64,000 nucleotides of DNA, taken from contig NZ_CALPDB010000002.1 in the NCBI RefSeq assembly GCF_943193155.1, positions 248,001-312,000 of the forward strand. The letters are read 5' to 3'. The position numbers and the translations under genes are program-made. The notes under the pieces were generated by a model, which worked only from the letters and a program-made list of their open reading frames with translations, had not been told where the DNA came from and did no database searches. Every line of letters begins with the position of its first letter. Positions within the stretch are counted from its first letter, which is position 1. The stretch is from Veillonella intestinalis (GTDB lineage: Bacteria; Bacillota; Negativicutes; Veillonellales; Veillonellaceae). Positions 1 to 64,000 of this stretch are shown here, piece after piece.

Positions 1-533
1 ATAAGAACTAATACAACCCCACCTACAACTTCAGCCTTACCAGCAAAAATCTTTTTCAACTGTTGCCCTAAGTATACGCCAGCCAAGGATAAAATAAAAG
101 CTACAATACCAATCAGCCCCGTAGCGGCCAATATATTAATATCAAAAAAAGCTAGCGTCAAACCAATCGCTAAAGCGTCAATACTCGTAGCTATGGCTAA
201 TACAAAGACTTCACGCCAAGTTAAGAGTTGGCAAATAATTAATTCATCTTCACCATATTCAACCTTTTTACTATTGCGTATCATATTAATCCCCAAATAT
301 GCTAAGAGTCCAAATATAATCCAATGATCGTAAGCATCGATTTTACTCGCCAATTGGGCCCCAATGAACCAACCTATAATGGGCATAAGCATTTGGAATA
401 CACCAAATAAAAAGGGCATTCCTATTTTTTTAACTATTTCCCGATCAGACATACAAGGGCCTTTAGCAACAGCTACTGCAAAAGCATCCATTGCTAAACT
501 TATAGCAATTAAAGACAGTTCCCAAATCGACAT
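1..533 (-). CDS. mntP: Manganese efflux pump MntP-like membrane protein (3' end beyond window)
   Basis: Reverse-strand reading from an ATG at 533 gives about 177 residues that run off the left edge, so the C-terminus is missing. The protein is almost entirely hydrophobic. It shows the paired motif of the MntP/YebN family: SLAMDAFAVAVAKG in the first membrane segment and ATSIDALAIGLTLA about 100 residues later, each with an Asp inside a helix. These acidic residues are thought to bind Mn2+ in the family. An AGAGGA ribosome site precedes the start. A YtaF-type relative is possible, but the N-terminus fits MntP better. No Mn riboswitch was recognised in the 200 bases upstream. Confidence 0.85.
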   Translation of the reverse strand, partial: MSIWELSLIAISLAMDAFAVAVAKGPCMSDREIVKKIGMPFLFGVFQMLMPIIGWFIGAQLASKIDAYDHWIIFGLLAYLGINMIRNSKKVEYGEDELIICQLLTWREVFVLAIATSIDALAIGLTLAFFDINILAATGLIGIVAFILSLAGVYLGQQLKKIFAGKAEVVGGVVLVL

Positions 534-696
534 ACACGAACATCCTCTCTAATGGTAGGGCAGTTTTATTTATGGCAGTACCGACAAACGTCACTAAAAA
601 TACAATACGGCAATACTATAACGCAATAATACGATAATACTATAGCACTGTATTCGTTCAAAGCTTCTAGTAAAATTAATAACCTATATATTATAT

Positions 697-731
697 AAAA
701 AAAAGAAAGACTTAGCAACTTAAGTCTTTCT
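697..731 (-). terminator. Rho-independent terminator of rng
   Basis: Arms 704-714 and 721-731 form an 11-bp stem with a 6-base loop. On the minus strand the stem is followed by eight T residues. It overlaps the rng stop codon and separates rng from mntP. Confidence 0.9.
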
Positions 732-2160
732 AATTTTCACCTACCGCCAATAAGGAATAGGCTTCTCGATTCATAGACGCTTGCACCTCTAAGCGAATGG
801 AACGCTTGCATTCAACTTCTAACTGCGTAAGTACAGCCTTTGTAAAATAGCGTCCTACTTCTTCATTCACTTCAATTAGCAAATCAGATTTTAAACGCCC
901 ACTTCGATATAATTCTCGTAAACGACGAATAATCTGCAAATACACCGTTTCAGCCGATAGTAATTGCCCTGTACCGCCACATTGTGAACAACCATCAAAT
1001 AAAATAGACTGTAAACCTTGTCGCTCACGTTTGCGTGTTAATTCAACTAAACCTAGTGATGTAATGCCACACACTACTGTTTTAATAGGATCCTTGCGAA
1101 CTAATTCAGTCAAATATGCTACTAACTCTTCACGCTGCGCTTTTTTTGGTAAATCAATAAAATCACAAACAATAATGCCACCAATATCACGCAGACGTAA
1201 CTGACGGGCAATCATTTGAGCCGCTTCCCGATTCACTTCCAACGCAACCTCACTAGCCGTTCCCGAACGCCCCGTATAATGTCCAGAGTTTACATCAATA
1301 ACCGTTAAAGCTTCCGTCGTATCAATTTTTAAAAAGCCACCTGATGGCAAATCAATACGTGAATTCAGTAACGTATCCAATTGACTTTCAATTTGCCACT
1401 CTTTAAATACAGGCTCTGCCCCTTCATGAAGTTTTAAATTCACTGTAGATAACATATTAGTAACTTGCAACAAATCACGTAAATGCTCATACGCCCCTAC
1501 ATCATCCACGATGATTTCGCCCACATCACGACTCAAATATTCACGAATTAAGCGAAACCAAAAGTCCGCATCACTATATAATTCAGTGCCACCTTTAGCT
1601 ACTTTATAGCGATTTTGTAATTGAGTCCACGTACTCCACAAAAATTCCATATCCCCTTGCAAGGCGTCAGACGATGCTGTGGCTGCTGCCGTACGCAAAA
1701 TAAAGCCACAGCCACGAGCTAAATATGGCGCTGCCAACTCTGCTAACTTAGCGCGAAGCTCATCATCAGTAATACGTTTTGAAATATGTAGCCCATCTGA
1801 ATAAGGCAACAAAACCATGAATCGCCCTGCTAAACTAACATCAGCACTAACGCGTGCTCCTTTACCAAGCATTTCCTCTTTGACAACTTGCACTAACACA
1901 GTCTGTCCTACATGGAGTTTGCCCATGGATTTAGTCTGCTTCCCTTGTTTTAAATTTAAGTACGCATTCTGTTTAAGTCCAATGTCAACGAATGCAGCCG
2001 ACATGCCAGGTAATACATTGCGCACTACCCCTTTGTAGATATGGTTAATCGTTTCTTCACGACTGGGTCTGTGAAACGCTGTATCGACGAGCTGATTAGC
2101 TTCATCTAACAAAACCATACGAATTTCTTCAGCCATAACATTGGCTACAATTCGTTTCAT
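730..2160 (-). CDS. rng: Ribonuclease E/G family endoribonuclease
   Basis: Single-strand-specific endoribonuclease for rRNA maturation and mRNA decay. The 476 residues match the RNase G catalytic core and lack the long C-terminal scaffold of RNase E. An S1-like RNA-binding domain lies at about residues 37-118. The two metal-binding acidic residues are visible as D289 in TVIDVNSG and D333 in VCDFIDL, and the zinc-link cysteines as C391/C394 in CSQCGG. It is the last gene of the cell-shape block and follows the radical-SAM-linked pair, an order common in Clostridia and Negativicutes. A repeat-filled 210-base gap separates it from the upstream gene, so it may have its own promoter. Confidence 0.95.
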   Translation of the reverse strand: MKRIVANVMAEEIRMVLLDEANQLVDTAFHRPSREETINHIYKGVVRNVLPGMSAAFVDIGLKQNAYLNLKQGKQTKSMGKLHVGQTVLVQVVKEEMLGKGARVSADVSLAGRFMVLLPYSDGLHISKRITDDELRAKLAELAAPYLARGCGFILRTAAATASSDALQGDMEFLWSTWTQLQNRYKVAKGGTELYSDADFWFRLIREYLSRDVGEIIVDDVGAYEHLRDLLQVTNMLSTVNLKLHEGAEPVFKEWQIESQLDTLLNSRIDLPSGGFLKIDTTEALTVIDVNSGHYTGRSGTASEVALEVNREAAQMIARQLRLRDIGGIIVCDFIDLPKKAQREELVAYLTELVRKDPIKTVVCGITSLGLVELTRKRERQGLQSILFDGCSQCGGTGQLLSAETVYLQIIRRLRELYRSGRLKSDLLIEVNEEVGRYFTKAVLTQLEVECKRSIRLEVQASMNREAYSLLAVGEN

Positions 2161-2203
2161 GACAAACTCCTTTCTTTATATACTTAGGACATCTATTAGT
2201 TTT

Positions 2204-2370
2204 ACAACTTATATGCTTAGTGAACTAGGTCTACAACTTAGATGCTTAGTGAGCTAAATCTACAACTTATATGCTTAGTGATCTAAGTCTACAACTTATA
2301 TGCTTAGTAATCTAGGCCTATAACTTAGATACTTAAAATTATAGGCCGATACCTTAGTAACTTAAGGTTA
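2204..2370. repeat. 29-bp tandem repeat, about six degenerate copies
   Basis: Copies begin at about 2204, 2233, 2262, 2291, 2320 and 2349, an exact 29-base period. The core is ACAACTTATATGCTTAGT followed by a variable CTAGGTCT-like end. The last two copies are more diverged. A further CTTAG-containing copy near 2178-2200 is out of register by four bases. There are no spacers between units, so this is not CRISPR. It fills nearly all of the gap between rng and the TIGR03936-type gene. Confidence 0.85.
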
Positions 2371-2376
2371 CGATAA

Positions 2377-3069
2377 CTATACAGTTACCTCTAAAGGCGA
2401 AATTAATTGTCCGTCTCGTTCAACCATAATAGTCTGCCGATGAATGGAATAACCATCCGTAACTGGCCAACCATATTTTTCACGCCCCAATTGCCACACA
2501 TCCCCTGGTTTCATAGTACCTTCAGGATAAATGCCAATCCCCATTGTTAAAATAACACGGTCTCCTTCAACACGAGCGGTTATTGGCTCTTTTACAAAAT
2601 GTTTTACATCAATTGTCCGTGTCTTTTTAGGAGTTACCTTTTCATAAGCAATTTCAGTAGCTTCATTAAACGGTTGTAATAAACTAGCCCAATCAGCTTC
2701 AGCTGTTACCGGCCCAGATACTTCATATACCGCATAATTACAAATAGCCATTAGTTTTTTTACTCTATCTGGCATTTCACGACCATCAAGGACTTGCAAA
2801 CCTGGTGGCGCCACCTGATTTAAGCGTTCCTTAACGTCAGCTACAGTCAAATCCTCAATGATATCCATATCTAAGTATTCAACATCTGCTGTGATTCCAA
2901 GCGCTAAAGCTGATGAAAAACTGATTTTCATATGAGGGTTAAACCCTTCCGAGTAAGCCATTTTAATAGCCGCACGTCGAATCATACGTTCCACAGCTTG
3001 CGCATAATCTAAATGCGATAAAAATCGCATATCTTCGCCCTTACTTAAGGCCAAACGTAACTTTTTCAA
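2377..3069 (-). CDS. TIGR03936-type radical-SAM-linked protein (DUF2344)
   Basis: About 230 residues. The N-terminus KKLRLALSKGEDMRFLSHLDYAQAVERMIRRA and the GFNPHMKISFSSALALG segment are the signature of the small family encoded next to the TIGR03960 radical SAM protein; its biochemical role is unknown. I place the start at TTG 3069, nine bases after a strong AGGAGG, because family members begin there. The open frame extends to an ATG at 3096 inside the upstream gene. Either way it overlaps the end of that gene, which implies translational coupling. In some relatives the two proteins are fused, suggesting they act together. Confidence 0.85.
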   Translation of the reverse strand: MKKLRLALSKGEDMRFLSHLDYAQAVERMIRRAAIKMAYSEGFNPHMKISFSSALALGITADVEYLDMDIIEDLTVADVKERLNQVAPPGLQVLDGREMPDRVKKLMAICNYAVYEVSGPVTAEADWASLLQPFNEATEIAYEKVTPKKTRTIDVKHFVKEPITARVEGDRVILTMGIGIYPEGTMKPGDVWQLGREKYGWPVTDGYSIHRQTIMVERDGQLISPLEVTV

Positions 3070-4924
3070 CGCGTCCACCCTCCTGATAATCAACAATTGC
3101 CGTATTTAACTCCGGACATACATTACAGCCATTGCATGGTAAACGACGGCAATCTCGAGTTAAAGAAGCTTCCACAGCACGGTCCCATTCCAATTTAAGA
3201 TATTTCTTAGATACCGTATCATCTAGATGATCCCAAGGTAATGGCTCATCAAAGTCACGGTCACGGCGGGCATAATAATCAGGATCGATACCTGTATTTT
3301 TGAAGGCTTCCATCCATTTATCAATAGAGAAAAACTCTGTCCAGCCATCAAATTTACAACCTAATTTCCACGCTTCGATTAAGGTTTTACTCAAACGACG
3401 ATCACCACGAGCAAAAACAGCTTCCATATAGCCAGTTGCCCCATCATGATAATGATAGGAAATATTGCGGTTATTAATCAAAGTCTTTAAATATTGCTGT
3501 TTGCGATGAATTTCTTCCACCGATTGCTGACCATACCATTGATATGGGGAATGACTTTTTGGTACAAAGAAAGACACACTCACAGTTACTTTACCATTGC
3601 GTTTACCAGTAATTTCACGATGTAAATCCAATACTTTATACGCCAAATCAGCAATACCTGCCACATCTTCGTCCTTTTCAGTCGGCAAGCCCATCATGAA
3701 ATACAATTTAACCGTATTCCACCCTGATTTAAACGCATTTGTACAAGCCGCTATCAAGTCCTCTTCACTAACCCCTTTATTAATCACGTCACGCATACGC
3801 TGTGAACCTGCTTCTGGGGCAAAGGTCAAACCACTTTTACGCACTTGTTGTACCTTCTTAGCAATATCAATGGAAAAGGCATCTATGCGCAATGACGGTA
3901 AACTTACACTTACTTGCTTATCTTTAAATTCTTCCATTAACATGTCTACTAATTCAGGTAATTTTGAATAGTCAGCGGAACTTAACGACATTAAGGAAAT
4001 CTCATTATAGCCTGTATTGGCAATAATTTCTTTGGCTAATTGTACTAATTTTTCAGGTGAACGCTCACGAACAGGACGGTATAACATACCAGCCTGACAG
4101 AAACGACAGCCACGCGTACAGCCACGGAATAATTCCAAAACAGCTCGATCATGAACTACATCAATATATGGCACCACTGGTTTAGTCGGATAATGGCAAT
4201 TATCCATATCTTCAATAATGCGTTTTTGTACCACTGCTGGCGCTTCTTCAGCTAATACTTTCATACCTTTGAAGTCGCCTTTAGCTGTATATTGTGGCTC
4301 ATATAAGGATGGCACATAGTTGCCAGGAATTTGCGCCATTTTACGAAGTAGCCCTTCTTTACCGCCTGGGAAACCAGCCGCTTTTTCTTGACGATATAAT
4401 TCCACCATTTCTACAATATGTTCTTCTGATTCGCCTAAGTTTACAATATCGACAAAATCAGCAATAGGTTCTACATTATAAGCACAAGGACCACCCGCCG
4501 TAATTAAAGGGAAAGATAAATCTCGATCCTTACTGTAGAACGGAATGCCACCTAAATCCAACATATTCAAGATATTGGTATAACTCATCTCATATTGCAA
4601 TGTAAAGGCTAGAAAATCAAAATCCTTAACTGGTGTTTTCGTTTCTAAGGAAAACAAAGGAATTTCGCGCTTACGCATTTCTTCTTCCATGTCATGCCAA
4701 GGAGCACATACACGCTCAGCTGCCACATAAGGCAATTCATTAAGCAAGGAATATAAAATTTTAATTCCCAAGTGACTCATGGCCACTTCGTACACATCTG
4801 GAAAACCAAAGCACATAGTAACGTCCATGTCTTTGTGATCTTTCACAACACTATTCCATTCACCGCCAGTATAGCGGGCTGGTTTCTGCACATGCTGCAA
4901 CCAGCTAGCATCTAATTGTACCAT
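3041..4924 (-). CDS. TIGR03960-type B12-binding/radical SAM protein
   Basis: 627 residues. The N-terminal part (about 1-240) resembles a B12-binding-like Rossmann domain. The radical SAM core follows, with cluster cysteines C269, C273 and C276 in RGCTRGCRFCQAG and a downstream SLSSADY strand. The C-terminal CNGCNVCPEL stretch adds further cysteines that could bind a second cluster. The substrate is not known for this family. The constant pairing with the TIGR03936-type protein and the RodA/RNase G genes suggests a housekeeping role such as RNA or protein modification, but this is inference. Confidence 0.88.
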   Translation of the reverse strand: MVQLDASWLQHVQKPARYTGGEWNSVVKDHKDMDVTMCFGFPDVYEVAMSHLGIKILYSLLNELPYVAAERVCAPWHDMEEEMRKREIPLFSLETKTPVKDFDFLAFTLQYEMSYTNILNMLDLGGIPFYSKDRDLSFPLITAGGPCAYNVEPIADFVDIVNLGESEEHIVEMVELYRQEKAAGFPGGKEGLLRKMAQIPGNYVPSLYEPQYTAKGDFKGMKVLAEEAPAVVQKRIIEDMDNCHYPTKPVVPYIDVVHDRAVLELFRGCTRGCRFCQAGMLYRPVRERSPEKLVQLAKEIIANTGYNEISLMSLSSADYSKLPELVDMLMEEFKDKQVSVSLPSLRIDAFSIDIAKKVQQVRKSGLTFAPEAGSQRMRDVINKGVSEEDLIAACTNAFKSGWNTVKLYFMMGLPTEKDEDVAGIADLAYKVLDLHREITGKRNGKVTVSVSFFVPKSHSPYQWYGQQSVEEIHRKQQYLKTLINNRNISYHYHDGATGYMEAVFARGDRRLSKTLIEAWKLGCKFDGWTEFFSIDKWMEAFKNTGIDPDYYARRDRDFDEPLPWDHLDDTVSKKYLKLEWDRAVEASLTRDCRRLPCNGCNVCPELNTAIVDYQEGGRVEKVTFGLK

Positions 4925-5029
4925 AGGACCTCCGATTCAAACTCTATTTTAACATCTAGAACATTCGATATATTTATGTTACAGATTTTTATTATACAAT
5001 ATAAATTTTAGGTTCGCCAAATATTTAGG

Positions 5030-6133
5030 TTAGAACATCAATTTCTTACGATGCATAGCAATATTTAATAGCAAACCAACACTAATCATATTTGTTGTAA
5101 GGGCACTAACACCATAACTAATGAAAGGTAATGGAATCCCTGTAACCGGCATAATCCCCGTAGTCATACCAATATTAACTAATACCTGAAACACTAGCAT
5201 AGAGCCAATACCCGTAGCTAACAACATACCAAAGGTATCATTAGCACTCCGCGCTATAACAATACTCCGATAAATCAGAGTAAATAGTAAAATCAACACA
5301 ATAACACAGCCTACAAAACCTAATTCTTCACCAATAACAGAGAAAATAAAGTCTGTATGATTTTCCGGCAAGAAGTTTAACTGACTTTGAGTTCCTTCAA
5401 ATAGACCCTTCCCTAAAATCATACCAGAACCAATGGCAATTTTAGACTGAATAATGTGATACCCTGCGCCGAAAGGATCGATATTTGGATTTAAAAATAC
5501 GAGAATACGTTGTTGCTGATATTCTTTTAAAACAAACCATCCTAAAGGCGCTAATATAACGGCTACGCCTACAATAATTTGCACTAATCGCATGCGTACG
5601 CCACCCACAAAGAGCATGCCACAAAGAATAGCCAAATATACCAAAGACGTTCCTAAGTCAGGCTGTTTAAATACAAGTAAAGCCGGAATACCAACAAATA
5701 ATACAATGGGCACTAATGAACGAAATGTATTCAACTGATTGACACGACTTTCCATCATTTTAGCCATACTAATAATCATAAGTAGCTTTGTAAACTCTGA
5801 AGGCTGAATGGTAATCGGCCCAATTTGAATCCACCGCTGTGCCCCTAAGGCAGACGTACCAATAAACATAACGGCTAACAGCAATACGATAGTAATAAAA
5901 TATAAAGGTCGCCCCCAAGAACGCAAACGACGATAATCAAACCACTGCATTAATACAACAACTACTGCATTAATAAAGAAAAATAAAATTTGCTTACTTA
6001 CTAAATCTGTAAAATTTAAACCTTCGCGATTCACATGGGTAGCACTGCCAATAATGACTAAGCCTACACCAATGAGTAGCACTGTGCAAATGACGATAGT
6101 CCAATCCCATTCGCGCCAGATTTTATGCCACAT
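5030..6133 (-). CDS. rodA: Rod-shape SEDS glycosyltransferase RodA
   Basis: Lipid II polymerase of the elongation machinery, 367 residues with about ten membrane segments. SEDS hallmarks include GAQRWIQIGPITIQPSEFTKL (about residues 96-116), the FLPENHTDFIFSVIGEELG loop (putative catalytic Asp in TDF) and GIPLPFISYGVSALT near the end. RodA rather than FtsW is chosen because the gene lies in one operon with mreBCD and PBP2, its usual partner. It starts 9 bases after the minD-like stop, with AGGAGG upstream. Confidence 0.93.
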   Translation of the reverse strand: MWHKIWREWDWTIVICTVLLIGVGLVIIGSATHVNREGLNFTDLVSKQILFFFINAVVVVLMQWFDYRRLRSWGRPLYFITIVLLLAVMFIGTSALGAQRWIQIGPITIQPSEFTKLLMIISMAKMMESRVNQLNTFRSLVPIVLFVGIPALLVFKQPDLGTSLVYLAILCGMLFVGGVRMRLVQIIVGVAVILAPLGWFVLKEYQQQRILVFLNPNIDPFGAGYHIIQSKIAIGSGMILGKGLFEGTQSQLNFLPENHTDFIFSVIGEELGFVGCVIVLILLFTLIYRSIVIARSANDTFGMLLATGIGSMLVFQVLVNIGMTTGIMPVTGIPLPFISYGVSALTTNMISVGLLLNIAMHRKKLMF

Positions 6134-6142
6134 AATTACCTC

Positions 6143-7270
6143 CTAGCGCAAACGCCCGCCACGAGTCCAAAAACTCGTAAAACGACGTTTTAAAAGAGAG
6201 CCAAAACTCATTTTCTTAGGCACCTCTTCTGTTTGTTCTTGCTCCACAACAGCACTCTCCACAGGCTGCGTATCTAAGTTTTTATCATCTATAACTTGAA
6301 TATCTATAACTTGAGTATCTACCGCTGGTTCCTTAGCTGTATCAAGGTCATCATCCGCTGTTACATGAGAAATAGCTGCTATTGGCTCAACAACGGCTGT
6401 TTTATTATTAGTTTCGTCAGAAACAGACTCTGCCGTTGCCAGTAACTCGTTTTCTTTCTTTGTTACTTTCTCTGTACCTTTCTTGCTAGCTTCAGCAGTA
6501 GTGGTATCTACTACGTCAGATGTTAAGGATTGCCAATGAGCTAATACATCAGCCTCTTCCCAAGCTGTATCAGTCTCGATATACGCTACCAAAGGATCCA
6601 TCATTACATCCATAGCTTCATCACATTCCTCATGAAGTACGCCTGCTTGAGACCATGCCAAAATATTAGCGCTATGTGGTAAGATTGTGGCTAAATTTTC
6701 AACCTGCAAGTTTTGTAACGCTTCATCCACTGACACAGCCGCATCACTACGCCCAACATTATTTAACACTAAGCCATAGTTAAATAGACGTTCTTCATGA
6801 CATAATTGCATAACGCGCTGTACGGCTCGCAAAGATACCCACATTGGTTCCGCTACTAAAAGTAGTTGTTCAGCCACTCTAAAAATAGCTTCATTACCAC
6901 GGCCAATGCCTGCTGGAGCGTCAATAATAACATAGTCATAGCCTTTAGCTATTCGCTTAATAAGCTTGCCATACCCTTTACGCCCCACATCTTCCCAGCG
7001 ACGACTTTGAGTAGCTGGTAAAAAATCAAATCCATCTCGCAATGGCACAATCGCATTATCCTTATTACAATACTCTTTCCAAATATCAATAGCATCAAAG
7101 AAAATATCATTTTCCTTACCTAACACTAAGTCAAGATCACGCATGCCAAAATCCGCATCAGTAATAAGTACGCGGTGGCCACGACGATTTAAAGCGGCCC
7201 CAATATAAGCAGTCAGCGTAGTTTTACCTACACCGCCCTTACCTGACATAATGGCTATAATTTTTCCCAT
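6143..7270 (-). CDS. minD: MinD-like ATPase with long acidic linker and amphipathic tail
   Basis: 375 residues against about 265 for typical MinD. Residues 1-245 are a deviant-Walker ParA/MinD ATPase: GKGGVGKTT at 10-18 with the signature Lys, TDADFGMRDLDLVLG, and DAPAGIGRG as switch II. Residues from about 250 to 350 form a Glu/Thr/Val-rich low-complexity linker with a short internal duplication (TQVIDIQVIDD). The last 22 residues, starting MSFGSLLKRRF, resemble the membrane-targeting amphipathic helix of MinD. In Clostridia minC and minE usually flank minD here; neither is in this window. Its role could be division-site placement or positioning of the elongation machinery. Confidence 0.85.
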   Translation of the reverse strand: MGKIIAIMSGKGGVGKTTLTAYIGAALNRRGHRVLITDADFGMRDLDLVLGKENDIFFDAIDIWKEYCNKDNAIVPLRDGFDFLPATQSRRWEDVGRKGYGKLIKRIAKGYDYVIIDAPAGIGRGNEAIFRVAEQLLLVAEPMWVSLRAVQRVMQLCHEERLFNYGLVLNNVGRSDAAVSVDEALQNLQVENLATILPHSANILAWSQAGVLHEECDEAMDVMMDPLVAYIETDTAWEEADVLAHWQSLTSDVVDTTTAEASKKGTEKVTKKENELLATAESVSDETNNKTAVVEPIAAISHVTADDDLDTAKEPAVDTQVIDIQVIDDKNLDTQPVESAVVEQEQTEEVPKKMSFGSLLKRRFTSFWTRGGRLR

Positions 7271-7303
7271 AGCTACTCCTTTCTCTTATGTTTCTAAAAT
7301 GGG

Positions 7304-9274
7304 TTACGGCCCTTTAGGACCTGTAACAGTATCATCAATATTCGTAGTCGTATTGCCACTATTTACGACATTACCACTCGTATTTATAGCACTATTCTGG
7401 CTACCAGTGGTCGTACTACCCGCAGTCGCTCCATTCGTTGTCGTAGCATTTCCATTGGCCCCTTCTTTGCCCGTATTAATGTGGAAATATTCTGCTAAAA
7501 TATCTTTTACAATCGGACCAGCTGAACCAGCACCGAAGCTCCCTTGTTCTACCAAAGCTACGACTACAATGCGAGGTTTATCATATGGCGCATACGCCAC
7601 GAACCAACCATGATCTCGGCCTGTCGAGTTTTCCGCAGTCCCTGTTTTACCAGCGATTTCAATCGGCCAACCTTTAAATAAAGACCCCGCCGTACCACCT
7701 TCAGCCGTAACGTCACGTAAGCCATTGCGAATTAAATCCATGACTGTTTTTGAAACTTGTAACACCCCAATTTTCTTAGGGCCAAAAATTTCTGCTGGCG
7801 TACCATCACTATTATCAACACGACTCACCACATACGGTTGATAGCGAATGCCGCCATTAGCCACTTCTGACATTAATACAGCCATCTGAATAGGCGTTAC
7901 CAATGTAAAGGACTGGCCAATAGCCGCATCAAAGGTTTCCCCTAAATACCAATCTTGATCAAATACTTTTCGTTTATATTCAGGACTTGCTAAGTTACCG
8001 CTAGACTCACCATATAATTTAATACCGGTTTTTTCACCTAGACCAAATAACTTAGCAAAGCGGTCTAATTCTTCAATGCCTACACGATTACCCATTTCAT
8101 AGAAATACACATTATCTGATTTAGCTAAAGCTGTATTAAAGTCAAGCCAGCCTAAGGCTTCTCCTTCTGCATTGCGTTTATCAATCAACCAATGGCGACC
8201 ACTGTCAAAGATCATCTCATCAGGCGTAACCTTTTTTAACTCTAAGGCAGCTGCCCCCGTAACAATTTTAAAAGGTGATCCAGGGGGATATTCGCCAGAA
8301 ATTACCTTATTATCAAAGGGATGATTAGGATCTGTATTTAACTGATTCCATTGAGCCGATGTAATCCCTCTAGCAAACCAGTTGGGATTAAAACCTGGTG
8401 CACTCACCATAGCCAATACAGCGCCCGTATTAGGGTCCATAGCAACTACAGCAGCCCCGCGAGCTGGAATGCCTTGCGCTCGTAACGAATTTAATTGATC
8501 CGTAACTGCTTTTTCAGCTGCCTTTTGTAAGGCTAAGTCTATTGTTAAATGAATATCACGACCAGGAATTGTATCTTTACGACCCACTTCAGCTACAGGA
8601 CGACCAGTGGCATCAACTTCAACTTGCTTGCCCCCATCGGTACCACGTAATACATCGTCATACATTTTTTCCAAACCAGAACGGCCCAAAATCGTACCAG
8701 GACCGACTGATGTTTCAGGATTTTCTGCCTTAATCTCATTTAATTCTTCTTCACTTACTTCCCCTACATAGCCAAAAAGTTGTGAAGCCAAAGAATCATA
8801 AGGATAATAGCGCAACGGTTCTACTTCAATAGACACACCAGGTAACTCATGACGATGTTCTTCAATCATGGTCACACGGTCCATCGTAATATCCGTAGCT
8901 AAACGAATTGGTTCGTAGCCCCCTTTATGAGTGGCAATCTTATTTTGAATGGTTTCTGGCTTAATATTTAGTATCGTAGCCAAACGCTGTAATTCCGCAG
9001 GGTCAATATCTTTGCCAGTTGGCACAATAGACACAGTATATGCCGGACGAGAGCCCGCTACAATTTGCCCATTTCGATCATACATAACCCCACGCGCCGC
9101 AGTAACGGAAACCATGCGCAAGCGATTCCCTTCTGCCTTCGTATGATAGTATTCACCATCCATAATCTGAAGATAAAACAAGCGAATTACTAAAATGACA
9201 AAAATTGCCATTACTATATATACTAAGGCATCAAAACGGCCTTTTTTATTCTTTTTATATAATGCTTCAAGCAC
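7304..9274 (-). CDS. mrdA: Penicillin-binding protein 2 (elongation transpeptidase)
   Basis: D,D-transpeptidase that cross-links peptidoglycan with RodA. 656 residues: cytoplasmic tail, one membrane helix (about 15-37), dimerisation/pedestal domain (about 50-220) and transpeptidase domain. The active-site motifs are SPFK at 333-336, SDN at 386-388 and KTGT at 543-546. After about residue 605 there is a Gly/Thr/Asn/Ser-rich tail of some 50 residues with no predicted fold. The start is GTG at 9274, behind GAGGAGG. It lies between mreD and the minD-like gene. Confidence 0.94.
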   Translation of the reverse strand: MLEALYKKNKKGRFDALVYIVMAIFVILVIRLFYLQIMDGEYYHTKAEGNRLRMVSVTAARGVMYDRNGQIVAGSRPAYTVSIVPTGKDIDPAELQRLATILNIKPETIQNKIATHKGGYEPIRLATDITMDRVTMIEEHRHELPGVSIEVEPLRYYPYDSLASQLFGYVGEVSEEELNEIKAENPETSVGPGTILGRSGLEKMYDDVLRGTDGGKQVEVDATGRPVAEVGRKDTIPGRDIHLTIDLALQKAAEKAVTDQLNSLRAQGIPARGAAVVAMDPNTGAVLAMVSAPGFNPNWFARGITSAQWNQLNTDPNHPFDNKVISGEYPPGSPFKIVTGAAALELKKVTPDEMIFDSGRHWLIDKRNAEGEALGWLDFNTALAKSDNVYFYEMGNRVGIEELDRFAKLFGLGEKTGIKLYGESSGNLASPEYKRKVFDQDWYLGETFDAAIGQSFTLVTPIQMAVLMSEVANGGIRYQPYVVSRVDNSDGTPAEIFGPKKIGVLQVSKTVMDLIRNGLRDVTAEGGTAGSLFKGWPIEIAGKTGTAENSTGRDHGWFVAYAPYDKPRIVVVALVEQGSFGAGSAGPIVKDILAEYFHINTGKEGANGNATTTNGATAGSTTTGSQNSAINTSGNVVNSGNTTTNIDDTVTGPKGP

Positions 9275-9310
9275 GCCGATGCCTCCTCACTAATATTTTA
9301 CACTGATGTA

Positions 9311-9802
9311 CTACCAAATATATTCGTCCTTCTCTTCCATATACCAGAGAATTTCATGCACCATAATGCCTATTAAGCCATTAAGCCACCATACAGGCCA
9401 GATGTGATGCCAAATATATGTGCCTATCAAAATATCTTCACGCCCTAACCAGAGCATACCAATACGCACTAACATATCAACAACAGTAGCTACTGAAACC
9501 CAAGCAAAGGTCACATACCATTGTTCCTCATATACACTATGTGACCAGATACTGATAAAATAGGCCACCGCAATATACGGGAAAAAGTGAAGACCAAACG
9601 CATTGGATATTAATATATCATGCACTAAGCCCCCTACAATAGCCGCCATCAAACCAATACGGCGCCCTCTAAGTAAGGCCAAGACAATGACCCATACTAA
9701 AATTAAATTAGGTATCCACCCTTGTCTAAATAGGACAGGCAATACACTCGCTTGGATGAGAAACGTAAAAATCCCCATGAGTATATAAATCATAGTTCTC
9801 AT
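9311..9802 (-). CDS. mreD: Rod-shape-determining membrane protein MreD
   Basis: 163 residues, mostly hydrophobic with five or six membrane segments; weakly conserved, as usual for MreD. It is identified chiefly by its place between mreC and PBP2, its size and the polar-aromatic pattern. The start ATG overlaps the mreC stop in an ATGA junction, so translation is coupled. Confidence 0.88.
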   Translation of the reverse strand: MRTMIYILMGIFTFLIQASVLPVLFRQGWIPNLILVWVIVLALLRGRRIGLMAAIVGGLVHDILISNAFGLHFFPYIAVAYFISIWSHSVYEEQWYVTFAWVSVATVVDMLVRIGMLWLGREDILIGTYIWHHIWPVWWLNGLIGIMVHEILWYMEEKDEYIW

Positions 9803-10716
9803 TGTTTCGTCGCTCCTTTGACACCTTCTACTTGGTCACGCTGTGTTTGCGGTACCAATTTAGGCGTTAAACTAGGCTTATCTAGCTCACCTTCTCGAGA
9901 ACGAAGAATAACAAAGACTTCTTCTACATTTCGTAAATCTGCCGACAATTGTACGACTGCATTCTTAACAAAACCTTCGGAGTCATTGTCAATTCGTGCT
10001 ACATGACCTACTAAAAGACCTTTTGGATAAATGCCACCATAGCCTGAAGTAATCAAAGTATCGCCATTTAATACGTCGCCATCACGAGCTACATTAACCA
10101 ATAACGGCTCATCAGGATTACTACCATTGCCTTTAACAATAGACGCTACTCGAGATTCAGGTCGTTGTACAATAACCCCAATAGCTGTACGAGGGTCAAG
10201 AACCGTCTGTACACGAGCAGAATGGGTATATACATCACTGATAAAACCCACAACCCCACCAGGAATGACTACCGCCATATTTGGCGTAAGACCATCTTCA
10301 CTGCCTCGATCAATGGTAAAGGTATTCGTCCAAGTACCAACATCACGAGTTACTACGGCAGCTGCTACCATATCAAATTGGGGATGGCTATTTTGAAATG
10401 ACAACAACTGACGAAGGCGCATATTTTCAGCCACTACTTCATCATAATTTGTCACTTTTTGCTGTAATTGTGCATTTTCTTCACGAATTGTATCCATTTC
10501 CTTCGTACCATTAATTGCTGTATCAATCACAGCAATGCCGGTGTGAATAGATCCTAAAAAACGTGAAGCGCCATAAGTAAATGGCGTTGTAATTCGTTCA
10601 AACGTCACGGTTACATAGGGAATGCTCGTCCGTTGTTTCCAAGCATACCCTAAGAGGGCTAAAAACAAACAGCAAAGCCCTACCATAACGATTAACCGTC
10701 GTTCTGATGAAAACAT
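9799..10716 (-). CDS. mreC: Rod-shape-determining protein MreC
   Basis: 305 residues: short cytoplasmic start, one membrane helix (about 8-26), a coiled coil (about 70-105, TIREENAQLQQKVTNYDEVVAENMRLRQLL) and the periplasmic beta domain with NMAVVIPGGVVGFISDV and LITSGYGGIYPKGLLVGHV. MreC scaffolds PBP2 and RodA outside the membrane. It overlaps the mreB stop by one base (TAATG) and the next gene by four. The C-terminal tail after residue 280 is Lys/Gln-rich and disordered. Confidence 0.94.
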   Translation of the reverse strand: MFSSERRLIVMVGLCCLFLALLGYAWKQRTSIPYVTVTFERITTPFTYGASRFLGSIHTGIAVIDTAINGTKEMDTIREENAQLQQKVTNYDEVVAENMRLRQLLSFQNSHPQFDMVAAAVVTRDVGTWTNTFTIDRGSEDGLTPNMAVVIPGGVVGFISDVYTHSARVQTVLDPRTAIGVIVQRPESRVASIVKGNGSNPDEPLLVNVARDGDVLNGDTLITSGYGGIYPKGLLVGHVARIDNDSEGFVKNAVVQLSADLRNVEEVFVILRSREGELDKPSLTPKLVPQTQRDQVEGVKGATKQ

Positions 10717-11753
10717 TAGGCCCTTCCTTTCCGATTTTTAGAGGCAATAATAAAGCGTTCCATACGAGCAAATTCTTTAGAGGCTTCGCCTAGCCCTACA
10801 GCTACAGCAAACCCTGGTTCTGCTGGCACTTGCACGGGAATGCCCAATTCTTCACTCAAGCGTTGCCCCAGCCCTTCCATAAGGGCTGTAGCACCAGTTA
10901 AAATCATACCTCGTTCCATAATATCTGCCGCCAATTCTGGAGGCGTTTGTTCCACTACAGACTTAATCTCATCTACAATACGTTGTAACGTTTCCTGCAT
11001 CACTTGATATACTTCTGACTTGCGAATTATAATCCGCTTCATAAGACCATTAGCAATATCTCGTCCTAAAAAGGACAGCTCAGCCTCTTCCTGTGGTGGC
11101 AAGGCTGTACCTAACTCTAATTTAATTTCTTCTACCGTTTCCACAGCCACCATAACAGAAAAGGTATTTTTAATATATTGTAAAATACTTTCATTAAAAT
11201 CATGACCACCAATACGGGCAGAATGAGCAATTACCTTACCACCCAAGGCCATAACGCCAATATCCGTCGTACCCCCACCAATATCAACAGCCATACTACC
11301 ACAAGCCTCAAACACAGGCAAATGACAGCCCAAAGCAGCGGCCACAGGCGCTTCTAACAAATATGCTTCACGAGCTCCTGCTTGAATAATAGCATCCGTC
11401 ATAGCCCGTTTTTCCACATCGGTAATACCACAGGGAACGGCCATAATAACGCGCGTCCGCCCTACAGTACGAGATGCTTTATTCATAAAATGACGCAACA
11501 TAGTCAACATAACACGATAGTCAACGATGAAGCCATCTCGCAAAGGTCTCATTTCATCAAGCATATCAGGGGTGCGCAATAACAAGCGTTCTGCATCAGC
11601 CCCTACGGCTACAATACCTTCTTGCTTAGTATCGGTAGCCACTAAGGATGGCTCCGATAAAACGACACCACGCCCCTGTACATGGATATGCGTATTCACT
11701 GTGCCTATATCTATACCTAAGTCTCGTCCTAATGACGAAAATATACGAATCAT
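10716..11753 (-). CDS. mreB: Actin-like rod-shape protein MreB
   Basis: 345 residues with the actin-fold ATP-binding motifs: DIGTVNTHI (phosphate 1), SMAVDIGGGTTDIGVMALGG (phosphate 2) and MILTGATALMEGLGQRL (adenosine). It forms membrane filaments that steer the elongation synthases. It is first in the mreBCD cluster and follows radC by about 85 bases, as in many Firmicutes. An Mbl-like paralogue would look the same at this level, but linkage to mreCD favours MreB. Confidence 0.93.
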   Translation of the reverse strand: MIRIFSSLGRDLGIDIGTVNTHIHVQGRGVVLSEPSLVATDTKQEGIVAVGADAERLLLRTPDMLDEMRPLRDGFIVDYRVMLTMLRHFMNKASRTVGRTRVIMAVPCGITDVEKRAMTDAIIQAGAREAYLLEAPVAAALGCHLPVFEACGSMAVDIGGGTTDIGVMALGGKVIAHSARIGGHDFNESILQYIKNTFSVMVAVETVEEIKLELGTALPPQEEAELSFLGRDIANGLMKRIIIRKSEVYQVMQETLQRIVDEIKSVVEQTPPELAADIMERGMILTGATALMEGLGQRLSEELGIPVQVPAEPGFAVAVGLGEASKEFARMERFIIASKNRKGRA

Positions 11754-11838
11754 CTGCTTAGTCTCCTTACTTAACTCATCTCTTAATTATACTATTGCCC
11801 GTAAGGATAAATCAACCGACGACCACGGAGTTCTTCCC

Positions 11839-12537
11839 TTATAATAGTTCTTTTTCACACAAGCTTGTATAGATGCCATCACCAATAATTATATGATCCA
11901 ATACAGGAATTCCCATTACTAAACCGGCTTCAATAAATACTTTGGTAATCGCTACATCATCCGCACTAGGTGTTGCCTCTCCTGACGGATGATTGTGAAT
12001 TAATATCAAACTTGCCGCATTAGCCTGCAAAGCTTGGCGAAACACCGTGCGCTGCTCCGCCAAACTCCCAGTTAAACCACCTATAGAAATGGTAGCAAGC
12101 GTAATTAACTTATTTTTACAATTCAAAAACGCCGCACACACATGCTCTTCTTTTTCGTAACGCAAGCGTTCCATTACATACATAGCTACCGCTTTAGGAT
12201 TACTAAAATCTTCATACGTTTGTTTTACTTTTAATTGTCCTAAACGCCGTCCCAATTCAATAGCGGCACACACTGTAACGGCCTTATCACAACCTATGCC
12301 TTTAATCGTTTGAAGCCCTTCTACAGTAATTTCATTAAGGCCGTAAGCACCATGCTGAACTGTATTCAAAACCTCTTTGGCTAATTCAAGCACCGAAGTC
12401 CCCCGTCGTCCTGTACGCAATAAAATAGCCAATAATTCCTCTATACTTACATTATGAGGCCCCATTTTTAAAAACTTTTCTCTCGGTTGTTGCCAAGGTT
12501 GCCACTCCCGTACACAACCAGTTATTACGCCACTCAC
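11839..12537 (-). CDS. radC: RadC family JAB-domain protein
   Basis: 232 residues: an N-terminal helix-hairpin-helix region (about 25-95, with LQTIKGIGCDKAVTVCAAIELGRR) and a C-terminal JAB/MPN domain with the metal motif HNHPSGEATPSADD. The family is called DNA repair protein RadC for historical reasons, and its real function is unsettled. The start is GTG at 12537. The order maf-radC-mreB is conserved in Firmicutes. Confidence 0.92.
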   Translation of the reverse strand: MSGVITGCVREWQPWQQPREKFLKMGPHNVSIEELLAILLRTGRRGTSVLELAKEVLNTVQHGAYGLNEITVEGLQTIKGIGCDKAVTVCAAIELGRRLGQLKVKQTYEDFSNPKAVAMYVMERLRYEKEEHVCAAFLNCKNKLITLATISIGGLTGSLAEQRTVFRQALQANAASLILIHNHPSGEATPSADDVAITKVFIEAGLVMGIPVLDHIIIGDGIYTSLCEKELL

Positions 12538-12576
12538 CGTATACCATCTCCCTAATAAACGATTTAATCCCTATGC

Positions 12577-13158
12577 CTATAATTCGTTTAACTTTCTAGC
12601 CACCACTTCAACAGGCAAGCCTACCACATTCGTATATGATCCTTCAATACTTTTTACCAAGTATGCCCCTTGACCTTGAATACCATACGCCCCCGCTTTA
12701 TCAAGGGGTTCTCCAGTAGCAACATAAGCTGCAATCTCTGACTTGGTTAATTCAAAGAAATACACCTTCGTTCGCACATGAAAGATTGCTTGTGACACCA
12801 ACTGCCCAACATGATCATACTTGCAAAGAGCAACGCCCGTAACCACCTCATGAAAATCACCAGACAATTCTTCTAACATAGCGGTGGCCTCAGCAGAATC
12901 AACGGGCTTCCCCAATTTATGTTGCTTATGAACCACAATCGTATCTGCCCCTAATACAACATAACCTTCATTACTAGTAACTGCTGGTATAACAGCAGCT
13001 AATGCCTTCCCTAGAGCCTGTTGTTCCACTAATTCATAGGGCGACTCATATTGTTCATTATGCTCTTCATAAGTACTCTTAACGACCGTAAAGGGAATCC
13101 CTACTTGGTCTAATAATTCACGGCGCCGTGGTGAGCCAGATGCTAAATATAATTTCAT
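12577..13158 (-). CDS. maf: Maf family nucleoside triphosphate pyrophosphatase
   Basis: 193 residues, full length. The substrate-binding N-terminus LASGSPRRRELLDQVG, the LGADTIVV acidic motif and GKPVDSAEATAMLEELSG are typical of Maf house-cleaning enzymes that hydrolyse non-canonical or modified dTTP/UTP. The GQGAYLVKSIEGSYTNVVGLPV segment near the end also matches. It heads the run towards radC and mreB. Confidence 0.93.
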   Translation of the reverse strand: MKLYLASGSPRRRELLDQVGIPFTVVKSTYEEHNEQYESPYELVEQQALGKALAAVIPAVTSNEGYVVLGADTIVVHKQHKLGKPVDSAEATAMLEELSGDFHEVVTGVALCKYDHVGQLVSQAIFHVRTKVYFFELTKSEIAAYVATGEPLDKAGAYGIQGQGAYLVKSIEGSYTNVVGLPVEVVARKLNEL

Positions 13159-13195
13159 CAGTTATCTTTACCCCCTATTAGCTTGTAAACTACAA

Positions 13196-13223
13196 CGCGC
13201 AGTACCTACAAAGGTACTGCGCG
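13196..13223 (-). terminator. Strong GC-rich hairpin after ackA, without T-run
   Basis: Arms 196-206 and 213-223 within this stretch (CGCGCAGTACC and its complement) make a perfect 11-bp stem with a 6-base loop, 34 bases past the ackA stop. There is no poly-T, so it may stabilise the 3' end or act as a weak terminator rather than a classic one. Confidence 0.5.
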
Positions 13224-13256
13224 CCTGTGTTATATTTCGTTCACACGAATATGTAA

Positions 13257-14471
13257 TTACCAGTTTTTCATTACAAGGCTAGCTGTAATACGTTTTGTAT
13301 CACGAGCAATCATAATTTCTTCGTTAGTAGGTACTACGAAGATTTTTACTTTGGAGCCTTCTACGCTAATTTCAGTTTCTTTACCACGAACATTGTTGCG
13401 TTCACGGTCAAGACGAGTGCCAAGGTATTCAAGACCATTACAGATAGCATCGCGGTTACCGATACCATTTTCACCGATACCAGCAGTAAATACGATAGCA
13501 TCTACACCGCCCATAACAGCTGCGTACGCACCAATAGTGGAACGAACTTTGTAATGGAACATATCAAGAGCTAATTGAGCACGTTTGTTGCCTTCTTCAG
13601 CAGCTTCTTCAATAACACGGAAGTCATTGGATACACCAGAAATACCGAATACGCCAGATTTTTTATTCATAATAGCGTCGATTTCATGGTATGTCATATC
13701 CCATTTATCCATCAAGAATGGTACGATAGCTGGGTCAATATCACCACAACGAGTACCCATGATTAAACCAGATAATGGAGTGAAGCCCATGGAAGTGTCG
13801 ATAGAACGACCAGCTTTGATGGCCGCCACACTGGAACCATTGCCAAGGTGACAAGAAATAATACGTAAATCACTCATGTGTTTACCCATTAATTCAGCTA
13901 CACGTTGGGATACATATTTATGGCTAGTACCATGGAAACCATAACGACGAACACCTAATTCAGTGTATGCTTCATAAGGCAAACCATAAAGGAATGCTTC
14001 TGCAGGCATTGTCTGATGGAATGCTGTATCAAAAACAGCAACTTGTGGCACGCTTGGCATAATTGCTTCGCATGCTTCGATACCTTGAATATTTGGTGGG
14101 TTATGAAGAGGTGCAATTTTAGCACATTCCTGTAATGCTTCCATAACAGCAGGTGTAATTAACACGGAGTCAGCAAACTTTTCAGCACCATGAACCACAC
14201 GATGGCCAACAGCATCAATTTCATCCATAGATGCGATTACGCCGTATTCTGCATCAATTAAAATATCAAGCAAAATTTTAAGTGCTTGTTTGTGGTCCAA
14301 AATAGGTTCTACGCGTTCTAACTTTTCAGCGTCTGGACGTTTGTGAGTAAAGATTGCATCATCAGCACCAATCTTTTCAAATTGTCCTTTAGCTAATACC
14401 GCTTCTTTGTCCATGTCAATAAGCTGGTATTTTAAGGAAGAACTACCACAGTTTACTACTAAAACATTCAT
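13257..14471 (-). CDS. ackA: Acetate kinase
   Basis: 404 residues, normal family length. Interconverts acetyl phosphate plus ADP with acetate plus ATP. Visible signatures are [15 protein letters not shown] at the N-terminus, HRVVHG (about 88-93), [10 protein letters not shown] and the nucleotide-binding [20 protein letters not shown] lies near the end. The ribosome site overlaps the end of the lipoprotein gene three bases upstream, so the two are co-translated. It gives substrate-level ATP from the acetate branch of lactate fermentation. Confidence 0.97.
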
Positions 14472-14474
14472 TAC

Positions 14475-15035
14475 TTATCCCTCTTTCTTAGTAATTTGAA
14501 TTTTGCCTACCACAAAATCAGAAATCTGAGCACCCATCGTGCTATCAATTGGGTACTGATAGGTTATATTCCACAATACACCCTTATCTACAAACGTGTA
14601 TTGAAAGAAACGAATTTTTGCTTTGTCAGACTTCAAAGTCGCATCAGCAGTAAACGCCGTTACACCATCAACAGACTTCATAGCCTCTGACCAAGTTAAG
14701 TTTTTGCCAAAACTTTTATCATAAAATTGCTTTGCTTCCATACCATAAGCTTGCGCTGTTGGTAATGGTTGCCCCACTTTTGGCGTAATAGCCTCAATGG
14801 ATACTAGAAAATTCTTATCCGCTCCTAAATACGTAGTCACTGGATACCCTAATGCATTCTGCGAAGTATTAGGTTGTACGCCAATATCATAAGGTAAGGC
14901 AACGGTAATTTCTGAAGCCCCCGCCTTAATCACTTTGTGACCAAAACTATAGGAATCTAATGCATTATCACTGCCACAGCCACTCATAACGAGGACCATA
15001 AGAGCCATAAGACATACAGTGAACCATTTCTTCAT
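14475..15035 (-). CDS. Putative lipoprotein upstream of acetate kinase
   Basis: From ATG 15035 (GAGGG ribosome site) the protein is 186 residues and begins with a lipoprotein signal: MKKWFTVCLMALMVLVMSGCGSD, with the lipobox LMVLVMSGC giving a lipidated Cys at about 20. A longer open frame to 15158 has no good ribosome site and would bury the signal. The mature part is soluble, with alternating strands, and resembles a PsbP-like fold in its general pattern only. I do not recognise the family. Tight coupling to ackA suggests co-expression, not necessarily a shared function. Confidence 0.7.
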   Translation of the reverse strand: MKKWFTVCLMALMVLVMSGCGSDNALDSYSFGHKVIKAGASEITVALPYDIGVQPNTSQNALGYPVTTYLGADKNFLVSIEAITPKVGQPLPTAQAYGMEAKQFYDKSFGKNLTWSEAMKSVDGVTAFTADATLKSDKAKIRFFQYTFVDKGVLWNITYQYPIDSTMGAQISDFVVGKIQITKKEG

Positions 15036-15223
15036 ATTATCCCTCGATTCAGTTTGTCTGTACAAATAATCACGTACGGTTAAATTATACCATTCTTTCT
15101 TAATCCTTGCACCTCTCTTTTTACACATATTCACTATTAGTTTTTTACATACAAACACTGTTATTCATAACGTTTAGTTATAGTCCCTAACAATTATAGT
15201 ATCTATTCCTATAAAAGCCCATA

Positions 15224-15246
15224 AGCATAGCATTCTATGCTATAAT
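15224..15246 (+). promoter_or_regulatory. tmcAL promoter: palindrome fused to extended -10
   Basis: A perfect -10 TATAAT at 15241-15246 is preceded by TGC, an extended -10. No good -35 is seen. Immediately upstream, and sharing its last base, lies an inverted repeat AGCATAG-CATT-CTATGCT (15224-15241), which could be an operator or a chance hairpin. The coding start is at 15308. Confidence 0.55.
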
Positions 15247-15307
15247 AAGCATACCATAGTAACCAACTACACAATACTTTGCAAGTGAAACGCGAAAGGA
15301 GACACCT

Positions 15308-16561
15308 ATGAAATGTATTGGCATTGTAGCGGAATATAATCCGTTTCACATCGGCCATGCCCATCAATTACAACAACTACGCCAAGCACATCCAGATGCC
15401 CTAATCATCATAGCTATGAGTGGCTCCTTTGTACAACGTGGTGAACCTGCTATTTTCAATAAATTTATACGCGCTCGTTGGGCCTTATTAAATGGCGCTA
15501 ATGCAGTACTAGAACTGCCAACTATTTATGCAACGGCCAATGCCGAACGCTTTGCGGCTGGTGCAGTTCGGTTACTTGCATCAGTCGGAGCCACTGCTTT
15601 ATCCTTTGGTTCTGAAACGACTGATTTAACTGCATTACAACAAATTGCCAACCTCAGTCACACCCCTGAAGTGCAAGCACATTGCCAGCAACGCCTGCAA
15701 GAAGGCTATTTCTATGGGGCCGCCTTACGCGATGCTATCGCTACAGTAGCCCCTAAAGCAGAACCAATCTTACAACACCCCAATGCTCTATTAGGCATTG
15801 AATATTTAAAGGCCTTAAAAACCTATCAATTAGACTTAGACGTCTATCTAGTGCAACGAGAAGGTGCCCATCATAATGCCAGTCTAACGTCCCCTTGGCC
15901 TTCAGGTTCTGCCTTACGACACCACTTATATACCGCTCAGACTACAAGAGAAGCTAACCATGAAGGTACAGATATGAATTTCTTACATAAGCTAACAGAC
16001 TTTGTACCCACTAATATACAAAAGGACTATACGGAATTAGTATTACAAGGCGAATTGCTCGATCTCTCACGGTATGAAGATTTCTTACTCTATGAAAGTC
16101 GCCAACGCACTGCTGAGGACTTACAACAACTTTGTGATTTTAAAGAAGGCTTAGAAAATCGTTGGCCAAAAGCAAGTCAGGCCACTACTTGGAACGCAGC
16201 TCGAGAGCTTTTAAAATCAAAACGCTATTCCTATGCCCGTTTAAACCGAATGTCGGCATATACAATGCTGCAAATTGCCCAACAGCTCCAAGATGACGCT
16301 CATCAGCAAGGCCCTACCTATGCTCGTCTATTAGGCTTTACCAAAGAAGCCCGCCCTTGGTTACAGGCCAAGAACTTCACTATTCCAGTAGTACAAAAAT
16401 GGGCCCCTTTCCTAAAGGAAGCGCAAGGGCTGACTGCCCAGCTAGCCCAACTAGATCAACGGGCCACAGACCTACAAGCCCTTTGTTTTAAACACCCCGC
16501 CAAGCGGTCGGGTGGCACTGATTACACCTTTACCCCTTGGTATATAATAAATACTCCATGA
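15308..16561 (+). CDS. tmcAL: tRNA(Met) cytidine acetate ligase TmcAL
   Basis: 417 residues. Forms N4-acetylcytidine at the wobble base of elongator tRNA-Met, using acetate and ATP. The N-terminus GIVAEYNPFHIGHAHQL carries the nucleotidyltransferase HIGH motif, followed by MSGSFVQRGEPAIFNKF and the SFGSETTDL segment typical of the former DUF795 family. The ribosome site is GAAAGGAG. It is the only plus-strand gene between 1 and 52 kb. The use of acetate makes proximity to ackA suggestive, but the two are divergent. Confidence 0.92.
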   Translation: MKCIGIVAEYNPFHIGHAHQLQQLRQAHPDALIIIAMSGSFVQRGEPAIFNKFIRARWALLNGANAVLELPTIYATANAERFAAGAVRLLASVGATALSFGSETTDLTALQQIANLSHTPEVQAHCQQRLQEGYFYGAALRDAIATVAPKAEPILQHPNALLGIEYLKALKTYQLDLDVYLVQREGAHHNASLTSPWPSGSALRHHLYTAQTTREANHEGTDMNFLHKLTDFVPTNIQKDYTELVLQGELLDLSRYEDFLLYESRQRTAEDLQQLCDFKEGLENRWPKASQATTWNAARELLKSKRYSYARLNRMSAYTMLQIAQQLQDDAHQQGPTYARLLGFTKEARPWLQAKNFTIPVVQKWAPFLKEAQGLTAQLAQLDQRATDLQALCFKHPAKRSGGTDYTFTPWYIINTP

Positions 16562-16572
16562 CAAACCATGAC

Positions 16573-16628
16573 AAAAAAGGCTGAACCTACAGTATCTATA
16601 TTATCCTGTAGATTCAGCCTATTTTTTA
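16573..16628. terminator. Bidirectional terminator between tmcAL and pyrR
   Basis: Arms at 16578-16592 and 16606-16620 pair over about 14 of 15 positions, flanked by six A on the left and six T on the right. It can therefore stop transcripts arriving from both convergent genes. Confidence 0.88.
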
Positions 16629-17144
16629 TGAAATTGTTACACTGTCCTCGCCATCTTGTTCTTTTACATTAACTCGCACCGTTTCCATGTGAGAGGTAGG
16701 AATATTTTTCCCTACATAATCAGCGCGAATTGGCAATTCTCTATGCCCTCTATCGACTAATACAGCTAATTGAATAGCTCGAGGCCGCCCCACTTCCATA
16801 AGTGCATTCAAGGCAGACCGAATCGTTCGCCCTGTATACAGCACATCATCTACCAAAATAACTAACTTACCAGTTGTGTCTAAGGTAAACGGTGGCCCTT
16901 CTTTGCCCGTTGTAGTGCGATCATCCCGATACATCGCTACATTAATAGTGGCTACTTCAATATGAACGCCTTCAATCGCTTCAATCTGAGCTTGTAAACG
17001 TTGCGCTAAATATATGCCACGGCGCTCAATCCCTAAAATCAAAGCATTATCTAAGCCTTTATTGCGTTCTAAAATTTCATGACTAATTCGACGAACAGCA
17101 CGCATCATAGCCTGCTCATCCATAAGAACTCGTTTATCTTCCAT
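16626..17144 (-). CDS. pyrR: PyrR: pyr RNA-binding regulator / uracil phosphoribosyltransferase
   Basis: 172 residues from ATG 17144, which has AAGGAG six bases upstream; the longer frame to 17183 overlaps the preceding gene without a ribosome site. The PRPP-binding loop LVILVDDVLYTGRTIRSAL is clear, and MDEQAMMRAVRRISHEILERN is the usual N-terminus. In Bacillus PyrR binds pyr mRNA leaders. No pyr biosynthetic gene is in this window, so its targets must lie elsewhere. It ends the lspA-rluD-pyrR run. Confidence 0.95.
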   Translation of the reverse strand: MEDKRVLMDEQAMMRAVRRISHEILERNKGLDNALILGIERRGIYLAQRLQAQIEAIEGVHIEVATINVAMYRDDRTTTGKEGPPFTLDTTGKLVILVDDVLYTGRTIRSALNALMEVGRPRAIQLAVLVDRGHRELPIRADYVGKNIPTSHMETVRVNVKEQDGEDSVTIS

Positions 17145-17154
17145 AGCTAGCTCC

Positions 17155-18111
17155 TTATACATTATGAGTTTTGGCATACTCAAGACAAGCTAAAAAGTCC
17201 TCAGGCAATGGGGCTTCAAAATGAAGTTCCTTGCCAGTAATAGGATGCTTCACATCTAAACTATAGGAATGTAAGGCTTGCCCTTCAATAGGGAAATCCA
17301 TTTTCCGATACCCGTAAAATGGATCATTAACTACAGGATGACCAATGTGAGCAAAATGCACACGAATCTGATGAGTTCGTCCTGTTTCAAGAACACATTC
17401 CACTAAAGTATGTTGCCCATACCGTTCTAATACTTTGAAATGAGTAATGGCTTCTTTACTATTTTCAAATACTACGGCCATTTTCATACGGTCCTTTGGA
17501 TGACGTCCAATAGGTGCTTTAATGGTCCCCCGCTCTTCTACAATATTGCCTTGTACCAAGGCATAATAGGTGCGTGTTGCTGAATGAGCTTTTACCTGTT
17601 CAGCTAAGCCAATATGAGCTAAGTCATTTTTAGCCGCCATCATAACACCAGATGTATCTTTATCTAAGCGATGGACAATACCAGGACGAATTTCACCATT
17701 AATGCCGGATAAGTCCTTGCAATGAAATAGCAATGCATTAACTAAAGTGCCTGTATAATTTCCTACGGCAGGATGCACCACCATACCACGAGGTTTATTT
17801 ACGATGATAATATCATGGTCCTCAAACAATATATCCAACGGAATATCTTCTGGTTTCACTTCTACAGACTGAGGCTTCGGTACTACAACCGTAATAAGAG
17901 CTTCACTAGCTAATTTTAAATTACTCTTGCCCACTTTATTATTAACCGTAACAGCCCCCGATTTAATTAATTGTTGTACATAACTACGAGAGCCTTCCAT
18001 GAGAGATGTTAAAAATATATCTAATCGTTCCCCTTCTTTATCCGCCGGTACTACTACAGTAATAGTCTTACCTGGTTCGAAGTGAACATTCGTTACTAAT
18101 TCATTATCCAT
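17155..18111 (-). CDS. rluD: RluD family 23S rRNA pseudouridine synthase
   Basis: 318 residues from ATG 18111, preceded by GGGAGG; the frame is open further to 18180 inside lspA. An N-terminal S4 RNA-binding domain (about 20-80, ERLDIFLTSLMEGSRSYVQQLIKSGAVTVN) is followed by the catalytic core with HRLDKDTSGVMMAAKN, where the Asp is catalytic, and GRTHQIRVHFAHIGHPVVNDPFYG. The enzyme isomerises uridines in helix 69 or at related rRNA sites. The start overlaps the lspA stop by 8 bases. Confidence 0.92.
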   Translation of the reverse strand: MDNELVTNVHFEPGKTITVVVPADKEGERLDIFLTSLMEGSRSYVQQLIKSGAVTVNNKVGKSNLKLASEALITVVVPKPQSVEVKPEDIPLDILFEDHDIIIVNKPRGMVVHPAVGNYTGTLVNALLFHCKDLSGINGEIRPGIVHRLDKDTSGVMMAAKNDLAHIGLAEQVKAHSATRTYYALVQGNIVEERGTIKAPIGRHPKDRMKMAVVFENSKEAITHFKVLERYGQHTLVECVLETGRTHQIRVHFAHIGHPVVNDPFYGYRKMDFPIEGQALHSYSLDVKHPITGKELHFEAPLPEDFLACLEYAKTHNV

Positions 18112-18562
18112 TATGATTTCCTCCCTGAGGTGAACGCCAAATATGTATAGCCAATAAAGCAACGCCAACACAAATACCAATATCCGCTACATTAAAAATC
18201 GGCCAAATTCTAAAATCAAAAAAATCCACAACAGCCCCTATATGATATCGATCCCAAGCATTGCCTAAAGCACCACTAACTAACAAGGCCGTTCCTAATT
18301 GTGTCAACACACCACCAGTACGAATATATTGTCTGAAATACCAAAGTACAACAAGCAAGATAAGAACTATACATAAAAAAAACAGCCGTTGATTAGCTAG
18401 TATGCCAAATGCAGCGCCCTTATTTAAAATATAGGTCAAATGAAATACATTCGGAATCAAAGGTATCGATTGTCCCAATGTCATACTCTCTTGCACCCAA
18501 CTTTTTGTTACTTGATCAATTACTAACCAAACAAGTCCAATAATTACATATATAATTGCCAT
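18104..18562 (-). CDS. lspA: Lipoprotein signal peptidase II
   Basis: 152 residues, four membrane helices. The catalytic aspartates lie in the conserved motifs GNAWDRYHIGAVVDFF and FNVADIGICVG. It cleaves prolipoproteins such as the one encoded next to ackA. It is translationally coupled to the pseudouridine synthase, an order widespread in Firmicutes. Confidence 0.95.
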   Translation of the reverse strand: MAIIYVIIGLVWLVIDQVTKSWVQESMTLGQSIPLIPNVFHLTYILNKGAAFGILANQRLFFLCIVLILLVVLWYFRQYIRTGGVLTQLGTALLVSGALGNAWDRYHIGAVVDFFDFRIWPIFNVADIGICVGVALLAIHIWRSPQGGNHNG

Positions 18563-18636
18563 TGATTATTCTCTTCCTTTTTAATAGTTTATTACTCTTT
18601 ATTATACGGCTAAATAGGGAAACAAGGCAAATAAAA

Positions 18637-18659
18637 AAAGCCCTCTACTAGAGGGCTTT
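18637..18659 (-). terminator. Terminator of the ferredoxin gene
   Basis: A perfect palindrome AAAGCCCTCTA-C-TAGAGGGCTTT followed on the minus strand by a run of seven T (18632-18638 on plus). It separates the ferredoxin transcript from lspA. Confidence 0.9.
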
Positions 18660-18671
18660 GGCATCCGTTGA

Positions 18672-18839
18672 TTATTCAGCTGGATGAATAGTACCTACTG
18701 GGCATACAGATTCGCAAGAACCGCAGTCGATGCAAGTTTCGTTAATTTCGTATTTAAGTTCGCCTTCGCTAATAGCGCCTACTGGGCATACAGAAGCACA
18801 AGAACCACATTTAATACATTCGTCACCGATAACTCTCAT
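18672..18839 (-). CDS. 2[4Fe-4S] ferredoxin
   Basis: 55 residues from ATG 18839, which has GGAGGTG upstream. Two near-identical halves each carry a full cluster motif, CIKCGSCASVCPVGAI and CIDCGSCESVCPVGTI, the clostridial-type electron carrier used with pyruvate:ferredoxin oxidoreductase and hydrogenase. It is a monocistronic unit with a consensus promoter and a strong terminator, in keeping with high expression. Confidence 0.97.
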   Translation of the reverse strand: MRVIGDECIKCGSCASVCPVGAISEGELKYEINETCIDCGSCESVCPVGTIHPAE

Positions 18840-18920
18840 TATTGGACACCTCCGCAAAATATACTAGATAATTTCTTGATTATCAATTCCTTAAGGAACT
18901 TACCTTAACTTTATATTCTC

Positions 18921-18949
18921 ATTATGGCACGATTTTTCCATCTTGTCAA
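18921..18949 (-). promoter_or_regulatory. Consensus sigma-70 promoter of the ferredoxin gene
   Basis: Read on the minus strand: -35 TTGACA (18944-18949), 17-base spacer, -10 CATAAT (18921-18926). The leader to the start codon is about 75 bases. The 9-mer ATTCTCATT (plus strand, 18915-18923) overlaps the -10 and occurs again at 19092-19100 and 19137-19145 upstream. Confidence 0.85.
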
Positions 18950-19218
18950 ACTTATGGATAATGATTTCTTATTATTTTTATGCAAGTTTAAATGACTATT
19001 TTACATAGTAAATACGCTATTCTTTAAGTATTTGATAAATATTTTCAATACATTTTTTATTGATAAAAGAGTAAACCTACTCAATACTTGCATTCTCATT
19101 TAAGTTCAAAATAGCATAAAACAACAAATGAATTTTATTCTCATTTTTATAAATGTTTTTCGTATGCCAACCATACATCTATAAGATAAGGTTACGGTAA
19201 TCATAGTTTATTATGCGA
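18950..19218. other. Gene-free AT-rich stretch
   Basis: No credible gene or RNA on either strand. It holds two further copies of ATTCTCATT (19092, 19137) and otherwise looks like plain AT-rich spacer between the ferredoxin promoter and the end of the unknown membrane-protein pair. Confidence 0.5.
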
Positions 19219-19617
19219 TTATTTTTTGCCTTTAGGCGCTTTAGGTAATTTAATTTTAGGAAATGGTAAGCCCAATTCTTGGGATACTTCTTTTAGTTCG
19301 TCGTTAATCTCCCATACCAAATCTTGTAATTTATTAATCTTTTTGCGGCGATTATCAACTGTAACCTTACTATTAAAGAATACGCCTACGCCAGCTAACA
19401 TTAATACGACAGCAATTAAAAACTGTGGGTCGTAAATAGTAGGTGTTTCGGTAAGAAAGGATAAAACCGTAGCGGCACCAATTAAAACAAAGGCGCTCAA
19501 GAGCGATGTAGTAGACGGATTCTGTGGTAATTTAGCTAACGTCTGCCATTCTTTTACACAAACGGCGCGCTGTTCAATTAATTCGCTCCTTCGATTAATT
19601 AAATCTTTTTTATTCAT
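19219..19617 (-). CDS. Hypothetical membrane protein with two helices
   Basis: 132 residues. Two central membrane helices (about 38-57 and 67-84) are flanked by a charged N-terminal helix (KKDLINRRSELIEQRAVCVKEWQTL) and a longer coiled-coil-like helix (VDNRRKKINKLQDLVWEINDELKEVSQELG), ending in a basic tail KLPKAPKGKK. I do not recognise the family. It starts two bases after the stop of the upstream gene, so the two form an operon. Confidence 0.65.
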   Translation of the reverse strand: MNKKDLINRRSELIEQRAVCVKEWQTLAKLPQNPSTTSLLSAFVLIGAATVLSFLTETPTIYDPQFLIAVVLMLAGVGVFFNSKVTVDNRRKKINKLQDLVWEINDELKEVSQELGLPFPKIKLPKAPKGKK

Positions 19618-19619
19618 AA

Positions 19620-20237
19620 CTAATCATTTTCCTTTTCCTCAGTCTGACTAATAATTTCTTGGAAGTACTCATCCACTGATTCACCATGCATAATAGCGTC
19701 TCTCCGTATGTATGAATACAATATAACATCTTCTTGTGGCACACAAATTCTATTAGGAACAAATTGACTTAAAGCATCAAAAAAAGCTTTGTCTGCTTTC
19801 ATAATAACTCGTCCATTTTTAACTTTTTTTCCATTAACAATAGAATAAATTAATGCCCATGCTGGTCTATTATCTGAACTTGAACATTTACGATATTTGT
19901 ACCTTAATTTAAATTTACTAATGAATTCTGTTTTATGTAAAAATACACCATCAATCATAGTATATGGAATTTCCATTTTTTTTGTACTAAATAAAAACTT
20001 CTCTATAATCACGAGTTTATCATCTAATAATTTATATGTATATTGAGCTATTGCAGTTTTTAAAATAACAAATAAAGCTACCAACTCAACAAAATATTCA
20101 TCTAATATAATAACTCCTTTAGCCATGCTGCGGCTAGTTGTCCATCCTATGGCAACTAATAAAGCTATAACAAATAAACTGACAACAAATGTTGCTTTAT
20201 TACTTCGTTTTGAACTTTCTTGATAAATTACTTTCAT
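19620..20237 (-). CDS. Hypothetical PH-like membrane protein
   Basis: 205 residues from ATG 20237, preceded by AGGAGT. Two N-terminal membrane helices (about 14-34 and 45-62) are followed by a segment, KLLDDKLVIIEKFLFSTKKMEIPYTMIDGVFL, that looks like the start of a bacterial PH domain (YdbT/YvbH type), and then a soluble basic region. The base composition is visibly more AT-rich than in neighbouring operons. Its function is unknown; it is paired with the two-helix protein downstream. Confidence 0.6.
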   Translation of the reverse strand: MKVIYQESSKRSNKATFVVSLFVIALLVAIGWTTSRSMAKGVIILDEYFVELVALFVILKTAIAQYTYKLLDDKLVIIEKFLFSTKKMEIPYTMIDGVFLHKTEFISKFKLRYKYRKCSSSDNRPAWALIYSIVNGKKVKNGRVIMKADKAFFDALSQFVPNRICVPQEDVILYSYIRRDAIMHGESVDEYFQEIISQTEEKEND

Positions 20238-20332
20238 TATAAAAACTCCTGTCAAACTGACATAAGGATACTTTTTCTCCCCTCATATAAGAGACAATGT
20301 AAAACAAATTAAAAATCAAATAAAACTAAAAA

Positions 20333-20369
20333 AATATTGGAGCAGTACTTATTGCACTACCCCAATATT
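20333..20369 (-). terminator. Terminator of the SLC13 permease transcript
   Basis: AATATTGG...CCAATATT arms extend inward (GCAGT/ACTAC with wobble) around a short loop. On the minus strand the stem is followed by a T-rich tract. It lies 50 bases past the permease stop. Confidence 0.8.
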
Positions 20370-20419
20370 CATTCATAAATATTTAATAAATTGACTTCAC
20401 TAAATATTTTAATTTATTC

Positions 20420-21721
20420 TTATTGACCTGGGAAGAAAGGCCATACCATTGGAATTACAATAAGGCTTACAATGAAACACACAATAATCAATGGTACCCC
20501 AGCTTTTACGTAGTCCATGAATTTGTATTGACCAGGACCAAGTACTAATGTATTTGGAGGTGTACCTACAGGTGTACCGAATGCACAAGATGCAGCAACA
20601 CCGATAGCCATTAATACGGCATGAGGGTCAGCACCCATACCTCTTGCAATAGCGATACCAATTGGTGCTAACAATGCACAAGATGCAGTGTTAGACATAA
20701 ATTGAGTCATAATACAAGATAATAAGAATAAAACACCTGTCGCAAAGTAAGGGCTAGGGTCAGAACCCATAACGCCAAGAACGGCATTAGCAATTAATTG
20801 ACCAGCACCGGATTTATCCATAGCACCAGCTACAGGCATCATACCTGCGAATAAGAAGATTGTTACCCAGTCAATAGAAGTATAAGCTTGTTTTTCTTTT
20901 AAGCAACCAGTTAATACACAAGCAATAGCACCCATAACAGCTACTAAGCTCAATGGTAAGTTAATACCAAAGTATGTTTTTAAAGGATCGCCTAAAATCA
21001 TTAACAAGATAACTGCACCAAGAATTAAACCGGAGTATAATTGTTTCTTAGGATCATTAGATACTTCATCAGCAGATACTTCTTGTTCTACTTCAACATC
21101 ACCAGTAATTTCATGTTTAGGTAAGAAATATTTACCAATAAACATCATGAAAGCAATAGTAGCAACTGTTAAAGGAACACCAATCCAAGCAAATTCAAAG
21201 AAGCCGAATTGAGGAATGCCCGCTTTAGCTAAAGCACCATTAACGATAATGTTTGGAGGTGTACCAACCATTGTGATGATACCACCGATACCAGCAGCAA
21301 ATGCTAATGGCATTAACTGACGGCTTGCAGGAATATTAGCAACAGAACAAATACCAACAACTACTGGCAATAAAGCAGCTGCTGTACCAGTGTTAGATAA
21401 GAATGCAGACATAACTGCAGTTACTGTCATAATAGCAAACATTAAACCATTTTCACTAGTACCTGCTTTAGATACTACTGTTTCACCAATTTTTTGAGCA
21501 AGCCCTGTGTAGAACATGGCCCCACCAACTACGAACATACCAGCAAATAATACTACGGTACTATCAGATAAACCTGAAAAAGCTTCTTTACTACTAATAA
21601 TCCCCATTAAACATAATGTAATGGCCCCACCAATAGAGGTGATTGCTAGTGGAATAATTTCAGTAACAAAGAAAATCGCCATAACAGCGAGCACGATCAA
21701 AGTTTGTACTGCAACATCCAT
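20420..21721 (-). CDS. SLC13 (DASS) family dicarboxylate permease
   Basis: 433 residues from ATG 21721, nine bases after AAAGGAG; the ATG at 21730 abuts the ribosome site and is unlikely. It has about eleven membrane segments and the duplicated family motif, SNTGTAAALLPVVVGIC in the first half and SNTASCALLAPIGIAIA in the second, which bind Na+ and substrate in VcINDY-type carriers. The likely cargo is succinate, fumarate, malate or citrate. It follows the methylmalonyl-CoA decarboxylase operon, where succinate is consumed. Confidence 0.85.
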   Translation of the reverse strand: MDVAVQTLIVLAVMAIFFVTEIIPLAITSIGGAITLCLMGIISSKEAFSGLSDSTVVLFAGMFVVGGAMFYTGLAQKIGETVVSKAGTSENGLMFAIMTVTAVMSAFLSNTGTAAALLPVVVGICSVANIPASRQLMPLAFAAGIGGIITMVGTPPNIIVNGALAKAGIPQFGFFEFAWIGVPLTVATIAFMMFIGKYFLPKHEITGDVEVEQEVSADEVSNDPKKQLYSGLILGAVILLMILGDPLKTYFGINLPLSLVAVMGAIACVLTGCLKEKQAYTSIDWVTIFLFAGMMPVAGAMDKSGAGQLIANAVLGVMGSDPSPYFATGVLFLLSCIMTQFMSNTASCALLAPIGIAIARGMGADPHAVLMAIGVAASCAFGTPVGTPPNTLVLGPGQYKFMDYVKAGVPLIIVCFIVSLIVIPMVWPFFPGQ

Positions 21722-21829
21722 ATTAGTCATCTCCTTTTAATACTTCAATAAAAAGTATTGAAATTAATAGGATTTCTTATTTTATGTACATAGCATACTA
21801 GCTATATAATATACCCTTACACTAACGCA

Positions 21830-22087
21830 TCATAAATAATATAAAATACCAATAACAATTAAAATTGAAATTGCCATTGCAATTGTTACATAAATTCCTT
21901 CCTTAGTACAAGGATACCCATAAAATAAAAGTTCACTGATAAAACCACGCCGATTAAAAAATGAATATTTTGTTCGCCTACGAAACCAACGAGCTTTACG
22001 TTCATTCCCTATAATCAACGCAGTAACAAAAAAAACAATAAGAGCCCACACGAAACTAATCAAAATTTTCAATTCTATGGAGAACAA
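21830..22087 (-). CDS. Small two-helix membrane protein downstream of mmdB
   Basis: 85 residues from TTG 22087 with GAGGTG eight bases upstream. Membrane helices at about 5-27 and 66-84 flank an Arg-rich loop (RKARWFRRRTKYSFFNRRG). No family recognised. It sits alone between the decarboxylase operon and the SLC13 permease on the same strand. The clear ribosome site supports a real gene. A link to the Na+ pump or to the permease is possible but unproven. Confidence 0.55.
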   Translation of the reverse strand: MFSIELKILISFVWALIVFFVTALIIGNERKARWFRRRTKYSFFNRRGFISELLFYGYPCTKEGIYVTIAMAISILIVIGILYYL

Positions 22088-22227
22088 ATCAAAATCACCT
22101 CTACATTAACAATATATAAATGCAATACGATTTATCGATATAAGTTTTGCTATATCCCCAAAGAATACTTCGAGCAGAACCTTATTGTCAAAGTATACTT
22201 CACAATTACTGTAAATCGACAAGTATA

Positions 22228-22264
22228 GGCTATAACTGGGGGCTACTAGCCCCCACTATAGCTA
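22228..22264 (-). terminator. Hairpin at the end of the mmd operon
   Basis: GGGGGCT and AGCCCCC (about 22238-22254) form a strong stem that extends outward through CTATA/TATAG pairs. It lies 18 bases past the mmdB stop. There is no long T-run, so termination efficiency is uncertain. Confidence 0.55.
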
Positions 22265-22281
22265 CTAAAGATTATTAAATT

Positions 22282-23403
22282 TTAACGAGTTGCCATCATA
22301 GCAAGCATAGTACCAGCTGCTACAGCTGTACCAATAACGCCCGCAACGTTTGGACCCATAGCATGCATCAACAAGAAGTTAGCAGGGTTAGCTTTAGCCC
22401 CTACAACCTGAGATACACGCGCTGCCATTGGAACGGCAGATACACCAGCGGAACCGATAAGTGGATTTGTTTTACCACCATCAAGTTTAGACATAAGTTT
22501 GCCGAACAATACGCCACCAGCAGTACCTGCGATGAACGCAACTAAACCGAGAGCAATAATTTTAATTGTATCAAAAGTTAAGAAGTGTTCAGCATTCATT
22601 GTAAGACCAGTACCAGTTGCTAAGAAAATAGTAACGATATTGATCAATGCATTCTGAGAAGTATCGGATAAACGATCTGTTACACCAGATTCACGGAATA
22701 AGTTACCTAACATTAACATACCTAATAAGGAAGTGATGGATGGTAACAATAAAGAAATGAAAATAGTTGCAACAATTGGGAACACGATTTTTTCAAAACG
22801 TGTTACTTCACGAAGCTGTTCCATTACGATTTCACGTTCTTTTTGAGTCGTGAACAATTTCATAATTGGAGGTTGAATCAATGGTACCAAGGACATGTAA
22901 GAATAGGCCGCTACGGCAATAGCACCTAATAATTCAGGCGCTAATTTAGTCGCAAGGTAAATTGATGTAGGACCATCGGCACCACCAATAATACCAATTG
23001 CTGCTGCTTGTGGAGCTGTAAAGCCAATCATCATTGCACCAGCTAAGGCAATAAATACACCAATTTGAGCTGCAGCCCCTAAGAACAATGTTTTAGGGTT
23101 TGCAATCAATGGACCGAAGTCAGTCATTGCACCAACACCTAAGAAAATAAGTGGAGGGAAGATTTCATGAGAAACCCCGGCGCTGATAAGAGCCATAACC
23201 CCTTCTTCAAAACCATTGCGAGGGATATTAGCAAGAATACAGCCAAATGCGATTGGAGAAAGTAGTAATGGTTCGAACTCTTTAACAAATGCCATGTACA
23301 ATAATAGTAAGCCTACTAAAATCATAATTGCATTACCAGTATTAAAGTTTACAAACCCACTATCTGTCCAAACCGAAGAGACCGCTACGATAAATGCATC
23401 CAT
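22282..23403 (-). CDS. mmdB: Methylmalonyl-CoA decarboxylase, Na+-pumping beta subunit
   Basis: 373 residues, very hydrophobic with about nine to eleven membrane segments. It decarboxylates carboxybiotin and moves Na+ outward. The [23 protein letters not shown] segment near residue 140 holds the conserved Asp of this family, and [20 protein letters not shown] near 320 is the second signature. The same family serves oxaloacetate and glutaconyl-CoA decarboxylases; assignment to methylmalonyl-CoA comes from the operon. It is last in the mmd gene order. Confidence 0.95.
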
Positions 23404-23469
23404 GTGGATCCCCTTTCATATCGAGAACAAAAATAATGATTCAATCAATATTTCACTACAAATTAACTA

Positions 23470-23862
23470 TTAGCCAAATACAACCATGTCTTCGCCAGTG
23501 GATACTGTTTGGTTAGCAGATACACGTACTTCAGCGATAGTACCATCTTGTGGAGCAGCGATTTCGTTCTGCATTTTCATAGCTTCAAGAACTAATAAAG
23601 TTTCGCCTTTTTTAACTGCTTGACCAGCAGAAACGTTTACAGATAAGATTTTACCTGGCATTGGAGCTTTAACAGTAATTGCGCCAGCTGCTACTGGAGC
23701 TGCTGCTTTAGGTGCTGGAGCTGCTGCAGGTGCTGGAGCTGGAGCTGCTTTAGGAGCAGGAGCTGCTGCAGGTGCTGGAGCTGCCGCTGCACCAGTTGCT
23801 TTTACTTCATTAACTTCAACATCATATACAGTACCATTTACAGTAACGTTAAATTTTTTCAT
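23470..23862 (-). CDS. mmdC: Methylmalonyl-CoA decarboxylase biotin carrier (gamma) subunit
   Basis: 130 residues from ATG 23862, which has GGAGG upstream. Residues 24-60 are an Ala/Pro hinge, followed by a biotinyl domain with EAMKMQNE, where K96 is the biotinylation site. The carrier swings between MmdA and the membrane subunit MmdB. The Ala-Pro segment is repetitive at DNA level (GCTGCAGGTGCTGGAGCTG-like units), so length variation between strains is likely. Confidence 0.95.
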   Translation of the reverse strand: MKKFNVTVNGTVYDVEVNEVKATGAAAAPAPAAAPAPKAAPAPAPAAAPAPKAAAPVAAGAITVKAPMPGKILSVNVSAGQAVKKGETLLVLEAMKMQNEIAAPQDGTIAEVRVSANQTVSTGEDMVVFG

Positions 23863-23922
23863 TTTATAATCCTCCAAACTAAAATTTAATGCAATATGTT
23901 CCTTCTTCTTAGCATATTACAA

Positions 23923-24096
23923 TTAACGACTCATGCGCAAACGACCGTCCAATTTCCAGTTATGATTATTAATACTTGGACGAATACTAGCGATCTGATC
24001 AACCGAGTAGCCCATAGCGCTAATGGCACTGGCAATAACAGCAACTAACTCATCATTTAGTTTACTGTTACCGGCGTTCTTCTCTGCCTTGCTCAT
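23923..24096 (-). CDS. mmdE: Methylmalonyl-CoA decarboxylase epsilon subunit (57 aa)
   Basis: Starts at ATG 24096 behind TAGGAGGTG and ends with TAA at 23923. The 57 residues include AISAMGYSVDQIASIRP and NWKLDGRLRMSR, which repeat the C-terminal end of MmdD almost motif for motif. In Veillonella parvula MmdE is a known small stabilising subunit. Gene-finders with a length cutoff miss it. It lies between mmdD and mmdC, as expected. Confidence 0.93.
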   Translation of the reverse strand: MSKAEKNAGNSKLNDELVAVIASAISAMGYSVDQIASIRPSINNHNWKLDGRLRMSR

Positions 24097-24117
24097 GTTT
24101 ACACCTCCTAGATTTGA

Positions 24118-24453
24118 CTAAATTCTACCACTTAGTCTGCCATCTAGTCTCCAATTGCGACTTGTTTCGCTTGGACGAATTGATGCAATTTGATCTGATG
24201 AGTAACCCATAGCTACGATGGCTCCTGTAATAGCTGCTACTACAGGTTCATCATTGGCTACCACTGGCGCTGCTGCAGTCACAGGAGCAGCGGCTGGTGC
24301 TACGTTCACTGGCTCTTTAGGCTTTTTTTTTGTAGGGTCTAATTTATGGATAATTACCATCAATAAACCTAACGCAGCCAATACAGCAAATACAACAGTC
24401 ATATTGATTGCCATAAATAGCCAAGGGCTAATAGTACCTTCGTTTCCTCCCAT
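24118..24453 (-). CDS. mmdD: Methylmalonyl-CoA decarboxylase delta subunit
   Basis: 111 residues: one N-terminal membrane helix (about 10-32), a Lys/Pro/Ala-rich linker (about 37-70) and a C-terminal domain ending AIVAMGYSSDQIASIRP...NWRLDGRLSGRI. It is analogous to OadG; it anchors the soluble carboxyltransferase to the membrane subunit. The C-terminal domain is shared with MmdE. Confidence 0.92.
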   Translation of the reverse strand: MGGNEGTISPWLFMAINMTVVFAVLAALGLLMVIIHKLDPTKKKPKEPVNVAPAAAPVTAAAPVVANDEPVVAAITGAIVAMGYSSDQIASIRPSETSRNWRLDGRLSGRI

Positions 24454-24534
24454 AATAAATTCCTCTTTCTAATTAATACAAAGAATAAGAATTGTGATAC
24501 TCCAAATCAAAAACTAAGTTTTACCTACTAACAA

Positions 24535-26064
24535 TTATAATGGAATATTACCATGTTTTTTAGGTGCCCGAGCTTCACGTTTGCTTGCAAGCATAGCGAG
24601 TGCATTGATTACTGCTGGGCGAGTAGCTTTTGGTTCGATAACAGCATCAACGAAACCACGTTCTGCTGCTTTGTATGGTGTAGCAAATTCTTCTACATAT
24701 TTTGCAGTTTTTTCATCTTTATCTTCGTCTTTTTTGAAGATGATGTTAGCAGCCCCTGCTGGGCCCATTACTGCGATTTCAGAAGTTGGCCATGCATATA
24801 CTTGGTCAGCACCGAGGTCTTGAGAACACATAGCGAGATAAGAACCACCGTATGCTTTACGAGTAATAACCGTAATCTTAGGCACTGTTGCTTCAGAGTA
24901 CGCATATAGCATTTTAGCACCATGACGAATGATGCCGCCCCATTCTTGGTTAGTACCAGGCAAGAAGCCAGGAACGTCAACAAAGTTAACGATTGGGATA
25001 TTGAATGCATCACAGAAACGGATAAAACGGGATGATTTATCGGATGCATTAATATCAAGACAACCAGCCATAACTTTTGGTTGGTTAGCAATAATACCAA
25101 CGCTTTGACCATCAAAACGTGCGAAGCAAGTGATGATGTTTGTTGCATAGAATGGTTGTACTTCATAGTATTCACCATTATCTACAACAGCAGCGATAAC
25201 TTCTAACATGTCATAAGGCATGTTGCTGTTATCTGGTAATAAAGTATTAAGCTGATCTGCTTCACGAGCAGGGTCATCACCAGTGTCAACAAGAGGAACA
25301 TCTTCCATGTTGTTGCTTGGTAAGAAGCTTAATAAGTAACGAATTTGTTGCAAGCAATCATCTTCGTCTTCAGCAGCAAAGTGAGCTACACCAGATACAC
25401 TGTTGTGAGCCATTGCACCACCAAGAGCTTCAGCTGTAACATCTTCTGCTGTTACAGATTTGATTACTGCAGGACCAGTAATGAACATCTGGGAAGTATT
25501 TTTTACCATGTAGATAAAGTCTGTTAATGCAGGGGAATAAACTGCACCACCAGCACAAGGTCCCATGATAACAGAAATCTGAGGAATTACACCAGAAGCA
25601 TTGGTATTTTCAAAGAAGATTTTACCATAGCCTGCTAATGCATCAACAGCTTCCTGAATACGAGCCCCGCCGGAATCATTGATACCGATGATAGGAGCAC
25701 CCATTTTCATTGCTAGGCGTTGTACTTTTACGATTTTTGCAGCGTGCATTTCACCAAGGGAACCACCTTCTACAGTGAAGTCCTGAGCGAATGCATACAC
25801 TAAACGGCCATCGATAGTACCAAAACCAGTTACTACACCTTCACCAGGAAGTTCTTTTTTATCCTGGCCGAAGTTTACACAACGATGTTTAACAAATTGA
25901 TCTAATTCAACGAAACTATTTTCGTCAAATAACTTAGCGATACGTTCGCGAGCTGTCATTTTGCCTTTGCTATGTTGCGAAGCAATACGTTTTTCGCCAC
26001 CGCCGAGTTTTACAACTTCTAACTTCTTGTGTAACAACTCAATCTTTTCTTGGACTGTTGCCAT
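24535..26064 (-). CDS. mmdA: Methylmalonyl-CoA decarboxylase carboxyltransferase (alpha) subunit
   Basis: 509 residues, matching the known Veillonella subunit length. It transfers the carboxyl group of (S)-methylmalonyl-CoA to biotin on MmdC, yielding propionyl-CoA. The crotonase-type carboxyltransferase halves carry [46 protein letters not shown] (oxyanion hole) and [42 protein letters not shown]. Propionyl-CoA carboxylase beta is the alternative, excluded by the adjacent Na+-pump subunits and the absence of a biotin carboxylase. Confidence 0.95.
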
Positions 26065-26112
26065 TACTACACCTCCATAAAGTTTTTATATAAATTAATT
26101 ATATATCTTATA

Positions 26113-26535
26113 TTACTTCATTCTCTGACAAAGTTCAAGAAGAACACCGCCAGTTGCTTTAGGATGAATGAAAGCAATAGCAGATCCGCCAGCACCGTAA
26201 CGAGGTTTTTCGTCGATCATGCGAATGCCTTTAGCCATTAAATCAGCAATTGCGTTTTCAATGTTATCTACACGAAGTGCAACGTGTTGAATACCATTAC
26301 GGCCGCCATTTTTTTCAATGAATTTGCCGATAGGACCATCTGGAGTTGTAGATTCTAAGAATTCTAATTCAGCATCGCCACATGGGAAGAAGCTTACTTT
26401 TACTTTTTGTTCTTCAACAATTTCATCTTCAGGAAGATGTTCCATACCTAGTGCATTTTTGTAAAATTCTTTTGTAGATGCTAAATCAGTAACACCAATA
26501 CCGATGTGATCAACATTTAATACTTTGAATGCCAT
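26113..26535 (-). CDS. mce: Methylmalonyl-CoA epimerase
   Basis: 140 residues of glyoxalase/VOC fold. Metal ligands appear in NVDHIGIGVTDL (His), GIQHVALRVDNI (His) and GVLLELCQ (Glu). It converts the (R)-epimer from the mutase to the (S)-epimer used by the decarboxylase, which explains its position between meaB and mmdA. Confidence 0.95.
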   Translation of the reverse strand: MAFKVLNVDHIGIGVTDLASTKEFYKNALGMEHLPEDEIVEEQKVKVSFFPCGDAELEFLESTTPDGPIGKFIEKNGGRNGIQHVALRVDNIENAIADLMAKGIRMIDEKPRYGAGGSAIAFIHPKATGGVLLELCQRMK

Positions 26536-26585
26536 AATAAAAATCTCCTTTTTTTCAACTGATAGGCCATTACGCTCTTAATCAA

Positions 26586-27527
26586 TTAAATTTTTAATAC
26601 ATCGCCCAATACTTTATTCACCACTGTATATGGATCATTTTCACGCTGATTAACAGCGTTTACTTGGGCTGTAAAGTCGTCACTAGCAACAACGACATCA
26701 GCTACACGTCGGCCGATTTGTTCATTAATCATCGCTATAATTTCATCACGAGTTCTGTCTTTACGACGAACAGCTAATTCTTCGCTATCTTCAAGGAACT
26801 CAAAATGTTCATCTAAAGCTTCTACTAATTCATCAACACCAACGTCTTTACTTGCGATAGTTCGTTTAATTGGAGGACGCCATTGTAACTCACGAGAGTC
26901 TAAATCTAGCATCATTTCAATTTCTACGTTTAACTTATCGCAGCCATCACGGTCAGCTTTATTAATTGCGAATACATCGCCAATTTCTAAAATACCAGCC
27001 TTAATAGCCTGAATATCATCACCAAGACCAGGAACGAGTACAACTAAAGTGCTATCTGCATTTTTTACAATATCAACTTCAGATTGCCCTACCCCTACAG
27101 TCTCAATAATAACTAAATCCATGCCAAATGCATCCATCAATTTGACAACATCAGAGGTTTTCTTAGATAAACCACCTAAGCTGCCACGAGTACCCATACT
27201 ACGAATAAATACATTTTCATTAAGAGTTAAGTCATTCATTCGAATACGGTCACCCAAGATGGCACCACCTGAAAACGGACTGGTCGGATCCACCGCAACG
27301 ATACCGATTTTTTTACCTTGCTGTAAATATTGTTTAACAACTTTATCAGTCAAGGTACTTTTACCAGCACCAGGGGCACCAGTAATCCCTAAAATACGAG
27401 CTCGGCCCGTTTTAGGATAAATCGCTCTCATAATGTCAATTGCGTTATCATATTCGCTTTCGACTGCAGTTATGGCTCGCGCCAAGGCCAGTCGGGAACC
27501 ATTTAAAAGTTCTTGGACTAAATCCAT
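26586..27527 (-). CDS. meaB: Methylmalonyl-CoA mutase-associated GTPase MeaB
   Basis: 313 residues from ATG 27527; an upstream in-frame GTG at 27536 is the alternative start. G3E-family chaperone GTPase that loads and protects B12 on the mutase. Walker A is GAPGAGKSTL, DPTSPFSGGAILGDRIRM is the family signature, ETVGVGQSE is switch II, and NKAD is the guanine-specificity motif. It follows the B12-binding subunit directly. Confidence 0.95.
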   Translation of the reverse strand: MDLVQELLNGSRLALARAITAVESEYDNAIDIMRAIYPKTGRARILGITGAPGAGKSTLTDKVVKQYLQQGKKIGIVAVDPTSPFSGGAILGDRIRMNDLTLNENVFIRSMGTRGSLGGLSKKTSDVVKLMDAFGMDLVIIETVGVGQSEVDIVKNADSTLVVLVPGLGDDIQAIKAGILEIGDVFAINKADRDGCDKLNVEIEMMLDLDSRELQWRPPIKRTIASKDVGVDELVEALDEHFEFLEDSEELAVRRKDRTRDEIIAMINEQIGRRVADVVVASDDFTAQVNAVNQRENDPYTVVNKVLGDVLKI

Positions 27528-27598
27528 GGGGTTCACCGCCTTCTTAGTATAGTGGCAGGCTCAGACTTTAGATAATCCGAGCCTGCTCCTAAAAGTTA

Positions 27599-27994
27599 TT
27601 ATTTTACGTTAGCTTTAATAAATTCTACAACATCGCCTGTTGGAGTGCCTGGTGTAAATACAGCTGCTACGCCAGCTTCTTTAAGGCCTGGGATATCAGC
27701 ATCAGGAATTACGCCGCCGCCAACAACAAGTACGTCGCCCATACCTTTTTCTTTTAACATGTTAACAATTTTAGGGAACAATGTATTGTGAGCGCCAGAG
27801 AGAAGGCTTAATGCAACTACATTAACGTCTTCAGACAAAGCAGCTTCAACAATTTGTTCTGGAGTCTGACGAAGACCAGTATAAATTACTTCAAAACCTG
27901 CATCGCGAAGTGCGCGAGCTACTACTTTGGCACCACGGTCATGACCATCAAGACCTGGTTTTGCTACTAATACACGAATACGTTTTTCTGCCAT
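27599..27994 (-). CDS. mcmB: Methylmalonyl-CoA mutase, B12-binding subunit
   Basis: 131 residues forming a stand-alone cobalamin-binding domain. [23 protein letters not shown] holds the DxHxxG motif whose His replaces the lower base of B12; LSLLSGAH and [11 protein letters not shown] complete the site. In many bacteria this domain is fused to the catalytic chain. Here it is split from the large subunit encoded directly upstream. Confidence 0.93.
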
Positions 27995-28045
27995 GATATA
28001 TTACCTCCGAACTAATCGTTACGCTATCTTATCTTTATCTAGAAA

Positions 28046-29692
28046 TTATAACGTGGAATGAGCTTGGTATTCACCAAATACTTCACGTAATACGTTACAA
28101 ATTTCACCCAATGTTGCATAAGTACGAACTGCATCAAGAATTAATGGCATAAGGTTAACATTTTCATCTTGTGCCCCTTCTTTAAGTGCTGCCAATGCTT
28201 TTTCTACTGCAGCGTTATCGCGTTCTTCGCGAACTTTCTGAGTTTTCTTAGCTTGGTTAACACCTACGGAAGCATCTACACGAAGAAGACCTTCAACTGG
28301 TTTTTCTTCAACCTGGAATTTGTTAACCCCTACGATTGTACGGAGACCAGATTCAACTTCCATCTGCCATTTGTATGCAGATTCTTGAATTTCTTTCTGA
28401 ATGTAACCTTTTTCAATAGCTACTACAGCGCCGCCCATTTCGTCGATTTTGCGAATGTATTCAGCAGCTTCATCATAAATAGCATTAGTCATAGCTTCTA
28501 CATAGTAGGAACCGCCCAATGGGTCGATTACGTCAGCTAAACCGGATTCGTAAGCAACGATTTGTTGTGTACGAAGAGCAACCTGTACGGAAGCTTCTGT
28601 AGGAAGTGCTAACGCTTCGTCACGGGAGTTAGTATGTAAGGACTGAGTACCACCCATTACAGCAGCAGCAGTTTGCAATGCTACACGAACGATGTTGTTG
28701 TCAACTTGTTGTGCAGTAAGCATGGAACCAGCTGTTTGAGTATGTACACGAAGCATCATGGATTTAGCTTTTTTAGCACCAAAGCGTTCTTTCATGATAG
28801 TAGCCCATAAACGACGGGATGCACGGAATTTAGCAACTTCTTCAAGTACGTTGTTGTGAGCGTTCCAGAAGAAGGATAAACGACCTGCGAATGCGTCAAC
28901 GTCTAAGCCAGCTTTTAAAGCAGCTTCTACGTATGCGATACCGTCAGCAATTGTAAATGCGATTTCCTGAGCAGCTGTGGAACCAGCTTCACGGATATGG
29001 TAACCGGAAATGGAGATTGTATTCCATTTTGGTACGTTCTGAGAGCAATATTCGAAAATATTAGTGATCAAACGCATGGATGGTTTTGGAGGGAAAATGT
29101 AAGTCCCACGAGCAGCATATTCTTTAAGAATATCGTTCTGGATAGTACCCATCAATGCGGAAGCAGGTACGCCTTGTTTTTCAGCAACTGCAATGTACAT
29201 AGCAAGAAGTACAGATGCAGGAGCATTGATTGTCATGGAAGTGGAAACTTTACCAAGGTCGATGCCGTCGAAAAGAATTTCCATATCTTTCAAGGAGTCA
29301 ATAGCTACCCCTACTTTACCAACTTCGCCTTCTGCCATAGCATCGTCGGAGTCATAACCAATCTGAGTTGGTAAGTCGAATGCACAGCTAAGACCAGTTG
29401 CACCAGATTCGATAAGGTAACGATAACGTTTGTTGGATTCTTCAGCAGTAGCGAAACCAGCGTACATACGCATTGTCCAGAAACGACCACGGTACATTGT
29501 AGGTTGTACACCACGAGTATAAGGGAATTCACCAGGGAACCCTAAATCTCTTTCATAGTCGAAACCTTCAATATCGATTGGAGTATATAAACGGTTGTAC
29601 TGTAAGTTTTTGCGTTCTGGGAATTTCGCAATTTTTTCATTAACTTCTGCCTCATATTTGGCAAGATTAGCTTTTAGAGCTTCGTTAGCCAT
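28046..29692 (-). CDS. mcmA: Methylmalonyl-CoA mutase, catalytic (large) subunit
   Basis: About 548 residues forming the substrate-binding barrel without the B12 domain. Signatures include [23 protein letters not shown] near residue 60, [14 protein letters not shown], and [20 protein letters not shown]. It isomerises succinyl-CoA to (R)-methylmalonyl-CoA. In-frame ATGs lie at 29704, 29701 and 29692 after AGGAGG; I favour 29692, where homologues begin, though spacing is not decisive. An isobutyryl-CoA mutase is excluded by the surrounding methylmalonyl genes. Confidence 0.93.
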
Positions 29693-29719
29693 AGTTTTCA
29701 TCATCCTCCTAAAAATACC

Positions 29720-31222
29720 TTATTTCTTCATGCTTCCTGTGTCTAGGAAACGTTTATGCCAAGAAAGAGCTTCATCAAGCAACATTGGTGTATGGGCGTG
29801 CTTAGTTGCCACCAAGGCTCTTTCGAGGTAGTCTTCTAACATTGGTTTATATTCTGGATTAGCACAGTTTTTAATAATCAAACGTGCGCGTTCTTCCGGA
29901 GCTAAACCACGGCAATCAGCAATGCCTTGTTCAGTACAGAATATCATTACATCATGTTCTGTATGGTCAATGTGAGAACACATTGGAACAACAGAGCTAA
30001 TAGCACCATCTTTGGCCACAGAATTTGTACAGAAAATGGAGATATATGCGTTTCTAGCGAAGTCACCAGAACCACCGATACCATTCATCATCTTAGTACC
30101 CATAATGTGAGTGGAGTTTACATTACCAAAGATATCAAATTCAATCGCTGTATTCATAGCAATAACACCAAGACGGCGTGCTAATTCAGGACTGTTCGAA
30201 ATTTCTTGCGGACGAAGAATAATTTTCTTCGAGTACAAATCAACGTTGTCATAAAAACGTTTTAAGCCATCAGGAGAAGGCGATAGAGCGGTCCCTGAGC
30301 AAACTTCTACTTTACCAGCATCAATAAGGTCAAACATACCATCTTGAATTACTTCAGTAAAGATAGATAAATTAGTGAATGGGCCTTGAGCTAGACCAGT
30401 GATTACTGCATTTGCTACAGAACCTACACCAGATTGTAATGGTAATAAATTCTTAGGCAAACGACCATGTTTAATTTCATTCTGGAAGAATTCAATTAAA
30501 TGTTGGCTCATTGCTTTAGCATCATCATCGATTGGTGCTAATGGGCGAGTTTTGTCAGTAATGTCACATGGAACAATTGCTACAATTTTTTCAGGATCAC
30601 AAGGGATGTATGGAGTCCCTACACGGTTGCCAGCACCAGTAATTGGTAATGCTTGGCGATATGGTGGATCCAAAGGTTCGTAGATGTCATGCATACCTAC
30701 TAGGCTCATAGGTTGAGATACATTGACTTCAACGATAACTTTTTTAGCTTTGTTTACAAATGTTGGTGTATTACCAACGGAAGTGGATGGAATAATACCA
30801 CCATCTTCACGGATGCATACAGCTTCAACAATTGCTACATCACAGTCGCCATAGAATCCATAGCGAACATTTTGAGCAGTTTGGCTAAGATGCATATCGC
30901 TATAACGAACTTTACCAGCGTTAAGAGCTTTACGCATATCCCCATTTGTTTGATATGGGAATCGGCGGCCAATACCATCGACACGAGCAAGTGCACCGTC
31001 CGCTTCATCACCTACTGAAGCACCTGTCCATAAGTCGATTTTGAATGGATCGCTTTCCATTCGTTTTGCCAAAGCTAAAGGAACTGCTTTTGGATAACCA
31101 GAAGGGGTAAATCCACTGATACCCACATGGTCACCAGGGTTGATCAACAAAGCGGCTTCTTCTGCAGTCTTAATCTTTGCTTGAAGAGCACTACCTTGTA
31201 CTCGATCCAGGATGTTAATCAT
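29720..31222 (-). CDS. scpC: Succinyl-CoA:acetate/propionate CoA-transferase
   Basis: 500 residues from ATG 31222, nine bases after AAAGGAG; the ATG at 31231 abuts the ribosome site. Acetyl-CoA hydrolase/transferase family, with the CoA-binding MNGIGGSGDFARNAY segment and ICTEQG-like FCTEQGIADCRGL. First gene of the succinate-to-propionate block: it moves CoA from propionyl-CoA (or acetyl-CoA) to succinate, so the cycle needs no ATP. The exact donor cannot be read from the sequence. Confidence 0.9.
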   Translation of the reverse strand: MINILDRVQGSALQAKIKTAEEAALLINPGDHVGISGFTPSGYPKAVPLALAKRMESDPFKIDLWTGASVGDEADGALARVDGIGRRFPYQTNGDMRKALNAGKVRYSDMHLSQTAQNVRYGFYGDCDVAIVEAVCIREDGGIIPSTSVGNTPTFVNKAKKVIVEVNVSQPMSLVGMHDIYEPLDPPYRQALPITGAGNRVGTPYIPCDPEKIVAIVPCDITDKTRPLAPIDDDAKAMSQHLIEFFQNEIKHGRLPKNLLPLQSGVGSVANAVITGLAQGPFTNLSIFTEVIQDGMFDLIDAGKVEVCSGTALSPSPDGLKRFYDNVDLYSKKIILRPQEISNSPELARRLGVIAMNTAIEFDIFGNVNSTHIMGTKMMNGIGGSGDFARNAYISIFCTNSVAKDGAISSVVPMCSHIDHTEHDVMIFCTEQGIADCRGLAPEERARLIIKNCANPEYKPMLEDYLERALVATKHAHTPMLLDEALSWHKRFLDTGSMKK

Positions 31223-31231
31223 CGCTACCAT

Positions 31232-31428
31232 CTCCTTTTTAAAGTTTGAATGACATTAAATTGTACTTCCGCATTCCAACACTTATATATATTCGACAAA
31301 AGATTAAAATATCCTCTTTTTTTGTGAATATTTTTTTATTTTTACCAACAATTTACTGTATCGAAAAACTTCTCTTTTATCGACATATTTAGATATTGTC
31401 TAGAAAGTTATACTTCAAACTATGGCTA
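31232..31428 (-). other. Long 5' leader of the propionate operon
   Basis: About 200 bases between the promoter and the CoA-transferase start, very AT-rich, with several A/T tracts. I see no known riboswitch class and no small gene. Confidence 0.4.
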
Positions 31429-31457
31429 ATATTAGAAGAATTATATTCCTTTGTCAA
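31429..31457 (-). promoter_or_regulatory. Promoter of the succinate-to-propionate operon
   Basis: On the minus strand: -35 TTGACA (31452-31457), 17-base spacer, -10 TAATAT (31429-31434). It could drive all genes from the CoA-transferase to mmdB, since gaps within that block are short and lack obvious terminators. Confidence 0.75.
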
Positions 31458-31494
31458 CCAATATGCATAAACGGTATTTCATACGCAAAGAAAA

Positions 31495-31525
31495 TAGGTA
31501 TCATGAATTAATCTCATGATACCTA
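31495..31525 (-). terminator. Terminator of the valS-folC-ligase transcript
   Basis: Perfect 12-bp stem TAGGTATCATGA/TCATGATACCTA (31495-31506, 31514-31525) with a 7-base loop. The minus-strand product continues TTTTCTTT. The other flank is also T-rich on the plus strand. Confidence 0.85.
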
Positions 31526-31606
31526 CCTTTTTTCATGTTCATTTGTTAACTTTCACGTTTCGTAAAAGGTTTTCAAATATCTACTTCATCACATTTTAAT
31601 ATATGA

Positions 31607-32839
31607 CTAACTATTTTTCTTATATGTATATAATACGGCCGATGCCCAACCTAAAAGTTGCCAAAAAATAACGGATACTTGGTGACTAAATAAATCATGA
31701 TCAAATAAGCCACTTATGGTAACCCCTACTACTACGGCACCCATGCCATATTTCACAATATTACTGATTGTCGCTTTAGGTAAGCGTAGGGCATAGGCAG
31801 CATGACCATATATAGCACTAAAGTAAAATAGCGCTCCCGGAATCCCTATTTCAGCTAACACATTTAAAAACATGTTATGGGCATGATAAATTATCACGTC
31901 AGGCGCCTGTATATAATAGTTGTAATCAGGATATACAAACCAAAAAGCATCCCAACCAATGCCAAGAATTGGATATTCTACAATCATATAAGTCGTACTA
32001 TCCCACAAAGCCCAACGCAATACAGCCGATGTGTCATTGCCATCAAAGAGTGACCACAGCCTAGAAGCTACTTCACCATGATAGAAAAACAAAATAGCAG
32101 GAATAGCCAATAAACTCAATAATAATCGCCGATCTATTACAATCCCCCAATATACCACAACACAGGCAAAACTAATCCAAATAGCCCGCGAATAGGTTAA
32201 AGTCATACATATGAGGAAAAATAAAGCTAAGGGCACCATCCAAGCCAATAAGCGCCACCGTTTTTCTTTTAAACCTTGAAAAATACCAGTTCCCGCTATG
32301 GATAACACGATTAATAGGTACTCACCAAATAGATTTGGATTTTGCAAAGTACCAAACATACGACGTTTCAAAAGAGGAAAATGCTTGGCATCAACCCACT
32401 CTTGCAACAAATCCATAGACATGGTCATATACTGATATACCGCCACAAGGCAAACAATAAAGGCTGACCATACAAAAATACGCAAGAACGTCCGCCATTG
32501 CTCTGGCTCGCGCAAATAGCGATAAGTAAGGAAATAAATGGCCCCATACATCCCTACATTATATAGCCAACTATAAAAGGTAAACTCAGGTCGACTAGAG
32601 GCTAAGGACGAGAGTAAACTCCACCCCATAAACCCCAAAACGCACCACTGTAACCAAGAGGCCGGTTTAGATAAAGGCCGATATTTTACGGTATCCCAAA
32701 TGCTAAGCACTAGCGCTAAGACAACTAAAATATCACCTAAGAGCGGATGTAACGGCATTACTAAAATAATGGCATATAAGAGCCTTGTAATATACTGTTT
32801 TAAATCGTGACCTCTACTGAGGCTAATCGCTTCAGGCAT
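31607..32839 (-). CDS. O-antigen ligase family membrane protein
   Basis: 410 residues with about eleven membrane segments and one large loop between late helices (about 270-330, with GIGWDAFWFVYPDYNYY and YHAHNMFLNVLAEIGIPGALFYF). The HAHN-containing loop is the Wzy_C/WaaL signature. Substrate is uncertain: it may attach O-antigen or another glycan to lipid A core, or polymerise a surface polysaccharide. It supports a diderm envelope. It is third in the T-box-controlled valS transcript, an unusual partner for a tRNA synthetase. Confidence 0.8.
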   Translation of the reverse strand: MPEAISLSRGHDLKQYITRLLYAIILVMPLHPLLGDILVVLALVLSIWDTVKYRPLSKPASWLQWCVLGFMGWSLLSSLASSRPEFTFYSWLYNVGMYGAIYFLTYRYLREPEQWRTFLRIFVWSAFIVCLVAVYQYMTMSMDLLQEWVDAKHFPLLKRRMFGTLQNPNLFGEYLLIVLSIAGTGIFQGLKEKRWRLLAWMVPLALFFLICMTLTYSRAIWISFACVVVYWGIVIDRRLLLSLLAIPAILFFYHGEVASRLWSLFDGNDTSAVLRWALWDSTTYMIVEYPILGIGWDAFWFVYPDYNYYIQAPDVIIYHAHNMFLNVLAEIGIPGALFYFSAIYGHAAYALRLPKATISNIVKYGMGAVVVGVTISGLFDHDLFSHQVSVIFWQLLGWASAVLYTYKKNS

Positions 32840-32851
32840 ATTATAACACCC

Positions 32852-34135
32852 TTACTGAGCGGCTAACCATTGCTCAGCTTCCCCTAAAATATACAAGGAA
32901 CCAGCTACTACAATAATATCCCCAGATTTTGTAGTTTTCATAGCTTGGTCTAACCCAGCTGTCACTGAGCTAGCCGTTGTAACGGCACTGCTAATATAAC
33001 TCGCTAATTCTTCTGGCGTGCAAGACCGTGGTGTTGGGGCTGGCACAGCAATTACTGTATCCTTTGGCGCCACCAATTCATCCACAACGGCTTGTACTTC
33101 TTTATCTGCTAAAACGGCTAATACCATCGTCTTTGGTGTATCTTTAAATAATTCTTTATAGGTCAACTGAAACGCTTCAGCTCCATTCGCATTATGGGCT
33201 CCATCAAAGATAAAAATACGGTCCAAACGTTTTACAATCTCAAAACGACCAGCCCATTTAGCCCGAGCTAAGCCTTCGCGCAAAGTTTCTTCACTAATAG
33301 ACTTGTCTTTTTTCATAAGAACGCGCAAAGCTGCCGTAGCACAGGCTAAATTAACAGCCTGATGAACCCCAGCTAATGTGGTAAAGAGCATATCTTTATG
33401 CCCCGCTGTATCCTCTAAGGTAATCATCTGACCTTCTGGCATAGCACTGCGGCTCTTAATTGAAAAGTCTTCGTTAAATACAAATATTGGCGATTTTAAT
33501 TCCTTAGCCTTTGTACGAATCACTTCTAAAGCACTACTTTGAGCCGCGGTAACAACAGGCACTTTAGGTTTAATAATACCCGCTTTATGAGTAGCAATTT
33601 CTTCTACAGTATTACCACAATATGCTTGATGATCAATCGTAACATTGGTAATTACCGATACTTCTGGTACTACCACATTAGTAGAGTCTAATAGACCGCC
33701 AAGGCCCACTTCAATAACAGCATAATCTACCCCTTGTTCACGGAAGAATAAGAAAGCCGCTGCCGTCAACACTTCAAATTGCGTTGGAGGCTCTAAACCC
33801 TCATCAACCAACTTCGTAACTACCTTAGCAACATTAGCAATTAATTCACCAAATGCCGCTTCGGTAATAGAGCGACCATTAACACAAATCCGTTCTGTAT
33901 AACTAATCAAATGAGGTGACGTAAAACGACCTACACGGCGACCACTATAAGTTAATACCGAGTCTACCAAAGCCGTTACTGACCCCTTGCCATTAGTTCC
34001 TGTAATATGAATTGTTTTATATGCGGTTTCCGGATTGTCCATGGCCTGTAAGAGCGCTTTAATGCGCTCTAAGCCAGGTTTAATTCCAAAGGGTACACAA
34101 CTATCTAAATAGGCTACTGCCTCTGCATATGTCAT
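32852..34135 (-). CDS. folC: Bifunctional dihydrofolate/folylpolyglutamate synthase
   Basis: 427 residues of Mur-ligase fold. The P-loop is HITGTNGKGSVTALVDSVL (about 43-60), followed by GRFTSPHLISYTERI, the carbamylated-Lys region HKAGIIKPKVPVV, and FDGAHNANGAEAF in the C-terminal domain. It adds glutamate to folates. It lies 9 bases after valS, a conserved valS-folC pairing in Firmicutes, so it shares the valine T-box control. Confidence 0.95.
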   Translation of the reverse strand: MTYAEAVAYLDSCVPFGIKPGLERIKALLQAMDNPETAYKTIHITGTNGKGSVTALVDSVLTYSGRRVGRFTSPHLISYTERICVNGRSITEAAFGELIANVAKVVTKLVDEGLEPPTQFEVLTAAAFLFFREQGVDYAVIEVGLGGLLDSTNVVVPEVSVITNVTIDHQAYCGNTVEEIATHKAGIIKPKVPVVTAAQSSALEVIRTKAKELKSPIFVFNEDFSIKSRSAMPEGQMITLEDTAGHKDMLFTTLAGVHQAVNLACATAALRVLMKKDKSISEETLREGLARAKWAGRFEIVKRLDRIFIFDGAHNANGAEAFQLTYKELFKDTPKTMVLAVLADKEVQAVVDELVAPKDTVIAVPAPTPRSCTPEELASYISSAVTTASSVTAGLDQAMKTTKSGDIIVVAGSLYILGEAEQWLAAQ

Positions 34136-34144
34136 GCTGTCCTC

Positions 34145-36802
34145 CTATAAGGTCTTAAGAAATTCTTCGCGTTCCATTACAGCTTGCTGTTTTTGTTTAT
34201 ATTCAGCTAATTTAGCTTCTTCTTTGGCTACTACATCAGCAGGCGCTTTGGCTACGAAACCAGGATTGCCTAATTTGCCTTCTAAACGAGCAATTTCCTT
34301 TTTCAAGGTTTCTTTTTCTTTCGTTAAACGTTCACGTTCTTTCGTTACATCAATTAAATCTTTAAGTAACAAGTATACTTCAAGACCATTAACAACTGTA
34401 ACAGTGGCATTTTCAGGTTTTGCCTCATCAGCGCCTAATACAGTGACTGTTTCAGCCCAACCAAGGGTTTTAAAGTAATCTTGGTGATGATTTACTACAT
34501 CCCGTAAACTTTCATCAGTAAGCGCTAAAATTACGGCACTACGTTTACCCATTGGCACATTCATTTCAGCACGCATATTACGAATCCCTTTAATAGCATC
34601 CATCATAACGTTCATCTGCGCCGCGCTAGTACTTTGGTCTCCAAATGGTAAAGCACTTGGCCATGGAGCTACTACAATGCTTTCACCTTCATGTGGTAAG
34701 TGCTGCCAAATATGCTCAGTAACGAATGGCATAAATGGATGTAACAATTCAAGCATATGACGTAAAATCGTAACCAATAAGTATTGTACTACGGCACGGT
34801 CACGGCCGCCTTCTTTATTGTAAAGACGAGGTTTTGCCAATTCGATGAACCAGTCACAATAGCTATTCCAAATAAAATCATATACAGCAGAAGCCGCTTC
34901 ACCTAATTCAAATTTATCAAGGTTAGCTGTAATAGATGCTACCGCTTTATTATAGGTATCAATAATCCAACGATCGGCTAAAGTCAAGTCTTCTTCTTGT
35001 GGCACAAAGTTAGGATCATAATTATCTAAATTCATAAGAACAAATTTAGACGCGTTCCAAATCTTATTAGCGAAGTTGCGATTGGCTTCTACTCGTTCCA
35101 TATAGAAACGCATATCATTGCCTGGCGTATTACCCGTTACCAAGGTGAAACGCAACGCATCAGCACCGTATTCATTAATTACATCTAATGGATTGATACC
35201 ATTGCCCAAAGATTTACTCATTTTACGCCCTTGGCTATCACGCACTAGACCATGAATAAATACATGTTTAAATGGAATTTCTTTTTTAAATTCAAGGCCC
35301 ATAAAAATCATACGAGCTACCCAGAAGAAGATAATATCGTAACCAGTTACTAATACGCTAGTTGGATACCAATGTTCCAATTCCTTAGTTTCTTCAGGCC
35401 AGCCCATAGTAGCAAATGGCCACATAGCGGAACTAAACCAAGTATCCAATACATCTTCATCTTGATGTACATGGCCACCACATTTAGGACATACATCAAT
35501 ATCTTCACGAGATACAGTGATTTCACCACAATCGTCACAATACCAAGCAGGAATGCGATGACCCCACCATAATTGACGAGAAATACACCAATCACGAATA
35601 CCATCAAGCCAGTTTGTATATGTCTTAGTAAAACGTTCTGGGACGAATTCAATGTTTTTATCTTGTACTACTTTAAGTGCTGGTTCTGCAATTGGTCCCA
35701 TTTTTACAAACCATTGTTTAGACACTAATGGCTCTACAATGGTATTACAACGGGAACAATGACCTACGCTATGATCATGTTCTTCAATCTTAGTTAATAA
35801 ACCTAACTCTTTTAATTCTGCCACCACTTGCTTACGAGCTGCTTCTCGAGTTAAGCCTTCAAAATGACCAGCTTCACTGTTCATAGTGCCGTCAAGGTTC
35901 ATAACAATAATCGTCTGTAAATCATGACGTTGACCCATTTCAAAGTCATTAGGATCATGAGCTGGCGTAATTTTTACACAGCCCGTACCAAAGCTAGGAT
36001 CTACATAATCATCAGCAATAACTGGAATTTCACGATTAACAAATGGCAATAATAAAGTTTTGCCAATAATATCTTTGTAACGATCATCTTCTGGATTAAC
36101 AGCCACTGCCACGTCACCAAACATGGTTTCAGGACGAGTAGTTGCTACAGTTACATAACGGCCTTCTTCGCCTACTACTGGGCAGTTTACATACCAGAAA
36201 TGACCAGCTTCATCACTGTGTTCTACTTCAATATCGCTAAGCGCTGTATGACAACTTGGACACCAATTGGTAATGCGTTCCCCTTGGTAGATTAAGCCTT
36301 TTTCATATAAACTTACAAATACTTCACGAACCGCACGATAATAGCCTTCGTCTAAGGTAAAGCGCTCACGACTCCAGTCGCAGGATGCGCCTAAGCTACG
36401 AATTTGTTTAACGATGGTGCTACCATATTCTTTTTTCCAATCCCATACGCGTTTTACAAATTCTTCACGGCCTAAGTCATAACGACTTTTGCCTTCTTCT
36501 TTCATAAGGTTCTGTTCTACTTTTACTTGAGTAGCAATCCCTGCATGGTCAGTACCAGGCATCCAAAGTACATTGTAACCTTGCATGCGTTTGAAGCGAA
36601 TCAAAATATCTTGCAAGGTATTATCAAGAGCATGACCCATGTGTAATTGCCCCGTTACATTAGGTGGTGGCAATACAATACTATAAGGCTTTTTACTTGT
36701 ATCTACTTCTTCATGAAAGTACCCTTGTTTTTCCCAGAATTCATACCAATTGTGTTCAATCTCTCCAGGATTGTAAGTCGTTAAATTTTTGAACTCACTC
36801 AT
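34145..36802 (-). CDS. valS: Valyl-tRNA synthetase
   Basis: 885 residues, full length. Class I signatures are HMGHALDNT at 54-62 and KMSKS near residue 530. An editing domain (CP1) lies between, with zinc-binding cysteines in [26 protein letters not shown]-terminal coiled coil (about 815-880, [22 protein letters not shown]) binds tRNA. The start has AGGAGG upstream. Expression is controlled by a T-box leader. Confidence 0.97.
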
Positions 36803-36825
36803 CTCAAATTCCTCCTACATCGTAT

Positions 36826-37130
36826 ATAAAAAAGCCCTCTCGTCCATTAGGACGAAAGGGCTTAACTTCCGCGGTACCACCTAGATTATTGCCATAGCAA
36901 TCACTCATTACCGTTAACGGGGTTATCCGGACAAAACTACCCATTACTAAGTATATAATCAACTAGCTTCTCCACAGAGATACTTGCTATATGCTCAATA
37001 ACTTCATCTCGTCAGCTCCAAGGCTACCCTCTTCTATTCACGTACGTTGCTCGCACCTTACCAACGCTCTCTGCTACGCTAGGAGAAGATTTTTCCTCAT
37101 CAACGCTTGCTCTTTATAAGAGTATATCTA
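36826..37130 (-). promoter_or_regulatory. Valine T-box riboswitch leader of valS
   Basis: The minus strand carries the canonical T-box AGGTGGTACCGCGG (36869-36882), the AGAGAGCGTT and GGTGCGAGC stem I motifs (about 37040-37075), and a terminator hairpin with AAGCCC/GGGCTT arms and a T-run (36826-36863). A GTA triplet at 37025-37027, directly before GCCTTGGAGC, sits where the specifier codon is expected and reads valine. Uncharged tRNA-Val would favour the antiterminator. Confidence 0.93.
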
Positions 37131-37136
37131 TTACTC

Positions 37137-37165
37137 ATAATAACTAAAAAATGAAAGTCTGTCAA
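37137..37165 (-). promoter_or_regulatory. Promoter of the valS T-box leader
   Basis: On the minus strand: -35 TTGACA (37160-37165), 17-base spacer, -10 TATTAT (37137-37142). The -35 lies in the 3' arm of the tatC terminator stem, so the two elements share DNA. Confidence 0.8.
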
Positions 37166-37199
37166 TTTACTTTTCAAAAGCAACTAGACAGACTTTCAC
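37147..37199 (-). terminator. Terminator after tatC
   Basis: 11-bp stem GAAAGTCTGTC/GACAGACTTTC (37153-37163, 37189-37199) with a 25-base loop. On the minus strand it is followed by CATTTTTTAG. It ends the tig-to-tatC region, overlapping the next promoter. Confidence 0.75.
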
Positions 37200-37234
37200 G
37201 AAGTGTTCAATTATTTATTTTTCATAGACTTTGT

Positions 37235-38140
37235 TTATTTTTTCATCACCTTAGCAACCAGCCATAAACTTATTTCATACAACAAAATCATTGGCATAGC
37301 AATCATGGTCTGTGAAAACATGTCCGGTGTCGGCGAAATCAAACCACCTATAACAAAGGACAAAAATATAAATAGCTTCCGCTTTGATCGCAAGAAGGCC
37401 GAGGTAATCAAATTTAACTTTGCCATAATAATCATGACAATAGGCAATTCAAAAATCAAGCCAAAAGGCAATACAAAGGCAATCACAAAGTCTATATATT
37501 GACCAATCGAAAACAAAGGTTGTAACTCATCGGTAGCAAAGCCGATAAAAAACTGAATTGCTACGGGCAATACTAAGGCATAGGAAAATAAAATTCCTAT
37601 AATAAATAAAATAATAGCAAAAGGTAAAAACCAATTCGTTAATTGTTTTTCCTGTCTAGTTAAGGCAGGAATAATAAAGGCCCATACCTCGTATAGCCAA
37701 ATTGGTGATGCCGCAATAATCCCCGCTACGAAGGCTACTTTCATATAGGTAAAGAAGGCTTCCGTAGGGCGCATATAATAGAGCTTCCCCGCCGGAGCAA
37801 TAATAATGCTCAATAAATCGTCTACATAATAATAGGCTACACAAAAGCCCACCAAAATAGCGATAGCAGAAATAATAATTCGCTTCCTAAGTTCACCTAA
37901 ATGTCCGACTAAAGACATATCTTTATTTTCGGCCATAAGCTGAGCTTCCAAAGGGGTATACTGTGGCTCCAGCGTTTCTAAATCTACATTAGCTATCTCT
38001 TCACTAGCTGCAGTTGGTTCCACGATTTCACCACGACGAATTCGCTCTGCTGCTTTTAGGCGTTCCTTTTGCGCCAACACACTATTCAAGGAAGGCTTTC
38101 GTTTCGGGTCATTAAATTCTCGTACCTGAAACGATTCCAT
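37235..38140 (-). CDS. tatC: Twin-arginine translocase subunit TatC with N-terminal extension
   Basis: 301 residues against about 240-250 for most TatC. The core starts at about residue 75 (MSLVGHLGELRKRI) and has six membrane helices, with FFTYMKVAFVAGIIAASPIWLYEVWAFIIPALTRQEK typical of the family (this covers helices 2-3). The first 74 residues are hydrophilic and Glu/Lys-rich. The extension appears real: ATG 38140 has an AAAGGTG ribosome site and follows the prenyl synthase stop by three bases, whereas the ATG at residue 75 has none. No tatA is in this window. Confidence 0.92.
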   Translation of the reverse strand: MESFQVREFNDPKRKPSLNSVLAQKERLKAAERIRRGEIVEPTAASEEIANVDLETLEPQYTPLEAQLMAENKDMSLVGHLGELRKRIIISAIAILVGFCVAYYYVDDLLSIIIAPAGKLYYMRPTEAFFTYMKVAFVAGIIAASPIWLYEVWAFIIPALTRQEKQLTNWFLPFAIILFIIGILFSYALVLPVAIQFFIGFATDELQPLFSIGQYIDFVIAFVLPFGLIFELPIVMIIMAKLNLITSAFLRSKRKLFIFLSFVIGGLISPTPDMFSQTMIAMPMILLYEISLWLVAKVMKK

Positions 38141-38143
38141 AAT

Positions 38144-39115
38144 TTACACCTTTCTATGAGCCAACGAATCTAATACTTCATATAATACTGATTTGCCAGC
38201 AAAGTCTGGTAGAGCCTCTAAGGCCGAATGAGCTTGCTCACGATAAGACGCTTCTAATTCTTCCGCTTTAGTCACGCCCCCTTGAGTCGTTACATACGCA
38301 AGAAGTTCATCTACACTTTGCCCCTTCGCAATCGCTTGTACAGCTTCAGTAATATATTGTTCATTCTCTTTCGTTACGATAGACAATAAAGGATAAGTAA
38401 TCAATCCTTCCCGCAAGTCTTTACCAACTGGCTTTCCAGTTGTTTCAGAAGTAGCGCTGTAGTCCATAATATCATCAGTAATCTGGAAGGCCATACCTAG
38501 ACCATGACCATATTGCTTTAATAAAGCAGTCTGCTCTTTGGTCCAATCTCCTAAGATACCACCCAACTCTAAACAAGCTTCAATAAAATCAGCTGTTTTC
38601 TTCTGAGTTTTAGTTAAATACCGCTCAATGCCTTGATTAATGCAACATACATCTTCCATTTGCATAAATTCCCCTTCTACAAGGGCTGAAATGATAAAGG
38701 AAAACACGCGTAAACATTCAACAGACTCAATTTGAGCGACTACATCAAAGGCTTTAGCAAATAAGTAGTCACCGCTTAAAATAGCTACTTTATTACCTTT
38801 AGTACAGTGAATGGCAGGCGCACCGCGACGCACGGCGGCCTGATCCAATACATCATCATGAATTAAAGTTGCTAAATGCAACATTTCCACAGCAGCGGCA
38901 ATAGGAATGCGCTTTGCTTCAGGTGCATTGCCAGCACCAGCAATAAGCAAACATAAGCGAGCGCGCAAACGCTTGCCACCAGCGGCTGATATGGGGCGAA
39001 TCAATTGATTAAAATCTTCTGAGCCCGTTTGTAAGGAATCAGCTAAATACGCTTCTACCTTAATGAGGTCAGCTTTTACTTGTTCAATTAACGCCATCTC
39101 TCTCATCAAACTCAT
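38144..39115 (-). CDS. hepT: Polyprenyl diphosphate synthase (trans, long-chain)
   Basis: 323 residues. Both aspartate-rich motifs are present, LIHDDVLDQA and ITDDIMDY, with GGKRLRARLCLL before the first and the GKPVGKDLREGLITYPLL segment. It makes a C30-C40 prenyl chain for quinones. Bulky residues are not evident just before the first motif (ATLIHDD), consistent with a long product, but exact chain length cannot be read. The start overlaps the ysxC stop (ATGA). Confidence 0.88.
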   Translation of the reverse strand: MSLMREMALIEQVKADLIKVEAYLADSLQTGSEDFNQLIRPISAAGGKRLRARLCLLIAGAGNAPEAKRIPIAAAVEMLHLATLIHDDVLDQAAVRRGAPAIHCTKGNKVAILSGDYLFAKAFDVVAQIESVECLRVFSFIISALVEGEFMQMEDVCCINQGIERYLTKTQKKTADFIEACLELGGILGDWTKEQTALLKQYGHGLGMAFQITDDIMDYSATSETTGKPVGKDLREGLITYPLLSIVTKENEQYITEAVQAIAKGQSVDELLAYVTTQGGVTKAEELEASYREQAHSALEALPDFAGKSVLYEVLDSLAHRKV

Positions 39116-39807
39116 TCTTCGCCCCCTACAATCACTTGATTAATACGGCTTAGCAACAGCTCACGCCCTGTATGCTTTAAAGAGCTATAAGGAATAGCTG
39201 GCGTTTCACAAGGAAAATTCTCCTTAATAAAACGTAAATTCTGCTGCCGTTCTTTACTGTTTAATTTATCAATTTTAGTCACTACAATCTGCAATGGCAC
39301 ACCTGCTTGGCGCAACCAATTAAAAGCTTCTTGGTCAATCGGTAGCTCCGGATGACGTCCATCTACCAATAGGCAGAGCAACATTAAACGCTCTGAATTT
39401 AAAATATAATCAGCAATAAAGGAAGACCAAATATTGCGATTACTTTTATCCGTTTTAGCATAACCATAGCCTGGTAAATCCACTAAAAACCATTCATAAC
39501 GACGTTCTTCGGTTTCACTAATATCCTCTTTCGAGGTAATCGTAAAAAAGTTAATCGTCTTAGTTTTACCTGGTTGACCACTAACTAAAGCCAAGCCACG
39601 ATGATTGCATAGGGAGTTAATAAGAGAAGATTTCCCTACATTAGAGCGTCCCAAAAAAGCAACTTCTACAGTATCCCCTTCAGGATATTGGTCCGGGCGC
39701 ACAGCCGATGCCACATAGTTAGAGGCAATAATGCGAGGCCCTTTTGCTTCTTTGCGTGTATATACAGGTTGTGGTTTTTTAATCGATTTCTTCTTCTGTT
39801 TCATCAT
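39112..39807 (-). CDS. ysxC: Ribosome-biogenesis GTPase YsxC/EngB
   Basis: 231 residues. G motifs: [27 protein letters not shown] (switch II) and TKIDKLN (guanine specificity). Required for 50S subunit assembly in Firmicutes. A basic N-terminal extension of about 35 residues ([22 protein letters not shown]) precedes the domain. It overlaps the end of lon by four bases; the lon-ysxC pair is a conserved arrangement. Confidence 0.95.
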
Positions 39808-42116
39808 TTCACAAATGCTCTTGCTAACACTTCATCCATTGTTTTAACTGGGGTAATTGTTAAGCCTTCAATTACAGAAGTTGGCATTTCTTCAAGGTCT
39901 TTAATATTACCATGAGGAATTAACACTTCTTTAATACCATAGCGCAAGGCTGCCAACAACTTTTCTTTCAAGCCACCAATTGGTAACACACGGCCACGCA
40001 AGGTAATTTCACCAGTCATAGCCAAATCGGAACGAACTTTGCGTCCTGTTAATGCAGATACAATAGCCAAAGTCATGGTAATACCAGCTGACGGGCCATC
40101 TTTAGGCGTAGCCCCTTCTGGTAAATGCACATGTAAATCCATTGTTTTATGGAAGTCTTCTGGAATTTTTAACGCCTTAGCATTATGACGAATGTACGAT
40201 AAAGCCGCTTGACCAGATTCTTGCATTACTTTACCTAAGCTACCAGTTAAGGATAATTTACCTGTTCCCACCATAGTCGTCGCTTCACAAGGCAATACTA
40301 CCCCGCCCACAGACGTCCAAGCAAGACCACATACAAGACCTACTTGTGCTGTTTTTTCACGCTCTTGCTCTAAATAAATAGGTGCGCCTAAATAATGAGA
40401 CAAGTTTTTAACGGTTACTTTTGGTGCAGCTCCTGAACCATCAATAATTTCAAAAGCCAATTTGCGGAATACTTTAGCAATGGTTTTCTCTAAACGACGC
40501 ACACCGGCTTCACGAGTATACTCACTGATAATCTTACGCAAAACAGCATCTGATAATTTAACGGAATGGCCAGTTAAACCATTTTTCTTAATCTGTTTTG
40601 GCACTAAATAACGCTTAGCAATTTCTAATTTTTCATCTTCCATGTAGCTTGTAAGTTCAATTACTTCCATACGGTCCATCAATGGAGCCGGAATATTACC
40701 AGGTACATTGGCCGTTGTAATCCAGAATACATCGGAGAAATCAAATGGAATTTCAATAAAATGATCACTAAACGTAGAGTTCTGTTCTGGATCAAGTACT
40801 TCTAATAAAGCAGACGATGGATCCCCTTTATAATCAGAGGCTAATTTATCTATTTCATCCAACAAGAATACAGGATTACGAATACCTGCATTCTTAAGGC
40901 CCTGAATCATACGACCAGGCAAAGCACCAATATAGGTACGACGATGACCACGAATCTCAGCTTCATCACGCACACCACCTAAGGATGCACGGATAAATTT
41001 ACGATTCATAGCTTTTGCAATAGACGTTGCCAACGAGGTTTTACCAACCCCTGGCGGGCCTACTAAACAAAGAATAGAACCACTCTGCGCATTGGATAAT
41101 TTACGAACGGCTAAGAATTCTAAAATGCGTTCTTTTACTTTCTTCAAGCCATAGTGATCTTCATCAAGAATTTTAGCTGCTTCGCTAATATCAAGACGGT
41201 CTTCACTTTCTTTATCCCATGGTAAGGACAAGACCCAATCTAAATAATTACGCAAAATATTAGCTTCAGGCATCATAGCTGGCATACGGCTATAACGGCT
41301 GATTTCTTTTTCAATGCGTTCACGCACTTCATCAGACACCTTCAACTTTTTAAGTTGTTCACGTAATTCTTCTGCTTCTTCGTCAGGATCCGACTTATCT
41401 CCTAATTCACTGTGAATAACACGGATTTTCTCACGCAAGAAGTATTCTTTCTGGGCTTTTTCCATTTGTTGACGCACTTGACTATTAATGGAATTTTCTA
41501 AATCAGAAATTTGTAATTCCATATTTAAAGCGCCCACTACCATATTTAAACGACGTAACACATTAAGTTCACTTAAGAAACTCTGGCGTGTTACTAATTC
41601 AGTTTGTAAAAACTGTACAATTTGGTCCGCTGTTTCCGATGCATCACTGCGATCTAACACACGGCGGACTTCATCTTCAGATACCATCTTAGTTTCTTCA
41701 GCCCATTTTACAAAATTAGACTGTGCTAAGCGGCGATACGCTTCAATTTCTACTTGATCATCATATTGTGATACCAAGGTTTCCATAGTAGCACGATAAT
41801 AAGTACCAGTTTCATCGACAGTTACCACTTTAGCACGGGTAATCCCTTCTACTAAAATACGAACTAAACCACCTGGTAAACGAAGCATTTGTTTAATTTT
41901 AACAATCGTCCCCACTTCTGCAATATCTTGCTGGGTTGGATTTTCCACTTCATCATCTAATTGCGCAGATACAGCCAATAAGCGTTCATTAGCCATAGCT
42001 TCTTCAACGGCGCGAATTGATTTATCACGACCAATATCGAGTCGTACTTCAACTTTAGGAAATACTACCATGCCCCGCAGTGGCACTAAGGGCAACGAAA
42101 AATTCGTTTCACTCAT
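39804..42116 (-). CDS. lon: ATP-dependent endopeptidase Lon
   Basis: 770 residues: N-terminal substrate domain (about 1-205), coiled region, AAA+ module with Walker A GPPGVGKT at 353-360 and Walker [10 protein letters not shown], and the protease domain with catalytic S676 in PKDGPSAG and K719 in GGLKEK. It degrades misfolded and regulatory proteins in the cytoplasm. It follows clpX after a terminator-like hairpin, so it may be separately transcribed. Confidence 0.97.
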
Positions 42117-42146
42117 ATAGGCTCCTTTTCAAGTTTATATTTATAA

Positions 42147-42179
42147 AAAGAAACTCATTCCCATGGAAATGAGTTTCTT
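42147..42179 (-). terminator. Hairpin between clpX and lon
   Basis: AAGAAACTCATT/AATGAGTTTCTT arms with a short CCCATGGA loop. On the minus strand the stem is followed by TTTTTATAAATAT. It should terminate the clpX transcript or reduce read-through into lon. Confidence 0.8.
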
Positions 42180-42189
42180 AGACTTACAA

Positions 42190-43440
42190 TTAATTCTTAC
42201 CTGTTACGGTAGACTCATTCTTGAGTATCGGTTCTGCTGTGCCTTTCACAGCATCACTTGTAATAATGCAGTCAGTAACCCCTTCCTGTGACGGAATATC
42301 ATACATAACCTGCTTCATTACCTTTTCAATGATGGATCGCAATCCACGAGCTCCCGTATTTCGTTTCATAGCTTCAGATGCTATTTCCTCTAATGCTTCT
42401 TTCTCAAATGTCAATGTTACATCCTCTAAGGATAACATTTTCTCATATTGTTTTGTTAATGCATTACGAGGTTCTGTTAAAATGCGAATTAACCCTTCCT
42501 TATCCAATGGATCTAAGGTTACCATAACTGGCAAACGACCAATGAATTCAGGAATGAGGCCAAATTTTTGTAAATCTTCAGGCACAACTTCCTTCAAAAT
42601 AGCAGACACATCTTTTTCTTCTTGCTTTTGAATATCAGCCCCAAAGCCTAACGTTTTCTTCGCTGTACGCTTAGAAATCACTTTTTCTAGGCCGTCAAAG
42701 GCACCGCCACAAATAAACAAAATATTGGTTGTATCAATTTGAATTAATTCTTGGTGTGGGTGTTTACGCCCCCCTTGAGGCGGTACTGATGCTACAGTGC
42801 CTTCTAAAATTTTAAGCAAGGCCTGTTGCACCCCTTCACCAGATACATCGCGCGTAATTGACGGATTTTCCGATTTACGGGCAATCTTATCAATTTCGTC
42901 AATGTACACAATACCACGCTCCGCCTTTGTTACATCATAGTCTGCCGCTTGAATTAATTTGAGCAAAATGTTTTCCACATCTTCCCCTACATAACCAGCC
43001 TCTGTCAAACTAGTAGCATCAGCAATAGCAAATGGTACTTCTAACATTTTAGCCAAGGTTTGTGCCAGTAATGTCTTACCACTACCGGTAGGACCAATAA
43101 ATAATACATTCGCTTTCTGTAATTCAACATCATCGACTGTATTATTCACCTGTAAACGCTTGTAATGATTATATACCGCAACGGCCAAGGAGACTTTCGC
43201 CTCCTCTTGACCGATTACGTATTCATCTAAATATTCTTTAATTTCGTGAGGCGTAGGTACATGTTTTAAAGCAAAACCCACTTCATCACTTTGACCGAGT
43301 TCCTCATCAATAATATTCTGACAAACTTCTACGCATTCATCACAAATATATACATTAGGACCTGCCACTAGCTTGCGAACTTCCTCACCGGTGCGTCCAC
43401 AAAAACTACAACGCAACGTTTCTTTTTCGTCTTTCTTCAA
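42190..43440 (-). CDS. clpX: ClpXP unfoldase subunit ClpX
   Basis: 416 residues. The N-terminal zinc domain has C11, C14, C33 and C36. Walker A GPTGSGKT lies at 116-123, Walker B is [13 protein letters not shown], and the ClpP-docking loop is IGRLPV-containing [11 protein letters not shown]. It unfolds tagged substrates and feeds ClpP, encoded 15 bases upstream. Full-length and typical. Confidence 0.97.
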
Positions 43441-43455
43441 GCTTAGTCCTCCTAA

Positions 43456-44049
43456 TTATTTACTAGTTACTACTGGTCTAGTCAATACCTCATCAATTAA
43501 ACCATAGGTAACAGCATCTTGCGCACTCATAAAGTTGTCACGATCTGTATCGCGAGCAATAACGTCAATTGGTTGACCACTATGAGAAGCAAGTAAGCCA
43601 TTTAATTCTTCACGCATGCGCAAAATTTCACGTGCATGAATTTCAATTTCAGAAGCCTGCCCTTGAACGCCACCTAATGGTTGGTGAATCATAACTCGTG
43701 CATGAGGTAACGCATAGCGTTTCCCTTTAGCCCCTGCAGTAAGAAGCACAGCGCCCATACTAGCAGCGGAACCTACACAAATAGTCGACACATCAGGCTT
43801 AATATATTGCATTGTGTCATAAATAGCCATCCCAGCGGTTACTACCCCACCAGGACTATTAATGTACAAATGAATATCTTTGTCTGGATCTTCAGCTTCT
43901 AAGAATAGTAATTGTGCAATAACAAGGTTTGCCACATCATCATTAATAGGGCCACCTAAAAAGACAATTCTATCTTTTAATAAACGAGAGTAAATATCAT
44001 ACGAACGCTCTCCGCGTCCACTTTGCTCTACTACTACTGGTACATACAT
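43456..44049 (-). CDS. clpP: ClpP protease subunit
   Basis: 197 residues. The catalytic triad is S97 (GSAASMGA), H122 (MIHQPLGG) and D171 (DTDRDNF). It forms the tetradecameric chamber used with ClpX. Gene order tig-clpP-clpX-lon-ysxC is the standard protein-quality-control cluster of Firmicutes. Confidence 0.97.
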
Positions 44050-44089
44050 AAACTACACCTCATGTCCATGTACCTATATAGCCCGTGGA

Positions 44090-45397
44090 TTATTTTTCCT
44101 GGGATTCTGCGCCTTTAGCTTGCTCAATAATGAAACGAGCTGCTTTTTTACGAGCTACAGAATTTCTCAACATAGCTACACGGCCTTCTTTAACAATAAT
44201 ATTCATAACTTCTTTTGGATCGGCACCAAACTGCTGAGCCATCGTGTAAATTTCGATATTCATATCTTCTGGTGTTACTTCGATGTTTTCAGCTTTAGCG
44301 ATTGTTTCTAATACCAAGTCAGCGCGTACATTTTCAGCAGCGTTAGCATGGTATTCTTCTTTTAAACCATCCATTGTTTTGTTGGAGAATTTTAAGTAGT
44401 CTTCTAATTTCAAACCACGGCTTTCTAAGTTCATAGCCATTTCTTGAATCATTTGTTCTACACGGTCTTCTACCATAACTTCTGGAATATCTACAGTTGC
44501 ATTTTTAACGGCTGTTTCGATAAGTTCCGCATTGTATGCATCAATAGCACGACGAGTAGCATCTTCTTCCATTTGTTTACGAAGATCTGCTTTTAATTCT
44601 TCAATTGTTTCATAAGAACTAGCTTCTTTAGCGAATTCATCATTCAATTCAGGCAATTCTTTACGTTTAATGTCGTGAATATGAGTTTTGAAAACAGCTT
44701 CTTTGTTAGCTAATTCTTTTACAAAGTAATCTTCAGGGAAGGTTACTTTTACTTCTACATCATCACCAGCAGAATGACCGATTAATTGATCTTCAAAACC
44801 TGGGATGAAGCTACCGGAACCAATCTGAAGTGGGTAGGATTTACCTTCGCCACCATCAAATGGTTTGCCATCGATAGAACCAGCAAAATCGATAACTGCA
44901 AAGTCATCTTTTTGTAATTTTGCGTCTTTTTCAGCTACTACCATTTTAGCTTGCTGATTACGGATATTGTCTAACTGTTCCTGAATCTGTTCATCAGTTA
45001 CCTTAGCTTCTTGTTTTTCAGCTTCTAAGCCTTTGTAATCGCCAAGAGTTACTTCTGGGCGTTTAGTAAGGGTTGCTTTGAACACTAAATCTTTACCTTC
45101 TTCGAATGTTACACGTTCGATTTCTGGTTCGCTTACAGGCACGATTTCATTAGCTACTAATGCTTCTTGATATGCACGGCCAGCGATAGTGTCAAATGCT
45201 TCTTCTAAAATAGCTTCTTTGCCGAAGTTCATTTCTAAAATACGACGAGGTGCTTTACCTTTACGGAAACCAGGAATATTTACCTGACCAGCAATGCGTT
45301 TTACAGCTTGCTGAATACCTTTCGTTACGTCTTTTGCTGGAACTTCAATAGTTAAGGTTACCTTATGTTGATCAACAGGGGTTACAGTTGCATTCAT
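44090..45397 (-). CDS. tig: Trigger factor chaperone
   Basis: 435 residues. The ribosome-binding N-domain has the GFRKGKAPRRILEMNFG signature (about 44-60). An FKBP-type prolyl isomerase domain follows at about 160-245 (DDFAVIDFAGSIDGKPFDGGEGKSYPLQIGSG). The C-terminal helical arms form the chaperone cradle. It binds nascent chains at the exit tunnel. It heads the clpP-clpX run. Confidence 0.96.
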   Translation of the reverse strand: MNATVTPVDQHKVTLTIEVPAKDVTKGIQQAVKRIAGQVNIPGFRKGKAPRRILEMNFGKEAILEEAFDTIAGRAYQEALVANEIVPVSEPEIERVTFEEGKDLVFKATLTKRPEVTLGDYKGLEAEKQEAKVTDEQIQEQLDNIRNQQAKMVVAEKDAKLQKDDFAVIDFAGSIDGKPFDGGEGKSYPLQIGSGSFIPGFEDQLIGHSAGDDVEVKVTFPEDYFVKELANKEAVFKTHIHDIKRKELPELNDEFAKEASSYETIEELKADLRKQMEEDATRRAIDAYNAELIETAVKNATVDIPEVMVEDRVEQMIQEMAMNLESRGLKLEDYLKFSNKTMDGLKEEYHANAAENVRADLVLETIAKAENIEVTPEDMNIEIYTMAQQFGADPKEVMNIIVKEGRVAMLRNSVARKKAARFIIEQAKGAESQEK

Positions 45398-45443
45398 GAA
45401 AATATGTCCTCCTTGAGGGCCAAATGCCCAAAATTTCTGTTTT

Positions 45444-45472
45444 ATAATATTGCATTCCTTATCTTATCACAA
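45444..45472 (-). promoter_or_regulatory. Probable promoter of tig-clpP-clpX
   Basis: On the minus strand: -35 TTGTGA (45467-45472), 17-base spacer, -10 TATTAT (45444-45449), about 50 bases before the tig start. No CIRCE or CtsR-type operator was recognised nearby. Confidence 0.5.
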
Positions 45473-45543
45473 AATTTGAATGTATGCAATTTTATATGAT
45501 AAAGTAAGTCATTTTCTTCTAATTCTTTTGATAAATTATGCTA

Positions 45544-45999
45544 TTAGCCTTCTTTAGCAATTAATTCAACTACATCACGACGACTAAATACACCAATTAC
45601 TACACCATGTTCATCAACAACGGGCATAGTTTTTAAATGTTTCTCTAACATTGTTGCTACTACTGGTTCCACTTCTTCTTTAGGGCCACAAGTAATAACT
45701 TCTTTAGTCATCAATTCTTCCACTTGAACAGCCAATAACTTTTTAAATTGTGCATTATATTCACCAATACCACTGTAATAAATGCTAGCACCAAGCACAT
45801 TTACATAATGAGGCGCATGCGGACGAACTTTTTTGTACAATAAGTCGCCTTCAGTAATAATCCCTTCCAATTTATTATTTTCGTCAACTACAATAAGTCC
45901 AGCCACTTTATATTTCACTAATAATTTAGCCGCCTCATTGATAGTTGTATCTTTAGTAACAGTTACGGGATATTTGTTCATAGCTTCAGCAATTAACAT
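45544..45999 (-). CDS. Two-CBS-domain protein
   Basis: 151 residues consisting of two CBS domains (about 7-60 and 90-148), MNKYPVTVTKDTTINEAAKLL...IVVDENNKLEGIITEGDLL and MTKEVITCGPKEEVEPVVATML...VVDEHGVVIGVFSRRDVVE. Such proteins sense adenine nucleotides or S-adenosyl ligands. No catalytic domain is attached, so the target is unknown. It stands alone between tig and the tail-anchored protein. Confidence 0.88.
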   Translation of the reverse strand: MLIAEAMNKYPVTVTKDTTINEAAKLLVKYKVAGLIVVDENNKLEGIITEGDLLYKKVRPHAPHYVNVLGASIYYSGIGEYNAQFKKLLAVQVEELMTKEVITCGPKEEVEPVVATMLEKHLKTMPVVDEHGVVIGVFSRRDVVELIAKEG

Positions 46000-46035
46000 A
46001 GGATTACCTCCTTTTACACACCGACTATAGCGGTG

Positions 46036-46063
46036 TACATACTACATACTACATACTACATAC
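46036..46063. repeat. Four exact copies of a 7-bp unit
   Basis: TACATAC repeated four times without interruption, 37 bases upstream of the CBS-protein start. The copy number is likely to vary by slippage; a role in promoter spacing is possible. Confidence 0.85.
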
Positions 46064-46192
46064 TGCCTATTACACAATCAGCAAGATTATATCTAATCAA
46101 TACACATACTGCGCTTGCCAACGTGGTCAGCTATTATCTTATATAGTATATGTTAGACAAGGATTAGTAAAACTCCTGCTTATTATATAGTT

Positions 46193-47101
46193 TTAGCCTT
46201 TTAAAACAAAGTAAGCAATGATTGCTATTAAGATAATGGCACTAATAATAACAACTTGCCAACCACGACGGTTGCCACCTTCGCCACCTTCTTCAATACC
46301 AATTAAATTGCCTTCTTCATCATAGCGATGGCGGTATTGACCTTCCAAATCATCATAATCGGTCACATCTTCAACCTTCGCTTTATAGCGACGAGCCGCC
46401 ACTTGACGAGCTCGCTCTTGCACATCAAGTTCCATTCTGTGAACTTGTAAGCTAGTCAAATCTTTGCGCAAGGATTCTAAGAGACCACTAATAAACACTA
46501 AACGCGCTTCTAATAGCTTATTGACAGCATAACTTCGTTCCAACCAAGATTGGTACAACGCCATCAATACACTATGATTTACATCATTTACGGTTTCATT
46601 AGCTTGCAAACGTTGTCCTGTCTTAGTTTCATTATTAAGGGCATCTAATAAAGTCTGCGCATACCGACTAAACTCAATAAGCAAGGTATTTATTTCTTTA
46701 TTTTGCAAGCCCAGTTCTTCTTTACGATGGACAATATAGTCTTGTGAAAAACCACCCTTTTCTAAGGTTTGCACCATCTTAGCCGCATCGCCATAAGCAC
46801 CTAATGTAGAGTTAACAATACGGGTGGTATTGCTAATCTCAGCTAATGTTTTTTCTAAAAAAGCACTGCGTTCTTTTAACTGAACAATTGCTTCAGCTTC
46901 GCCAGTTAAGGATTCAGTAATGGCGGTTACTTGTTCCATTTGTGCTTTTAATAAATCTAAATTCCCTTGAATAATGACTTGTGCTGTGTCAGTGGCTTCC
47001 CCATATACAGCATAAAAGCCATCACTACCGCGCTCTTGTTGCGCCTGCCATAACGCTTCTAGACTCGGCAAACCAGTAAAATTGGCTGCATTTGTTGTCA
47101 C
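46193..47101 (-). CDS. Hypothetical tail-anchored coiled-coil protein
   Basis: 302 residues. From about residue 45 to 240 the protein is almost all helical, with heptad-like stretches (QVTAITESLTGEAEAIVQLKERSAFLEKTLAEI). Then comes an acidic/Gly-rich segment (YDDLEGQYRHRYDEEGNLIGIEEGGEGGNRRG) and one C-terminal membrane helix (about 280-300) with only two residues after it. There is no signal peptide. It should face the cytoplasm while anchored in the membrane. Family not recognised. Confidence 0.7.
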   Translation of the reverse strand: MTTNAANFTGLPSLEALWQAQQERGSDGFYAVYGEATDTAQVIIQGNLDLLKAQMEQVTAITESLTGEAEAIVQLKERSAFLEKTLAEISNTTRIVNSTLGAYGDAAKMVQTLEKGGFSQDYIVHRKEELGLQNKEINTLLIEFSRYAQTLLDALNNETKTGQRLQANETVNDVNHSVLMALYQSWLERSYAVNKLLEARLVFISGLLESLRKDLTSLQVHRMELDVQERARQVAARRYKAKVEDVTDYDDLEGQYRHRYDEEGNLIGIEEGGEGGNRRGWQVVIISAIILIAIIAYFVLKG

Positions 47102-47175
47102 GCTATTACCTCCATCTACGCCTCACACTAAAAATAAACTCTCTTACGTTTATTATAAATTATTTATCAAACCTA

Positions 47176-47652
47176 TTACCAATGATACGGCTCATTGCGA
47201 TTAATTTTACAAGCCCTATAAATTTGTTCTACCAACAATAAGCGTACCATTTGATGAGTAAATGTCATAGGGCTAAACGATAAACGTAAATCAGCCCGCT
47301 GTCGCAAAGCTTCTGAAACGCCAAATGCGCCACCAATTATAAAGGTCATTTCACTAATGCCTTGCACTTCTAATGTAGCAATCTTTTCAGCTAAGTCTTC
47401 TGATGATAAAGTTTTACCTTTTACATCTAAAAGAACAACATAGCTTTTAGGATTTACTTGCTTCAACAAGCGTTCCCCTTCTTCCGCTACAATAGCTTGC
47501 CGTTTACTATCATCAGCACTGGGCAATTTACTTTCATTTAACTCAGTAATTGTGACGCCCCCATAGACAGTGAGGCGTTTCACAAATTCCGCCACTCCAT
47601 CACGAAGATAGGTGGTCTTTAACTTACCAATGGCAAGCACTGTAAATTTCAT
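47176..47652 (-). CDS. rlmH: 23S rRNA m3-pseudouridine-1915 methyltransferase RlmH
   Basis: 158 residues of SPOUT fold. The SAM-binding knot IIGGAFGVSEALRQRADLRLSFSPMTFTHQMVRLLLVEQIYRA and the C-terminal NEPYHW are diagnostic. The walJ-htrA-rlmH order is conserved in Firmicutes. Confidence 0.96.
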   Translation of the reverse strand: MKFTVLAIGKLKTTYLRDGVAEFVKRLTVYGGVTITELNESKLPSADDSKRQAIVAEEGERLLKQVNPKSYVVLLDVKGKTLSSEDLAEKIATLEVQGISEMTFIIGGAFGVSEALRQRADLRLSFSPMTFTHQMVRLLLVEQIYRACKINRNEPYHW

Positions 47653-47754
47653 AGTTCACACTCTCCTATGGCCTCACTACCTAATGCTAATACAAATAAA
47701 GCCTTCATATTAATCCGTTGTATCAGACCTAATGCCTAATTAATTCATTGCCTT

Positions 47755-47794
47755 AGGCATAGTACCTAATTAGTTGTATCAGGCATAGTACCTA
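47755..47794. repeat. 26-bp direct repeat at the htrA 3' end
   Basis: AGGCATAGTACCTA occurs at 47755-47768 and 47781-47794, and GTTGTATCAG at 47717-47726 and 47773-47782. One copy includes the htrA stop codon. The tail of the gene and the spacer therefore look locally duplicated. Confidence 0.7.
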
Positions 47795-48887
47795 GTTCCA
47801 CAGTAACAGTCCGTTCTGTTCCATTACTTAACACCGTAAGTGTCAAAGACTCTCCTGGTTTATGATTATCTAATATTTGTTTCAATTGAACAAGATTAGT
47901 AATTGAAGTTTCACCTACTGCTACAATTAAATCGCCTTCACTAATATCGCTATTAGCGGCTGGGCCATCATTATATACACGAGCCACTAATAATCCATCT
48001 TTTTTAAGTTGTAAACCATATTTAGCGGCCGTAGATTTATCCAACAAGCCAAGCCCTATATATGCACGCACTACTTTGCCATGTTCAATTAAGTCTTTAA
48101 CAATTGGTTTCACTTCGTTGATTGGAATAGAGAAACCCATGCCCTCTATGCCTGTATGAGCAATTTTTTCACTATTAATACCTATAACATCACCATCAGC
48201 ATTTACAAGGGCCCCACCAGAATTACCAGGATTAATAGCTGCATCTGTTTGAATTAATGGGAATCGCTGTGATTCCATATCGATGGTACGATGTAAGGCA
48301 CTAATCACGCCAGTTGTAACAGAACCTTGGAATTCTAACCCTAATGGATTGCCAATGGCAATAGCCGGTTCACCCACTTGTAATTGATCAGAGTCACCTA
48401 ATGTAGCTACCGGCATATTATCAGTAGGTGTAATTTTAACTACTGCTAAATCGGTTAGTGGATCAACACCAACAATCGTTCCTTCCTGTGAAGAACCATC
48501 ACTTAGCGATACAGTCACTTTTTTACGATTGGCCTGCGCCACTACGTGATAGTTGGTTACAATGTAGCCGTCTTTATCAATAATAACACCAGAGCCAACG
48601 CCTTCACCTACTAACACTTGTTGGTCAAAAATATTGCGGTCATACACCTTAGTCGTAATCCCTACAACAGCTGGGCCAGCCTTTTTCACAGCCTCTACAA
48701 TGGCTGTATTCCGATTATCCGATAATGGTACATTTCGTTTAGTTCCTTCGTTTGTTATAGCTGTAGTAGCTGTAATCGTCCGCTTCGTATTGCCATAAAA
48801 ATCATTAGTCAAATATCCACCTACAGCACCAACTATAAGTAAAACGATGGCGAAAAGTATAAATAAGCCTCGTTTTTTACTATCCAT
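47766..48887 (-). CDS. htrA: HtrA/DegP-like trypsin-fold serine protease with PDZ domain
   Basis: 373 residues: N-terminal membrane anchor (about 7-27), protease domain with the triad His in TNYHVVAQ, Asp in TDLAVVKI and Ser in NPGNSGGALVN, and one PDZ domain (about 275-365). Envelope quality control outside the cytoplasmic membrane. A single PDZ domain and uncleaved anchor make it DegS/HtrA-like rather than DegP. Confidence 0.94.
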   Translation of the reverse strand: MDSKKRGLFILFAIVLLIVGAVGGYLTNDFYGNTKRTITATTAITNEGTKRNVPLSDNRNTAIVEAVKKAGPAVVGITTKVYDRNIFDQQVLVGEGVGSGVIIDKDGYIVTNYHVVAQANRKKVTVSLSDGSSQEGTIVGVDPLTDLAVVKITPTDNMPVATLGDSDQLQVGEPAIAIGNPLGLEFQGSVTTGVISALHRTIDMESQRFPLIQTDAAINPGNSGGALVNADGDVIGINSEKIAHTGIEGMGFSIPINEVKPIVKDLIEHGKVVRAYIGLGLLDKSTAAKYGLQLKKDGLLVARVYNDGPAANSDISEGDLIVAVGETSITNLVQLKQILDNHKPGESLTLTVLSNGTERTVTVELGTMPDTTN

Positions 48888-48914
48888 AGAAATACCTCCT
48901 AACTTACCAATTAT

Positions 48915-49799
48915 TTATGCATGAATAGACACTTTTTCCTTAGGCTGTCCATGATATAAACAAATATCTTTATTCACCTGTAATCCTTCAGCCTGTAACG
49001 CTGTCATAACCGTGTCATCTACCACAGGTTGTGCATTATTTTTCTCTGACCGATGTGCCAAAATAACTTGTAAATTATCAGGGCGTTTCATCATCAATAA
49101 TGCTTGGGCTGCATGTTCATTACTTAAATGACCATATGGACTGGCTACACGCTGTTTCAAATCATAAGGATACGGCCCATATTTTAACATTTGCGGATCA
49201 TAATTAGCCTCTAACACTAACAAATTACTATAATCCATATGCTTTAGCATCGTGTCATCTACGATTCCCGTATCCGTCATAAAAGTAATTTTATGATTCC
49301 CACCATAACAGCAAAGTCCCATCGGATCCGCTGCATCATGACTGGTACGGAATGTATCGACTTGCAAATCACCAAGGGTAAAACTATTTTTTGTAATCAC
49401 CGTAAAGGCTTTACTAGCAATGCCCTTGCGATTTACGATTTCACGCATCGTGCCAGCTCTGGTATACACTGGCACATCACACTGCTTCAACAACTGCGGC
49501 AAACCAGCCATGTGGTCGGTATGCTCATGAGTAATGCAAATACCCGCTAACTGGTCTAAGCGAAGACCCAATTCTTTTATTCCTTGAGTGATACGCCGCG
49601 CACTGATGCCTGCATCTACTAAAATACATGTATCCTTATAGGTTATTAAAGTGGCATTACCTTGACTGCCACTAGCAAGCACATGAGCAGCTAATGTAGC
49701 TCCGTCAGCACTTACCTCAGAAGGTTCACTCGGTGCCATCTGAGTTATATTCATTTGTAATTTATTGACTGCTTCTTCTATGGCACGTTGTCTCAACAA
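48915..49799 (-). CDS. walJ: MBL-fold hydrolase WalJ (YycJ)
   Basis: 294 residues if translation starts at TTG 49799; TTG 49796 has better spacing from AAGGAG. Metallo-beta-lactamase motifs: THEHTDHMAG (metal ligands), RTSHDA and FMTDTG, with LASGSQGNATLI at the N-terminus of the fold. WalJ has a 5'-3' exonuclease-type active site and in Bacillus belongs to the walRK operon. No walRK genes are in this window. Confidence 0.9.
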   Translation of the reverse strand: MLRQRAIEEAVNKLQMNITQMAPSEPSEVSADGATLAAHVLASGSQGNATLITYKDTCILVDAGISARRITQGIKELGLRLDQLAGICITHEHTDHMAGLPQLLKQCDVPVYTRAGTMREIVNRKGIASKAFTVITKNSFTLGDLQVDTFRTSHDAADPMGLCCYGGNHKITFMTDTGIVDDTMLKHMDYSNLLVLEANYDPQMLKYGPYPYDLKQRVASPYGHLSNEHAAQALLMMKRPDNLQVILAHRSEKNNAQPVVDDTVMTALQAEGLQVNKDICLYHGQPKEKVSIHA

Positions 49800-49808
49800 A
49801 AACTCCTT

Positions 49809-50630
49809 CTATTTAGTTACTTCTCGGTTTAAATTACCGCTTTTAAAACTCTGTAAGTCTACACTCACATAAGTAAAGCCAAATTCTTCAAAAGCCTGAC
49901 GAATCATTTCACGTCGCTTTGAATCAGCAAATATCTGAAAATCAGTTTCACTGACTTCAATACGAGCCATACCTTCATGGTAACGCACGCGCAAAGGACC
50001 GTCAATGAATTGGTGTAAATATTTCTCCCCTTTTTCAATCATAGTAAGGGCTTCGCCAGTAATTACATGATTATAGGGAACTCTAGTAGCTAGACAAGGT
50101 GAACTTGGCTTGTCCCACACTTCTAAACCCCAAGTTTTGGCTACTGTACGAATATCTTCTTTGGTAAAGCCATTCTCTAACAAAGGACTGCGCACCGTAC
50201 CAAGTTCTTCTAAGGCACGCATACCAGGGCGATAATCTTGCTTATCATCTAAATTACCCCCATCAAGAACACCATTAATCCCCTTAGCGGCAGCCCAATC
50301 AATTAATTTTTGAAAGCGATTTTTCTTACAATAATAACAACGTTCTGGATCATTGCGAGTAAAATCTTCCATTTCTAATTCATTAATTTCTACAATCGTA
50401 TGCTCAATGCCAATAACCTTGGCAAAGCGTTTGGCATCTTCAATTTCTTCGACTGGCAAAGTTGGTGAACTAACTGTAAAGGCCTGTGCCTTATCTCCCA
50501 ATACTTTATGAGCCACAGCGGCTAAAAAGGTACTATCAACTCCACCAGAAAAAGCTACAACAGCACTCCCCATTTGCTGTAAAGTAGCTTCCAAATTTGC
50601 TAACTTTGATTCTAACTCTGTACTTAACAT
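49809..50630 (-). CDS. larE: LarE-type sulfur transferase for the nickel-pincer cofactor
   Basis: 273 residues. PP-loop AFSGGVDSTFLAAVAHKVLG binds ATP (SGGVDST at 28-34); DGGNLDDKQDYRPG and TRVPYNHVI are LarE signatures. Three cysteines are present: C98 and C101 in RCYYCKK, and C179 in SSPCLATRV. Sacrificial LarE uses only the last of these; the three-Cys variant is thought to hold a 4Fe-4S cluster that relays sulfur. LarE matures the cofactor of lactate racemase LarA, but larA, larB and larC are not in this window. Confidence 0.88.
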   Translation of the reverse strand: MLSTELESKLANLEATLQQMGSAVVAFSGGVDSTFLAAVAHKVLGDKAQAFTVSSPTLPVEEIEDAKRFAKVIGIEHTIVEINELEMEDFTRNDPERCYYCKKNRFQKLIDWAAAKGINGVLDGGNLDDKQDYRPGMRALEELGTVRSPLLENGFTKEDIRTVAKTWGLEVWDKPSSPCLATRVPYNHVITGEALTMIEKGEKYLHQFIDGPLRVRYHEGMARIEVSETDFQIFADSKRREMIRQAFEEFGFTYVSVDLQSFKSGNLNREVTK

Positions 50631-50750
50631 AAGGTTCGTCTCTCTTCTCTTTTATAAATTTACATGTAATCATATGTAGGAGTCTTACTATAAACTCCTT
50701 AAATTACAATTAAATGAATCAACTAAAATTATATATAGATTAACTTATAC

Positions 50751-50831
50751 GCTTTATACGCTTTATACGCTTTATGCGCTTTATGCGCTTTATGTGCTTT
50801 ATACACTTTATGCTCTTTATGCGCTTTAATA
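50751..50831. repeat. 9-bp tandem repeat, nine copies
   Basis: Units GCTTTATAC, GCTTTATGC and close variants follow one another without gaps every nine bases from 50751. They fill the middle of the 220-base gap between larE and the RuBisCO-like gene. The period equals three codons but the array lies outside both genes. Confidence 0.9.
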
Positions 50832-50853
50832 GAAATCTGATTTTTAATAGATA

Positions 50854-51990
50854 TTAACTATGTTTTTCCGCAAGGTCTACAAATACCTTCATATTTGCCG
50901 CTAAATCAGGACCACGGCGGAACATGTCACCACCGACTAAGAACATCGTATCATTGCCATATAAATCAAGCAATTCAGGCAAGCGAAGTTCTGTAACGCC
51001 ACCACCAGGCGACGGGCACGTTGCCTTAATCCCCTCTATCGGCTTAGTGCAATATTGATGAATACGTTTACACTGGTCAGCCGTAAAGGTAAAACGGCCA
51101 CCATAAGACACAAAGATGGACATATCAGCACCAAATAACCGAGGTAACAAGCCCATCCATAAATAATCAGCAATACCAGATACACCAGGCAAAGCAAAAC
51201 CACCCATCATAGCAGGATGAGATATAATAGGTAAACCTAAGCCTTCTTCGTTAGCTAATCGATTAAGCCAGCCATAGCCAACTAATGCAGGGGCTACCAT
51301 AAGAGCCGTAGCACCAGCTTCTTTGGCAAAATATGCTCTAGCCAGTAAATCTTCGCCATCAGCTGATACATTGGCAGCATATAAAGTATGATGACCAGTC
51401 TGTGCATTAGCTTCTGCCACCGCTTCAGCACAGCGTTTTACCCGTTCTTCAAAGGGACAAAACGTTTGATTTGTTATGCCATGATCATCCTTAATTACAT
51501 CCGCCCCACCTAATACATAAGCACGACACATATCTGCCAAAACTGACGGCGATGTTCCCATGGGCTTAATAACCGCTTGAATAAAGGCCCTCTTAGCAGT
51601 CCCAGTAAGTTGCCGCAAACCGTCTAAGCCAAAACGTGGCCCTTTAAATGCGCTAACTAGGGCTGGTGATATTTCAATATCAATTACCCAAATGTGCGGT
51701 TGTAAGGAAGAATTGCCAAACACAACATTTAAAAATTGCGTAGCCTCTAAAGCAGTACATTCTACACCATAAGAAATTCGAGCTATAAAATGGCGCTCAT
51801 CACCAGCTGATTCTAAGGACTCTAAACGACCTACAATATCTCGTTTAATATCCTCATTCTGTAAAAAATCATAAGGAAACTCAATCGTCTGTTCTACTTG
51901 CACGCCCCAAGCAATAGCTTTTGCCTCTTCATAGGTAAGGGCTTCTATTTGATAGGTCACTACGAACCGTTCATTGCATAAGTTCTTCAT
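50854..51990 (-). CDS. RuBisCO-like protein (form IV)
   Basis: 378 residues, shorter than RuBisCO large chain but collinear with it. Counterparts of active-site residues are K142 (IKPMG; RuBisCO K175), K167 and D169 in GGADVIKDDHG (K201, D203), H170 replacing metal ligand E204, H258 in SHPA, and phosphate-binding PSPGGG and FLVGGDMF near the end. The loop-6 GKxEG motif is absent, so carboxylation is not expected. The KDDH pattern differs from the KDDE of MtnW enolase and matches isomerase/decarboxylase-type RLPs. Its substrate is unknown. Confidence 0.88.
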   Translation of the reverse strand: MKNLCNERFVVTYQIEALTYEEAKAIAWGVQVEQTIEFPYDFLQNEDIKRDIVGRLESLESAGDERHFIARISYGVECTALEATQFLNVVFGNSSLQPHIWVIDIEISPALVSAFKGPRFGLDGLRQLTGTAKRAFIQAVIKPMGTSPSVLADMCRAYVLGGADVIKDDHGITNQTFCPFEERVKRCAEAVAEANAQTGHHTLYAANVSADGEDLLARAYFAKEAGATALMVAPALVGYGWLNRLANEEGLGLPIISHPAMMGGFALPGVSGIADYLWMGLLPRLFGADMSIFVSYGGRFTFTADQCKRIHQYCTKPIEGIKATCPSPGGGVTELRLPELLDLYGNDTMFLVGGDMFRRGPDLAANMKVFVDLAEKHS

Positions 51991-52061
51991 CAGTGCCTCC
52001 TTTTAAATACATCTCTAATTCTTTATTTTACTATAAAATGAATATTAATTGTACAACTTAA

Positions 52062-52110
52062 TACGTTTCACCTAAAAATTATTACGTTTTACCTAAAAGT
52101 TATTAAGTTT
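52062..52110. promoter_or_regulatory. 21-bp direct repeats upstream of the RuBisCO-like gene
   Basis: TACGTTTCACCTAAAAATTAT (21 bases in two parts) at 52062-52082 is repeated at 52083-52103 with three changes, and begins again at 52104 (TAAGTTTCTAA). A 21-base period is two helical turns, so bound proteins would lie on one face. It lies about 75-115 bases before the divergent gene start at 51990. Confidence 0.55.
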
Positions 52111-52123
52111 CTAAATTCACTAC

Positions 52124-52150
52124 TAGTGTATTCTAATTTATGATACACTA
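52124..52150. promoter_or_regulatory. Perfect 8-bp inverted repeat, probable operator
   Basis: TAGTGTAT (52124-52131) and ATACACTA (52143-52150) are separated by 11 bases. The half-site centres lie 19 bases apart, suiting a dimeric regulator. It lies 70 bases before the aminotransferase start and between the two divergent genes. Confidence 0.6.
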
Positions 52151-52219
52151 ATAATCAGGATAAAGAGAGAGCCAAACTTGCCCTAACCAGCAATGATTTG
52201 GTATGAAGGAGGATTCAAC

Positions 52220-53386
52220 ATGAACTGGAACAATTACATTTCAAAAACATCACAAGAACTCCCTGCTTCAGGGATTCGTAAAATTTGGGAGATGTCCCTA
52301 GCCATGGATAATGTCTTATCCCTCGGGGTGGGTGAGCCTGATTATGCACCACCTGAAAAAGTATTACAAGCAGCTATTAAAAGCCTTGAAAAGAAAGAAA
52401 CTAGTTATACTAGCAACGCAGGTCTTTTACCATTGCGCACAGCTATTCGCAATTGGCACCAAAAACGGTATGGTGTAGATTATACAGAAAATGAAATGAT
52501 GCTAACTATCGGTGCTAGTGAAGCCATCGATCTTGCTATGCGCGTTCTTCTTAACGAAGGTGACGAAGTGCTTATTCCTGATCCTTCCTATGTAGCTTAC
52601 GCAGCAGAAGTTACATTAAATCGTGGTACCCCGGTTATGGTACCAACACGACTTGAAGAAGGTTTTAAAATTACCCCTGCTGAGCTTGAAAAGGCCGTCA
52701 CGCCTAAAACAAAAGTGTTACTCATGGGATATCCAAGCAATCCTACGGGTGCTATTTTAAACCAAGAGGATTTAAAAGGCATTGCTGAATTTGCTATTAA
52801 ACATGATCTTATTGTAGTGAGTGATGAAATTTATTCAGAATTAACCTATGGCCAAACGCACACAAGTATTGCGTCTTTACCAGGTATGAAAGAACGCACA
52901 CTTATCTTAAACGGCTTCTCCAAAGCCTATGCTATGACGGGCCTTCGTATTGGTTTCCTCTTAGCACCAGAAGAAGTCATTGCTCAAGCCATTAAAATTC
53001 ATCAATACAGCATTGTAGCCCCAGCTACCCCTATTCAACATGCGGCTATTATCGCCCTTAATGAATGTGATGAAAGCGTTATTAATATGCGTGAAGAATA
53101 CCAAGCTCGTCGTGACCTTATCGTTGCGGGTTTCCAAAAAATGGGATTACCAATCGCTGTACCAGAAGGGGCCTTCTATGTATTCCCTGATATTTCTAGC
53201 TGTGGTTTAAATGACTTTGACTTTGCTGTACAATTATTACAGCAAGAGCATGTAGCAGTCGTACCAGGTTCTGCCTTTGGTGAATGTGGCAAAGGTCGTA
53301 TCCGTTGTTCCTACGCCTCTTCGCGTGAAACAATCCAAGAAGCCTTAGTGCGCATTGAACGGTTTATTAATGGATTGAAAAAATAA
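52220..53386 (+). CDS. Class I/II pyridoxal-phosphate aminotransferase
   Basis: 388 residues from ATG 52220 (AAGGAGG upstream); a longer frame from 52193 lacks a ribosome site. Fold-type I signatures: SLGVGEPDYAPP, MLTIGASEAIDLAM, GYPSNPTGA, VSDEIYSELTYG and the PLP lysine in NGFSKAYAMTGLRIG, with the substrate-carboxylate Arg in GRIRCSYASS. It resembles PatA/aspartate-aromatic aminotransferases; the amino donor is undetermined. Divergent from the RuBisCO-like gene across a repeat-rich control region. Confidence 0.92.
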   Translation: MNWNNYISKTSQELPASGIRKIWEMSLAMDNVLSLGVGEPDYAPPEKVLQAAIKSLEKKETSYTSNAGLLPLRTAIRNWHQKRYGVDYTENEMMLTIGASEAIDLAMRVLLNEGDEVLIPDPSYVAYAAEVTLNRGTPVMVPTRLEEGFKITPAELEKAVTPKTKVLLMGYPSNPTGAILNQEDLKGIAEFAIKHDLIVVSDEIYSELTYGQTHTSIASLPGMKERTLILNGFSKAYAMTGLRIGFLLAPEEVIAQAIKIHQYSIVAPATPIQHAAIIALNECDESVINMREEYQARRDLIVAGFQKMGLPIAVPEGAFYVFPDISSCGLNDFDFAVQLLQQEHVAVVPGSAFGECGKGRIRCSYASSRETIQEALVRIERFINGLKK

Positions 53387-53431
53387 TACTTTCTTATCTT
53401 ATTACAACTAACCGATTCTATACTATAACAA

Positions 53432-53481
53432 AAAGGGACGGTAGCCCTAATGATTCACATCATATGGGCTACCGTCCCTTT
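53432..53481. terminator. Bidirectional terminator, aminotransferase / flavodoxin
   Basis: Perfect 16-bp stem (53432-53447 with 53466-53481, AAAGGGACGGTAGCCC arm) and an 18-base loop, A-rich on the left and T-rich on the right. Confidence 0.93.
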
Positions 53482-53512
53482 ATTATTTATCATGCATTAT
53501 GTATTGTATGTA

Positions 53513-53932
53513 TTAAGCTTCAGCCAATGCTTTGCCACGCGCTTCACAATCAGCAATTGCTGCATCATCAGGCGCACCAAATACAGGAAGGTTATCAGCT
53601 ACAATGTTTGCGCCAGCCGCTTTTACACGTTCTGCCCAATCATCAAGCCAAGTACCGCCCCAACCATAAGAGCCGAAAAGAATTACTTGTTTACCAGATA
53701 ATTTGCCTTCTAACGCTGTGTAGAATGGTTCAAATTCCATTTCTTCCAACTGTTCTGCACCCATATCAGCACAGCCTAAAGCCAATTTATCAAATGTAGC
53801 TGCTTCGTCAGCGGAAATTTCAGAAACGGATTTTACTACTACTTCTTGACCTGCATCAGCAATACCTTTACCGATTGCTTCTGCCATTGCAGCTGTGTTA
53901 CCTGTACCAGACCAATAAATTACACCAATCAT
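53513..53932 (-). CDS. Flavodoxin
   Basis: 139 residues from ATG 53932 (AGGAGG upstream, seven-base spacing). The FMN phosphate loop YWSGTGNTAAMAEAIGKGI and GSYGWGGTWLDDW (flavin-stacking aromatic) are clear. A one-electron carrier that replaces ferredoxin when iron is short. It forms an operon with the DUF3793 gene 14 bases upstream and so falls under the Fur-like box. Confidence 0.95.
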   Translation of the reverse strand: MIGVIYWSGTGNTAAMAEAIGKGIADAGQEVVVKSVSEISADEAATFDKLALGCADMGAEQLEEMEFEPFYTALEGKLSGKQVILFGSYGWGGTWLDDWAERVKAAGANIVADNLPVFGAPDDAAIADCEARGKALAEA

Positions 53933-53946
53933 GTGATTACCTCCTA

Positions 53947-54516
53947 CTAGCATGCCGTTACGGCTACTAAAGACTCTAATTGTTTACCATTTAAAAGCTG
54001 GGTATGACAGTAATTTCTGCATGCCCGAAAACAGTGAAACGAATGCATGGCGGACATAGGGTTGCCATAGACTTTCCATTCACCACAAAGTTTATAGCCA
54101 CTCCCTTTCAAACGAATAAAGGAGCGCACATCATGGATTGGATAGCCCAAAAACAGACCTATTTCATGAGGAAAATCTTGTCGTTCTTCTAAACGTCGTT
54201 TTAAACGAGCAAACCATACATCTAAAGACTCTGTTGGCATATAGCCATACATCTTTAAAAAGCCTACGTGCTCTGGTCGCCGTAAATATTCCTCTAACAT
54301 CCGTTTGCGAAACACTAACAACAATCTTCGTTGGTCGCAGTGACATAATTCATAAAAGAACAAGCCACGATCATTAAACATTTCATTATACGCCGACAAA
54401 GCCGTTGTCAAATGTATATCCTTATCTCGTGGAATAGCCACAAGATTCGCCACCTTGATGCCCCGTATTGCCGGCGCACAATGATAACCGATAATAGTAT
54501 CTATCTCGCTTACCAT
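53947..54516 (-). CDS. DUF3793 family protein
   Basis: 189 residues, soluble. Recognised by LLVFRKRMLEEYLRRPEHVGFLKMYGY, FPHEIGLFLGYPIHDVRSFI and the WKVYGNP...CFRACRNYC segments, the last giving closely spaced cysteines (SFHCFRACRNYC). The family, of unknown function, is found mainly in anaerobic Firmicutes next to flavodoxin genes. Here the pair is preceded by a Fur-like box, pointing to iron limitation. Confidence 0.85.
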   Translation of the reverse strand: MVSEIDTIIGYHCAPAIRGIKVANLVAIPRDKDIHLTTALSAYNEMFNDRGLFFYELCHCDQRRLLLVFRKRMLEEYLRRPEHVGFLKMYGYMPTESLDVWFARLKRRLEERQDFPHEIGLFLGYPIHDVRSFIRLKGSGYKLCGEWKVYGNPMSAMHSFHCFRACRNYCHTQLLNGKQLESLVAVTAC

Positions 54517-54662
54517 AGTTTACCCTGCCTCTCAATGTTTTCAGGAGAACACTTGCTCTCAAGGCTGTCATACTAGTAAATCCGGATTTAATAAATAGTA
54601 GCTTCTTACCAAGCTACTATCTACTTGGCGAAAAATAATTAAGCTAACTATCTTCTTCATTC

Positions 54663-54691
54663 ATCATACAATCAAAGTAGGTATCTGTCAA
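54663..54691 (-). promoter_or_regulatory. Promoter of the DUF3793-flavodoxin operon
   Basis: On the minus strand: -35 TTGACA (54686-54691), 17-base spacer, -10 TATGAT (54663-54668). The leader is about 140 bases long, with no gene in it. Confidence 0.82.
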
Positions 54692-54697
54692 TAAAAA

Positions 54698-54712
54698 TGA
54701 CAATTATTTTCA
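54698..54712 (-). promoter_or_regulatory. Fur-like box
   Basis: Minus strand TGAAAATAATTGTCA differs from the 7-1-7 Fur consensus TGATAATNATTATCA at two positions. It lies six bases upstream of the -35. A near-identical site occurs at 59344-59358. Confidence 0.7.
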
Positions 54713-54801
54713 TTTATGATATTTTAACAAGTTCTGTATGACAACTGAGTAAACGATATACTTCGATATACTCAATATAGCAATAATCTCTTATAAAACA
54801 A

Positions 54802-54838
54802 AGAGGATGAGGTATCTTTATTGTATACCTCATCCTCT
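54802..54838 (-). terminator. Terminator of the thioesterase gene
   Basis: Perfect 14-bp stem AGAGGATGAGGTAT/ATACCTCATCCTCT (54802-54815, 54825-54838). On the minus strand it is followed by TTTGTTTTA. Confidence 0.85.
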
Positions 54839-54904
54839 AAAAAATCGGTAGCCTCAGCCACAAAATGCTCCATTCGGACAAATATTTTTGAGAAAATTAT
54901 TCAA

Positions 54905-55282
54905 CTACTTTAATTTTCCCATAAATTTTTCGTTATTGATAACAAAACGCTCATGTGTTCCCTGACCAATACAAGCCTCACCTTCATAGGCTGACACACG
55001 ATAGGAAATCTTTCGCCCCTCAACAGCTGTTATTTCTGCTTCAGCCCGAATAGTAGCGCCTACAGGAGATGGCTTATCATGGGTAATATTCAAGGAAATC
55101 CCTACCGTACCTTCACCGTCTGCCAAGTAATTAGTCAAAGCAGCTACCGCCGCTTCTTCCATTAGAGCGCACATAGCAGGTGTAGCAAACACCGGCAAAG
55201 CACCACTTTTCATAGTTTTAGCTATATTTGCCTCTGTTACCATTACAACTGCTTCACCGCGCAAGCCAACTTGAATACTCAT
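54905..55282 (-). CDS. Thioesterase family protein (FlK-like hotdog fold)
   Basis: 125 residues. The pattern TMKSGALPVFATPAMCALMEEAAVAAL, TVGISLNITHDKPSPVGATIRAEAEITAVEGRKISYRVSAYE, IGQGTHERFVI (three separate segments) matches the fluoroacetyl-CoA-thioesterase-like hotdog family. The Thr, Glu and His residues of the FlK site have counterparts (FATPAM, EEAA, NITHDKP). The natural acyl-CoA substrate is unknown. A single gene flanked by its own terminator. Confidence 0.87.
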   Translation of the reverse strand: MSIQVGLRGEAVVMVTEANIAKTMKSGALPVFATPAMCALMEEAAVAALTNYLADGEGTVGISLNITHDKPSPVGATIRAEAEITAVEGRKISYRVSAYEGEACIGQGTHERFVINNEKFMGKLK

Positions 55283-55430
55283 ATACGCCTCCTAGGGTAA
55301 ATACAACTTATAAAATGACTCTCTTATAATTAGTATACTATATTCAAGTTAACCTTAAAACAAAAAACATAAATATCCTTAATATTCTTGCTCATATTGC
55401 CAATCAATTAAAGATATAGTACACTGTTAT

Positions 55431-56411
55431 CTATTTATAATTGACGTCTTCGTTAACACAAGCTGGTAATGGCCGTTTATGAATACCTGCAATTAAATTA
55501 TTAGCTGTTAAGATTGCCATTTTATGACGAGTTTCATTTGTAAAGGATCCTATATGTGGTACTATCATGACTTTGCCAGTTGCCAATAATGGATGCTCCT
55601 TAGGTAGTGGCTCTGGATCGACTACATCAAGTGCCGCATAAGCAATTTGTCCTGTTTCAAGCGCCGTAACTAAAGCCGCTGTATCAACGACTGCACCACG
55701 ACCTACATTGACAAATAAAGCATCTTTTTTCATTAAAGCAAATTCCTCACTACTAATCATGCCGCGTGTAGCTTCTGTTAAAGGCGTCATGACTAACACA
55801 GTATCACTATTTGCTAATAAGTCTGCTTTAGTACAATATGTTAGGTTTTGTACTTCATCATCTTTACGACGTGTTCTATTGTGATACAAAATTTGCATGC
55901 CAAAAGCTTGTGCTCGCTTAGCAATAGCCAAGCCGATTTCACCTAAGCCAATAATGCCTAACGTACTTCCCTTTAAATCACAGCCAATATGAATTGGGCT
56001 TTGTTTAGTCCATAAACCTTGTTTAACAAATTCTACATTTTCTACTATACGACGATTAGCTGCCGCAACTAATGTAAAGGCTAATTCTGCTACTGTATCA
56101 GTTAAAACATGAGGTGTATTGCCATGGGGAATTCTTTTAGCTGTAAGGTCTGAAATAACAATATTATCATAGCCCACTGAATCTTGCGCTACCACTTTTA
56201 ATTTTGGTGCACTGGCTAATAAGTCAGCATCTACTTTAATATGTTTACTACTCCATAATCCATCAGCTTCACGTAACCACTCTTTTAATATTGAACGTGG
56301 CATAGGGGTAGGCTCTTGCCATTGTTTAATCGTAGCCCCTTCGGCTAATTTAGCTAAGCCATCAGGCCGTACTTTCCCTGCAACAATTACTAATGGTTTT
56401 TCTGTTTCCAT
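55431..56411 (-). CDS. D-2-hydroxyacid dehydrogenase, NAD(P)-dependent
   Basis: 326 residues. The Rossmann motif GIIGLGEIG is followed by HNRTRRK, whose Arg residues suggest NADP preference. The catalytic triad is Arg in NVGRGAVVD, Glu in DVVDPEPLP and His in IVPHIGSFT. It resembles glyoxylate/hydroxypyruvate reductases. It is fourth in the tartrate operon, 16 bases after ttdB; it might reduce oxaloacetate or a related oxoacid formed from tartrate, but this is inference. Confidence 0.88.
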   Translation of the reverse strand: METEKPLVIVAGKVRPDGLAKLAEGATIKQWQEPTPMPRSILKEWLREADGLWSSKHIKVDADLLASAPKLKVVAQDSVGYDNIVISDLTAKRIPHGNTPHVLTDTVAELAFTLVAAANRRIVENVEFVKQGLWTKQSPIHIGCDLKGSTLGIIGLGEIGLAIAKRAQAFGMQILYHNRTRRKDDEVQNLTYCTKADLLANSDTVLVMTPLTEATRGMISSEEFALMKKDALFVNVGRGAVVDTAALVTALETGQIAYAALDVVDPEPLPKEHPLLATGKVMIVPHIGSFTNETRHKMAILTANNLIAGIHKRPLPACVNEDVNYK

Positions 56412-56427
56412 TACAAAACACCCTATC

Positions 56428-57045
56428 TTATTTAATAAAGCTTACATGTTTATTAATTTCAGCTAACGCTTTTTCTTTATTTTCATTATATTCTACTTTT
56501 TTCTGTTCAAACCAGTTATTGCCATAAGTATCAATAGACACAATTAAAGGGCCGAATTCTTTAACTCGACAAGTCCATAATGTTTCAGGCATGCCTAACT
56601 CTTTCCAGTTAGCTTGTTCAATTTCTTCTACTTCAGTAGCGGCTAGCACTGCATTACCGGCAGGGAATACTAAGTGCAAGGCTTTGAACTCTTGGCAAGC
56701 CTTTTGTGTGCCTGGGCCCATGCCCCCCTTACCTACAATAAGGCGCACACCGGTCTGTTTTACAAAATCATATTCGAATTTTTCCATGCGCATACTTGTT
56801 GTTGGGCCTACAGAAATCATTTCATATTTGTCATTCGCTTCATCAACCGCTTTGACAATTGGGCCAGCATGTAAAATAGCCCCATCCCGTACATCAACAG
56901 GAAGTTCACGACCATATTCAATCAAACGGCGGTGTGCCACATCACGACAAGTCGTAATATGACCTGTTAAGTAAATAATATCGCCTGCTTTAATGCCTTC
57001 AAGATCTTTAGCTGAAATTGGTGTTGTTAAAATTTTCTTTTCCAT
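56428..57045 (-). CDS. ttdB: L(+)-tartrate dehydratase beta subunit
   Basis: 205 residues. Strong resemblance to TtdB throughout: [79 protein letters not shown] and [21 protein letters not shown]. It contributes the swivelling domain of the hydro-lyase. Its start overlaps the ttdA stop by one base (TAATG). A fumarase beta subunit is the alternative. Confidence 0.88.
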
Positions 57046-57944
57046 TAGTATGCCACCCCACTATGAGATAATACAGTACATTTACCATCTTTAGTAAATA
57101 CTAAATGACCACGACGATGATTCCAACAGCCTACGTTAACGGCTACGCTCAATACGGACGGATGACGGGTACCATTTTCAATGTTTACCCCCATAACAGA
57201 TTTATCGCCACCCATACCTTGTGGTCCTAAGTGAAGCGAGTTAATACCATCCTCTAATAATTGTTCCATATAAGCTGCTTTTTCATTTGGATTTTTTGAA
57301 CTTACAGGACGCATAAGAGCTTTTTTAGAATAGAGTGCCGCTGTATCAATGGACGTAGCAATCCCAACACCAACCAACAATGGTGGGCATGCATTTAAAC
57401 CATAGGAAGTCATCAAATCAAGTACAAATTTAGCAACGCCTTCATATCCTTCACCAGGCATTAACGTTTTACCACTACCAGGCAAGGAGCAACCGCCACC
57501 AGCCATGTATGGGAAAATTTCTACATCATCACGATCGGGAACAATATCCCAAAATACATACGGTGCTGTTAAACCAATATTCTTTTTTGTATTAAATTCG
57601 TCAAATGTTTCAACACTATTGTGACGTAATGGAGTTTCTTGTGTTGCTGTCAAGGTAGCTTCTCGTAAAATGCTTTCCAATTCACCGATCAATGGGAAGT
57701 TAGCGCCACATTTTACCCAATATTGTAATACCCCTGTATCTTGGCAAGAAGGACGACTCAATTCTTTAGCAAGTTCCATATTTGTGTGCATAGTATCATA
57801 AATAGTTTTAGCTAATGGGTTCTTTTCATCAGCAGCTAATTCCTTAATTTTAGCATCTACATCATCTGGCAATACTTTAGACATATAGCCTACAAAATCT
57901 GCAATAATGCGAGTCATTTCCTGACTCTGAGTAACCTTTTCCAT
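57045..57944 (-). CDS. ttdA: L(+)-tartrate dehydratase alpha subunit (4Fe-4S)
   Basis: 299 residues. Dehydrates L-tartrate to oxaloacetate with TtdB. Probable cluster cysteines are C67 (SRPSCQDTG), C186 (LNACPPLL) and C273 (VGCWNHRRG). The [25 protein letters not shown] segment carries GGGC, characteristic of TtdA; class I fumarases usually have [18 protein letters not shown] also favours TtdA. The oxygen-labile cluster links the operon to iron supply. Confidence 0.87.
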
Positions 57945-57971
57945 AATGGCCTCCTTAAAAATAAACTGTAC

Positions 57972-59240
57972 TTACGGATAAAATGGGAAGAAAATTGGTA
58001 ATAAAATCAACGAAGTAATAGCAGCGAGAATTAAATACGGGCCGCCTACTTTTACATAATCCATAAAGCTGTAACCAGCCACATTATAAACCATTGTATT
58101 TGGTGGACAGCCAATCGGCGTAGCAAACGCTACAGAACCCCCAATTACGGTCGCCATAAGCACCGCTTTAGGATCTGCCCCAACTTGCTGTGCCAAAGCT
58201 AATCCAATAGGTACTAATAAAGCAGTTGTAGCTGTATTTGACATAAACTGTGTTAACACGGCCGCAATGATAAATACTACAGCAAGCAATACAAACGGTG
58301 ATGGATTATCGCCTAAACTCTTAATAATGGTATCTGCAATCATCACCCCAGCCCCTGTTTTTACAAGCGCTTGTGCCAATGCCAAAGAACCGACAAACAA
58401 TAGAATTGTTTTCATATCAATAGCATTAACAGCTACTTTTTCTGAAATCGTACGCGTCGCTACTAGAATAAGTGCACCAATCCAAGCAATAACATGTAAC
58501 TTAATACCTAATTGAGATTCAAATATCATGCCTAATACCGTGCCTACCAAGGTGGCTGCGGCAATCACTTTACGCCATTTAGCTACCTTACTGTAATCGG
58601 CTTCTGTATTATATTCCGTATCTACTTGATGTGTTGGCGCTTCGGGTAGTAATTTGTGGCCAATTAAAGCAAAATAGGCAATCCCTACTAAGAGCACCGG
58701 CAAACCAACTAAGGCATAATCGAAGAAAGCAAAGGCTAAATTCTGTTGCGCCAAGCCAGACTGAGCAATCATATTCCCTGGGGACCCAATTAAACTTACA
58801 TTACCACCAGCTGAAGCAGCAATGGCTAAGGGCATTAATAACTTAGTCGCTTTAATCCCTGTCCGTTGAACTAAGCCCATGGCTACGGGAATTAATACTG
58901 CCGTTGTACCTGTATTGGATAAAAAGGTCGACATGGTGCCAGTAATTACCATGACAGCAATAATTACATGCCGTTCTGTCTTAGCAAAGCGATTCACTAA
59001 GCCCCCTACTGCATGCGCTACACCAGTTTCAAAAAAGGCGGCCCCTACAATGAACATAGCCATAAATAACAATACATTAGAATCGACAAAACCTAAAAAG
59101 GCTTCTTTTGGGGTTAATACCCCCGTCAAGGTTAAACACACCGCTACGGTCATAGCCGTAATCGATAAGGGAATTTTTTCCCATACAAACATAATAATGG
59201 CAAAAACTAATAAAACTAACGTTACAATAACACCATCCAT
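57972..59240 (-). CDS. SLC13 (DASS) permease, probable tartrate/dicarboxylate carrier
   Basis: 422 residues, about eleven membrane segments. The paired motifs SNTGTTAVLIPVAMGL and SNTATTALLVPIGLALA are present, with GCPPNTMVY near the end. It is a paralogue of the permease at 20420-21721. As first gene of the ttdAB operon it probably imports tartrate in exchange for succinate, as TtdT does in E. coli, although substrate cannot be read from sequence. Confidence 0.85.
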   Translation of the reverse strand: MDGVIVTLVLLVFAIIMFVWEKIPLSITAMTVAVCLTLTGVLTPKEAFLGFVDSNVLLFMAMFIVGAAFFETGVAHAVGGLVNRFAKTERHVIIAVMVITGTMSTFLSNTGTTAVLIPVAMGLVQRTGIKATKLLMPLAIAASAGGNVSLIGSPGNMIAQSGLAQQNLAFAFFDYALVGLPVLLVGIAYFALIGHKLLPEAPTHQVDTEYNTEADYSKVAKWRKVIAAATLVGTVLGMIFESQLGIKLHVIAWIGALILVATRTISEKVAVNAIDMKTILLFVGSLALAQALVKTGAGVMIADTIIKSLGDNPSPFVLLAVVFIIAAVLTQFMSNTATTALLVPIGLALAQQVGADPKAVLMATVIGGSVAFATPIGCPPNTMVYNVAGYSFMDYVKVGGPYLILAAITSLILLPIFFPFYP

Positions 59241-59301
59241 AAAGAACTCCTCTCGTTAACTTATACACGTTGGTGATACTGTGAATGCATTCGATGATTT
59301 C

Positions 59302-59307
59302 ATTATA
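59302..59307 (-). promoter_or_regulatory. -10 element of the tartrate operon
   Basis: A perfect TATAAT on the minus strand, about 60 bases before the permease start, without a clear -35. A weak -35 fits an activator-dependent promoter; the AraC-type gene upstream is the natural candidate. Confidence 0.5.
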
Positions 59308-59343
59308 CGCATATATGAAAAATCAGCTATCCAATTTATGCTA

Positions 59344-59358
59344 TGAAAATAATTTTCA
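59344..59358. promoter_or_regulatory. Palindromic Fur-like box upstream of the tartrate operon
   Basis: TGAAAATAATTTTCA is a perfect 7-1-7 palindrome, differing from the Fur consensus in one position per arm and from the box at 54698-54712 in one base. It lies 37 bases upstream of the -10. Confidence 0.62.
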
Positions 59359-59406
59359 TTTAGTTGATTTTTTATGACTTCATATACAAATTTTCGTAAA
59401 TACATA

Positions 59407-59448
59407 TAAAAAAATGACTAGCCTTATTTTTTAAAAAGCTAGTCATTC
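59407..59448 (-). terminator. Terminator of the AraC-type gene
   Basis: ATGACTAGC/GCTAGTCAT stem (59414-59422, 59438-59446) enclosing an A/T-rich loop. On the minus strand it is followed by a T-run (TTTTTTTATATG). Confidence 0.85.
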
Positions 59449-59566
59449 TATGACTTTTTAGATAGTAACTAAATATATATAGCCATTTAGAATCTAAAAA
59501 AATCCCCAATTCGATTTTTATTAGGTAGTAATTAAATTTTTATTAAAAATATTAAATTCCTATAAT

Positions 59567-60694
59567 TTACTTTAAGTCATCACTAGACTGTAATGTCGCC
59601 ACTAAAGTAGCTAAGGTATCTTCCAACTGGGCTTTAACCTGTTGCAAATTATCCCTTGATAGATTCTTTTCACCGGACTTACGTGGTCGTTGCTCTATTG
59701 GTGTCGCCATATATGTCTGCAAGCGCTGACTAATTGTAGCATCATCTTCTGCAATATATTCCTTCCAATTATCCATCATCGTTTGCCGCTCTACCTTTGT
59801 AGCAATTCGTCGATATTCTGAAGGCGTCGTGTGAAAATGTCTACGAAATGCTGTATTAAAGGATTTCACGTCAGAAAAGCCACATTGATTAGCTATATCA
59901 ACCACTTGCTGCTTTGTATTCACAAGCTGCACCGCCGCTTCACGAAGTCGCATACGCAATAAATACGTTTTAAAGGAAATACCTAATTGACGCTTAAAAA
60001 ACTGCGAAGCATAACTTTCCGTATAGCCCCCAATAGCAGCTATATCTCCCAACGTAAGCTGTTCCTTGTAATGTTTATCAATGTATGTAATCATCTTTTC
60101 AAAGGTCGCTTCTTGCTGTAAGGCCACCGCATTCCCTTGTGGCTCATACGCTACTGGCAATAAAATACCAATGATAGTTTGTAATGCTTGCAAAAATAAA
60201 CGCTCAACATCTAAATCAGGTGTGCTTAATAATGGGTTAGTAATGTCACTTACCTCGACGTCACTTCCTATAGAAGCTGTATTATTACTAACACGTTTGA
60301 CCTTAGCTAAGCCCATAATTAGTTGTCCTAATTGTTCTCGTAACTGTGCGTAAACAGGCATGTTTTGTGTGCTCTCATCAGTAGCAACAAAGAAAGTAGA
60401 TTGACGAAACAGACTTTCATATTGTGCCAACACAGCCGGATGTAAATGCAAAACCATAGCAATCGTATCAGGTTCTAAGGCTAATGTGGCATGACCACAT
60501 TGAGGCGGCAAAATAATAATATCGTTAACACCTAAATTCGTATATTCCCTATCATGGCAAACTTCTACAGCCCCTTGTAGCACAACGAGAACCTCGATTT
60601 CAGGATGCCAATTATAATGATACGTGCCAATGCGATAAATATATTGACTAAATTTTATATGTCCATGGTCGTACACATAATTAAAGTAATTCAT
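59567..60694 (-). CDS. AraC family regulator with cupin domain and C-terminal extension
   Basis: 375 residues. An N-terminal cupin-like sensor (about 20-100, HYNWHPEIEVLVVLQGAVEVCHDREY...DIIILPPQCGHATLALE), a variable middle, then the double helix-turn-helix (about 212-310, YKEQLTLGDIAAIGGYTESYASQFFKRQLG and VVDIANQCGFSDVKSFNTAFRRHFHTTPSEYRR). Unusually, about 65 residues follow, helical and charged. Lies directly upstream of the tartrate operon and is its probable activator. Confidence 0.88.
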   Translation of the reverse strand: MNYFNYVYDHGHIKFSQYIYRIGTYHYNWHPEIEVLVVLQGAVEVCHDREYTNLGVNDIIILPPQCGHATLALEPDTIAMVLHLHPAVLAQYESLFRQSTFFVATDESTQNMPVYAQLREQLGQLIMGLAKVKRVSNNTASIGSDVEVSDITNPLLSTPDLDVERLFLQALQTIIGILLPVAYEPQGNAVALQQEATFEKMITYIDKHYKEQLTLGDIAAIGGYTESYASQFFKRQLGISFKTYLLRMRLREAAVQLVNTKQQVVDIANQCGFSDVKSFNTAFRRHFHTTPSEYRRIATKVERQTMMDNWKEYIAEDDATISQRLQTYMATPIEQRPRKSGEKNLSRDNLQQVKAQLEDTLATLVATLQSSDDLK

Positions 60695-60736
60695 GACCTC
60701 TCCTATTATCTCAAAATTATTAGCCTTATATCCATA

Positions 60737-61321
60737 TTACCCGTTTTCATTAACTAAGCGCTGATAACAAGGGCATGTCACAATGTGATCATTCACTAGG
60801 CCAATCGCCTGCATGAAAGAATATACTATAGTAGGGCCTACAAAGGTAAAGCCACGTTTCTTTAAATCCTTACTAATCTGTTCTGCTAGCGGTATAATCG
60901 CAGGTACCTCTGCCTGAGTTTGCCAATGCCCCACTATTGTTTTTCCATCGGTAAATTGCCAAATATAAGCATCAAAAGATCCAAATTCAGCTTGCACTTT
61001 TTGAAATGCTTGTGCATTTTTACGAAGGGACGCTACTTTTAAACGATGACGAATGATATTCGGATTTTGCAACAATGCCGCTTCTTTTTCTGGTGTATAG
61101 CCTGCCAAAGTAGCTATATCAAAGCCATCAAAGGCCTCTCGCATTGCTTCACGACGCTTAATAACAATCGTCCAGCTCAAACCAGCTTGCATACCTTCTA
61201 AAATCAACATCTCGAATAATTTAGCATCATCATGAACGGGTACACCCCACTCTGTATCATGATAAACTTGCTCCAACTCACTGCGACTAGCCCAAGAACA
61301 CTGTCCTATCTGCTCTTTCAT
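60737..61321 (-). CDS. tag: DNA-3-methyladenine glycosylase I
   Basis: 194 residues from ATG 61321 (GGAG nine bases upstream). CSWASRSELEQVYHDTEWGVPVHDDAKLFEMLILEGMQAGLSW is the diagnostic N-terminus, followed by the HhH-like region and GFTFVGPTIVYSFMQAIGLVNDH. Zinc ligands include C in QCSW, and H/C in DHIVTCPC. Removes 3-methyladenine from alkylated DNA. Confidence 0.95.
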   Translation of the reverse strand: MKEQIGQCSWASRSELEQVYHDTEWGVPVHDDAKLFEMLILEGMQAGLSWTIVIKRREAMREAFDGFDIATLAGYTPEKEAALLQNPNIIRHRLKVASLRKNAQAFQKVQAEFGSFDAYIWQFTDGKTIVGHWQTQAEVPAIIPLAEQISKDLKKRGFTFVGPTIVYSFMQAIGLVNDHIVTCPCYQRLVNENG

Positions 61322-61480
61322 ATGCAAATACTCCTCTAAGAATCATGTATTATGTGAAATTGATATAGCAAAATTAATTATTTTTCATAATTTCATGGTA
61401 TTTTTTCTTAATTTCGCATATATTAGTATTATACCATTTTATATAGTGTAAGCGGTTTTATTTTCAAGGAGGTATTACCT

Positions 61481-62764
61481 ATGATGCAATTGTTGGGCGG
61501 AGTTATCGTTATTGTCGCCTTTGCCGCCATCATTCGCAAGTATGAAACACGTACGGTCTTACTCATCGCAGGTGCTTTAATGTGCTTAATCGGTGGTGTG
61601 ATGGGCCAATTTATGGATGCTTTTGTGAAAACCATGGTTCATGGCACATTAGTACCTACCATCTGTGCTGTTATGGGCTTTGCCTTCGTTATGAAACACA
61701 CGGAATGTGACCAGCATTTAGTTCATGCTTTATCTGGCCTAATCTCCAAAAGTCATGCGGTTATCATTCCTCTAGCTATGTTGATTACTTGGTGGCTTAA
61801 TATTGCCGTAACAAGTGCTGCTGGCGCGGCTGCTGCAATTGGTAGTATTTTAATCCCTGCCTTATTAGCGGCTGGTGTGCATCCTGCTATGGCTGGTGCC
61901 GCTGTATTAGCTGGTACTTGGGGTAGTACGATTAGCCCTGGTAACACGCATGTAGCCTTTATCTCTAAAATGGCTAATGTAGATGTAATGTTTGTAGTTC
62001 TAGAAACTGCAGTGCCTGCTATTATTGCTTCTTTGGTGGTAGCTATTACGCTTACTTTAGTAGCTGCTGTAAAAAAAGAAGGCCCTAACAAAGAGCGTCA
62101 ACAAGCACTTGCTGAACACGGCGATGCTTCTTTAACAGCAACCTTAAAAGTAAACCCACTTAAAGCATTAGCACCTATCATTCCATTAATCATTTTAGTT
62201 GTGACTAACTTAAACTTACCTATGGTTAAAGCTATGGGCATTTCAAAAGTAAGCGTACCAGCTGCGATGATTATCGGTTGTGTTCTTGCTTTACTCATTG
62301 CTCGTGCTAACCCACAAGAAGTAACCAAAGACTTCTTTAAAGGTATGGGCGAAGCCTATGGTAGCATTATTGGTCTTATCATTGCAGCCGCTGTATTTAC
62401 ACAAGGTATGCAAGCTATGGGTCTTACTGATGCTTTACTAACGTACATGAAAGATTCCGAATCTATTGCTAAAATCGCTGGTAGCTTTGGTCCTTTCATC
62501 ATCGCAATTCTTTGCGGTTCTGGTGATGCAGCAGCCCTTGCTTTCAATGGTGCAATTACACCTCATGCAGCTAGCTTTGGTATGAACATGGTAGACCTTG
62601 GTTCCTTAGCTCAAATCTCTGGCGCTATTGGCCGTTCTACATCTCCAGTAGCTGGTGCAGCTATTATCTGTGCTACCTTAGCTAAAGTAAGCCCTATGGA
62701 GTTAGCAAAACGTAATATTATTCCTATGCTAGCTGGGGTTATTACATTCTTAATTTTATTCTAA
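61481..62764 (+). CDS. dcuC: DcuC-type C4-dicarboxylate carrier
   Basis: 427 residues, about twelve membrane segments. MKHTECDQHLVHAL, GTWGSTISPGNTHVAFISKMANV and CGSGDAAALAFNGAITPHAASFGM are typical of the DcuC family, which exports succinate or exchanges it for fumarate under anaerobic conditions. GGAGGT seven bases before ATG 61481. First of the plus-strand genes at the right end; the gap to the next gene is 138 bases. Confidence 0.87.
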   Translation: MMQLLGGVIVIVAFAAIIRKYETRTVLLIAGALMCLIGGVMGQFMDAFVKTMVHGTLVPTICAVMGFAFVMKHTECDQHLVHALSGLISKSHAVIIPLAMLITWWLNIAVTSAAGAAAAIGSILIPALLAAGVHPAMAGAAVLAGTWGSTISPGNTHVAFISKMANVDVMFVVLETAVPAIIASLVVAITLTLVAAVKKEGPNKERQQALAEHGDASLTATLKVNPLKALAPIIPLIILVVTNLNLPMVKAMGISKVSVPAAMIIGCVLALLIARANPQEVTKDFFKGMGEAYGSIIGLIIAAAVFTQGMQAMGLTDALLTYMKDSESIAKIAGSFGPFIIAILCGSGDAAALAFNGAITPHAASFGMNMVDLGSLAQISGAIGRSTSPVAGAAIICATLAKVSPMELAKRNIIPMLAGVITFLILF

Positions 62765-62788
62765 TAATTCATTTATTCCAACCGCTAC

Positions 62789-62820
62789 TACCTAGCACGG
62801 TATATTCTAAATGCTAGGTA
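62789..62820 (+). terminator. Weak hairpin between dcuC and the peptidase gene
   Basis: TACCTAGCA/TGCTAGGTA stem (62789-62797, 62812-62820) with a 14-base loop, followed only by AAATG, no T-run. It may attenuate rather than stop transcription. Confidence 0.4.
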
Positions 62821-62902
62821 AAATGTAATTACTATATAAGTTAGGTACTAAGTTGCTCCATTTTATATGTTTCTATATTTCTTTTTTCTTAAGGAGGTTC
62901 TC

Positions 62903-64000
62903 ATGATTCAAGAAAAGCGTGTCCTTGATGAATTCTTTGAACTCGTTCAAATCCCTTGCTCCACTCTAAATGAACGCGTTGTAGCAGATTTACTTACTAA
63001 ACGATTAGAAGATCTTGGTTTCACCGTGGAAGAAGATAACGCTGGTGAAAAACTTGGTGGCAACACTGGCAACCTAGTAGCCACTCGCAAAGGCACGGTA
63101 CCTGAAGCACCTATGATTATGCTAACGGCTCACATGGACTGCGTAGAACCTTGTGCTAATATTAAACCACAACTAAAAGACGGCCTCATTACCTCTGATG
63201 GCACAACAATTTTAGGCGGCGATGATAAAGCTGGCGTAGTAGCTATTTTAGAAGCACTTCGCGTAATTAAAGAAAAAGACCTTCCATACGGTGATATTCA
63301 AGTAGTATTCACCATTGCCGAAGAAGGTGGCGTAAATGGTTCCAAAAACATGGATTCTTCCTTGTTAAAAGCTAAATTAGGCTTTACTTTCGATACGTCT
63401 GGCGCTCCTGGTCGTATTGTACATAAAGCACCTGGTCAAAATAAAGTGCGTGCTGTTATTACAGGTAAAGCTGCCCATGCAGGTAATGCACCTGAAAAAG
63501 GAATCAATGCTATCGTAGCCGCTGGTCATATGCTTACTAAATTACCACAAGGCCGACTTGATGAAGAAACAACTTGTAACATTGGCACCATTAGCGGTGG
63601 TCGGGCAACTAATATCGTAGCTGATGAAGCTACTATCTTATTAGAAACTCGTAGCCGTAATAAAGCTAAATTAGACAAATTAACTGCTGATGTAGTAGCT
63701 ATTTTCGAAGCAGGCGCTAAAGAAACTGATACAACTGTAGATGTAAAAGTATTACCTGCTTACGATCCATTCGATTTAGCTGTTGACTCTGAAACTATTA
63801 AATTAGCTAGCAAAGCCGCTGAAGAATTAGGCTTCCCTGTAAATGTTGTTGAATCTGGTGGCGGTAGTGATGCAAGCTTCTTCAATGCGTATGGCGTGCC
63901 TACAGCCGTTCTTGGTGTTGGTATGACAAATGTTCATACAAAAGATGAATGCTTATTAGAAGAAGATTTATACAACTCTGCTCGTTTAGCAACCCAAATC
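62903..64000 (+). CDS. M20 family PepT-like metallopeptidase (3' end beyond window)
   Basis: ATG 62903 follows AAGGAGG. 366 residues are visible before the right edge. Zinc-site motifs are LTAHMDCVEP (His and Asp), GGDDKAGVVAILEAL (bridging Asp), IAEEGGVNGSKNMD (catalytic Glu) and FDTSG. It resembles the PepT-related/M20-M25-M40 tripeptidase-like group that trims short peptides in the cytoplasm. Only a short C-terminal part should be missing. Confidence 0.87.
   Translation, partial: MIQEKRVLDEFFELVQIPCSTLNERVVADLLTKRLEDLGFTVEEDNAGEKLGGNTGNLVATRKGTVPEAPMIMLTAHMDCVEPCANIKPQLKDGLITSDGTTILGGDDKAGVVAILEALRVIKEKDLPYGDIQVVFTIAEEGGVNGSKNMDSSLLKAKLGFTFDTSGAPGRIVHKAPGQNKVRAVITGKAAHAGNAPEKGINAIVAAGHMLTKLPQGRLDEETTCNIGTISGGRATNIVADEATILLETRSRNKAKLDKLTADVVAIFEAGAKETDTTVDVKVLPAYDPFDLAVDSETIKLASKAAEELGFPVNVVESGGGSDASFFNAYGVPTAVLGVGMTNVHTKDECLLEEDLYNSARLATQI

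Follow-up and report, generated by a model that had tools for sequence, protein, structure and literature searches.

A RuBisCO-like protein of Veillonella with a Lys-Asp-Asp-His metal site, predicted to act as a 5-methylthioribulose-1-phosphate isomerase

What reaction might be catalyzed by a RuBisCO-like protein (RLP) whose metal site reads Lys-Asp-Asp-His (KDDH) and whose neighbors point to no pathway? The preliminary description of the 64,000-nucleotide stretch of Veillonella intestinalis DNA analyzed here (the window) had left the reaction of such a protein open. We have approached it through sequence and structure comparisons, a tree, and the gene content of related genomes. The gene is an exact open reading frame on the minus strand, and its features are the following:

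50854..51990, minus strand: coding sequence of the KDDH RuBisCO-like protein, 378 aa, a predicted Deep-Ykr-type 5-methylthioribulose-1-phosphate (MTRu-1P) 1,3-isomerase
51996..52002, minus strand: AAGGAGG, a likely ribosome-binding site read from the sequence, 5 bases upstream of the start codon
51712..51714, minus strand: codon of N93, the position of Lys in MtnW enolases, from the alignment
51481..51492, minus strand: codons of K167-D168-D169-H170, the metal-site motif, computed from the reading frame, His standing where RuBisCO has E204
51091..51102, minus strand: codons of G297-G298-R299-F300, the loop-6 region replacing GKxEG, with R299 and F300 invariant in the clade

The RLP gene was found in 28 of the 28 genomes of the family, in one copy each, and hence is not a chance reading frame. 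Its closest named relatives were from Veillonella species, with 65-90% identity. In the class, 69 of 380 genomes contained a match (E < 1e-10), a few of these being KDDE-type proteins of about 30-34% identity. The copy in one genome of the Veillonella family (G008; L026 1501-2670) carried an in-frame TAG, reflecting either a pseudogene or an assembly error.

The Pfam RuBisCO_large model matched the protein with 101 bits (cut-off 30.1), and the AlphaFold model (pLDDT 89.4, pTM 0.88) matched RuBisCO and RLP structures over its full length. The best match was 3qfw from Rhodopseudomonas palustris (Z 47.2, 1.7 Å over 348 residues), followed by MtnW structures (Z about 45) and then by RuBisCOs. The modeled fold confirmed the RLP superfamily, but the lead of 3qfw was modest, and thus the subfamily was decided by sequence, residues and tree. 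When compared to the sequences of solved structures, the RLP again matched 3qfw best (255 bits, 38.5% identity), with the MtnW structures reaching at most 145 bits. None of the NCBIfam models matched at its cut-off (PRK09549, 200 bits vs. 409; MtnW, 159 vs. 513.6; form III RuBisCO, 119 vs. 497; OiaX, 83.6 vs. 700), and the RuBisCO model PRK04208 gave 119.8 bits vs. a cut-off of 438.

The RuBisCO-fold residues listed in the preliminary description (K142, K167, D169, H258, PSPGGG and VGGD) were all present in the reading frame, together with D168 and H170. As it had also stated, His (H170) occupies the position of spinach E204 and GKxEG is absent, loop 6 reading YGGRF. These residues exclude carboxylase activity, and the protein is a form IV RLP; RuBisCO forms I-III were rejected, as H170 and GRF are found instead of KDDE and the GKxEG catalytic Lys. 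In an alignment of RLPs taken from Negativicutes genomes, plasmid records and PDB chains, 67 of the 68 clade members, 3qfw included, had His at the E204 position, and 10/10 RLPs from outside the clade had Glu. R299 and F300 of loop 6 were found in 68/68 clade members, and Asn93 in all 67 with a residue at that position. The three MtnW sequences all had Lys there, the residue that serves as the general base in MtnW. KDDH and GRF were common to the Veillonella RLP, 3qfw and a Terrarubrum RLP with a cupin gene next door. Rather than the orphan signature it had been taken for, the KDDH site marks the clade of the Deep-Ykr MTRu-1P isomerases.

The tree (midpoint rooting, several long branches) placed the RLP with 3qfw in a KDDH clade of 54 rows, set apart with 100/100 support and separate from MtnW, OiaX and other KDDE proteins (100/100). 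The Deep-Ykr reference in this tree was 3qfw. Since R. palustris RLP2 corresponds to a separate entry, 2qyg, we infer by exclusion, at the species level, that 3qfw is R. palustris RLP1. This Deep-Ykr enzyme converts MTRu-1P to 1-methylthioxylulose-5-phosphate and 1-methylthioribulose-5-phosphate in a 3:1 ratio, with an isomerase kcat of 1.3 per s; its gene-deletion phenotype has been published, and it is needed for part of the methanethiol formed from 5'-methylthioadenosine (MTA) (PMC5893883). The Veillonella RLP resembles R. palustris RLP1 and Rru_A1998, the Deep-Ykr MTRu-1P 1,3-isomerase of Rhodospirillum rubrum, (compared via 3qfw) in KDDH, the GRF loop 6, Asn93 and a similar length, and in a genome equipped with MtnP, MtnA and a methylsulfurylase-type cupin. 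It differs in its identity to 3qfw, in not being encoded beside the cupin and in belonging to a Negativicutes branch. In the tree, this branch lay closer to the rhizobial RLPs linked to a split transketolase than to 3qfw (95/90). Because of this proximity and of the 38.5% identity, the substrate preference of the Negativicutes RLPs could have shifted from that of 3qfw.

The neighbors of the RLP gene in the window were as first described: larE lies downstream, and upstream is a divergent gene for a class I/II aminotransferase. In Veillonella, the RLP gene lies among housekeeping genes (larE, MBL-fold hydrolase, HtrA and RlmH, with the divergent aminotransferase), neighbors that say little about its function. 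We considered larE as a functional partner and rejected it; it is near the RLP gene in several families, yet not constantly, and in the Veillonella genera g3 and most of the sampled g4 the RLP was kept with larE not adjacent. The Lar cofactor system accounts better for the presence of larE; LarC was present in G000 and not found in G002 and G012. A search for RNA elements, SAM riboswitches included, found none at the RLP gene. Between it and larE, positions 50745-50828 contain a nine-base tandem repeat, TTATGCGCT (9.3 copies, 89% matches). Just past the aminotransferase gene, the minus strand of the window encodes a DUF3793 protein (53947-54516, 173 bits) and a fluoroacetyl-CoA-thioesterase-like FlK hotdog protein (54905-55282, 123 bits). 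A T-box leader (36845-37112, minus strand, 108 bits vs. a gathering threshold of 93) lies upstream of an 885-aa reading frame (34145-36802).

The comparison of neighborhoods across Negativicutes was more informative in the deeper relatives, where the RLP gene is directly followed by the cupin gene, an O-acetylhomoserine sulfhydrylase gene and a nitrogenase-like pair (methylthio-alkane reductase genes). The NifD-like protein (MarD) of L044 matched 9FMG, the MarDK methylthio-alkane reductase, with 945 bits, indicating that the entire locus concerns methylthio compounds. Sporomusa-like RLP loci with nitrogenase-like genes were L044 2020-11892, L045, L052, L046 3201-14386, L047 and L081 1176-15166. 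The cupin, a galactitol-type PTS and genes of the O-acetylhomoserine sulfhydrylase type were also present in several of these loci. MarD was not found in the genome of the window.

The preliminary description saw no methionine-salvage gene, and indeed none was found in the RLP neighborhood examined, because the pathway genes are on other contigs of the same genome. Contig C1 carries one gene cluster encoding MtnP (309 bits, cut-off 274.9), MtnA (433 bits, cut-off 279), the adenosylhomocysteinase AhcY (604 bits, cut-off 497.6) and an amidohydrolase resembling MTA/SAH/5'-deoxyadenosine deaminases, for which all matching models scored below their cut-offs. It also carries DXR (468 bits, cut-off 315.7). 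Contig C5 encodes spermidine synthase SpeE (337 bits, cut-off 249.6) and a cupin with 156 bits to 3kgz and 140 bits to 3jzv, which is R. rubrum Rru_A2000, named MTXu-5P sulfurylase (PMC4958253). An O-acetylhomoserine sulfhydrylase (625 bits, cut-off 495.1) was found on contig C3 and a PRK12315-type DXS (815.6 bits, cut-off 510) on contig C4. Thus, the MTA-isoprenoid shunt partners MtnP, MtnA, methylsulfurylase-type cupin and O-acetylhomoserine sulfhydrylase are all in the genome, with the RLP (contig C2), the cupin and mtnPA on three contigs. The cupin and RLP genes are not adjacent, unlike those of R. palustris, an arrangement that is unnecessary for function.

We have then compared the distribution of the RLP and the cupin (match at E < 1e-35) in 79 Negativicutes genomes. 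The cupin was found in 45 of the 49 genomes with a KDDH RLP and in none of the 30 without it (Fisher p 8e-18, although the genomes are kin and the independent events far fewer). The four RLP genomes in which this search found no cupin were G351, G332, G341 and G343, the last three having a split transketolase immediately before the RLP. MtnA was not exclusive to RLP genomes, being also found in most RLP-less Megasphaera-like genomes.

From the gene presence, clade membership, conserved active site and cupin co-occurrence observed, we infer the reaction of the Veillonella RLP and the flow of metabolites around it. The protein very probably converts MTRu-1P to 1-methylthioxylulose-5-phosphate in an oxygen-independent MTA-isoprenoid shunt. 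Spermidine synthase would produce MTA, and the deaminase and/or MtnP, then MtnA, would transform it into MTRu-1P. At the metal/enediolate site (KDDH), the RLP would move the carbonyl via a 1,3-proton shift, generating 1-methylthioxylulose-5-phosphate, which the cupin would cleave into methanethiol and 1-deoxyxylulose-5-phosphate (DXP). The O-acetylhomoserine sulfhydrylase would return methanethiol to methionine, and DXP would be able to enter the MEP pathway, DXR being present. Points that count against this reading are the distance to 3qfw, the spread of RLP, cupin and mtnPA over three contigs, the RLP genomes in which no cupin was detected and the lack of an RNA element at the gene. No assayed Veillonella protein of this kind was found in our literature search. 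At least 25 species, including Dialister and Veillonella, have been reported to carry RLP, cupin, MtnP and MtnA homologues (PMC5893883, 2018). The shunt has been discussed as a possible DXS substitute (PMC10663253).

The earlier interpretation was therefore partly supported. Its conclusion that the reaction is open does not hold, since the protein clusters with a characterized isomerase clade and the salvage pathway is encoded elsewhere in the genome, a combination that it had itself named as refuting; of its guess of an isomerase or a sugar-acid decarboxylase, the first half agrees with the data and the second does not, given the OiaX score.

The split transketolase points to a variant of the locus. 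Plasmids of Shinella, Rhizobium, Agrobacterium, Pararhizobium and Mariluticola share the order mtnK-mtnA-transketolase N-transketolase C-RLP, the RLP being in one operon with MtnA, the maker of MTRu-1P. This rhizobial RLP belongs to the KDDH clade (41% identity) and is directly mtnA-linked, but a split transketolase/DXS-like pair takes the place of the cupin. The pair stands directly before the KDDH RLP, often overlapping by at least one base, at L126 4698-10122, L127 4686-10110, L128 4690-10110, L138 4698-10122 and L139 4688-10119, and further at L130 2745-9131, L129 6025-9128, L048, L049, L050 and L054. In this apparent variant, the RLP product would pass to a thiamine-diphosphate enzyme. 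Our literature search found no report on the function of the rhizobial transketolase-linked RLP, and no paper linking RubisCO-like proteins, transketolase and methylthioribose, so the variant seems undescribed in the literature covered. It is conceivable, if rather unlikely, that the KDDH RLPs of anaerobes use both MTRu-1P and 5-deoxyribulose-1-phosphate, the latter, derived from the 5'-deoxyadenosine of radical SAM enzymes, giving DXP in one step, with the split transketolase taking the RLP product in cupin-less relatives. If true, one RLP would serve several salvage routes.

We regard it as distinctly improbable that 5-deoxyribulose-1-phosphate is the main natural substrate. It would derive from 5'-deoxyadenosine, a radical SAM by-product, and be converted directly, without the cupin, to DXP, a starting compound for isoprenoids, thiamine and PLP. 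On chemical grounds the same carbonyl shift on a 5-deoxy sugar would yield DXP, and the cluster of the DadD-like deaminase (below cut-offs), MtnP and MtnA could feed the reaction; however, a methanethiol-removing cupin accompanies the RLP in 45/49 genomes, spermidine synthase is present, so MTA is made, and the literature search found no paper on the reaction. Several RLP-bearing relatives have DXR without full-length DXS, but DXS is also absent from RLP-less relatives, and the genome of the window has a DXS-like gene. DXS loss was hence rejected as proof that a shunt supplies DXP, since Megasphaera-like g9 genomes have DXR and lack full-length DXS, RLP and cupin. In this search, in which some genomes were checked by the PRK12315 model only, DXR and RLP without full-length DXS were found in G002-G007, G014, G021, G349, G351, G352, G354-G357 and G376-G379, nearly all of them also with the cupin. 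G359, G360, G362, G363 and G372 had DXR and neither full-length DXS, RLP nor cupin, and must therefore draw on some other source of DXP. PRK12315-type DXS without DXR was seen in G367 and G373.

There is very little to favor a role in oxygen-dependent methionine salvage as an MtnW-type 2,3-diketo-5-methylthiopentyl-1-phosphate enolase. MtnW and the Veillonella RLP have the fold, about 30% identity and a sulfur-salvage context in common, but the preliminary description was right to separate them. MtnW has KDDE, Lys where the RLP has Asn93, and YGS in loop 6; it lies in another clade, the MtnW and PRK09549 scores are below cut-off, and a pathway with an O2-requiring dioxygenase is implausible for a strict anaerobe. 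An OiaX-like decarboxylase or transcarboxylase acting on a sugar-acid phosphate is equally hard to credit, for although OiaX (3-oxo-isoapionate-4-phosphate decarboxylase) is also an RLP and its model matches weakly, an annotated OiaX shares 23% identity, has KDDE, falls in another clade and adjoins a four-carbon acid sugar kinase, a gene that was not seen at the Veillonella RLP.

The MTRu-1P isomerase reading places the Veillonella RLP in a known family, and earlier work had already predicted it for this genus. What the present analysis adds is the KDDH/GRF signature, the joint occurrence of RLP and cupin, the position of all pathway genes in this genome and the transketolase variant. Veillonella KDDH RLPs can be annotated as MTRu-1P isomerases instead of "RuBisCO" or "unknown," and Veillonella, a frequent inhabitant of the human mouth and gut, is predicted to recycle MTA without oxygen, with methanethiol made en route.
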